A stretch of 33,824 bases of DNA. Source: a virus. The DNA is taken from IMG/VR virus record IMGVR_UViG_3300024231_000806, positions 1-33,824 of that record, one strand, 5' to 3'. The notes under the pieces are model-generated. The model ran no database searches. It was not told where the DNA came from and saw only the letters and a list, made by a program, of their open reading frames with translations. Positions 1 through 33,824 of this stretch are shown piece by piece (positions within the stretch are counted from its first letter, which is position 1; each line of letters begins with the position of its first letter). The translations under genes were made by a program, and so were the position numbers.

Positions 1-756
1 TACGATATGCCAGGTAGTAGTTTGGGCATACATAACGATTTAAAAGACTTTCGTTGGTTAATAACAAATCAAATCTATATGGACGAAAGTGATCAAGGTG
101 TAAGATTGCTTAACAGAGATGCAAGCCCAAACAAAAGGGTACCATGCAATCCTAATTTATTTTATAGCCTTGAAGCTACACCTTATAGCTGGCATGATGT
201 GCCAGATCTGCATAGTGAAAAGCGTAGTATTTTATTTAGAGTAGGTAAGCGCAAACATAAGACAGTAGCTCAGCCTAGTTCTAAGAGCGATACAGCGTAT
301 GTTATTTTCAATGGACATCACAGGGATAGTCATTATGCAAAGCTAGGATTGCGTATGGGTAATTTGACTGAAAGTTGGATTGCAAATATGGGAGCAAAAA
401 ATATATATCATATTAGGTGGAGAGATCCTAGTACCATAAGACCAGTTCTCAACTTTGCCGTACAAAATCATAGTCGTGTGGTTGTAATGTTAAGTGGATA
501 TTTTCCTGCAGATTTAGATGACAGAAATGATGTGTGCCAAGATTATACTGGACAATATACATTAGAACCAAATAAAAATGTAGAGCATTATCATTTAATT
601 ACAGATGATAATATAAAAGATGTAGCTGATGCAGTGTTTTGCAAAGATACATATTCTGCTATTACAGAAGCAGAATCTGTTTTGTGGGATTATACACAAA
701 ACAAAAACTACTTAAATTACAAAAATATTAGATTACGTTGGAACCCTGAAGATTAA
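1..756 (+). CDS. 2-oxoglutarate/Fe(II) oxygenase, 5'-truncated by window edge
   Basis: This is the only plus-strand gene, and its frame is open to the first base, so the true start lies outside. Counting from the ATG at 7, H9-x-D11, H63 (in SWHDVP) and R73 fit the HxD...H...R iron and 2-oxoglutarate site of prolyl-4-hydroxylase-like oxygenases. The HxD normally lies about 100 residues in, which also argues that the N-terminus is missing. Residues from about 90 to 249 form a second region I do not recognise. The substrate is unknown. It converges on the radical SAM gene, and their stop codons overlap in TTAA. Such oxygenases are common in marine T4-like phages. Confidence 0.7.
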   Translation, partial: YDMPGSSLGIHNDLKDFRWLITNQIYMDESDQGVRLLNRDASPNKRVPCNPNLFYSLEATPYSWHDVPDLHSEKRSILFRVGKRKHKTVAQPSSKSDTAYVIFNGHHRDSHYAKLGLRMGNLTESWIANMGAKNIYHIRWRDPSTIRPVLNFAVQNHSRVVVMLSGYFPADLDDRNDVCQDYTGQYTLEPNKNVEHYHLITDDNIKDVADAVFCKDTYSAITEAESVLWDYTQNKNYLNYKNIRLRWNPED

Positions 757-2006
757 AGTTCATCTTTTATGCGTTTAAATTCTGGTGCCACTGTCATTAC
801 ATCATGCATACGAAACTTATCATAGTTTTCAGTTATATCTACATATTGTTTCATTATTGCTGGATTATATTGGTGTTCTGGATCTTTACCAAAATTAATA
901 ATTTCCATTAAAGGTTCCTCATAGTCTTCAAAATGTGGACTATTGCCTATACTGGATAAAAATTCTAGTATTTGTTTTTCCTGTTCATCTTTAAGCCATT
1001 GTGGTGCATGTGCCATACTATAATAGTGTGGCTCAATAAGTTGGTTACTACTCATACCAATACCTCTATCGCTAGTCATTTGGTAGTCATGCATAAAGCG
1101 CCAAAAGTCTGCAATATGCAATGCATTTGTCATTTGATTGACTGTGGTAACTCGTACTTTAATACGTTTACCTTCTTTAGTATTGCTATATTTGACTAGT
1201 TTATCAAAGTTTTTCCAGACAGAAGGCCACTTGGAAGGTGGACGCAAATAGTCGTTCATATCGCCCATACCTTCCAAGGAGCAGTTTACAATCACTTTTT
1301 CGAACTTCCCTAATTGTTCTAACCATCTGTCTTGCATATTGGTAATATTGGTATAGAAACTAAGTTCGATATGACTGGCGTGTCCGGATTCTACTGCGAG
1401 GTCTAGCAAGGTAAACATGTCCTTGGCAACCGTAGGTTCCCCGCCTATTAGTTTGATTTTACGAGCTTTCCCAATCATTTCCTCAAAGCTCGCCCAGTCT
1501 ATTCCAGGTTGAAGAAGAGCCTGCTTCTTGTTTGCAATCATGCCATGCCAATCGGGATGGTCTGCCCCGAGTCCGCTTTCAACCATTTGTGCTCGCTCGA
1601 CACTTACTAAGTGTGAAGCCTCTTTATTGCACATCTGACATTGTAAATTGCATAAATTACCAAGCCTGAAATCAAATTGTAAAGGTTGTTCTACCTCCCA
1701 ATCGTTGACGGAAGCGTCAGCAACCACTTCGTCAATTACGTCTTCCCACACCTCATTTTCCCATTGGCGTGAGCTAACTATATTATTTCTTTCTAGATGT
1801 TCACATTCTACACATTCAGGAAGCCACTCCCCTTCTGCCATGCGTCTACGTACATCTTTTATGTAGTCGTGATTCCATGTACCCTGGATCCCAAGTTTTT
1901 CTTGATCCACAAGTTCTTCTGGCTCCTTTGCCATACAGCAAAGCCTATATCGACCTCCATTATATGTACTATATTGTACAAATGGTAAAGCACAAAATCC
2001 GCTCAT
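753..2006 (-). CDS. Radical SAM protein with N-terminal SPASM/twitch-like cysteines
   Basis: The protein has 417 aa. The CxxxCxxC motif for the SAM-binding 4Fe-4S cluster is C119-C123-C126 (CNLQCQMC), followed by GGEPTV at 188-193, the usual GGE SAM-contact motif. The N-terminus carries C5, C23-C24 and C65-x2-C68, a pattern resembling an auxiliary-cluster (twitch/SPASM) module placed ahead of the barrel. It would make a 5'-deoxyadenosyl radical; the substrate is unknown. It is the last gene of a tight operon and overlaps the previous radical SAM gene by ATGA at 2003-2006. It shares its architecture with the genes at 2003-3118 and 4085-5512 but diverges in sequence, so the three are probably non-identical paralogues. 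Confidence 0.9.
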   Translation of the reverse strand: MSGFCALPFVQYSTYNGGRYRLCCMAKEPEELVDQEKLGIQGTWNHDYIKDVRRRMAEGEWLPECVECEHLERNNIVSSRQWENEVWEDVIDEVVADASVNDWEVEQPLQFDFRLGNLCNLQCQMCNKEASHLVSVERAQMVESGLGADHPDWHGMIANKKQALLQPGIDWASFEEMIGKARKIKLIGGEPTVAKDMFTLLDLAVESGHASHIELSFYTNITNMQDRWLEQLGKFEKVIVNCSLEGMGDMNDYLRPPSKWPSVWKNFDKLVKYSNTKEGKRIKVRVTTVNQMTNALHIADFWRFMHDYQMTSDRGIGMSSNQLIEPHYYSMAHAPQWLKDEQEKQILEFLSSIGNSPHFEDYEEPLMEIINFGKDPEHQYNPAIMKQYVDITENYDKFRMHDVMTVAPEFKRIKDEL

Positions 2007-3118
2007 AATAGTTCTCTTATATCTTGATTAAAGTAATTGTCTATTACTTTTTCTTTGTTTATAATTTGTTCATCAGTATATGTTTTCTCTGATTCCTGTT
2101 CTAATGTATTTAACAATCTTTTTCTAAACGTTTCATATATATCTAAGTTCTTAATATATTCTTTAGCCAGTTCTTTATCTTTTGGATCCATATTTGCAAT
2201 ACACATATGAAAAGGACGTCTGGCAATATCCATACTATACCCAGTACCTTTGCTTTCAATATAGTCTAATAAAGGCTGTAAATTAAAAATGTTAAATCTA
2301 CTTACAACAAAATGTACACGCATTGTTATGGGGAAACCTGTATCTTTTAAGTTTAAATAAAAATTAAAAGTGTTATCTATGTCTTTCCATTTATACGGTC
2401 CAGGTCTTAGTGTTTCGTTTAATTTACCATACCCATCTATACTTAATACTATTGTAAGTGCTTTAAGTTTTTTCCACGTTTCTAGTACCTTTTTGCTAGG
2501 CAATATAGTTGCATTTGTATGATAGTCAATTTGTACTTTATTAATATTACTACTCTGGCTTGCTAATTTTTTAATAAACTCGTCGTGTTGTTTTGCAAGT
2601 AAAGGTTCCCCTCCTACTAATTTTACACGTTCAATACTAGATAAATCTGTATCAAACCAGTCTATACTAAAGTCTAGATCCTCTGTAACATCTTCTGTAA
2701 GGGGGGTGTTGGTGTGTCTTTTTATAGCAAGCCATTTGCTACTATAGCCTTCATTACACATTCTACAAGCAAGATTACAATGATGGCTAAATGCCATCTC
2801 TAAAAATTTTAGTTTAGGGGGTTTTGTAAATGTGTTATCTTTTAGATAGGTGTTATTAGCATCAGTACGCATACTCTTTCCTGATGTTTGTTCATCCTTA
2901 AAGCATCTAGAACAACCAGATGGTTGTTCATTATTTAAAAACTGCTGTCTAAGTTTACTATAATAATCGCCATGCGACCAGCCTTGTTTTAAGCCTTGTG
3001 CAACAGTGGGTAATTCGTTTGGTTTATTACTAAATCTACAACAGGGTTTTAGCTCTCCTGCTATATCAACAGCGGTATGCACCCAAGGAAATATACATAA
3101 ATTCTTAGGTGCATCCAT
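2003..3118 (-). CDS. Radical SAM protein with N-terminal SPASM/twitch-like cysteines
   Basis: The protein has 371 aa. N-terminal cysteines are C8 (CIFPWVH), C26-C27 and C69-x2-C72; the radical SAM motif is C114-C118-C121 (CNLACRMC) and GGEP starts at 169. The order of motifs matches its two neighbours: CxxPW, CC, CxxC, CxxxCxxC, GGE. It starts one base after the nucleosidase stop and its own stop overlaps the next start, so translation is probably coupled. The N-terminal module likely binds a further Fe-S cluster. Peptide or glycan modification is possible by analogy with SPASM/twitch enzymes, but nothing in the sequence names the substrate. Confidence 0.9.
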   Translation of the reverse strand: MDAPKNLCIFPWVHTAVDIAGELKPCCRFSNKPNELPTVAQGLKQGWSHGDYYSKLRQQFLNNEQPSGCSRCFKDEQTSGKSMRTDANNTYLKDNTFTKPPKLKFLEMAFSHHCNLACRMCNEGYSSKWLAIKRHTNTPLTEDVTEDLDFSIDWFDTDLSSIERVKLVGGEPLLAKQHDEFIKKLASQSSNINKVQIDYHTNATILPSKKVLETWKKLKALTIVLSIDGYGKLNETLRPGPYKWKDIDNTFNFYLNLKDTGFPITMRVHFVVSRFNIFNLQPLLDYIESKGTGYSMDIARRPFHMCIANMDPKDKELAKEYIKNLDIYETFRKRLLNTLEQESEKTYTDEQIINKEKVIDNYFNQDIRELL

Positions 3119-3119
3119 A

Positions 3120-3668
3120 TTACATGTCTTTAAATAATTCTAAAAACAGATCAGCACCCTTGGCCTGATTTGCTTCCCATTCTTCTGCAGCATTTTCATC
3201 TGCAAAATCACTTGCATATTTTACAATACGAACTTTTTTATTAAAAACAGCAGCAACTTTTGCAATAGCATAACCTTCCATGTCAACTATATGACTATTT
3301 AATTCTGGTGGTGACATTACAAAATTATCTCCTGTAGATAACACCATATTATTTTCAGCAATTCGTAATGAAGCTTCAAATCCAGTATTCTCAAAAGGAG
3401 TTGTGCCAAGTTCTGCTTGTGGACGAGCATCCATATCTCTCTGTCGTACAATGCCCACATCATATATTTTACCTGCAAGCTCAGGTACAAGTGTACCTGC
3501 TGTACCATAATTAACAATTAATGAACAATCGTCCTGTGCTGCCGCTAGAGTTGCCATCATAGCTGCATTGACTTTGCCAACACCAGTATACCATACTTTA
3601 AATTTTTCAGGATTTAAACTACTGTGATCAGGTAGTTCGCCTTCCAATGCAACTAAGATATATATCAT
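3120..3668 (-). CDS. 5'-methylthioadenosine/S-adenosylhomocysteine nucleosidase-like protein
   Basis: The protein has 182 aa and belongs to the purine nucleoside phosphorylase/MTAN fold. Matching E. coli MTAN by eye, ALEGEL puts E11 at the catalytic Glu12 position. TGVGKVNAA (28-36) and NYGTAG (53-58) fit the phosphate/ribose loop region, VDMEGYAIA gives M130-E131 (Met173/Glu174), and YASDFAD gives D154 (Asp197). It is about 50 aa shorter than the E. coli enzyme, mainly in the middle. MTAN hydrolyses MTA, SAH and 5'-deoxyadenosine, the by-product of radical SAM enzymes. Its position between radical SAM genes suggests it relieves product inhibition. A related nucleosidase specificity cannot be excluded. 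Confidence 0.8.
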   Translation of the reverse strand: MIYILVALEGELPDHSSLNPEKFKVWYTGVGKVNAAMMATLAAAQDDCSLIVNYGTAGTLVPELAGKIYDVGIVRQRDMDARPQAELGTTPFENTGFEASLRIAENNMVLSTGDNFVMSPPELNSHIVDMEGYAIAKVAAVFNKKVRIVKYASDFADENAAEEWEANQAKGADLFLELFKDM

Positions 3669-4084
3669 TATAGATCCTTTAACAATGCTTTTAGTTTTTT
3701 CTTTGACTTGCCTTTTACTTTGGCTTTTGAAATATCGTTATCTCCATCGCCCACAACCACAATAGCAATCATGCCCATTGTTTTATGTGGTGAACACTGA
3801 TACAAATATACGCCTGGTGTATCAAATGTCATTTCAACTTCTTTACCCAGTTTTGATTTACGTGGTGCATCCCATCCATCTGGTCCTGCAATAAATTCTA
3901 CATTGTGACCTTTTGATGTTGGCAACCATGTGATTGTATCGCCTACATCAATACGTGCAATATCTTCACTATATACCATCTTAGCACCATCATCACGCTT
4001 GTTTAGCATGTCAATAGTTAGATCTTCTGCATTTGCACTTGTTGCAAATAAAGCAAGTAAACTTGCGGTAATAATATTTTTCAT
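3668..4084 (-). CDS. Pseudoazurin-type blue copper protein, exported
   Basis: The protein has 138 aa, with a cleavable signal peptide (about 1-19, ending ANA). The type 1 copper ligands are all present: H60 in KGHNVEF, C97 and H100 in CSPHKTMGM, and M105. C-x2-H-x4-M spacing and GMIAIVVVGD match pseudoazurin rather than plastocyanin or azurin. The Lys-rich C-terminal tail (about 120-138) resembles the tail of pseudoazurins. The protein should act in the host periplasm as a one-electron carrier, classically to nitrite reductase or a terminal oxidase. It overlaps the nucleosidase by one base and abuts the radical SAM gene at 4085, so it belongs to the same operon. Length and ligands look intact. 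Confidence 0.9.
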   Translation of the reverse strand: MKNIITASLLALFATSANAEDLTIDMLNKRDDGAKMVYSEDIARIDVGDTITWLPTSKGHNVEFIAGPDGWDAPRKSKLGKEVEMTFDTPGVYLYQCSPHKTMGMIAIVVVGDGDNDISKAKVKGKSKKKLKALLKDL

Positions 4085-5512
4085 TTATTCATCCTCTGGT
4101 TCATCTAATAAATAGGCCATCTCTGGAAAAGTGGCTCTAAAGTCAGTGCCTCTCTGGGCATCTAATTTCGTCAAATATTCTCTAAATTCAGGTAGTCTGC
4201 GTGTCCAGTCTTCGCTACGTGCAAAGCTAATCATTCCACGCAATCTTTTAATACCATAGCTTGCATTTTCCCATTCGTCATATGTTACTTTGCCCTTGTG
4301 CCAACTAGGAACACCTAGTTCCCAATTTTCTTTCCACCACTCAATAAATTCTTCGTATTTGGCTTCACATTTGTCCATAAATTCATCTGGTAGTACTTTA
4401 ACATTTAAGTGTCCTGGCCAATATACAAAGTGATAGTTGATACCACCTGCACCAAATGGCCACATATTTGTTTTGTGTAATCCACTCTCTGTTAGTTTCC
4501 ATTTAAGGAAATCTGGAATATAGTAAATGTTAAGAGCGTTCACTGCACATGCAATTGTAACTTCTACATTATTACTTGTTTGTGTATCTAGGCGTTTAAA
4601 CATTTCCAATTGGTGATCCCATTGACTAGGGTATCTAATATAATCATTCATTGCACCAATACTGTCAATACTGTAGTGGAAGCGTACCTTTTTAAAATGT
4701 TTCCATTGCTCTAACAATCTATCAGGTAACTCGATACCATTACTATTATAGCGTACTTCGATTTGATCTGCATATCCCATTTCAATAACTTTATCTAGGA
4801 TTTCATAATGCTCGTCAATAACAGTTGATTCGCCACCAGCAAAATATAGTTGTTTAATGAATGGAATTTGTGCATAAAACTGTTCCCAAAACACTGGGTT
4901 ATCTTTATGCCAGTTGTAACTTGCGCCAAATGTTTTGCCTTTATTTGCCCAAACCATAGTTTCTTTAAGGCTCTCGTTAGAGATTTTAGGATATAATCCT
5001 TGCCAATCTTTTACCCAGCCACTTGAATCGTGAGGAGAACACATTACGCATCCTAACTGACATTTTGTACCCATACGGATATCAATATATCTTAGTTTAC
5101 TATTTGTGCTACCATCCTCATATGTTTCTTTTACAAGTTCATCAATATCAATACCATCACGCATCCAATAGGCAGTTTCCCATTGGCGTTTACTCATGTG
5201 TCCTGCATCTTCTTCTTTATAACACTTTAGACAACTTGCTGGCTTTTGTCCTGCAAGCATCATTTTCCTTACACCTCGCATATATGTATTATTCCATGCG
5301 GTGCTTAAATCTGTAGTATTTAAATTGGCTGGCTTTCCGTCTTCTGTTTTAACGATTCCAATTCTGCCGCCATGTTTCTTATCGTTGGTTGCTCCTACAC
5401 TACTAGCATTTGCTGTACAGCATACTCGCATACTTCCGTCTGGTCTTGTGCTTAAATGTATCCAAGGCAAAATACAAAAGGTGTCACTGGGTAATTTTTG
5501 ATCTTCTGACAT
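4085..5512 (-). CDS. Radical SAM protein with N-terminal SPASM/twitch-like cysteines
   Basis: At 475 aa this is the largest of the three. N-terminal cysteines are C13 (CILPWIH), C31-C32 and C94-x2-C97. The radical SAM motif is C151-C155-C158 (CQLGCVMC), and GGEST lies at 226-230. A longer segment between the CC pair and CxxC, an insertion near 160-215, and a C-terminal extension after about 400 separate it from its paralogues. It is the first radical SAM gene of the group, directly upstream of pseudoazurin. Function beyond SAM radical chemistry is not predictable from the sequence. Confidence 0.9.
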   Translation of the reverse strand: MSEDQKLPSDTFCILPWIHLSTRPDGSMRVCCTANASSVGATNDKKHGGRIGIVKTEDGKPANLNTTDLSTAWNNTYMRGVRKMMLAGQKPASCLKCYKEEDAGHMSKRQWETAYWMRDGIDIDELVKETYEDGSTNSKLRYIDIRMGTKCQLGCVMCSPHDSSGWVKDWQGLYPKISNESLKETMVWANKGKTFGASYNWHKDNPVFWEQFYAQIPFIKQLYFAGGESTVIDEHYEILDKVIEMGYADQIEVRYNSNGIELPDRLLEQWKHFKKVRFHYSIDSIGAMNDYIRYPSQWDHQLEMFKRLDTQTSNNVEVTIACAVNALNIYYIPDFLKWKLTESGLHKTNMWPFGAGGINYHFVYWPGHLNVKVLPDEFMDKCEAKYEEFIEWWKENWELGVPSWHKGKVTYDEWENASYGIKRLRGMISFARSEDWTRRLPEFREYLTKLDAQRGTDFRATFPEMAYLLDEPEDE

Positions 5513-5520
5513 TAATTTTC

Positions 5521-6210
5521 CTATGTTTGATGTTTGACAAACTCATATGTAGTATTAGATTCTCCAGGAATTTTTACTACGGATGTATATACATCTGGTT
5601 GTCTATTGTCAACGTATTTAGCCGCTTTTTTATCAAAGCCTGGTAAAGTACTAAAAGAAGTTTTAGGATCATACTTTTGCCAATCCATATTTTTACGCAT
5701 TGCAAAGTCTGTTATTTTAGAACTTTCCTGCCATAGTAGTTCCCACATTCTATCGTAGTTTTTATAGCCTGGTCTGTAATCAGGATAGTGTAGTTCATCA
5801 AAACACATAACTTCGCTCCACCAAGCAAAACTTTTTTGTGGTTCCCTATATACTAGGAATATATAATCACCAGGAAAGTGATTATAGATATAGTCTAGAT
5901 TAAAATTACGGGCAAAGAAATGACTTTTAATAATACGATATCCATCACCTGAGAATACATTGTTGATGTCATCAGTTAATTTATGAGGTTCAACAAAGTT
6001 AAAATCTGTCCAATCCTCACCACAGCCCATACCAGGTCCCCAATAACTTCCTCGATGACCGTTGTTGCCATCCTCTTTAGTTCTTGGTCTATGATATTGT
6101 GTTCTGTTTGGAGTTTCGTCTGAGCGGTCTGCTGGAAGTAGATGTCGCATTACAATATCTATGCCGCTCCATTTACTTCCAGGAATTCCGCAAAACCATA
6201 TGTTGTTCAT
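5521..6210 (-). CDS. Sulfotransferase-like protein, tentative
   Basis: The protein has 229 aa. The start FCGIPGSKWSGID resembles the 5'-phosphosulfate P-loop of PAPS-dependent sulfotransferases, and YRIIKSHFF plus VYREPQKSFAWW resemble the later beta-strand and 3'-phosphate-binding region (usually R-x-P). The match is by eye and loose, so other P-loop families remain possible. It starts 7 bases after the 6217-6504 gene and lies just upstream of the radical SAM cluster, so it may act on the same unknown substrate. There is no signal peptide or membrane segment, so it should be cytoplasmic. Confidence 0.45.
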   Translation of the reverse strand: MNNIWFCGIPGSKWSGIDIVMRHLLPADRSDETPNRTQYHRPRTKEDGNNGHRGSYWGPGMGCGEDWTDFNFVEPHKLTDDINNVFSGDGYRIIKSHFFARNFNLDYIYNHFPGDYIFLVYREPQKSFAWWSEVMCFDELHYPDYRPGYKNYDRMWELLWQESSKITDFAMRKNMDWQKYDPKTSFSTLPGFDKKAAKYVDNRQPDVYTSVVKIPGESNTTYEFVKHQT

Positions 6211-6216
6211 ATTTTC

Positions 6217-6504
6217 CTACTTAAAATATTTTCCAAGGTAGTCGCCTACACCTGATATTACGTCTTCTTTAATTGATTCAAAGTCAAGTTTGACTGAAAC
6301 GTCAATCATATCTTCTCGATGCAATCCACCAAGCGCATCATGTTGTCCTCCGTCTATCATCATTAGATCATCTCTATAGAGTGTCATTTGTGTGTTGTCG
6401 GCTAACGTGATAGTGACCTCTATGATATAATCAGCAGGTATGGTATCCATACTTACCTGATCAAAGATAAGATCAAAAGAACGGTCCTTGCGCTCAATAG
6501 GCAT
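6217..6504 (-). CDS. Hypothetical phage protein
   Basis: A 95-aa acidic protein that I do not recognise. It has two apparent beta-rich segments (residues 9-45, including VTITLADNTQMTLYRDDL) and a C-terminal helix ending GDYLGKYFK. The start is supported by an AAGGA-like site about 9 bases upstream. It sits between the 2-oxoglutarate oxygenase and the sulfotransferase-like gene and is probably co-transcribed with them. Confidence 0.6.
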   Translation of the reverse strand: MPIERKDRSFDLIFDQVSMDTIPADYIIEVTITLADNTQMTLYRDDLMMIDGGQHDALGGLHREDMIDVSVKLDFESIKEDVISGVGDYLGKYFK

Positions 6505-6542
6505 TATAAAATTTCCTTGTACTGTGTTACTATTTACTATTT

Positions 6543-7385
6543 TTAGGTACCCGGTAAGTACCCAGTTAAACTGAGAGAAACTTTTACACTCATGCCAGCA
6601 TTTGTACTACAATGATATACATGCTCAGGTAACTCATAAACATCACCACTTTTCCACCTAGGATAAAATGTGTTTGCCATTTGTAACATATGTCCCCAAT
6701 GCCAATCTGTAATAAACACTAAGTATCTAACGATCTTACCGCCATCACATCTACGTGTTTCTGCATTTGGATTCAAATGTTCATTTAGTCTGTACCAGTT
6801 TCCCATAAAGTCAAAGTGAAAAGGTAATGTCTGTCCAGGCAAATATGCCAATAAGCGTGGTAAGCATGTTTCCATATCCATACCCAATTCATCAAACATT
6901 TCTTGACCAATCATTTGCTTAATCTGGTTACTTGTGTCTCCATACAGACCCCAATTATATTCACAATTGTTAGCCCAATTATATCCACATTTCATTGGCA
7001 AGTTTAATGTAAGCTCGTTAACGCCTGCATGATATGGTCTTTTTTCAGTAAATTTTTTCTGACATGTTGCTTCATTATCCAACATATACTGAATCCATTT
7101 ATCTTTATTGTCCGATACCTGGCTGAAGTTTCCAATGTAATCTTGTGCAGGGTCACGTTCTGTAGTTAAATCAGCACCCGTTTCTTCACAAAATTTAATC
7201 CATTCTTTGTCAGGTCTATCACGAAGAAAGTCAAATAGCGTTACTTCTGGGTATCTCGCCATCTCACTATTCTTCATGTAATAGTTAATATCTTCTGGAA
7301 CAGTTCCGTAATCACCCAATACTACTTTAAATTCTGTATTACCTGATTCCGACCATTCTTCTCCTTTATTATTTTCTTCTGTCAT
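6543..7385 (-). CDS. 2-oxoglutarate/Fe(II)-dependent oxygenase
   Basis: The protein has 280 aa. H190-F-D192 in LPFHFDF supplies the HxD iron ligands, and H258 in VYHCSTNAG supplies the distal His, followed by VKVSLSLTG where a basic residue (K268) could bind 2-oxoglutarate. The WKSGDVYELP segment before the distal His is typical of the jelly-roll core of aspartyl/prolyl hydroxylase-like enzymes. An N-terminal 100 residues is acidic and unassigned. The stop is separated from the next gene by 38 bases that hold only a ribosome site. Substrate unknown; the window's second such oxygenase is at the left edge. Confidence 0.7.
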   Translation of the reverse strand: MTEENNKGEEWSESGNTEFKVVLGDYGTVPEDINYYMKNSEMARYPEVTLFDFLRDRPDKEWIKFCEETGADLTTERDPAQDYIGNFSQVSDNKDKWIQYMLDNEATCQKKFTEKRPYHAGVNELTLNLPMKCGYNWANNCEYNWGLYGDTSNQIKQMIGQEMFDELGMDMETCLPRLLAYLPGQTLPFHFDFMGNWYRLNEHLNPNAETRRCDGGKIVRYLVFITDWHWGHMLQMANTFYPRWKSGDVYELPEHVYHCSTNAGMSVKVSLSLTGYLPGT

Positions 7386-7403
7386 TTTAAATTGCTTCCA
7401 ATA

Positions 7404-8078
7404 TTATGCGGTTACCTTTGCAACCGCCGCGGCTGCTGCCGCTTCAGCTTCAAGCTGAGCTTTTGATTTTCTGCCCCTCTTGGGCTTTAAATCAGGATTC
7501 AATTCATATGCTTGTTGGCGTAATCTTTCTGCTTCGGCTGCAAATTGATCTGCTTGTGCAATCAAAGTTTGTGCCATATCAACATCATCGATTTCAACTG
7601 GGCCTGGATCTGGATTAGCTACACTAGGCATTTCTGGTGCAGTTGATTCAGTTAGAGTTTCAGACTCTTGGCCTGCCATTCCCAATTGATCTTCTGGAGG
7701 AGATACCACTGGCTCACCATCTGTTTGCTCTCTAATAATACTGTTAAGTTCATCTAAAGATATTTGAACTGTATTATTAGGAGTCATTACAACATTACTT
7801 GTTTTTTGGTGTTGCAAACGATTAGTTTGGTGTAGAGTTTGTAGCATATTAGTACCGTCTGTAAAAACAGTTCTTTCTGCATACTCATAGAAATTTGCAC
7901 ATGCTTGAGCACCTGGTGATTCAACTGCTGTAATAATGTTATCATGCATCCAGTCTGGAAGTGCATCTGTATCTACTACTAAGCAATGATCGGCATCATC
8001 TGGTAGTTCGCGGAATACCACGACTACTTTTTTTTGTGTATTGACTAATTGTCCTACATGTTTTATATTTCTACTCAT
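7404..8078 (-). CDS. Conserved phage protein with AT-hook-like tail
   Basis: 224 aa from the ATG at 8078, which overlaps the previous stop and has GAGGAG about 10 bases upstream; a GTG nine bases earlier is less likely. The N-terminal 90 residues look globular (NTQKKVVVVFRELPDDADHCLVVDTDALP). The middle is Pro/Glu-rich and probably disordered. A helix around 165-190 is followed by PKRGRKSKAQ, an AT-hook-like basic motif, and an Ala-rich tail. DNA binding is plausible but unproven. Similar proteins occur in T4-like marine phages as unknowns, from memory. Confidence 0.7.
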   Translation of the reverse strand: MSRNIKHVGQLVNTQKKVVVVFRELPDDADHCLVVDTDALPDWMHDNIITAVESPGAQACANFYEYAERTVFTDGTNMLQTLHQTNRLQHQKTSNVVMTPNNTVQISLDELNSIIREQTDGEPVVSPPEDQLGMAGQESETLTESTAPEMPSVANPDPGPVEIDDVDMAQTLIAQADQFAAEAERLRQQAYELNPDLKPKRGRKSKAQLEAEAAAAAAVAKVTA

Positions 8079-8289
8079 TATTTTCACTCTCCTCTACAGG
8101 TTCTGTAGAGCCTTCCGTTGGTTCAGTTGCTGGTGTATTTGCTTTTACAAAAGTTACCAGTTTGGTAAAGCAATCTCCTACTTGAGTTGCTTCTGCCGCC
8201 TTAAATGCGCCACGCTGTGTCGCCAAATCGATTATATTTGCCGCTAAGACTAGATCAGAAATGGCAATCTGTGTTTGCTCTTCGCTCAT
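8071..8289 (-). CDS. Small conserved phage protein
   Basis: 72 aa. The N-terminal half (SDLVLAANIIDLATQRGAFKAAEATQVGDCF) looks helical, and the last 25 residues are Thr/Glu/Pro-rich. AAGGAG lies 7 bases before the ATG. Its stop overlaps the start of the next gene, which suggests a coupled pair. I recall similar small proteins in T4-like cyanophages but know no function. Confidence 0.7.
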   Translation of the reverse strand: MSEEQTQIAISDLVLAANIIDLATQRGAFKAAEATQVGDCFTKLVTFVKANTPATEPTEGSTEPVEESENNE

Positions 8290-8334
8290 TTTATTCTCCT
8301 TTTGAATAATTAAATACTATGTTTATTTATGGTA

Positions 8335-8616
8335 TTAGTTTCTTGCTAATTTACTTACCATTAAATCTTTTTCAAATTGTAGTAAATCTTCACTTAATTC
8401 AAACCAAATTTGATATACACTATCACTTTTGTCTAAACTTCTAATATGATACAAACCTGTTGTGTTTCTTATTAGTTCTTCCCATTCAACCTTTTCTTTG
8501 GTTTGGACAACTATAAGGACACGGTTACGCATCATCTCTAAAAGTAACTCAGTACCACTTATTAATGCCAAGTCCGATTCGCTCAAACTGCCACCATTTT
8601 TAATTAACCTAATCAT
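8335..8616 (-). CDS. Hypothetical phage protein
   Basis: 93 aa from the ATG at 8616, which overlaps the end of the VWA gene (stop at 8609-8611). A longer in-frame reading to 8688 would run inside the VWA gene and lacks support. The protein mixes hydrophobic and acidic helices (SDLALISGTELLLEMMRNRVLIVVQTKEKVEW). I see no motif. Its place right behind the metallopeptidase/VWA gene suggests a linked role. Confidence 0.6.
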   Translation of the reverse strand: MIRLIKNGGSLSESDLALISGTELLLEMMRNRVLIVVQTKEKVEWEELIRNTTGLYHIRSLDKSDSVYQIWFELSEDLLQFEKDLMVSKLARN

Positions 8617-9784
8617 AATGAATTGTAACCCCAAACGGAGACTGAATGCTATGCTTTGGATCACCATGTACAACAAATAGTGTATCACAGTAATCTGGGT
8701 TTCCCCAGGATCCCCAAGGTAAGCCGTCAGTGAACATGACTAATTGGTCAGGTTCTATGTTCTGTTCACTCAAATAGTTGAACACAACGTCAAAATCAGT
8801 GCCACCTCCACCAATAACTTCATATTCACTTAGGTTACGGCCATCGTCGCTTGTAAAGCAATCATCGCCATATACTCCTGTATCGAATTGGAAGATATGG
8901 ATCTTGTAGCTCTGGTATTGGTCCATAATGCCTTGTACTTCACTAAGGAAGACACGCAACATGTCTGCACTAATACTGCCAGATGTGTCTAGCGCCACAC
9001 ATATATTTAGCTCTTCGTCTCTATTCATGCCTGGAAATATAACTTGTCCGCTACGTTTACTAGGACGCATAAATGTAAAGTCTGATTTTATTGAGCTTTC
9101 TAATTGTGTTCTAAGCACATCACGCCAATCCATTCTAGGCGCAATTAATTCATTAATCATACGTTTAACAGCCTCAGGTGCTTCTCCACCTGCAGCTTGT
9201 GTTGCTTGAATTACAGCTTGTTTAATTTCGTCTTGCAATGCTTTACGCTCTTCTGCAGACATAGGCTTAAACCCACCTTTGCCTTCGCCCTCACCTTCAC
9301 CATCTCCTGATCCATCTAGATCTAAGTGAAAGTCCATGCCCATTGCTTCTGGCATAGTTTGAAGTAGGTCATCATATATTTCATACGAGTTCCAACCTGT
9401 ATACTTCCAATCTAAGCAAGGCTTGCCGCCATCTAGTTTATCTTCTCCAATTATTTTACCTACATTTTGTTCAATAAGAGTCATGTTAATATTATAATCT
9501 GCCGCGGCATTATATAGTCTATGTAGTCGATCTCCACGTGCTTCCATGTGATCAAATACACAGTGTAGAACTTCATGTCCTACTAAAAAGTCAAGTTCGT
9601 CATCGTCTAGTCTATCAATAAACTGTCGATTAAACAAAAACTGACGACCATCTGTTGCCGCTGTAGGGCACCATTCACTCGCATCTTTTAATTTAAGACG
9701 GATGGCAAGTTGGCCAAACCAAGGGCGAGTGAGTAGCAGTCTTACTCTACTCTGTGTAATGCGTTCTTCAGCTGTTTTCTGCAT
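8609..9784 (-). CDS. HExxH metallopeptidase-like and VWA-domain protein (DUF2201 type)
   Basis: 391 aa from ATG 9784, chosen because AAGGA lies 8 bases upstream; an ATG at 9799 is the alternative. HEVLH at 70-74 followed by D78 fits a zinc peptidase-like N-terminal domain. A Gly/Glu-rich linker spans about 157-172. The C-terminal von Willebrand A domain has a MIDAS: D266-T-S268-G-S270, the Thr of GGGGTDF, and the Asp of FTDG. VWA proteins of this kind partner with MoxR-type AAA+ ATPases, and one is encoded just upstream at 10150-11265. It has its own promoter at 9814-9842. The target of the putative chaperone/peptidase pair is unknown. Confidence 0.85.
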   Translation of the reverse strand: MQKTAEERITQSRVRLLLTRPWFGQLAIRLKLKDASEWCPTAATDGRQFLFNRQFIDRLDDDELDFLVGHEVLHCVFDHMEARGDRLHRLYNAAADYNINMTLIEQNVGKIIGEDKLDGGKPCLDWKYTGWNSYEIYDDLLQTMPEAMGMDFHLDLDGSGDGEGEGEGKGGFKPMSAEERKALQDEIKQAVIQATQAAGGEAPEAVKRMINELIAPRMDWRDVLRTQLESSIKSDFTFMRPSKRSGQVIFPGMNRDEELNICVALDTSGSISADMLRVFLSEVQGIMDQYQSYKIHIFQFDTGVYGDDCFTSDDGRNLSEYEVIGGGGTDFDVVFNYLSEQNIEPDQLVMFTDGLPWGSWGNPDYCDTLFVVHGDPKHSIQSPFGVTIHYD

Positions 9785-9799
9785 GTGATGATCCTTCAT

Positions 9800-9842
9800 T
9801 AACTTACTCGTAGACTATACATGGTATTTGAGACGTTGTCAA
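9800..9842 (-). promoter_or_regulatory. Sigma70-type promoter with GAGTAAGTTA start-site element
   Basis: On the minus strand, TTGACA (9842-9837), a 17-base spacer and TATAGT (9819-9814) form a near-consensus promoter. Four bases further on lies GAGTAAGTTA (9809-9800), which recurs at the same place at 11287-11296 and, as GGGTAAGTTA, at 23839-23848. It drives the VWA gene and probably the run of genes to 753. Confidence 0.8.
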
Positions 9843-9845
9843 GCA

Positions 9846-10175
9846 TTAAATTGAAAGTTTAAAAAGCATAGCTTCTTCTGGGTTTTTAAAGTAGACCGCA
9901 TGTGAATCATCTGGGTTTGCATATTTTTGTATTTCAAAATCTTGATGAAAGCAATGTGTTTTACACCATTTTTGAGCTTCTGTATACTTACCTCTGATGT
10001 CTACTTTTGTTGCAGTGGACTTCCATTTAGTCTTATATTCAAATATATCTACTGGAAGTACGTCTTTAAAATCTAATCCATATAAACGGATATTAGTTCT
10101 TTGTCGAGGGGAGTAGAGGGAGAGGTCTACCTGCTCTCCCTCCTTTAGTTTAGGCGTCAAGTACGAGTCGACCAT
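9846..10175 (-). CDS. Hypothetical phage protein
   Basis: 109 aa from the ATG at 10175 (MVDSYL), with GAGGAG about 13 bases upstream and overlapping the MoxR stop by 26 bases. A TTG 30 bases earlier is less likely. A second purine-rich AAAGGAGGGAGAG lies inside the first codons but no in-frame ATG follows it. The C-terminal half (CKTHCFHQDFEIQKYANPDDSHAVYF) has paired Cys/His residues but no pattern I can assign. Confidence 0.6.
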   Translation of the reverse strand: MVDSYLTPKLKEGEQVDLSLYSPRQRTNIRLYGLDFKDVLPVDIFEYKTKWKSTATKVDIRGKYTEAQKWCKTHCFHQDFEIQKYANPDDSHAVYFKNPEEAMLFKLSI

Positions 10176-11265
10176 AACGGTTAAAATACTCCTCAAATCG
10201 TTCAATTTTATCTTGTTTTGGCATCAACTTATATTGTTGCATTGCGATACGGCTTGCCATAATAACCATTTCAGTCTCAAAATTATCCATCATAAATCCG
10301 ATAAAGTTTGAAAAACTTTTGTGGAAGTTATCCATCTTGCCTGATTTTTCGCCGTTAATATTACGATCACGCAACTCATAACATAGGCTAGTAGCAAGTG
10401 CATACGCCGCACTAATTTCTGATGTCTCAAGTTTCTTAACTTTACCATCCAATACATCTTCTGGCATTGGCAAGTCACTAGCAATTTGACGATGTGACAT
10501 AAACTTTACGGCAATGCCTTCTCCAATACATCCTGCAACTAAATCTGTTTGCAATCCTGCACTCAAGTCTTCACTATCTTCTAGCAATTCTGAAACAAAT
10601 GTCCATGATCGCGGTGTGGAAAAACCACGTGAGCTAGATTGCGGATCGAAGTTATACAAGTCGCCTTTTGCAAAACTAATATAACCAACAACATCTGCAT
10701 CGATATTGTTTTCTGGAGCAACAGCCCAGTTCAACCAATCTTGGAAATCAACACGTAGTTCAAAGTGAACAAAACGATTCTCAAGTGGCTTAGGCATACG
10801 ATATGTAACGCCTTTGTCAGTTTCGCGGTTACCAGCGGCAATAATTACCACATTGTCTGGCAATACATATTGACCAATTCGACGATTTAGAATAAGCTGG
10901 TATGCGGCAGCCTGTACACTAGGTGCAGCACTATTAAGTTCATCTAGGAACAAAATAACAGTATCATACATAGCTGCCATTTCAGCAGTTGGTAGATCTG
11001 CGGCTGGAAGCCAAATCATTTGTTTAGTTTCCATGTCTGGTGCTGGATAACCACGCAAATCTGTAGGCTCAAATAATGCAAGACGCAAATCAATTACATG
11101 AGTGTTACCCATGACACCACTTGCACCGATTCCTTCAACAAGCTCTGATTTGCCAATACCTGGAGGTCCCCAAAGGAATACAGGGCGTTTTTTCTTAAAC
11201 GCTCGTGTAATAAGTATTTTTGCTTCTGAAATCTTTACAGTACGTGTTTCTGTAATAGTAGACAT
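10150..11265 (-). CDS. MoxR/CobS-type AAA+ ATPase
   Basis: 371 aa from the ATG at 11265 (MSTITET), with AAAGGA about 9 bases upstream. Walker A is GPPGIGKS at 33-40, Walker B is VILFLDELN at 103-111, followed by a sensor-like AAGNRE and PKPLENRF, which fits an arginine-finger region. T4-like cyanophages carry a related gene usually called cobS, but cobalt chelation is unproven there. With the VWA protein downstream, a MoxR-VWA remodelling pair is the better reading. The promoter at 11287-11329 shares its start-site element with the VWA promoter, so both genes may be switched on together. Confidence 0.85.
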   Translation of the reverse strand: MSTITETRTVKISEAKILITRAFKKKRPVFLWGPPGIGKSELVEGIGASGVMGNTHVIDLRLALFEPTDLRGYPAPDMETKQMIWLPAADLPTAEMAAMYDTVILFLDELNSAAPSVQAAAYQLILNRRIGQYVLPDNVVIIAAGNRETDKGVTYRMPKPLENRFVHFELRVDFQDWLNWAVAPENNIDADVVGYISFAKGDLYNFDPQSSSRGFSTPRSWTFVSELLEDSEDLSAGLQTDLVAGCIGEGIAVKFMSHRQIASDLPMPEDVLDGKVKKLETSEISAAYALATSLCYELRDRNINGEKSGKMDNFHKSFSNFIGFMMDNFETEMVIMASRIAMQQYKLMPKQDKIERFEEYFNRYGRLVLDA

Positions 11266-11286
11266 TCGACATTCCTTTTTGTTAAC

Positions 11287-11329
11287 TAACTTACTCTTAC
11301 ACATTACAGTAAGACGCATTGGTTGTCAA
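11287..11329 (-). promoter_or_regulatory. Promoter with GAGTAAGTTA start-site element
   Basis: TTGACA (11329-11324), 17 bases, then TAATGT (11306-11301), a weak -10. GAGTAAGTTA (11296-11287) follows at exactly four bases, the same register as at 9800-9809 and 23839-23848, which supports the call despite the poor -10. The T-rich run just before it may end the unit upstream. Confidence 0.65.
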
Positions 11330-11353
11330 GAAAAAAAAGACAATAAAATTAAA

Positions 11354-11677
11354 TTAATTTCTGTTATATCTCACGTATAGTTCTTTTATACTGAGAGACG
11401 TATCAGGTCTTCTGTCTTTCTTTTTCGTATGTTTGGATTTTTTAATTTGTACAGTATAAGCACCAGTATTTGGATCTAGCCTACTGCATCCTGTTGCATA
11501 TTCGCTATTATGCGTCCATGCTATAATTTCGTTTGATATTTGTCCATGTCCAGTAACTATTATAGTACTTTTGATACCATTATAAAAGCAATTAGAAAGA
11601 TGTGTATTAAATATATTCCAAGCGTTATGTACTGTATATCCATGCAAATCCAAGGATGTCATTTGCTTACTATCCAT
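11354..11677 (-). CDS. Smr-domain protein
   Basis: 107 aa. LDLHGYTV (DLHG 10-13) and VTGHG (TGHG 42-45) are the two signature loops of Smr domains, which act as nickases or RNases in MutS2 and stand-alone proteins. A basic tail (KKSKHTKKKDRR, about 79-90) could bind nucleic acid. GGAGGAG about 9 bases upstream supports the ATG at 11677, though the ATG at 11662 overlapping the previous stop is also possible. It may process branched DNA or mRNA; the sequence does not say which. Confidence 0.75.
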   Translation of the reverse strand: MDSKQMTSLDLHGYTVHNAWNIFNTHLSNCFYNGIKSTIIVTGHGQISNEIIAWTHNSEYATGCSRLDPNTGAYTVQIKKSKHTKKKDRRPDTSLSIKELYVRYNRN

Positions 11678-11952
11678 GCATCTACTCCTCCTAGCTTGGC
11701 CATAAATGCATCACGTTCACTGAATAACATTACTTTTTTTGTGTCAAAATAATAGGGCATCTTCATTTTGCGTTGTAAATGAATTATTTGTCCTGTAGTT
11801 ATTCTATTATCTAAAAGAAATGTCCAATGGTCAAAGTTTTCACAGAAAACCTTGCATCCGAGTTTAGTAAGTCTTAGTGAGTCTTTACTCTGAAATAACT
11901 TCTCTTCTCCTGTGTTACCAAGAGAGCTAATCAGTTTATTTTTTATCTCCAT
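11659..11952 (-). CDS. Hypothetical phage protein
   Basis: 97 aa from the ATG at 11952, overlapping the end of the gene at 11936-12235. The sequence is mixed alpha/beta, with LRLTKLGCKVFCENFDHWTF and MPYYFDTKKVMLF segments. DHWTFLLDNRITTGQIIHLQRKM hints at a small nucleic-acid-binding fold, but I cannot name one. It overlaps the Smr gene downstream, so the three genes are probably translated together. Confidence 0.6.
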   Translation of the reverse strand: MEIKNKLISSLGNTGEEKLFQSKDSLRLTKLGCKVFCENFDHWTFLLDNRITTGQIIHLQRKMKMPYYFDTKKVMLFSERDAFMAKLGGVDAWIVSK

Positions 11953-12235
11953 CACGTGTAACTACTTCTCCTTCAAGTAGTCTTACTACTGTAAAATCGT
12001 CAGTGTTAAACTGTTTATTTAATCTTGCAGCCAAATTAAAAGCATGTCCACTGTTACTGAAACTTATCTTTTTGTATTTGGGTCCTGGATAGTTTACTAA
12101 AGTACTTAATGTTCTTAAATTAATTGGTTGTCCTTTGTAAAAAACAGCGTAAATTGCACTTGCCTCTAAGATTTGCTCTGAGTTATAGTTCTTATCTACG
12201 TGTTCCAGTAATATAGTTGGTTTTGGTCTAGCCAT
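11936..12235 (-). CDS. Conserved T4-like phage protein of unknown function
   Basis: 99 aa starting MARPKPTILLEH. The segment NYPGPKYKKISFSNSGHAFNLAARLN looks strongly conserved, from memory of similar proteins in T4-like marine phages. Function unknown. A TATAAATA box about 45 bases upstream could be its promoter. Confidence 0.7.
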   Translation of the reverse strand: MARPKPTILLEHVDKNYNSEQILEASAIYAVFYKGQPINLRTLSTLVNYPGPKYKKISFSNSGHAFNLAARLNKQFNTDDFTVVRLLEGEVVTRDGDKK

Positions 12236-12278
12236 GTTTTAATTCTTATCCTTACTACGTATTGTCCCCCGACATACT

Positions 12279-12286
12279 TATTTATA
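12279..12286 (-). promoter_or_regulatory. Possible T4-type late promoter TATAAATA
   Basis: An exact TATAAATA on the minus strand in the 73-base gap before the 12235 gene. T4-type late promoters consist of this single box. In AT-rich DNA it may occur by chance, so this is only a candidate. The same gap holds a 14-base palindrome with core AAAACATGTTTT at 12298-12311. Confidence 0.4.
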
Positions 12287-12308
12287 AGAATTTTAATTAA
12301 AACATGTT

Positions 12309-12713
12309 TTATTGATTGTCTGGGCTTATTAATCTAAGTCCAGTACCTTGATGAACAATACAAGTCGTATTAAACTGTGGAGCAATGAATATAAAACTAT
12401 ATTCTCCAGTAATTGCATTAATTAGTAATGCGGTGTATTGAAAAATACCTGGATCTTGTGGATACTTTTCTCCAGTTACAAAAACTTGTTTACCTGTGGA
12501 TATCATCATGTCTCTTATAACTTGGCTATTACCACATAACATACCTGTTTCATAATTTTGTAATGGCGCCTCTTGTGGTGTCAGATCAGGTTCTGACAGA
12601 TCAGGTTCTGGTAACGTTTCTATATCAGGTACATCAGGAAGAATATCTACGCCTAATCCTTGAGCGTTTACTTGTGTTGCTAATAAAAGCAATATAGCTA
12701 TATATCTAATCAT
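12309..12713 (-). CDS. Exported small protein with Pro/Glu/Asp repeats
   Basis: 134 aa. A clear signal peptide (1-18, MIRYIAILLLLATQVNA then Q) has no lipobox cysteine. Residues 24-52 hold an acidic, Pro-rich stretch with the repeat EPDLSEPDL. The rest is a small domain with two cysteines that could form a disulfide. It should be exported to the host periplasm. A role in lysis or envelope contact is possible but not shown. Confidence 0.6.
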   Translation of the reverse strand: MIRYIAILLLLATQVNAQGLGVDILPDVPDIETLPEPDLSEPDLTPQEAPLQNYETGMLCGNSQVIRDMMISTGKQVFVTGEKYPQDPGIFQYTALLINAITGEYSFIFIAPQFNTTCIVHQGTGLRLISPDNQ

Positions 12714-13140
12714 ATTTTTTAGTCCTTTTAAGTTGTAAGTTCATGTCCCATTCTGTTAAAAAAGGACCATTGTACTCATAGTTCTGTAACGTAGATAGTC
12801 TAGGACAGAAACTAGGTAACCATTTCTTAAACTTTATTATATAATAGCCTGCAGCATGTGGTTGCTTCATACTTGGCTTTTTATAAAATATAGGCAATTT
12901 TTCATGCTCGCCATTATATACTATACTACTATTAGTAGGATAACCTTGACATGTTTTGAGATCTGTTTCTTGCTTTTCTATGCTACCAAAGTCATTAAGA
13001 TTATCTATATTTGTAGTTGTTTTATCTAATTGATTAAAGAACTCATAGCCAGTAGATACTTTTCTAATAGTACCCACTTTACCAATTCTGGATTCTACAA
13101 TCCAAAATTTATCTTCTATAAGCTCAATAGTATTATACAT
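12706..13140 (-). CDS. Hypothetical phage protein
   Basis: 144 aa, overlapping the upstream stop by one base (TAATG) and the downstream start by 8. It is rich in aromatic and basic residues, with two cysteines and a distinctive PTNSSIVYNGEHEKLPIFYKK-like segment. No motif was recognised. Confidence 0.6.
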   Translation of the reverse strand: MYNTIELIEDKFWIVESRIGKVGTIRKVSTGYEFFNQLDKTTTNIDNLNDFGSIEKQETDLKTCQGYPTNSSIVYNGEHEKLPIFYKKPSMKQPHAAGYYIIKFKKWLPSFCPRLSTLQNYEYNGPFLTEWDMNLQLKRTKKYD

Positions 13141-13463
13141 TATACGTTACTATGTGATCCATCACAAGTTTTAACTGCACTTTGTGTTTTGCCACAAGTA
13201 CATGCCGCACCCAAACGTTTAAAATCTGTAACATTTTGTACTCTAAATGCACGCCAACCTTCTGCCTTGACATCCCATACACTTACTACTTCCTCGTTTA
13301 GTTCACGAATCTTTTTTTGTGTCATTGTGTCTTCTTTTATAGCTTTAGGCAAAACACGTGGATGCAAAGTACAATTCATTATCCTTTGCTCTCCACTAAT
13401 TTTATTAAATGTGACTTCAAAAACTCCACGTTTAAGTTTATCAATATATTCGTTATGTGTCAT
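13140..13463 (-). CDS. DUF2693-like protein fused to a CDGSH-type Fe-S motif
   Basis: 107 aa from the ATG at 13463; an ATG at 13487 is the alternative. Residues about 8-80 match the SH3-barrel DUF2693 pattern seen in phage proteins: FEVTFNKISGEQRIMNCTL, then VSVWDVKAEGWRAFRV. The tail CTCGKTQSAVKTCDGSH gives C88-x-C90-x9-C100-D-G-S-H104, close to the CDGSH iron-sulfur signature (C-x-C-x8-C-D-G-x-H) but with one extra residue in the loop. If it binds 2Fe-2S it would be a redox or regulatory switch on a small barrel protein; a zinc site is the alternative. Confidence 0.6.
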   Translation of the reverse strand: MTHNEYIDKLKRGVFEVTFNKISGEQRIMNCTLHPRVLPKAIKEDTMTQKKIRELNEEVVSVWDVKAEGWRAFRVQNVTDFKRLGAACTCGKTQSAVKTCDGSHSNV

Positions 13464-13638
13464 AATATCCAATTCTCCATTTTTCATAAATTTTCCATCC
13501 TTCCCACAATAAAGCTAAAATAATTGCTGTAATGATTCCTCCACCAAATAGTGTCGCAAATAAAAATGTATGAAATAAATTGGAAAATACTAATATTGCA
13601 ATCCAATCATACCATTTAAAAAGATGCAGATCAGTCAT
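13453..13638 (-). CDS. Small membrane protein
   Basis: 61 aa with two hydrophobic stretches (about 10-27 and 29-45) separated by a short turn (FGGG), so it is probably a hairpin in the inner membrane. The end (WEGWKIYEKWR) is basic and aromatic. The size would fit a holin-like or other small phage membrane protein, but nothing identifies it. Confidence 0.5.
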   Translation of the reverse strand: MTDLHLFKWYDWIAILVFSNLFHTFLFATLFGGGIITAIILALLWEGWKIYEKWRIGYYDT

Positions 13639-14623
13639 TGTATGCCTTATTCAAGTATACTGCATGATCATTCACTCTTTCAGCCAATCTAGCCAAGTCA
13701 TGTTTGCCGCATAAACGCATAAGGTGTATACCTACTTGCGACTTACGTTCTTTCTGTACTTGCTCTACGATAGCTTTATCTAACTGTTCCTTTACATTAT
13801 CGGGCTGTGCAGTAAGATCAATAATATGCACATTGCGTTGATAGTCTTCCAACACACGATGCTCATCATTGTTATGATCTACCCAACGCTGTAACATAAA
13901 ATTATTCCAATTGTAGCCTTTTGTGTTGCGATCCTCAAATGCTTCCATCATACCTACTTTATTTTTAGTGCCTTTCTTACGAGCACCTGGACATGCACTA
14001 AACACATTATCAGCAGTATCACCACGTATGCACTTTTCAAACAATAACCATTCAGGATCGCCTATCAGTTTAGGCTCTTTAGTTTTCTTATCAATAACTG
14101 GCTTACCACGGTCATCAAAGATACCTTTGGTTGTAATAAGTTGTCCAGTAATACCATTGTATTGTGTTACGTTCTCATTAAGCAATTGATAAAAGTCACT
14201 GTCACTACTTACGATGCAATGGTTGTCGTTAGGATGATTTTGTATCCAACGTGCAATAAAGTCATCTGCTTCACAAATACTATCCTGTAATACTGTTACA
14301 TTTGTTTTGTCACGCATAAATGTTTGGAACTCATCAAAAGCATCCCAAAACTGCTGATCTTCCTGTTGCTCACGATCTGTTTTGGCGGCAATAGCTTCCT
14401 TACGATTTCGCTTGTAAGGCTCATAAAAGTCCTTGCGCCAGCTTCGTCCCTCAAGACACATTACAACATGTGAGCCATCTTGATCACGCCATACTTTATT
14501 AATACTATTAAACATAATATGATATGCCATACCAATTTTAGTACTCATGTCATCGCCACGTACAACATGTCGAGCTCGCATAAACATATTAGCCGCATCT
14601 ACCAGTATATAGGTATTACTCAT
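13631..14623 (-). CDS. FEN-type 5'-3' exonuclease (T4 RNase H-like)
   Basis: 330 aa. Acidic metal ligands appear in order: LVDAANMFMR near the start, CEADDFIARW, SSDSDFYQLL, and GDTADNVFSACPG, the H3TH-like entry seen in flap nucleases. K and R residues in RSWRKDFYEPYKRNRKE fit the helical arch. T4 RNase H removes RNA primers and flaps during lagging-strand replication; the length (T4: 305 aa) agrees. It overlaps the small membrane gene at its end and follows the DUF465-like gene directly. Confidence 0.9.
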   Translation of the reverse strand: MSNTYILVDAANMFMRARHVVRGDDMSTKIGMAYHIMFNSINKVWRDQDGSHVVMCLEGRSWRKDFYEPYKRNRKEAIAAKTDREQQEDQQFWDAFDEFQTFMRDKTNVTVLQDSICEADDFIARWIQNHPNDNHCIVSSDSDFYQLLNENVTQYNGITGQLITTKGIFDDRGKPVIDKKTKEPKLIGDPEWLLFEKCIRGDTADNVFSACPGARKKGTKNKVGMMEAFEDRNTKGYNWNNFMLQRWVDHNNDEHRVLEDYQRNVHIIDLTAQPDNVKEQLDKAIVEQVQKERKSQVGIHLMRLCGKHDLARLAERVNDHAVYLNKAYND

Positions 14624-14815
14624 TTAAACCTCATTTAGTTCGTTTGTTAATTTTGCGATTTCTTGTTTGATATGTAGTTTTTTGGTTTTAAGTTCTTTTA
14701 CTTTAAATTCACTTACACTTATTGGTAATGATAAAATTTCATTATCTAAACTACGGTGTTTTTTCTTAAGACTTTCGATATATCGAAATTTACTATTCAC
14801 TGTTCCTGTTCCCAT
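14624..14815 (-). CDS. DUF465-like small coiled-coil protein
   Basis: 63 aa. LKKKHRSLDNEIL and LKTKKLHIKQEIAKL match the two helices of the DUF465/YdcH pattern (KHxxLDxEI... LKKxKLxLKDEI). It probably forms an antiparallel coiled coil. GGAG about 8 bases upstream sets the ATG. It is the first gene after a strong promoter and ends directly before the exonuclease gene. Function unknown. Confidence 0.7.
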   Translation of the reverse strand: MGTGTVNSKFRYIESLKKKHRSLDNEILSLPISVSEFKVKELKTKKLHIKQEIAKLTNELNEV

Positions 14816-14837
14816 AATAGTCTCCTGTTATAGTATT

Positions 14838-14866
14838 ATTATACAATAAAGAGTAAAGGACGTCAA
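14838..14866 (-). promoter_or_regulatory. Sigma70-type promoter
   Basis: TTGACG (14866-14861), a 17-base spacer, then a perfect TATAAT (14843-14838), on the minus strand upstream of the DUF465-like gene. Its -35 lies inside one arm of the inverted repeat at 14857-14882. Confidence 0.85.
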
Positions 14867-14882
14867 GCATTATTGACGTCCT
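14857..14882. repeat. 10-bp perfect inverted repeat over a stop codon and a -35 box
   Basis: AGGACGTCAA and TTGACGTCCT flank a 6-base loop. It contains the stop of the 14863-15153 gene and the -35 of the next promoter. As RNA it forms a hairpin without a U-run, so it may be an mRNA end stabiliser, a weak terminator or an operator. Confidence 0.7.
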
Positions 14883-15153
14883 CTGCAATACCCCTACATA
14901 AATTGGTAAACCAAGAATCAATTATTTCTTCTTCGTCTTTTCCACTATATCCAGCTTCTAAAAGTTGTGCAACAAATAGTTGATTCCAGTCTAATTCAAA
15001 ATATCCTTGTCCTGGGTTTTCAGGATCAATATTGACTTCTACGACTTTTACAAATGGTTCCCCACGTGCTGTTGCTTTTTCTTTTTCAGTAAGAATACTT
15101 TGTTCTTTTTTAGTTGTTTTTAATTTTTGAGTTAGCTTATTCCACCATCCCAT
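14863..15153 (-). CDS. Conserved phage protein of unknown function
   Basis: 96 aa. A basic N-terminus (MGWWNKLTQKLKTTKKE) is followed by EPFVKVVEVNIDPENPGQGYFELDWNQLFVAQLLEAGY, which I recall from unknown proteins of T4-like cyanophages. It ends in the inverted repeat at 14857-14882 and starts 3 bases after the metK stop. Confidence 0.7.
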   Translation of the reverse strand: MGWWNKLTQKLKTTKKEQSILTEKEKATARGEPFVKVVEVNIDPENPGQGYFELDWNQLFVAQLLEAGYSGKDEEEIIDSWFTNLCRGIAEDVNNA

Positions 15154-15156
15154 AAT

Positions 15157-16260
15157 TTACCATCCGATCTGTTCCCAAGGAACGTTTTTATTACCAAAGT
15201 GACCATAAACACAGTTTTCACTATATCCATAATAGTTGTACATGTCAAATCTGTCAATGATTCCTTTTGGTGTTAAATCAATATTATCTTCAATGAACTT
15301 TTGAATTGTTCTATTGTGTCCATTTGAATCTACATAGATACTTGTTGGTTCCTTAACACCAATAGCATATGACAATTGAATTTGACACCAATCAGCCATG
15401 TTGTCTGCTACTACATTCTTTGCTAACCATCGTGCCATATATGCCGCACTACGGTCTACTTTGGTAGGATCTTTACCACTAAAAGCACCACCGCCATGAG
15501 GAGCAAAGCCGCCATAGGTATCAACAATAATTTTGCGTCCGGTAAGTCCGGTATCGCCGTCAGGACCGCCAATAACAAAGTTACCAGTAGGATTAATATG
15601 CCATATTGTATTTTTATCAATTAGATCTCCTAATATTTCTTCTGCCGCATCACGTGCAGGTGCCACAGTACTGTGAACAAAACCTTCTTTATGTTGATGT
15701 GACACAACAATTTGATCAATACGCTTTGGTTTACCGCCCTCGTATTGGACACTCACTTGTGACTTTGCATCAGGTAATAAAAAATCATATCCATCATTAC
15801 GATACTCTTTTAGCTTTTTTAGTATTTCATGCGAATAATGAATTGGCGATGGCAAAAATGCGTCATTTTCGTTACTTGCGTAACCAAACATTAGTCCTTG
15901 GTCACCTGCACCAAAGTCATCAGTACCCAAACCAATGTCTGCACTCTGACTATGTAATTTATTGTTGATGGTTTTATTATCAATTGTTAATTTTTCCCAA
16001 TGGAAACCATCTTGTTCGTATCCAATCTCTTTAACTTTGTCTCTAACAATTTGTTCAACTTCATCGTTAGTAACGTTAAAGTTTTTTACTTCGCCCGCCA
16101 ATGTTACATAATTGGTGGTTACAAGTGTTTCAACCGCGACACGAGTAGTTTCGTCGCCTGCTTTAAGTCCTGCGTCAACTAGTGCATCACTAATTTGGTC
16201 TGCTACTTTATCTGGGTGTCCATCACTGACACTTTCGCTTGTAAAAATATAGTCGTTCAT
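15157..16260 (-). CDS. metK: S-adenosylmethionine synthetase
   Basis: 367 aa, full length (E. coli MetK has 384). Signatures are intact: GHPDK at 14-18, GAGDQGLMFGYA at 117-128 (methionine/ATP site) and GGGAFSGKDPTKVDR at 256-270 (P-loop). It makes SAM from methionine and ATP. This is uncommon in phages, and here it shares a window with four radical SAM enzymes, a DNA methyltransferase and an MTA/SAH nucleosidase. It likely raises SAM supply during infection. It lies downstream of sufE in the queE-led unit; an AGGA about 10 bases upstream fits the start. Confidence 0.95.
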   Translation of the reverse strand: MNDYIFTSESVSDGHPDKVADQISDALVDAGLKAGDETTRVAVETLVTTNYVTLAGEVKNFNVTNDEVEQIVRDKVKEIGYEQDGFHWEKLTIDNKTINNKLHSQSADIGLGTDDFGAGDQGLMFGYASNENDAFLPSPIHYSHEILKKLKEYRNDGYDFLLPDAKSQVSVQYEGGKPKRIDQIVVSHQHKEGFVHSTVAPARDAAEEILGDLIDKNTIWHINPTGNFVIGGPDGDTGLTGRKIIVDTYGGFAPHGGGAFSGKDPTKVDRSAAYMARWLAKNVVADNMADWCQIQLSYAIGVKEPTSIYVDSNGHNRTIQKFIEDNIDLTPKGIIDRFDMYNYYGYSENCVYGHFGNKNVPWEQIGW

Positions 16261-16274
16261 ATTATATTATTTTC

Positions 16275-16673
16275 CTATAATGTTTTTATTTTTGTAGAAA
16301 TTGTTTGTATGAGACTTCCTAGCCCATTTCTACGTTGTACTGAAAGAAGTTCTTTGATTCCCAACTTCTCAAAATCTTGTTTAGTTAATTGTTTTGCTTC
16401 ATCCAATGGGATATCGCTAAAGCAATCAGCAACTACGCTAGTGATACCTTTTGTAATCATAGCATCACTATCATAGTAAACTTGTACTAAATCCTCTTGT
16501 ACTCCGACATCGATCCAAATTTGGCTCATACATCCGTGTACTAGTCTATCATCTGTACGTAGTTCAACTGGTAGATTGGTTGGTTTTTTTGCCAAGTCTA
16601 TCAGATGAACTAATCTATCATCATCATCCAAGAAACTAAATTCCTCAGTCCATTCATTTATTTTTGTATTCAT
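16275..16673 (-). CDS. sufE: SufE-type sulfur acceptor
   Basis: 132 aa, about the length of E. coli SufE (138). The loop VHGCMSQIWI places the persulfide-accepting cysteine at C48 (E. coli C51). SufE takes sulfur from the SufS desulfurase to feed Fe-S cluster assembly. Its start overlaps the methyltransferase stop as ATGA, and metK follows after 14 bases. Helping build 4Fe-4S clusters for the phage radical SAM enzymes is a reasonable inference. CsdE is a close relative, so the partner desulfurase is uncertain. Confidence 0.9.
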   Translation of the reverse strand: MNTKINEWTEEFSFLDDDDRLVHLIDLAKKPTNLPVELRTDDRLVHGCMSQIWIDVGVQEDLVQVYYDSDAMITKGITSVVADCFSDIPLDEAKQLTKQDFEKLGIKELLSVQRRNGLGSLIQTISTKIKTL

Positions 16674-17782
16674 TTCTTTTTAAAGACGTATACGCCTTCC
16701 CATTTTTCTCGACCTTCTAGTTTGTCGTTGCCAACACCTGGTCGTGTGTTTAGCATCATCTTAATCGTTTTTGTATGCTCGAAGCCCACCTTGCCAGCCG
16801 TCGAAATCCAGTCTTCCACAACATTGAATTCCTTGTTTCCATAGCTTTTATAGTCAGCAATGTTCGTAGCAAATATTCCTTCATCATTTAGTCCTTTGTG
16901 TATGTTCTTCATTGTTGGAGCAACATACCCTTCAAACCATTCGTCTAATGTAGTATAGTTAACCATGCATTGTGTAGGTTCATCACTATACTTTTCTAAG
17001 TTAAAATAAGGAGGACTACTAAATGCAAGATCAATATCTTCGCTTTGATAATTTTCACTTACGTCTTTTATAATTTCACTATCACTGTTTAAAAAAGTGT
17101 TCAAATAATTTAGATAATTAAATGTTTCGGTATTGGGGTCGGTGCCCACATAGGTGTATCCCATGTTACTACTACTTATACCTAATAATCTACCACCATA
17201 TCCACAACTGTAGTCATAAACTCTTCCCCACATAACAGGACACAAATGCTCTACAATAGCACGAGCGTTCTGTGCTTTAAAGTTTGTTACATTCTCACCA
17301 GTAACTAGTTCTAATGCTCTACGCATCGCTGTAGGATATACTAACTTGTTACCTTCTCTGAACTCAAAACAAATACGAATAGCACGTTTAAGTTTTTTCT
17401 CATCATTGAATCTGTCTCTTAATGAGTTGGATCCTCTTCCTTTGGGCTCGGCAGTCTGCATATTAGTAAAAATAAATCTATTAAGGGTTTGTCCTGCGTT
17501 ATTACCCAATCCGAGCCTTCCATTCTGCACACCATTATAGGACTTAGTTCTAAAGGATTTAATTTTTTGACTTATTCCTTGCTCAGTGAAATATGTAATA
17601 GGAACAAGATTTCGATTACGATATAACTCAAAAACCCTGTCAATAGTGTCACTAGGATTAGCATCATACACCTCTTTAGTAAATGTGTCAAATTGGGGAT
17701 AAAGGTCTTCATACCCTGTAAATTCATCACTGAAAATATGTTCATCTTTTATTCCCCAAAAATCGTATATACTATCTATCAT
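16670..17782 (-). CDS. SPPY-type DNA methyltransferase
   Basis: 370 aa. YDYSCGYGGRLLG (189-201) is a SAM-binding motif I, GTDP (213-216) fits the ribose-binding acid of motif II, and SPPYF (256-260) is catalytic motif IV of the type common in N4-cytosine methyltransferases. Motif I precedes motif IV, and the region before residue 185 may be target recognition. No restriction enzyme is nearby, so protection from host restriction or epigenetic control is likelier than a restriction-modification pair. N6-adenine specificity cannot be excluded. Confidence 0.7.
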   Translation of the reverse strand: MIDSIYDFWGIKDEHIFSDEFTGYEDLYPQFDTFTKEVYDANPSDTIDRVFELYRNRNLVPITYFTEQGISQKIKSFRTKSYNGVQNGRLGLGNNAGQTLNRFIFTNMQTAEPKGRGSNSLRDRFNDEKKLKRAIRICFEFREGNKLVYPTAMRRALELVTGENVTNFKAQNARAIVEHLCPVMWGRVYDYSCGYGGRLLGISSSNMGYTYVGTDPNTETFNYLNYLNTFLNSDSEIIKDVSENYQSEDIDLAFSSPPYFNLEKYSDEPTQCMVNYTTLDEWFEGYVAPTMKNIHKGLNDEGIFATNIADYKSYGNKEFNVVEDWISTAGKVGFEHTKTIKMMLNTRPGVGNDKLEGREKWEGVYVFKKK

Positions 17783-18444
17783 ATATTGCTTCCGCTAAAC
17801 TTACAAATAGGTGTCATGTCTTCACTATACATAATTAGATTATAAGATTTATCTTGTCCAATAAATATCTTCTCACCTGGATTAATATTTCCAAAATAAT
17901 AGATATCACTTAATCTTTTAAAGAAATTGTGTTTATCCATATATCGATATGCAAACGTAATATAATTAGCACAATATAAAATGCCTGCGCTATTAAAGTC
18001 TACCAAGTAACTTGTCTCATATTGTTGTAAAGAATCTGCTGTTGTAATACCTAACTTTTCTGTTCTGTGTTTATCCCAAAAGTTGTCACGGCGCACACCA
18101 GTTTTATCTACACGTAATACTTTATGATCTTGTACATGTATACCAACTGTATACATCTTAATTGTATTATTATTAAATTTATGTGTGCTACAATAGATAT
18201 AATCATCTAATTGTTTGCCAGTTGTTTCCATCGTAAACTTATCATCTTCACAAAATTGTTCTGTGATATTGATATCAGTATACAAGAAACTATTATATAC
18301 TCGCTTGCCATTTGTATATAGTTGGCTAGGATTGTCAACTTGTACTCTCCAGTGTGCATCACCAGTTAATTTAACAAAATGGTTTAAGTTTAGTTCGCCA
18401 TTAGCAAGAAGATGTGGCATACCTATAACAACATCAGTTTTCAT
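17779..18444 (-). CDS. LnmK-like hot-dog-fold protein, tentative
   Basis: 221 aa. The start GMPHLLANGELNLNHFVKLTGDAHWRV and the later SDIYYFGNINPGEKIFIG resemble the two hot-dog halves of LnmK and the related Pnap_2097 family, which act on acyl thioesters in biosynthetic clusters. I match this from memory of the motifs only. It overlaps the methyltransferase by ATGA and the 34-aa gene by one base. An acyl-thioester enzyme in a phage would be unusual; the substrate is unknown. Confidence 0.5.
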   Translation of the reverse strand: MKTDVVIGMPHLLANGELNLNHFVKLTGDAHWRVQVDNPSQLYTNGKRVYNSFLYTDINITEQFCEDDKFTMETTGKQLDDYIYCSTHKFNNNTIKMYTVGIHVQDHKVLRVDKTGVRRDNFWDKHRTEKLGITTADSLQQYETSYLVDFNSAGILYCANYITFAYRYMDKHNFFKRLSDIYYFGNINPGEKIFIGQDKSYNLIMYSEDMTPICKFSGSNI

Positions 18445-18548
18445 TATAAACCTGCTTTACGTATTTTGTCTTGGTCAATAGGTGCTTTCATTGCCTTTTC
18501 AAGTTGAGTTTTTTGTTTGGTATTAAGTTTATCAAGTCCCCCAGGCAT
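18444..18548 (-). CDS. 34-aa peptide, possible small gene
   Basis: MPGGLDKLNTKQKTQLEKAM begins a 34-residue reading frame, basic and helical, that fills the gap between queE and the LnmK-like gene. It overlaps queE by 17 bases and the next start by one base (TAATG). A longer reading of the same frame runs antiparallel-free inside queE and is not credible. The precise fit to the gap is the main support; the ribosome site is weak. Confidence 0.4.
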   Translation of the reverse strand: MPGGLDKLNTKQKTQLEKAMKAPIDQDKIRKAGL

Positions 18549-19425
18549 TTCCGAATAAGCTGATGTGGAGTCTGGGGGTAAATCTCCATCCTCTTTCCAT
18601 GCATGCTTCTGCGACTTCTTTGACGTTAAGGTTGTATTCTTCTGATCGTCCTCCCAATGGCATGAGGTATACAGGGCATCTAATTCCCGCTCGCTCATAC
18701 GCACTGACAGCTCTGCCGACTTCTTCAAAATCGTCTTCACTAGCCACAACAAACTTAAAATAAATGTCGCTACCGTCAACAAGGCTATACTCACGAGCAA
18801 CGTCAGGTTTAATAGCAGTTTCCCAAGGTTCTCCGCTGACAGATAGCTTTGGGGAACAACTCCAAGTGACTTCAAATCTATCTTGATCTGTAAGATATGT
18901 GTAGAAATCGTTGTGTAAAGGTTGTGTAGTGTTTGTTTCAAATGTAACATTTTTTAGATCTTTCATACGTGGGTGCTCAAATAATTCTACGTACAATCGT
19001 TGCCACGCCAACAAAGGTTCGCCGCCAGTAAGTATTAAGTGTACGTCCTGGCCGTTATTCATTGTCCATTTACCTTCTGGTGTAAGCGACAATAGATGCT
19101 CAACAACTTCATCAATAGTTGCTTCGCGATTAAAATGTTTAAATTCAGGATAGATACTTGCATAGGTATCACAGCCCGTATGGACAATTGGTAATTCTTC
19201 AAATGTTTTTGTATCTTCATGTACTCCTGCATCAATAAGCTCTTTTACTTCTGCATTATAACGTTGGCCTTCTTTATGCTGTTGCCAACGATCTTTTGTT
19301 TCATTTGTACCAAAATTCATACAACGAAAGTTACAACCAAATGTACGTAAAAACACACTAGGTACTCCTACAAACTTGCCTTCGCCTTGCACTGAATAAA
19401 ATGCTTCACTATATCTTAGTTTCAT
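18532..19425 (-). CDS. queE: QueE-like 7-carboxy-7-deazaguanine synthase, split cluster motif
   Basis: 297 aa. FYSVQGEGKFVGVPSVFLR (9-27) is the QueE start, and TGGEP at 133-137 is the SAM-contact motif. The usual CxxxCxxCDT is interrupted: C31-N-F-R-C35 is followed by 49 residues before C85-D-T-Y-A, so the third ligand and its DT are displaced rather than lost. QueE makes CDG, a precursor of preQ0 used for queuosine tRNA or 7-deazaguanine DNA. GTP cyclohydrolase (25971-26672) supplies the pathway's first step; QueD and QueC are not in this window. It is the first gene of a promoter-led unit. Confidence 0.8.
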   Translation of the reverse strand: MKLRYSEAFYSVQGEGKFVGVPSVFLRTFGCNFRCMNFGTNETKDRWQQHKEGQRYNAEVKELIDAGVHEDTKTFEELPIVHTGCDTYASIYPEFKHFNREATIDEVVEHLLSLTPEGKWTMNNGQDVHLILTGGEPLLAWQRLYVELFEHPRMKDLKNVTFETNTTQPLHNDFYTYLTDQDRFEVTWSCSPKLSVSGEPWETAIKPDVAREYSLVDGSDIYFKFVVASEDDFEEVGRAVSAYERAGIRCPVYLMPLGGRSEEYNLNVKEVAEACMERGWRFTPRLHISLFGNAWGT

Positions 19426-19454
19426 TAGTAACTAAACTCCTGTTAATTTTAACC

Positions 19455-19483
19455 ATTATATTATAAAAATAGTTAAAAGTCAA
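19455..19483 (-). promoter_or_regulatory. Sigma70-type promoter
   Basis: TTGACT (19483-19478), 17 bases, then TATAAT (19460-19455) on the minus strand before queE. An AAACAA/TTGTTT hairpin with a 5-base loop at 19482-19498 covers the stop of the upstream gene and touches the -35. Confidence 0.8.
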
Positions 19484-19496
19484 ACAAATAACTTGT

Positions 19497-19862
19497 TTAT
19501 GTATTATCAATCAATTTGCTCCACTTTTTTAATTTTTCTTCTTTAGCACTACTACGTGCATAGATGTGCTTCCAATCTAGGACACCGTGTTCTGTCATTA
19601 GATTAATCATACAGTAAACATCACCAACTTCTTCTAATAGTTTCTCACGTTGTTGTTCTGTAATTTCATCCACTGTATTAAATTTACGGACAATCTTTGA
19701 ACAACGCTGTGTAAGCTCTCCACATTCTTCTGCTGTAATAATCATTAATTGTTGTAATGTATTAAGCGGATCCTGTTTATGTGCTTCAGAGTTAACCAAG
19801 TCTACTGGATATTCTTCTTTTAGTCTACGGGCCATGTAATCATAGTATCCTTCTCTTGACAT
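19497..19862 (-). CDS. MazG-like nucleotide pyrophosphohydrolase
   Basis: 121 aa from ATG 19862, with GGAG 8 bases upstream. ITAEECGELTQ (E45, E46, E49) and EKLLEEVGDVYCMINLM (E78, D81) form the EExxE...ExxD metal site of the all-alpha NTP pyrophosphatases. Such phage enzymes hydrolyse dNTPs, and a role on (p)ppGpp has been proposed in cyanophages. It overlaps the preceding gene by 23 bases. Confidence 0.85.
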   Translation of the reverse strand: MSREGYYDYMARRLKEEYPVDLVNSEAHKQDPLNTLQQLMIITAEECGELTQRCSKIVRKFNTVDEITEQQREKLLEEVGDVYCMINLMTEHGVLDWKHIYARSSAKEEKLKKWSKLIDNT

Positions 19863-20337
19863 CAATTGCTTCTCCTAGTTGTATTTTATACCATTTATCT
19901 TCATGTACTTTTTTCATAGCTAATTCTCCATCTACACAACCCAATGTTATATGTTCTGAAATTGTAATATTGGTAGATGTGACGATTCCTTCTTCAAAAT
20001 TTCCTCGCATAATATGAGGTGTCTCTTTACTCCCAGGTATATCCATACCTAATCCTATTCTAAATTCAGGACCTTGTTTTGTTCTTATGGCTTGCCACCT
20101 GACTAATACAGTAGGATCAGGATCTAACTTAGTATATTGATAGCTTTGTGTTAAACTTAAACCTATTTCATATTGTGGTATTTCACTGGTATCATCTATT
20201 AAATTTTGCCAAATAACATCTTCGCAGTTTTGTTCTCCTATATTAGGAAATGTATAATTTAATGATAGTGGATAGGTATCATTTAAATGACTGCTAACAA
20301 TCACTGGCTTATTTATTTTTAGATCCGGTTTTCTCAT
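19840..20337 (-). CDS. Hypothetical phage protein
   Basis: 165 aa, beta-rich, no signal peptide. Segments such as NKPVIVSSHLNDTYPLSLNYTF and PEFRIGLGMDIPGSKETPH look like a structural or binding domain, but I do not recognise the family. It sits between two short-spaced genes in the protease/thymidine kinase unit. Confidence 0.6.
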   Translation of the reverse strand: MRKPDLKINKPVIVSSHLNDTYPLSLNYTFPNIGEQNCEDVIWQNLIDDTSEIPQYEIGLSLTQSYQYTKLDPDPTVLVRWQAIRTKQGPEFRIGLGMDIPGSKETPHIMRGNFEEGIVTSTNITISEHITLGCVDGELAMKKVHEDKWYKIQLGEAIDVKRRIL

Positions 20338-20338
20338 T

Positions 20339-20515
20339 TTAATGTATCGTTTTGTTTTCGCTACCTAGGATATCATCGTCATAAACTAGTTTGATCATCA
20401 TGCGTATTTCTACTGGTACTTTTCCTAAGTCAAGTTCTCCTTCGGGCATAAGTACACCTTTTAAACTACCGTCAGGACTTACTACAACAGCCCAATCTTC
20501 GTCACCTAATTTCAT
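20339..20515 (-). CDS. Small acidic phage protein, 58 aa
   Basis: The reading frame starts MKLGDEDWAVVVSPDGSLKG and ends GSENKTIH. The start shares one base with the thymidine kinase stop (TAATG), and its stop is followed by the next gene's ATG after one base. The perfect fit between neighbours and beta-hairpin-like sequence argue that it is real. No function can be assigned. Confidence 0.7.
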   Translation of the reverse strand: MKLGDEDWAVVVSPDGSLKGVLMPEGELDLGKVPVEIRMMIKLVYDDDILGSENKTIH

Positions 20516-21087
20516 TATTTACTTTCCCAATGTTTAGCGCATCGCGGTTCATAGGTTTCTGTGCCTCCTACTGCAATGCGTCCACCTGCTTTTTTAAGTC
20601 TTTGCGTTTTAGATGCAGTTTGGCCACATATGGCACAAAATGCAGTAATTTTATGAATATCATCTGCTAATGCGAGCATACGTGCCGTTGTATCAAAGGG
20701 TACTCCTCTACTATCCTGGTCTAGGCCAGCACATACAAAATTAACACCTGTTCTCAATCCCTCTTCTACAAACCATAATGTTTCTTTAGGATCAAAAAAT
20801 TGCACTTCATCAATAAAAATTGTATGAAAATTATATGGTTTAATTGTATAATTATCTTTAACTAATTCCAAATCAATAACAGGCACTGCACTATGCTTTA
20901 ATTGATTGTGTGTTACGATCATATTATCATCATACCTGTCATCTATGACTGGTTTTAAAACTAATACTTTCTTACCACTGTGTTCTATAAAAAGTAATCT
21001 TTTTAAAAGTTCGCTGCTTTTACCTGCAAACATGGGGCCGGCTATAACTTCTAGCCGCCCCCTTGTATATTGATAGTTGGTTGACAT
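20515..21087 (-). CDS. tdk: Thymidine kinase, type II
   Basis: 190 aa. The P-loop GPMFAGKS is at 17-24, the Walker B/catalytic site FIDEVQFF at 91-98 with E94 as base, and the zinc residues C151, C154, C183 and probably H186 (CAICG...RCAKH). SKTQR and VGGTETYEPRC form the lasso region. It phosphorylates thymidine for dTTP supply. It overlaps both neighbours by one base, directly behind the exported protease gene. T4 tk is the same type. Confidence 0.95.
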   Translation of the reverse strand: MSTNYQYTRGRLEVIAGPMFAGKSSELLKRLLFIEHSGKKVLVLKPVIDDRYDDNMIVTHNQLKHSAVPVIDLELVKDNYTIKPYNFHTIFIDEVQFFDPKETLWFVEEGLRTGVNFVCAGLDQDSRGVPFDTTARMLALADDIHKITAFCAICGQTASKTQRLKKAGGRIAVGGTETYEPRCAKHWESK

Positions 21088-23822
21088 TAAAATGTAACTT
21101 TCAAGTTAAATCCAGCTTCTGCTGTATCATTATTTGTACCAGCATAATTAGTGCGTACTTCCAAGAAAGTATCGAAGCTGATATTATCATTTAAGGAAGT
21201 ATTATAAAACACACCAAAGTCTACTTCTTGACTAGTTGTTGCTAGTGAGCTATTGTATGTTGCCATTTCAATATCTCCTGTAGAACTTACACTACTTGGC
21301 ATTGCAAACTGTGCATTACCTTGTGCAATTGTAACTGGTATACTTGTAACAAATCCAACTGTTGACTTGCCTATAGTTTGTTTAATACCTGCGGTTGCAC
21401 TATAGCTCATTAGCGTATCTGCTTGTTTAAGGAAACTGTTAGAATCTACATCTAAACTAGTTGCACCAATCTGTGCGCCACCAAATAGGTTTCCATTATC
21501 AAAGTTATAACCAGCATATGCAGTTGTTGCACCATTTACCCGCATAATATCACTATCTGCAATATTACCTAAAAAAGTATCTGATTCATTAGTAATTCCA
21601 AAGCTGATACCATCAAACTGTTGAACTAATGCAAAATCATTACTATCATCACTTAGTGTAATTGCGCCATTACCAATTGGGACAATTTGTCCACTTGCAT
21701 AGCCCAAGTAATAATCTGACGAATATCCTGCCTGAGCATTACGAGTTGCACTAGTAGTACGTGTGTCTACTGCAAAGTCATTATTAGCATTCATATAAAA
21801 GTCACGATCGTAATCATCTACAACCATTACATTGTTTAATGCACTAATGCTACCACCGCTAACTGCAATTGTACCATTTACGGCAACTTTACTACCATTT
21901 ACACGACCAGTTGTTGGAATTCCAACAACACCCTGTGGGCTTGTAGCTTCTGCAAGGTCAAGTAAACCCTGTCCGTGTAAATTTACATTGTAGTTGGCTA
22001 TATCCTTATTACCAGTATCAAGTAGCAATTTACTTACATTTGCACCTGTCATATGTGGCCACATCTGATGTACTACTGCTACAGCACCACTAACCATTGG
22101 AGCCGCCATTGACGTACCACTGTTTGTACGATATTCTCCATTATTATCGGCACTCATTACAAACTGTCCTGGAGCAAGTAGAAAGCGATCGCTTACACGT
22201 TTTTGGTTATTACATGAATTGGTAGTACTATTATAATCTAAGCAAAGGGTACCTGCTGTATTACTTGAACTTGCTAGTCCATCTTTTCTTGCATCGTAGT
22301 TTCCTACTACAATTACACGATCTCCTACATCAGGGTCAATTGCAATTAAACTTGGTAGTCCTGCAATATTAAGACGCTGATTACCTGCTGACATTACTAA
22401 TACAGTTTCGTGACCCTTCATGGCCTCTACTATATTTCCATACAACGCATCATCGCCATAAACGTTACTATATCCTAGTTTATCATACGTCCGTCCGTTT
22501 CTACCACGTGTATCATCTGATACCCAAATACCTGGGTTAACCTCTGTAAGTGATAGTTTATATGTACGATCTACATTATAGTTGGCACTCATGTTAACTA
22601 CGTCAGCACCATTTTGTACTGACCATGCAATTGCTTCGTCTACAGTACTAAAGTCAAAAAATCCACCATCATATGCTGTTTTAGCAATAAGCAAATCTGC
22701 ATCATATGCTACACCAGTATTACCATTACCATCTAGATTACCTGCCGCAATTCCTGCAACATGTGTACCATGTGAGTAACGGTTTTTATCTTGTACAGTT
22801 TCATTACCTACTGAACATGCTCTAGTAAAGCATTTTGTGCCTTTAATTTTGCCTTCAAACTCAGTATGATCCATATCAATACCAGTATCAAGGATAGCAA
22901 TTGTACTACCTTTACCAGTCCATCCACGAGCCCATGCATCTGGTGCATTAATTATACCTAAGCTATTAGCATACTTACTGAGTCCACTTTCACGTGTAAT
23001 ATAATCTACATTAGTATTAGAGTTTACATTATGTACAGCATCAGTATATGCATCAGATCCACTAAGTAATACATCATCACGTGAATTATATTCATTCACA
23101 GATAATACATTTGTAGTAGCAATGCCATTTTCTGTAGTAACAACCTCTACTGGCTCTTCTACAATAACTTCTTCTTCAACAACTACAATAACTTCTTCCA
23201 CTGGCTCTTCTATCAGAATTGCAGTTTCTGTAATTAGTTGTTTATCTACAGTAGTTTTTACATCATTAGTAACAGTTTTACTAACTACTTTTGTTTGGTT
23301 ATCTGTAGCACGAGTGCCATCACTATAAAATTTAGTTGTTACAGTTGTTTCAGCAACATGTTTATGTTTTGGGGTTGTTGTTGTAACTGTTGTAATTGCA
23401 TACTCACGTATAAATTTACCGTCATTTTCAGTTTCATTTACAGTAGTAGATGATGTTGTAACTTTTCCGTCAAATTCACGCACAAAAGTATCTACTCTTA
23501 CTTTAGTATCAACAATTGTAACTACTTGGCTGGCATTATCAATAAGATCTTGATACTTTTTAATCTCTGCCAATTGGAATTCATATACACCTACAAAGCG
23601 TTGGAACCACGAATAGTGTCCAAAGCGTGTACCAAAACGATCAATTAAATTTTTATATGATTTGTTAGAATTTGTATAGTTACGAATCATGGCTTGGCTA
23701 TAATTTAGCTGGTGGCTAGTATTAAGGCCTAGTGCATATTCATAGTAACTTTTGGGTGCTGCATTTGCAGTACCAGCCATTAGCGTGGTAGCAACTACAA
23801 TTGATATAAGAAGTTTTTTCAT
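21087..23822 (-). CDS. Exported subtilisin-like (S8) protease with autotransporter-like C-terminus
   Basis: 911 aa. The signal peptide ends near residue 21 (TANA-A). Residues 25-290 hold a helical start, a Thr-rich region and an acidic Val/Glu stretch (206-228). The S8 domain spans about 295-630: D312 in ILDTGIDMDH, H351 in SHGTHVAGIA, oxyanion N481 in SAGN and S571 in GTSMAAP are all present. Residues 640-911 are Gly/Asn-rich beta repeats ending in phenylalanine (FNLKVTF), as in outer-membrane barrels of subtilase autotransporters. It would act at the host outer membrane or outside. It has its own strong promoter, and tdk follows by TAATG. Confidence 0.9.
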   Translation of the reverse strand: MKKLLISIVVATTLMAGTANAAPKSYYEYALGLNTSHQLNYSQAMIRNYTNSNKSYKNLIDRFGTRFGHYSWFQRFVGVYEFQLAEIKKYQDLIDNASQVVTIVDTKVRVDTFVREFDGKVTTSSTTVNETENDGKFIREYAITTVTTTTPKHKHVAETTVTTKFYSDGTRATDNQTKVVSKTVTNDVKTTVDKQLITETAILIEEPVEEVIVVVEEEVIVEEPVEVVTTENGIATTNVLSVNEYNSRDDVLLSGSDAYTDAVHNVNSNTNVDYITRESGLSKYANSLGIINAPDAWARGWTGKGSTIAILDTGIDMDHTEFEGKIKGTKCFTRACSVGNETVQDKNRYSHGTHVAGIAAGNLDGNGNTGVAYDADLLIAKTAYDGGFFDFSTVDEAIAWSVQNGADVVNMSANYNVDRTYKLSLTEVNPGIWVSDDTRGRNGRTYDKLGYSNVYGDDALYGNIVEAMKGHETVLVMSAGNQRLNIAGLPSLIAIDPDVGDRVIVVGNYDARKDGLASSSNTAGTLCLDYNSTTNSCNNQKRVSDRFLLAPGQFVMSADNNGEYRTNSGTSMAAPMVSGAVAVVHQMWPHMTGANVSKLLLDTGNKDIANYNVNLHGQGLLDLAEATSPQGVVGIPTTGRVNGSKVAVNGTIAVSGGSISALNNVMVVDDYDRDFYMNANNDFAVDTRTTSATRNAQAGYSSDYYLGYASGQIVPIGNGAITLSDDSNDFALVQQFDGISFGITNESDTFLGNIADSDIMRVNGATTAYAGYNFDNGNLFGGAQIGATSLDVDSNSFLKQADTLMSYSATAGIKQTIGKSTVGFVTSIPVTIAQGNAQFAMPSSVSSTGDIEMATYNSSLATTSQEVDFGVFYNTSLNDNISFDTFLEVRTNYAGTNNDTAEAGFNLKVTF

Positions 23823-23838
23823 GTCTTTCCTCTATGAT

Positions 23839-23881
23839 TAACTTACCCTATTACTATAACACCAATATGCTTTGGTGTCAA
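23839..23881 (-). promoter_or_regulatory. Sigma70-type promoter with spacer inverted repeat and GGGTAAGTTA
   Basis: TTGACA (23881-23876), 17 bases, TATAGT (23858-23853), then four bases and GGGTAAGTTA (23848-23839). The spacer is an inverted repeat, ACACCAA/TTGGTGT at 23859-23878, with a 6-base loop; it reaches from the -10 into the -35 and covers the upstream stop. It drives the subtilase gene. Confidence 0.85.
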
Positions 23882-24462
23882 GTGTTTTTTATAAATTTAT
23901 ATTGTCTATTATCCTCATTGGGGTGTCTCTGGCTATGATCTTGTGTTTTACGCATTTTGCCTTCGTACAACACCCTGTCTATAACTTCAATACCTTCAAC
24001 TAACTTAGTATGTAATTTTAGTTTTTTAGGATTAAATTCTTCTGTATCTAGAGTTATATCTACAAATGTACCTTTTTTATCAAAGCGTGTTCTCAAAAAA
24101 TAACCAGAGCCAAGTTCATCATCATTTATCTCTCTTGCGTATACTGGCTCTATAGTATCCGTAGACCAAACTAAATTATCTTGTTCATCAAAAACTTTGC
24201 AATGAAAGTAATCTATAAATGCATTACACACACTACAAGTATCATTATGATGTCTCCACATTCCAATATCTTTAGGATCATCACTATCTAAATTTTCTAC
24301 ATAATTCTCGTCTTTTATACCGTTCTTGTCAAATGCAGGAAACAACCTGGAGTCCAATTCATTAGGATCTCCCACAGTTGTCCAATATTCATAGAAGTGT
24401 TCGGGTATGGTGCCTATATTAATTTGGCAACCATATCCCGCAATAATAAGTTTATATTTCAT
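23878..24462 (-). CDS. Hypothetical phage protein, tandem paralogue A
   Basis: 194 aa from ATG 24462, nine bases after the upstream stop. It shares with the next gene (24471-25040) the pattern I-x-GYG...GxxxxxxYEYW near the start, a DP-x-x-x-G-x-W segment, GYF/KGxF, and LDxEEFxPxKLKxH...VIDxVxYEG at the end. It contains CSVC at about 75-78. The family is unknown to me. Confidence 0.65.
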   Translation of the reverse strand: MKYKLIIAGYGCQINIGTIPEHFYEYWTTVGDPNELDSRLFPAFDKNGIKDENYVENLDSDDPKDIGMWRHHNDTCSVCNAFIDYFHCKVFDEQDNLVWSTDTIEPVYAREINDDELGSGYFLRTRFDKKGTFVDITLDTEEFNPKKLKLHTKLVEGIEVIDRVLYEGKMRKTQDHSQRHPNEDNRQYKFIKNT

Positions 24463-24470
24463 AAGTGTAT

Positions 24471-25040
24471 TTACAAGTTTTCGTAAAATTCCCAACCAGT
24501 GGCTTTGCTGTTAGTATCGCCACCGATGTTATCTAAATCTTCTCCATCGTATGTAACACTATCAATAACTACATCACAATCAATATTAGTAGCACCAAAT
24601 TTTAATTTGGCAGGATCAAACTCATCTAAATCAATATCACAACAGAAGAAGTTTCCTTTTTCTGTACTCCATCCTTTAAAATAATAACCCTCTGGTTGAT
24701 CATCTGGGTCTGAAATCTGTGTTGATTCTACTTCTGGATCATCGTTTTGATAAACAGTCTCACCATCTTCGTTTGTTACTACAACCCAACATTGGTCGTA
24801 AAATGCTCCATGAGTGTGATCAATGTCATCAATCTCATGCCAGTTTCCAAGGAAACGTGGATCTTCATCGTCAGTAATTTCATTACCATCTGATTCTTCA
24901 TATGGATCCCAAAACAAGTGACTATGCAATCCCTCGTCATCTTCTCCTTTTACTCCCCAATACTCATATGCTTCCTTAGATACAGAACCGAGAACCATCT
25001 CGCCACCATATCCATTTATTTCAATCGTAAATGTTGCCAT
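24471..25040 (-). CDS. Hypothetical phage protein, tandem paralogue B
   Basis: 189 aa, very acidic. It is homologous along its length to the gene at 23878-24462: INGYGGEMVLGSVSKEAYEYW against IAGYGCQINIGTIPEHFYEYW, and LDEFDPAKLKFG...VIDSVTYDGE against LDTEEFNPKKLKLH...VIDRVLYEGK. The pair arose by tandem duplication and has diverged strongly. No function known. Confidence 0.7.
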   Translation of the reverse strand: MATFTIEINGYGGEMVLGSVSKEAYEYWGVKGEDDEGLHSHLFWDPYEESDGNEITDDEDPRFLGNWHEIDDIDHTHGAFYDQCWVVVTNEDGETVYQNDDPEVESTQISDPDDQPEGYYFKGWSTEKGNFFCCDIDLDEFDPAKLKFGATNIDCDVVIDSVTYDGEDLDNIGGDTNSKATGWEFYENL

Positions 25041-25423
25041 TATTTTTCTCCAAGTCTATTTAGAAATCTTTGCTTTTCAATACGCTCTTGTACATTCCAT
25101 TGCAAATTAAAATCGCTTTGTTCTACCATCTCTTGAATCATATCAGTTAAAACTTGTATTTGTAACTTTTGTTCATGAATGATTTCAGTTATATTAATAC
25201 TTCCATCTGGTGTCTCCTGGATAATATCTCCTGAAACTGTTAAGTCAGAAGGTTCATCTCCAGTAATGGTTATGTTATTCCAATCTATATTATATCCACT
25301 ATCATCAGTATCAATATAGTCTACAACAGAAATAACATTAGGAGCGTCAGTATCAACGTACATTGTATCCATACCAGGTGTAGTTACATCTATTGTATAT
25401 TTTTCATTATTAAAAGTTCCCAT
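25040..25423 (-). CDS. Hypothetical phage protein
   Basis: 127 aa from ATG 25423 (MGTFNNEKYT), overlapping the end of the PRTase gene. The N-terminal part is Asp/Thr-rich and beta-like (TITGDEPSDLTVSGDI); the C-terminal part (about 80-127) is helical and coiled-coil-like (EQKLQIQVLTDMIQEMVEQ). This layout resembles small phage structural or adaptor proteins, without closer identification. Confidence 0.6.
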   Translation of the reverse strand: MGTFNNEKYTIDVTTPGMDTMYVDTDAPNVISVVDYIDTDDSGYNIDWNNITITGDEPSDLTVSGDIIQETPDGSINITEIIHEQKLQIQVLTDMIQEMVEQSDFNLQWNVQERIEKQRFLNRLGEK

Positions 25424-25961
25424 AATCACGCTCGCCTTCCCAAGGATACACAATCCAAACTGGATCTTCCTCTTTATTAATTTCTAGAGCAGTATAATCT
25501 ACTTCTCCAAAATTGCTTGCACCATTATCAATTAGACATGCAAATCTAACGTTATTGTGCCAAACATTATCCCAACCTTTATGATTGGGTAAACATCCAG
25601 CAGACCAATCATTTCTAATCCAGTTTAGTGTTTTGCCACTGTCATTTATATCATCAATGATTAAGATATTTTTCTTATGATTATCATGTGTTAGACCGTC
25701 ACCTTTATATCCAAGTGCATCCTCTGCCATCCAACAATTACTTTCAGGACCGCTGTAATTTTCATCTGTATCTCTAAATCTTACATCTAGTGTATGGCAT
25801 AAGATACCTGTCATGTTTGACATGATAACAGCTGGCACAAGCCCCCCACGTGTTAAACCCACAATGTAATCTGGGCGCCAATTGTCTGTATACATAAGAT
25901 TATTAATACTCATAACCATATGCTCGACGTCTTTCCATGTATAATGAATTTTTTTAACCAT
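25410..25961 (-). CDS. Phosphoribosyltransferase (type I fold)
   Basis: 183 aa. The PRPP-binding motif is ILIIDDINDSGKTL, with GLTRGGLVPA as the earlier PPi loop, typical of guanine/xanthine or hypoxanthine phosphoribosyltransferases. An insertion (FRDTDENYSGPESNCWMAED) lies between the two. It may salvage a purine base, or handle a deazapurine, since GTP cyclohydrolase lies directly upstream and QueE elsewhere in the window; the base specificity cannot be read from sequence. Confidence 0.8.
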   Translation of the reverse strand: MVKKIHYTWKDVEHMVMSINNLMYTDNWRPDYIVGLTRGGLVPAVIMSNMTGILCHTLDVRFRDTDENYSGPESNCWMAEDALGYKGDGLTHDNHKKNILIIDDINDSGKTLNWIRNDWSAGCLPNHKGWDNVWHNNVRFACLIDNGASNFGEVDYTALEINKEEDPVWIVYPWEGERDYGNF

Positions 25962-25970
25962 TTTTTTCTC

Positions 25971-26672
25971 CTATTTGGGTGCAAACTGTTGCTGTAATTT
26001 AATATTATCCATAAACTCTATTTTACAATGCGGATCATTATGGAAGCTACCTTTAAGTACAGTAGTCTGTGTTAAACTACTATGCGCTCTTATACCGCGG
26101 TTTTCACAGCAACCATGTGTTGCTTGAATATAAACACCAACATCTTGTGACCCTGTTGCAGACATTATTTGACGTGATATCTCCATAGCAAGTTCTTCTT
26201 GTAAGGTACCACGCATTGCACACCATTGAGCAATACGAGTATACTTGCTTAATCCAATAAGTTTATCTGCGGCAATAATGCCAATGTATGCTACACCACT
26301 AACTGGTTGATGATGATGTGAACACATGCTTGTTAATTCACTACGCACAACTAACATGCCTTCATACTTTTCATTAGTAATATTATCTGGCTCATTTGGA
26401 AATGCTGTTGCAGCAGGTGCAGGATCGTAGCGGCCGCTCATAATTTCATTAAAATACATTTTAGCTAGGCGGCGGCCTGTGTCCATACTATTTGGATCAT
26501 TTTCTCTATCAATAAGTAATGTATCTAGCACTTGTTCAAAAGCTACTGTGGCTTCATCAATTAATGCTTCTTTATCGCCTGGTTGCAATACTGAAGAAAT
26601 ATTATCTCCTGCCCAGAATCTTGCGCCTGTATCTTTTAGGCGTGCTCGAATATTTTCGGAAGTCTTTTTCAT
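25971..26672 (-). CDS. folE: GTP cyclohydrolase I
   Basis: 233 aa. Zinc and active-site residues are visible: C117-S-H-H-H (the E. coli C110/H112/H113 site), IGLSKYTRIAQW, and QATHGCCENRG with H186 and C188. It converts GTP to dihydroneopterin triphosphate, the entry to folate and to the preQ0/7-deazaguanine pathway. With QueE present here the second use is attractive. The N-terminal 60 residues are slightly extended. It lies in the tmRNA-led unit, 10 bases upstream of the PRTase gene. Confidence 0.92.
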   Translation of the reverse strand: MKKTSENIRARLKDTGARFWAGDNISSVLQPGDKEALIDEATVAFEQVLDTLLIDRENDPNSMDTGRRLAKMYFNEIMSGRYDPAPAATAFPNEPDNITNEKYEGMLVVRSELTSMCSHHHQPVSGVAYIGIIAADKLIGLSKYTRIAQWCAMRGTLQEELAMEISRQIMSATGSQDVGVYIQATHGCCENRGIRAHSSLTQTTVLKGSFHNDPHCKIEFMDNIKLQQQFAPK

Positions 26673-26693
26673 TTATACTATGTTCCTCTTTTT

Positions 26694-27758
26694 TTATAGT
26701 TCTAGTATTCTGTCTATCATGACAGAACTATTTAGATAATTGTTCATTAAAATTTGTTGCTGTTTGGCAACTAATGGTAACAAACTTTCATAATTGTTTA
26801 GTTTATCTTGGATAAACGACTCTAAATCTTTTCTATGGAAATTAAATAATTCCTCATTTTCTGTCCATTGTGTAGGGTATTTAAATTCAGGTAAATACAT
26901 TTCTTTATAACTACATCTATCAGGGACAATTGGAATAGCACCTGTAAGCACTGCTTCCATTACACTTATTCCTAAATTTTCATGCAAAGCGCAACTAAAG
27001 ACAATTTTACTTGTTGCCATTTTATCATAATATGCATCTTTATCTAAATTCATTTTTTGTGTAATGCACATGTCAAATTTATCACCCAATGCTTCAGCAA
27101 TAAACGGTTGCTTATCATCATTATAACGATGCGGCCACATAACTGTATTAGTTTTAGGTGTACTTTGCCTTAGCATTAGAGGCTCGATAATAAGCTCATG
27201 TGGCTGTCCACTCCTAATTGCACGATCCTGATATTTTTCTGGAATGTCTAAATTTTTAACAAACATATCCTTGTGACTATCAGTTGCAAAATAGTTATAA
27301 TCACTTGACATAAACCACGCTTGCTCTTGTAGCCAAGGCCATGGTTTACTCATTGTATATCCAAGTATGTCACTAGGATCATATGCACCCGCATGCCAAA
27401 TACTATGTATTTCTACATTAATACCTAATAGCTCGCTCATGTACTTGATTGGAGTAATAATAAAATTCCAAGCATCTGTAATTAAAAACTTATCTCCATC
27501 TTTAATAATACCATTACTAAACATACGACTTACTTCTGCCGCTTGTGTAGATTTATATACATTTGTTGCACCAAAGTCTAAAAACGCACCTTCAGTACGT
27601 TGTTCAGGAGAAAAGTCTTCTCCATCAATAGTAACAATATTATATGCTAAACTTTCTACCCTAACCCGCTTTTCAATAATTTTAGGAATATTGTCATACC
27701 ATTGTTTGGTGTATCTCTGATCGATAGGTTCGATTGGTATAATATAAATTGTATTCAT
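26694..27758 (-). CDS. GT-B glycosyltransferase (GT4-like)
   Basis: 354 aa. ENLGISVMEAVLTGAIPIVPDRCSYKEMY is the C-terminal GT4 nucleotide-sugar motif (E-x7-E type). The earlier half has a Rossmann-like domain and an insertion rich in aromatic residues (about 135-165). It starts inside the aldolase stop (ATGA). Possible acceptors are DNA bases, as in T4, or a surface glycan; the sequence does not decide. No membrane segment or signal peptide is seen. Confidence 0.75.
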   Translation of the reverse strand: MNTIYIIPIEPIDQRYTKQWYDNIPKIIEKRVRVESLAYNIVTIDGEDFSPEQRTEGAFLDFGATNVYKSTQAAEVSRMFSNGIIKDGDKFLITDAWNFIITPIKYMSELLGINVEIHSIWHAGAYDPSDILGYTMSKPWPWLQEQAWFMSSDYNYFATDSHKDMFVKNLDIPEKYQDRAIRSGQPHELIIEPLMLRQSTPKTNTVMWPHRYNDDKQPFIAEALGDKFDMCITQKMNLDKDAYYDKMATSKIVFSCALHENLGISVMEAVLTGAIPIVPDRCSYKEMYLPEFKYPTQWTENEELFNFHRKDLESFIQDKLNNYESLLPLVAKQQQILMNNYLNSSVMIDRILEL

Positions 27759-28564
27759 TCACTTGCCTTTGTTATCATTTTAATATTTTGTTCCAATTTA
27801 GCATTAAACTCGTTATCTGTCAATGAATAATCCAATCCTTCGCTTAATGCTCTCGAAAAACTAGCAGTTACATCTGCATTCGCACTCAGTCTGCGGCATG
27901 CTTCCATAGTAGGATATCCACCACTTAGGAATACAACTTTTTCTACATTAGGAAACGCTGTAAGGTTATGATATAAGTTGGGTACTTCTGGCGGTGTTAG
28001 TTTAAGAATGCATTTACCTGGAAACTCATCCAGAAACTCTTGTAAGTGATACATAAGAGCTGATTCAACTTTAGCTTTAATAGGATTGTCGATAGGTATT
28101 TCAGGCTCAATGATTGGTACAAGACCGTAGTCACAAATAGTACGAGCAAGTGTAAACTGTTGTTTGAGTACAGGATGTACCATGCCGACACCTTTAACAA
28201 TGCTACGCATCTTTGTACCATAAATCTTAGGACCAATGCCGTTTGTAGCAAACTCCAACATCTGCTTTACTGGAAACTGTTTGAGTGTTCCATCTTCATC
28301 ACATCCACTGTCGATCTTTAGGAACGTGTCAATGCCTTTTTCATCCAAGACGTTAACCATGCCACGGGTGACTGTGTCTTGGTAGAGGATTGCTCCCCAG
28401 ATGTTTTCATCGTTGAAGTCAGGACTGTTGACCATTCTAAGACGCATAGCATGAACTTTCTCCATCTTGTTTTCTTCTGTGTATTCTTGTCCGTAGCGTT
28501 CTAGTACGCCTCCAGTTGAACCACCACTGTGATCCATTGCTGCAATAAATCTTGGATCACTCAT
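27755..28564 (-). CDS. Class I fructose-bisphosphate aldolase
   Basis: 269 aa from ATG 28564 (MSDPRFIAAMDHSGGSTGG), overlapping the HAD gene by 8 bases. It follows the Staphylococcus-type class I aldolase closely: FIAAMDHSGGST, KVHAMRLRMVNSP, GAILYQDT, YGTKMRSIVK, GLVPIIEPE, CILKLTPPE (Schiff-base lysine), LSGGYPTMEA and ASFSRALSEGL. Length is slightly short of the usual 295. It should interconvert fructose-1,6-bisphosphate and triose phosphates, which would redirect host central carbon flow, as transaldolase does in cyanophages. Confidence 0.9.
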   Translation of the reverse strand: MSDPRFIAAMDHSGGSTGGVLERYGQEYTEENKMEKVHAMRLRMVNSPDFNDENIWGAILYQDTVTRGMVNVLDEKGIDTFLKIDSGCDEDGTLKQFPVKQMLEFATNGIGPKIYGTKMRSIVKGVGMVHPVLKQQFTLARTICDYGLVPIIEPEIPIDNPIKAKVESALMYHLQEFLDEFPGKCILKLTPPEVPNLYHNLTAFPNVEKVVFLSGGYPTMEACRRLSANADVTASFSRALSEGLDYSLTDNEFNAKLEQNIKMITKASE

Positions 28565-28895
28565 ATGACTCTCCTGTTTCACGGAAGAAGTTTTCACTCC
28601 AAAACGCTTTGTCGTCAATCCACACATCGTAGTTTTCTTTTTCGCCTACGCTTAGTTCGTGATGCTTTGCGCCCCAGTCCATAAGTTGCTTGTATGTAAG
28701 TTCGTAATAATCTACACCGCTTACACAGCCACGTGCTGTCATATATTTTATTGTGTGTCCTGCATCGTATAATGCGTTTACTCGTGCAATGCGCTCTGGC
28801 ATTGGAATATGATTAGCATAGTCTTTTTTACCACTACCATCCATAAAGTAAACCTCTTGACAAATAGTTCCGTCGATGTCAATCACATATTTCAT
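28557..28895 (-). CDS. Small HAD-superfamily phosphatase-like protein
   Basis: 112 aa. DIDGTIC gives the nucleophile D6 and D8, MTARG the second motif, and DVWIDDKAF the acidic motif IV; there is no cap domain. Substrates of such short HAD proteins include sugar phosphates and nucleotides. It is the first protein gene after the tmRNA and overlaps the aldolase, so a sugar-phosphate role is possible. A second HAD protein is at 30631-31218. Confidence 0.8.
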   Translation of the reverse strand: MKYVIDIDGTICQEVYFMDGSGKKDYANHIPMPERIARVNALYDAGHTIKYMTARGCVSGVDYYELTYKQLMDWGAKHHELSVGEKENYDVWIDDKAFWSENFFRETGESYE

Positions 28896-28964
28896 TAAAT
28901 GTCCTTTGTGTCAAAGTTTAAAGTGGCACTTCTGTTGCTAGGCAGTACCCGCCCCCACATACCC

Positions 28965-29006
28965 TTAGGCTGCTAGTGCCATTTCTGGCGCTCTATTTGC
29001 GTTTGC
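28965..29006 (-). other. tmRNA proteolysis-tag reading frame
   Basis: The resume codon GCA at 29006-29004 begins 13 codons reading ANANRAPEMALAA, then TAA at 28967-28965. The LAA ending fits ClpXP recognition, and the AN start resembles alphaproteobacterial tags such as Caulobacter ANDNFAEEFAVAA. Confidence 0.92.
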
Positions 29007-29086
29007 ATTTAGAAATGTTGACCAATAACGCAGTCATCCGGTTAACTCCACTTCACTTTCACACCTGTCGATCCTAGTTCTACCCC

Positions 29087-29169
29087 ATCAAAAACACACT
29101 GCCAACCACGAGGCTCAAAGAACCCTTAAAGGCGATTTCGCGGGTCAGACCCTAGAAACAGTGTGCTTA
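29087..29169 (-). other. tmRNA intervening segment removed in processing
   Basis: An 83-base segment lies between the encoded CCA end and the GGGG start. Its two ends pair (CACACTG with CAGTGTG, plus flanking A-U and G-U pairs), which extends the acceptor stem in the precursor. Inside are small hairpins GGGTC-TGACCC and GCGAAATCGC. Confidence 0.8.
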
Positions 29170-29235
29170 TGGTGGAGTAGCCCGGTACTGCCCCGGGGTC
29201 CAGTATGTGTCTACGTTGCTTCAACGCTAACAGTT

Positions 29236-29266
29236 TATTTATATACTATATTTGTAGGTTTGTCAA
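29236..29266 (-). promoter_or_regulatory. Promoter of the tmRNA: TTGACA-17-TATAAATA
   Basis: TTGACA (29266-29261), 17 bases, TATAAA (29243-29238), the start expected near 29231. The -10 extends to TATAAATA (29243-29236), identical to the T4 late box, so the promoter could serve both host sigma70 and a phage late factor. Confidence 0.88.
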
Positions 29267-29273
29267 GAACAAT

Positions 29274-29489
29274 TTACCATCGTTGGTCTTTTATTTTTCG
29301 TACTGTTTTTGTAGCTCTAATAGCATTCATTATTCTAAGCAACTGATTTGATTTAATATTTGAATGCCATCTGTTTTTTGTATCAAATGTTTTTGCATAG
29401 TCACATGCTTCTGTAAACTTTGTAGAAACTATTTTTTCTAGGCATTGTAAGTCTTCGTCACTCAGTGACATTATTCCTTTTGGTTCCAT
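29274..29489 (-). CDS. Hypothetical phage protein
   Basis: 71 aa from ATG 29489, with GGAG 8 bases upstream; a second ATG at 29471 with AAGGA is the alternative. It is basic and helical, with a KSNQLLRIMNAIRATKTVRKIKDQR tail that could bind nucleic acid. It overlaps the upstream gene by 32 bases and ends 8 bases before the tmRNA promoter. Confidence 0.55.
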   Translation of the reverse strand: MEPKGIMSLSDEDLQCLEKIVSTKFTEACDYAKTFDTKNRWHSNIKSNQLLRIMNAIRATKTVRKIKDQRW

Positions 29490-29676
29490 TGTGGAATCTC
29501 CTATTATATGCTTGTTCAAAACCTTCTTCATAATCACATAACGGAGCCCCATTGCAACCGTCGACCCATAATCTTTTAAAGTAGCTATCTGCTGATTGAA
29601 ATGCTGTAGCATCACTCTCTGGAATATGGCCTTTTACCATCCAAAACAATCTATATGCTTCTTTATGCTCTATCAT
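29458..29676 (-). CDS. Hypothetical phage protein
   Basis: 72 aa. FQSADSYFKRLWVDGCNGAPLCDYEEGFEQAYNRRF has two cysteines and a C-terminal helix. GAGG lies about 14 bases upstream, and an exact TATAAATA sits between that and the ATG (29682-29689). No family recognised. Confidence 0.55.
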   Translation of the reverse strand: MIEHKEAYRLFWMVKGHIPESDATAFQSADSYFKRLWVDGCNGAPLCDYEEGFEQAYNRRFHNGTKRNNVTE

Positions 29677-29709
29677 ATTGGTATTTATACCTCGGCAGAA
29701 ATGTTGACG

Positions 29710-29901
29710 CTAACACTGTTCATAAAAGCCTTCGTATATAGATTGCTTGTATATTTGGTTAGCACGATTAATGTCGCACTCTATTTGATACAAAAACTCA
29801 TTCTCATCATAGTAATCAATAGTAAAAAGATCTTTACTATTCTTAAAATCAAGACAGTATGGACCTTTTTTTAGCAATGCGTTCCTAGCTTTGATAATCA
29901 A
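29710..29901 (-). CDS. Hypothetical small protein, TTG start
   Basis: 63 aa. No in-frame ATG exists; a TTG at 29901 overlaps the previous stop (TTGA), which suggests start by translational coupling. The sequence (DLFTIDYYDENEFLYQIECDINRANQIYKQSIYEGFYEQC) is acidic and aromatic. The lack of an ATG lowers confidence. Confidence 0.4.
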   Translation of the reverse strand: MIIKARNALLKKGPYCLDFKNSKDLFTIDYYDENEFLYQIECDINRANQIYKQSIYEGFYEQC

Positions 29902-30143
29902 CAGTATTGACTTTCAATATGTTTTTTGAGGAAGTCATTACGAGTAAGTATATCACCTGCTGTGTAATATTTTAGATTTTCTGCTGCTGTGATATCTCCG
30001 TGTATTACATCTACTACATAGTTATTTTTATCACAGAAATCAGCAACTAATGTTACATCATCATGTTGTATGTTATCTACTGCACATCTTGCAGTATCTT
30101 CACAGACACTGATAGTTGCACGACCAATATTAAATACGATCAT
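29898..30143 (-). CDS. Hypothetical phage protein
   Basis: 81 aa, ATG at 30143 overlapping the preceding gene by 14 bases. It shows alternating beta and short helices (NIGRATISVCEDTARCAVDNIQHDDVTLVADFCDKNNYVVDVIHGD) with four cysteines in no clear metal pattern. Confidence 0.55.
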   Translation of the reverse strand: MIVFNIGRATISVCEDTARCAVDNIQHDDVTLVADFCDKNNYVVDVIHGDITAAENLKYYTAGDILTRNDFLKKHIESQYC

Positions 30144-30453
30144 CGTTTTCTAATGCTACTTCTAATATTTCGTTGAGAGTAAGATGCTTCATGTCATCGT
30201 CAAGTATTACTTCTTTCATATCAAGATCATCATCTGCTGACTCAGTGTTACCAAGATATATCATAATATCATTCAACGTGATGTTATCATCTATCTGAGA
30301 AGCAGTCCATATTTGACTCATAATCAAACAGTTTTGAATACTATTACGATTTTTTATTTCTTTCTTTACTAAGAAATCAATAGCGTTTTGTTTTGCTTGT
30401 ACATACAAAGAAACTTTGTCAGCAATGTTATTTAGGTATTGTTTTTCGCTCAT
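30130..30453 (-). CDS. Hypothetical phage protein
   Basis: 107 aa, start overlapping the histone-like gene stop as ATGA. It has a helical N-terminus and an acidic C-terminal half (ESADDDLDMKEVILDDDMKHLTLNEILEVALENDD). The strong charge contrast with its basic, histone-like neighbour is notable, but there is no proof they interact. Confidence 0.55.
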   Translation of the reverse strand: MSEKQYLNNIADKVSLYVQAKQNAIDFLVKKEIKNRNSIQNCLIMSQIWTASQIDDNITLNDIMIYLGNTESADDDLDMKEVILDDDMKHLTLNEILEVALENDDRI

Positions 30454-30638
30454 GTTTTTAACTTTTGATCTTGTATTTCTTTTCTACGCTCTGTTATTAA
30501 CGTTTTTAAATCATTGAGAGCTTGACGGGCACGAACAGCACTTACTTTCACACCTTCTTGTTCAAACTTTTCTGATTCTTTAACGTAAGTTGCAAATGCA
30601 ACTTTCATTGCGTCATGTATTTCGCTCAACTCAGACAC
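30450..30638 (-). CDS. Histone H1-like (Hc1-type) protein
   Basis: 62 aa from a GTG at 30638 that overlaps the HAD stop; the next in-frame ATG is 30 bases on. The stretch EKFEQEGVKVSAVRARQALNDLKTLITERRKEIQ follows the Hc1 pattern (DFEKFxEKGNKxAGTRxRKxMQxLKxLAQxIRxEIQ) known from chlamydiae and Bacteroidetes. It could compact or organise DNA. It lacks the long Lys/Ala tail of chlamydial Hc1. Confidence 0.65.
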   Translation of the reverse strand: MSELSEIHDAMKVAFATYVKESEKFEQEGVKVSAVRARQALNDLKTLITERRKEIQDQKLKT

Positions 30639-31218
30639 CTATAATGTACTCGTATAGTTCTTTCCAGTTGACTACTTTCTTCATGTTATCCGGAATAGTA
30701 TCATTCATATTCCATCCGTGTTCAATAAGTATTGGTCGCATGCCTACTTTCTGTCCTGCAACAGCATTTGAAAACTTGTCTTCGATCCAATAGTAACCAG
30801 TGTCACGATACTTCTCAAGTGCTTCGTCTTTGTCTGCACCTGTATCCAAACACTCTAGTACTGGAAATGCTGTTGGACCAAATAACTTGTCCAAGTTCAT
30901 TTGACGTAGCTTCTTGGCATTAGGATCAAGACTCATGCTAGTGACACAATGGAACACATAGCCGTGTTCTTCGTGTAGTCGTTTCACATAATAACGTGCA
31001 TCACGTAGTGCTGGAAGGAATGCCATTGCAGCACTCTCATTAAATATTACAACTTGTTTGATAGCTTCTTCTAGAGTAATACCAAATCGTTTACCAATGT
31101 TGTATTCTTTATTACCATCTTCGATTTCAGTATACCCGTGTTGTGTCATCCAAGCACAAAACGCATATTCCCAGTTAAGTAAGACTCCATCGCAGTCTGT
31201 TACAATAATCTTTTCCAT
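30631..31218 (-). CDS. HAD-superfamily hydrolase
   Basis: 195 aa. TDCDGVLLNWE gives the nucleophile pair DxDG at D8 and D10, VTSM the second motif, and YWIEDKFSNA the acidic motif. A helical cap lies between about 20 and 85. T4-like marine phages often carry such a gene; the substrate may be a nucleotide. It is the first gene after the promoter at 31253-31281. Confidence 0.8.
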   Translation of the reverse strand: MEKIIVTDCDGVLLNWEYAFCAWMTQHGYTEIEDGNKEYNIGKRFGITLEEAIKQVVIFNESAAMAFLPALRDARYYVKRLHEEHGYVFHCVTSMSLDPNAKKLRQMNLDKLFGPTAFPVLECLDTGADKDEALEKYRDTGYYWIEDKFSNAVAGQKVGMRPILIEHGWNMNDTIPDNMKKVVNWKELYEYIIGV

Positions 31219-31252
31219 ACATGCCTCTTTCTATTTGCCTTTGTTATGTTTT

Positions 31253-31281
31253 ATATTAACACAAGGTAAACAAACTGTCAA
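31253..31281 (-). promoter_or_regulatory. Sigma70-type promoter, weak -10
   Basis: TTGACA (31281-31276), 17 bases, TAATAT (31258-31253), upstream of the HAD gene on the minus strand, in the 75-base gap after the PAAR gene region's promoter-side boundary. The -35 is perfect and the spacing equals that of the other promoters here. Confidence 0.7.
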
Positions 31282-31293
31282 GCCTTAATCATA

Positions 31294-31683
31294 TTAGTTG
31301 GCAAAAACGTTAGAACTACCAGAGGTTATTTCGTGTGTTTGAGAGGTACCGTCACCGTCATAGTGATCGCCAATGCGCCCTATTTGTTTATTATTTGCAT
31401 AAACATTTGGCGAATATGTATCCAATGGCGGCGAATGGTTTACAGGACCTGCTGTACAAGGGTCTCCATGTGGGTGACTTTTCATAACATCGTCTTTTCT
31501 AACAACGCCTATGTTGTTAACAAAAACATTACTACTGCCAACATTGCTCGACTGTGTTGTATTAGCATCCCAGTTCCAAGCAACAGGTACTGGAGGATCA
31601 CCGGCTCGTCGACATACTTTTCCTCTAACACCGTCGGTACAAGCAACACTGCTTTTTCCGTCCTTGTATGCTAATCCTGGCAT
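31294..31683 (-). CDS. PAAR-domain spike-tip protein
   Basis: 129 aa, Gly/Asn/His-rich, with the PAAR pattern: a short N-terminal strand, then repeats SSNVFVNNIGVVRKDDVMKSHPHGD, SPNVYANNKQIGRIGDHY and SSNVFAN. Histidines and cysteines could hold the metal at the tip. It matches T4 gp5.4, which caps the tail spike and pierces the host outer membrane. AGGAG 6 bases upstream fits the start. It is the only clear virion gene in the window and lies behind nrdB and grx. Confidence 0.85.
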   Translation of the reverse strand: MPGLAYKDGKSSVACTDGVRGKVCRRAGDPPVPVAWNWDANTTQSSNVGSSNVFVNNIGVVRKDDVMKSHPHGDPCTAGPVNHSPPLDTYSPNVYANNKQIGRIGDHYDGDGTSQTHEITSGSSNVFAN

Positions 31684-31691
31684 CTATACTC

Positions 31692-31982
31692 CTAAACTAC
31701 TGCTAATCCTGTAGTTGCTTGCACATATTGACTGGCCATATCTTTTTCAGTCTTGTGTACAAAAACTATTGCACTTTTATTTAGTTTGATAGTGCTGGCA
31801 GGATCTACAGTAAACACCCAAGGACCTAGTCCAATGCCTTGCTGACTTGCTTGTAGTGCTAGTGGCTTGGTGATTTTGATACTGGTAGCATCTTCTTCTA
31901 CAAATCTGCCTACAATCTCTTCGCCTGCTGTAGTTCTAATAGTAATGGTGTCTGTTGCTTTGTACGGTGCTTCAATAATCAT
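31692..31982 (-). CDS. Sm-like fold phage protein, tentative
   Basis: 96 aa. ATDTITIRTTAGEEIVGRFVEEDATSIKITKPLAL looks like the five-strand start of an Sm/Lsm fold, from pattern only. It overlaps the glutaredoxin stop as ATGA. I recall proteins like this near nrd genes in T4-like marine phages; no function is known. Confidence 0.55.
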   Translation of the reverse strand: MIIEAPYKATDTITIRTTAGEEIVGRFVEEDATSIKITKPLALQASQQGIGLGPWVFTVDPASTIKLNKSAIVFVHKTEKDMASQYVQATTGLAVV

Positions 31983-32230
31983 AATGAGTGTCCTGTTCCG
32001 TTGTAACCTGTTTCTTCTAAATACTGTGGAAACTTATCCCAGCCGCCAATGCTTTTGCCACCTACTTTGATTTGTGGGAAAGTGCGAGCTCCTGGGAACA
32101 TTTCTAATACTTGTTCACGTGTAAAGTCTTCGTTGAGTTGATAGTATTTGTATTCGTACTGACGACTTTCACACAATGCCTTTGCTCTATCACAGAACGG
32201 GCATTGTGTTTTACCATATATCTCTATCAT
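31979..32230 (-). CDS. grx: Glutaredoxin
   Basis: 83 aa from ATG 32230. CPFC at 10-13 is the dithiol active site, TFPQIKVGGKSIGGWDKF supplies the cis-Pro and glutathione-binding GG. The start overlaps nrdB as ATGA. It reduces the phage ribonucleotide reductase, whose NrdA ends in the CxxC that accepts electrons (C-terminal CESCTI). Confidence 0.92.
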   Translation of the reverse strand: MIEIYGKTQCPFCDRAKALCESRQYEYKYYQLNEDFTREQVLEMFPGARTFPQIKVGGKSIGGWDKFPQYLEETGYNGTGHSL

Positions 32231-33354
32231 AATGAAAAGCCTTTGAATGTATCTGCTGCAACATCTTGCTTTGTGCCACCTGAAACATAACTTGTAATCT
32301 CTGTTTCTTGCGGAGCAACTTGTACATCTGCACCTGAGATCCATTTCTGTGTCCACGGCAAAGGATTTGACTTTACACTGTATGGGCTTTTAAGATTTAC
32401 GTTAGTCATTCTGCGTGTGCAAATCCATTCAATATAATCGCTCAACAACTGTGTATTCAACCCAATCATTGATCCGTCTTTGAACAAATAGTCTGCCCAT
32501 GCTTTCTCTTGATCAACTGCATCAACAAACATATCAATACATTCTTGTTCTGTTTCTTTTGCAATCTGTTCGAACACAGGATCATCTGTTTTGAGAATCT
32601 TCAACAGCATCTGTGTACTTGCTAGGTGCAAGTTCTCGTCACGGGCAATAAGTTTAATAATCTTAGCATTGCCTTCCATTTGCTTCATCTCTGCAAACGC
32701 CCAACTACATGCAAAGCTCACATAAAAACGCACACCTTCAAGGATATTAACACTCATTAGTGTAAGCCACAAAAGTTTCTTTAGCTCATAAAGATCAACT
32801 TTAATCTTTTTACCATTAACTGTATGTGTGCCTTCACCTAATAGATTATACCAACTGCTCTGTTCGATCAAGTCATCGTAGTACTTTGAAATGTCACCAG
32901 CACAATCTACAATCTCTTCAATGTTCATCATCTCGTCAAAGATTTTACTAGGGTTGCTGTACACATTACGGATAATATGTGTATAAGAACGTGAATGGAT
33001 TGTTTCACTGAACGTCCATGTTTGGATCCAGTTCTCAATCTCGGGTAAACTTACAATAGGAGCAAACGCTTCTACTGGCGCACGACCTTGCACACTGTCT
33101 AGTAGGATTTGACGTTTTAAGTTACTTGTAAAGATGTGACGCTCGTGCTCACTAAGACCCTTAAAGTCCTTTGCATCTTGATAGATGTCTACTTCTTCAG
33201 GTCGCCAAAAGAATCCTAGCTGTTTGTCAGTTAGGCTGTCAAAACTTTTATACTTTAGCGTATCGTAACGCTGAATTGTAGGACCGCCGGTTGGGTCTAA
33301 AAATGCAGTAACCTTGGTATGGTCTGCTTTGTTTGCTGTGTCAAAGACGCTCAT
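32227..33354 (-). CDS. nrdB: Ribonucleotide reductase class Ia, small subunit
   Basis: 375 aa, full length. Diiron ligands are visible: D86 in LLDSVQGR, E117 and H120 in SETIHSRSY, with the radical tyrosine at Y124, then LEGVRFYVSFACSW and ARDENLHLAS for the second ligand set. It carries the tyrosyl radical for dNTP synthesis. It has its own promoter (33389-33417) between nrdA and nrdB, so its level can differ from NrdA. Confidence 0.95.
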   Translation of the reverse strand: MSVFDTANKADHTKVTAFLDPTGGPTIQRYDTLKYKSFDSLTDKQLGFFWRPEEVDIYQDAKDFKGLSEHERHIFTSNLKRQILLDSVQGRAPVEAFAPIVSLPEIENWIQTWTFSETIHSRSYTHIIRNVYSNPSKIFDEMMNIEEIVDCAGDISKYYDDLIEQSSWYNLLGEGTHTVNGKKIKVDLYELKKLLWLTLMSVNILEGVRFYVSFACSWAFAEMKQMEGNAKIIKLIARDENLHLASTQMLLKILKTDDPVFEQIAKETEQECIDMFVDAVDQEKAWADYLFKDGSMIGLNTQLLSDYIEWICTRRMTNVNLKSPYSVKSNPLPWTQKWISGADVQVAPQETEITSYVSGGTKQDVAADTFKGFSL

Positions 33355-33388
33355 CTGTGTGTTTCCCTTAATATGTTATCTTCATGTG

Positions 33389-33417
33389 TTTATAACATGC
33401 TACGAATAGCATGTCAA
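33389..33417 (-). promoter_or_regulatory. Sigma70-type promoter of nrdB with spacer inverted repeat
   Basis: TTGACA (33417-33412), 17 bases, TATAAA (33394-33389), with TGT before the -10 as an extended -10. The spacer is a perfect 8-bp inverted repeat, ACATGCTA-TTCG-TAGCATGT (33395-33414), that starts beside the -10 and ends in the -35. It can be an operator or a stable UUCG hairpin after nrdA. Confidence 0.85.
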
Positions 33418-33420
33418 GTT

Positions 33421-33824
33421 TTATATTGTGCAACTTTCGCAATCTTCATCATCAACTACTGCTTGCTCTAGTTCTGGTAAAGCATGGTCTCCCATTAGCT
33501 TACTAATATCAAGTTCGCCTTGCCCATCATTAGTGTTAAAGTAATACAACTGTTTGCCTCCATACTTGTAAAACATCAACATGTGTTGTAGCATTGTACT
33601 CATTGGAATCTTTTCGTCATCAAAGAAGATTGGATTGTAACTTGTGTTAATACTAATGCCTTGATCGATATACTTCTGTAATACTGCCATAATCTTCAAG
33701 TAACCTTCTGGAGACTGTTGATCCCACAGTAGGTCATACTTGTTTTTTAAACGCTTGAACTCAGGAACAACTTGCTTTAGTACGCCATGCTTTGATTGCT
33801 TCACACTAATCAAACTACGTGGAG
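33421..33824 (-). CDS. nrdA: Ribonucleotide reductase class Ia, large subunit, C-terminal part
   Basis: The frame is open at the right edge, so only about the last 134 residues are seen. KQVVPEFKRLKNKYDLLWD and SINTSYNPIFFDDEKIPMSTMLQHMLMFYKYGGKQLYYFNT are typical of the NrdA barrel end. The C-terminus DEDCESCTI holds the CxxC that glutaredoxin reduces. It precedes nrdB as in T4-like phages. Confidence 0.92.
   Translation of the reverse strand, partial: PRSLISVKQSKHGVLKQVVPEFKRLKNKYDLLWDQQSPEGYLKIMAVLQKYIDQGISINTSYNPIFFDDEKIPMSTMLQHMLMFYKYGGKQLYYFNTNDGQGELDISKLMGDHALPELEQAVVDDEDCESCTI

Follow-up and report, generated by a model that had tools for sequence, protein, structure and literature searches.

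A gene that appears to encode the RNA with which bacteria rescue stalled ribosomes, lying among the genes of a virus, raises two questions: whether it is a genuine viral gene and what the virus would gain from it. Such a gene lies in the stretch analyzed here (33,824 nucleotides of an IMG/VR virus record, hereafter the window), for which an earlier note had proposed a phage-borne, circularly permuted tmRNA. Phage tmRNAs of this type have precedents. The consulted excerpts of PMC9004378 describe a two-piece tmRNA in the OM43 phage Melnitz and others in pelagimyophages, count 53 two-piece genes among 133 unique phage tmRNAs, 50 of them being marine or aquatic, and propose early expression and tagging of host proteins. 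Excerpts of PMC11915505 count 79 unique phage tmRNAs, those of PMC4131195 list phage ssrA genes including that of DS6A, and those of PMC12656738 report tmRNA in Bradyrhizobium phages. The novelty implied by the earlier note falls away, since two-piece tmRNAs of marine phages are already in the excerpts of PMC9004378 and an annotated ssrA of this kind stands in a deposited phage record (MN602268). The window gene is a further case of the known phage two-piece tmRNAs, and its added value is comparative.

Anatomy and conservation of the permuted tmRNA gene

A complete circularly permuted tmRNA gene occupies positions 28920-29270 on the minus strand of the window, the strand to which all coordinates in this section refer. 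The Rfam alpha_tmRNA model (RF01849), which the earlier note had named as a check, matches 29270-28920 over its whole length (model positions 1-355 of 355) with 112.7 bits and an E value of 3.1e-30, above its gathering cut-off of 50. The tmRNA_permuted model (RF04321) matches 29231-28965 with 108.5 bits (E 1.6e-20; gathering cut-off, 47), and ARAGORN reports a permuted tmRNA (tmRNA*) with the tag ANANRAPEMALAA. A permissive Rfam scan of 28700-29500 returned only three other families, each under its cut-off. By these matches, the window gene is a real and intact permuted tmRNA of the alpha type, and the identification made in the earlier note holds.

The order of the parts is as the earlier note had read it, with CUACUCC-ACCA (29180-29170) located 5' of GGGGUAG (29086-29080), so that the acceptor half is encoded first and its CCA is encoded as well. 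CUACUCC and GGGGUAG form the seven pairs previously claimed, a G3-U type pair among them. The acceptor piece, which is the 3' part of the tRNA-like domain (29170-29231), comprises an outer strand, the hairpin CGUUG-AAG-CAACG, the T arm, and CUACUCC, as delineated by both Rfam models and helix counts; its encoded ACCA end lies at 29173-29170, and its 5' end at 29231 is a prediction taken from the start of the RF04321 model. An 83-base intervening sequence (29087-29169), defined by its fold and length, separates this piece from the next. In the fold of 29180-29060, the spacer folds back and extends the acceptor stem (-43.5 kcal/mol; z, -2.61; 4 of 200 shuffles as good), in keeping with the earlier observation that the intervening arms pair. 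The fold and pairing counts define a closing stem of this spacer between AAGCACAC (29168-29161) and GUGUGUUU (29099-29092). The coding piece (28920-29086, with RF01849 reaching 28920) contains GGGGUAG as the 5' acceptor strand, a D-like segment, the tag frame, and the 3' domain. The tag frame found by ARAGORN, ANANRAPEMALAA and its stop (28965-29006), is complete, as had been stated, and a 3' helix pairs GGUAC (28949-28945) with GUGCC (28929-28925) around AACAGAA (28936-28930). An RNA of this layout would probably be in two pieces when mature.

We assessed 42 pairs in an alignment of 29 hand-chosen related phage sequences (28 distinct); the window sequence served as the template for the structure, a choice that favours this structure somewhat. 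The pairs are formed in 93.0% of cells versus 79.5% in shuffles, and both-sided changes occur at 29 of the 42 pairs versus 15.3 in shuffles, with none of 500 shuffles as high. When the partners were slid by 1-3 positions, only 34.8-41.8% remained paired. All 28 distinct rows keep the U-G wobble pair of the acceptor stem, in which two other pairs (columns 100-253 and 101-252) show both-sided change in 16 and 14 of the 28. A G-U pair in the acceptor stem is the identity element for alanine charging. The closing stem of the spacer also covaries (97.3% of cells paired; six of eight pairs changed on both sides), and a helix of at least five pairs surrounds AACAGAA in 71 of the 73 distinct phage sequences with this motif, compared to 9-25 of 73 in eight strand-swapped controls. 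The phage tmRNA, functional in appearance, is probably active.

Viral setting, neighbouring genes, and promoter

The gene is viral, as the earlier note had maintained. The window is itself a virus record, and the same tmRNA lies 5' of the same HAD-like and aldolase genes in a further five virus contigs (L126, L128, L129, L136, and L203). All five share the tag ANANRAPEMALAA, which is also found in record G008 (L219 and L472). This recurrence, together with the helix covariation, indicates that the tmRNA is no chance resemblance. Genes of the window match phage protein families for the ribonucleotide reductase (RNR) small subunit, an exonuclease, GTP cyclohydrolase, PAAR, a QueE-like protein, thymidine kinase, and a protease; no terminase match was found within the window. 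The whole contig of L128 (L496) has a phage-type exonuclease, an RNR large subunit, and a weak tail-protein match near its tmRNA. G008, a relative by its aldolase gene, matches the terminase large subunit and tail sheath of Pelagibacter phage HTVC008M, and 5 of the 12 HTVC008M proteins tried match G008 (terminase, sheath, UvsW, UvsX, and NrdA), with none matching G001, the record closest to the window (described below). The family phrog_2, which we take to be the terminase large subunit, matches G008 at the same place as the terminase large subunit match; since phrog_2 matches 11 of 14 control genomes as well as 4 of 13 viral records (one weakly), it says little by itself. Judging from its kin, the phage is probably marine.

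Other genes of the window drew our attention in passing. Three proteins encoded at 753-2006, 2003-3118, and 4085-5512 resemble radical SAM/SPASM proteins by eye, the third matching a radical SAM phage family, and G001 has several more proteins with similar beginnings. The 911-residue protein encoded at 21087-23822 matches a phage protease family and by eye is of the S8 type with a signal-like start.

Directly 3' of the tmRNA, on the same strand, is a gene that we named HAD-like by eye (28557-28895), which matches phrog_1238 (phosphoheptose isomerase, 2.5e-18) and phrog_415 (polynucleotide kinase, 1.1e-8) and has no Pfam match. It is followed by a class I fructose-bisphosphate aldolase-like gene (27755-28570, minus strand), which matches PF00274 (7.6e-8; 32 bits, cut-off 22.2) and has no PHROG match. 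The tmRNA thus heads a short run of genes, and the earlier description of it as a leader is correct as to position. Only 24 bases separate the end of the model match from the HAD-like start, and a scan for terminator-like sites on the minus strand found none between the two, which makes cotranscription of the tmRNA with the downstream genes likely. Among relatives, the tmRNA lies directly before the HAD gene, about 200, 660, or 1960 bases before it, or 3' of the aldolase gene (L134).

A script search identified a promoter upstream of the tmRNA (29236-29266, minus strand) consisting of TTGACA (29266-29261), a 17-base spacer, and TATAAATA (29243-29236). The exact motif TTGACA-N17-TATAAATA is present upstream of 29 of 83 distinct phage tmRNAs and in none of the 188 distinct host upstream regions (0 of 87 in an alphaproteobacterial class sample and 0 of 101 in a Rhodobacterales sample). 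Relaxing the requirement to a score of 10 or more out of 12 brings in 47 of the 83 phage regions, 2 of the 87 class hosts, and 2 of the 101 Rhodobacterales. By a simple motif test over 3.59 Mb of phage loci, with both strands scanned, near-duplicates kept, and 120 of the loci selected by a tmRNA pattern, 59 of the 63 exact occurrences precede a tmRNA. Of the remaining four, the one in L154 likewise stands upstream of a tmRNA, detected by cmscan with 108.4 bits and missed by ARAGORN, so the promoter motif itself pointed to an overlooked gene. A standard promoter scan did not return the window promoter because its rule requires T at the last -10 position. The L154 tmRNA lies at about 5318-5640 with the tag ANENFALAA by eye; unlike in the window, an apparent terminator hairpin and then a second promoter stand between it and the HAD gene.

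We take TATAAATA to be the consensus of T4 late promoters as well, and late transcription was therefore considered. A T4-type late promoter is not supported: TATAAATA is not enriched relative to expectation from base composition (15 versus 23.0 expected in G008; 9 versus 22.6 in G001), and gp55 and gp33 of HTVC008M have no match in G008 or G001. The promoter resembles a near-ideal sigma-70 promoter, from which we infer use by the host RNA polymerase and hence early expression.

Relation to host and phage tmRNAs

Host genes for comparison came from two samples. In the class sample, RF04321 exceeded its cut-off in 108 of 114 alphaproteobacterial-class genomes, of which 105 loci were used; 18 were without an ARAGORN gene and the spacer of another 19 could not be read by our script, leaving 68 class rows in a 188-row tree, and 35 of these 37 were restored in a 208-row tree (103 class rows). 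The Rhodobacterales sample consists of genomes with a matching tag, mostly Rhodobacterales by name, and random draws of 35, 20, and 12 from its 100 members entered the 188-, 208-, and 71-row trees, respectively. The 71-row tree further contains 30 of the 68 class rows, drawn from them, and 29 phage rows picked by hand. On the phage side, 45 of the 120 tmRNA-pattern loci had no ARAGORN gene. Near-identical loci were removed for the trees, the promoter counts of 83, 87, and 101, the helix counts, and the tag-change tree; they were kept for the tag counts (of 104, 87, and 103), the spacer lengths, and the 63 promoter occurrences. Two records in metagenome-assembled genomes named Neomarinimicrobiota and Rickettsiales (L281 and L302; PBPT01000016.1 and PALK01000009.1) carry permuted tmRNAs and look like phage by eye, with nuclease-like and cell-wall-hydrolase-like genes and, in L302, an RNR small subunit-like gene. 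We excluded both from the host counts; L281 was counted with the phages and L302 nowhere.

All 29 phage rows of the 71-row tree fall on one side of a branch with support of 96/94. The phage side of the 208-row tree has support of 70, and 81 of the 85 phage rows of the 188-row tree group together (support 99), with four on the host side. Forcing 13 phage rows together with the 12 Rhodobacterales of the 71-row tree was rejected (AU p 0.0057), a value that is optimistic because these 13 rows were chosen after the first tree. The low G+C content (36.5% in the window) could contribute to the phage grouping. These trees point to a likely virus-side group among the sampled tmRNA copies; with such support values, a single origin of all phage copies is unproven.

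The earlier note had suggested a comparison with the Rhodobacterales tag. The resemblance is there, as chromosomal ssrA genes of Rhodobacterales mostly encode ANDN[RK]APAMA[LV]AA and agree with the window tag at 11 of 13 residues at best (as ANDNRAPAMALAA), but the RNA does not group with the sampled Rhodobacterales. They also differ from the window in their short spacers and in lacking the exact promoter. The window spacer measures 83 bases; the median is 74.5 for phage copies (n = 102), 31 for class hosts (n = 68), and 23 for Rhodobacterales (n = 100). We did not accept a host origin from the tag alone: at least 80 of 120 among the matches listed are Rhodobacterales by name, but the search pattern had selected such tags. 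A recent capture from Rhodobacterales is not supported by the AU test. A DNA search of 394 Shimia-family genomes with the window tmRNA gave 13 genomes with only a 32-35-base match.

The nearest described phage systems share the permuted gene and differ in its surroundings. As described in the excerpts of PMC9004378, the tmRNAs of Melnitz and the pelagimyophages resemble that of the window in being permuted, of the alphaproteobacterial type, and carried by marine myophages, with an early promoter upstream and a gene downstream. Melnitz, which we compared by this description, has a glutamine riboswitch by its ssrA, whereas the window has the aldolase/HAD neighbourhood and no Rfam match to a riboswitch of that type in 28700-29500 at E values up to 5. 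ARAGORN also finds a permuted tmRNA in HTVC008M (KC465899), with a different tag, ANFNEYALAA, and different neighbours, the tmRNA lying two small genes from a putative late transcription factor gene. L065 and L069, two members of the large phage branch in the 188-row tree, bear this tag as well, HTVC008M itself being outside the tree. The HTVC008M gene, at about 145120-145461 of KC465899.1 (L475 1442-1783), is unannotated in the deposited record.

The Roseobacter-group phages DSS3_MAL1, MD18, and DSS3P8 likewise carry permuted tmRNAs, with tags ending in EMAIAA. In a blastn search of 50,697 phage records, a collection from which near kin of the window were possibly left out, they alone matched at E 0.01. 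Unlike the window, they have ssrA within a tRNA cluster, and only 10-34% of the query was matched. The 188-row tree places all three with the hosts, and the 208-row tree places them on the phage side; DSS3_MAL1, the only one of them in the 71-row tree, is on the phage side there. The ARAGORN tmRNAs of MD18 (L003, MT270409.1) and DSS3P8 (L004, KT870145.1) are unannotated in their records.

Presence of the tmRNA is patchy even among close relatives. G001 is 99.72% identical to window positions 1-28552 and has no tmRNA match in its 91 kb, so close relatives manage without one. Of the 55 aldolase loci whose upstream sequence extends for 3 kb or more, ARAGORN places a tmRNA there in 19, an undercount, as cmscan of eight loci added one upstream (L154) and one downstream (L134). 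Among 40 records searched whole, RF04321 is found in 22 (15 of 33 from aldolase loci and 7 of 7 from tmRNA-pattern loci). Up to about 28186 the window tracks G001, and from about 28051 it tracks L126/L128; the shared 136 bases are identical to both, which places a mosaic junction at 28051-28186, inside the aldolase gene and outside the tmRNA. L136 and L203 have the tmRNA block in common with the window but diverge from it elsewhere, within the aldolase gene or close by. Both the junction and the patchy presence would be accounted for by homologous exchange within this gene, and the junction may be either a recombination hotspot or an assembly chimera. Since the tmRNA lies wholly on one side of it and is present on six virus records, the tmRNA finding stands in both cases.

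Patchy presence and varied positions near the aldolase gene are also what a passenger would show, that is, a host ssrA recently acquired by chance and without a role. The placement of phage copies on one side of a branch, firm in 71 rows and only at 70 in 208 rows, the rejected grouping with Rhodobacterales, and the covariation within phages all speak against this explanation, and we regard it as highly improbable.

Tag, helper proteins, and proposed role

We consider it probable, with good confidence, that the alpha-type permuted tmRNA gene in the window is functional and belongs to a tailed phage that uses host machinery for ribosome rescue and tagging. The reading draws on sequence evidence, namely, the anatomy, covariation, tag frame, promoter conservation, viral context, and a search for SmpB; from it we infer the timing of transcription, processing, charging, rescue, and degradation. 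SmpB (PF01668) was found in none of 18 viral records, possibly incomplete, and in 10 of 14 control genomes by the same search. The phage thus presumably uses host SmpB, and since the records may be fragments, an SmpB gene could lie outside them. SspB was also found in none of these 18 possibly incomplete records, compared to 2 of 14 controls, and in both Rhodobacterales genomes tested. A phage-carried SspB, as described for pf16 in the excerpts of PMC5587285, was accordingly not retained. In two Rhodobacterales genomes, the chromosomal ssrA is no more than about 3 kb from sspB (G041 C2:53440-56170 and G046 C2:363035-366033).

Under the proposed mechanism, host RNA polymerase would transcribe the phage tmRNA early from the near-ideal sigma-70 promoter, and host tRNA-processing enzymes would excise the structured 83-base spacer to leave two paired RNAs. 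The acceptor piece would be charged by the host alanyl-tRNA synthetase through its G-U pair, and host SmpB would deliver the charged tmRNA to ribosomes that stall in infected cells on messages that are broken or decaying. Such ribosomes would finish on the tag frame and be freed for phage translation, while the unfinished protein would gain ANANRAPEMALAA, whose LAA end should direct it to degradation by host ClpXP.

The phage RNA might instead serve chiefly as a decoy, titrating host SmpB or ribosomes so that trans-translation by the host is blocked. According to the excerpts of PMC4131195 and PMC11915505, tmRNA is inhibited by a DS6A-like molecule, and a strong promoter would suit such a role. 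The RNA of the type found in mycobacteriophage DS6A consists of the tRNA-like domain only, without a tag frame or 3' domain, whereas the window tmRNA has both. An [LIVM]AA end is kept in 102 of 104 phage tags, and the 3' helix is retained in all but two of the sequences counted above; a decoy needs neither, and we judge this role quite improbable.

A rescuing tmRNA could also owe its main benefit to the tag, with altered handling by host adaptors and proteases mattering more than the rescue of ribosomes. The window tag is of the ALAA type and ends in LAA. When only tags of the AN.N form are considered, Asp occupies residue 3 in 56 of 91 from phages versus 179 of 182 from hosts (76 of 79 in the class sample and 103 of 103 in Rhodobacterales, for which the search pattern allowed only Ala, Asp, Glu, Gly, and Val at this residue). 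Distinct tags starting with ANDN number 39 of 68 in phages versus 64 of 75 in hosts (Fisher p 0.0003). On a 70-row phage tree built with the tag cut out, residue 3 requires at least 15 changes; shuffled tags average 21.0 with 15 as the lowest of 200, so inheritance of this trait is only loose. The start of the tag is what alphaproteobacterial SspB recognizes, and the Asp at residue 3 has a role in its binding; the presence of SspB in both Rhodobacterales genomes tested fits a change in tag handling. Drift without selection gives the same picture, however, 56 of 104 phage tags still start with ANDN, and 8 of 87 class-host tags (compared to 13 of 104 in phages) lie outside the AN.N form altogether. 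That re-tuning of the tag is the main gain therefore seems unlikely to us, and any bearing of residue-3 variation on SspB is a guess.

A bolder account, to which we give a small chance, holds that phages of alphaproteobacteria keep their own long-lived two-piece tmRNA lineage, with a dedicated promoter and cassette exchange, and that repeated loss of Asp at residue 3 would let tagged products escape host SspB while the ClpX-type LAA end is kept. Ribosome rescue would then be taken over by the virus and proteolysis re-tuned. The conserved promoter, the virus-side grouping, and the mosaic junction in the aldolase gene are additions to the earlier note. Our search of the phage-tmRNA literature, which covered excerpts and was not closely aimed at these points, found no dedicated promoter, virus-side grouping, or residue-3 variation. 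A promoter nearly exclusive to phage tmRNAs among the loci examined, the virus-side grouping, and a tag position near-fixed in hosts and free in phages provide three handles on why phages carry tmRNA, and each of them is testable in an alphaproteobacterium.
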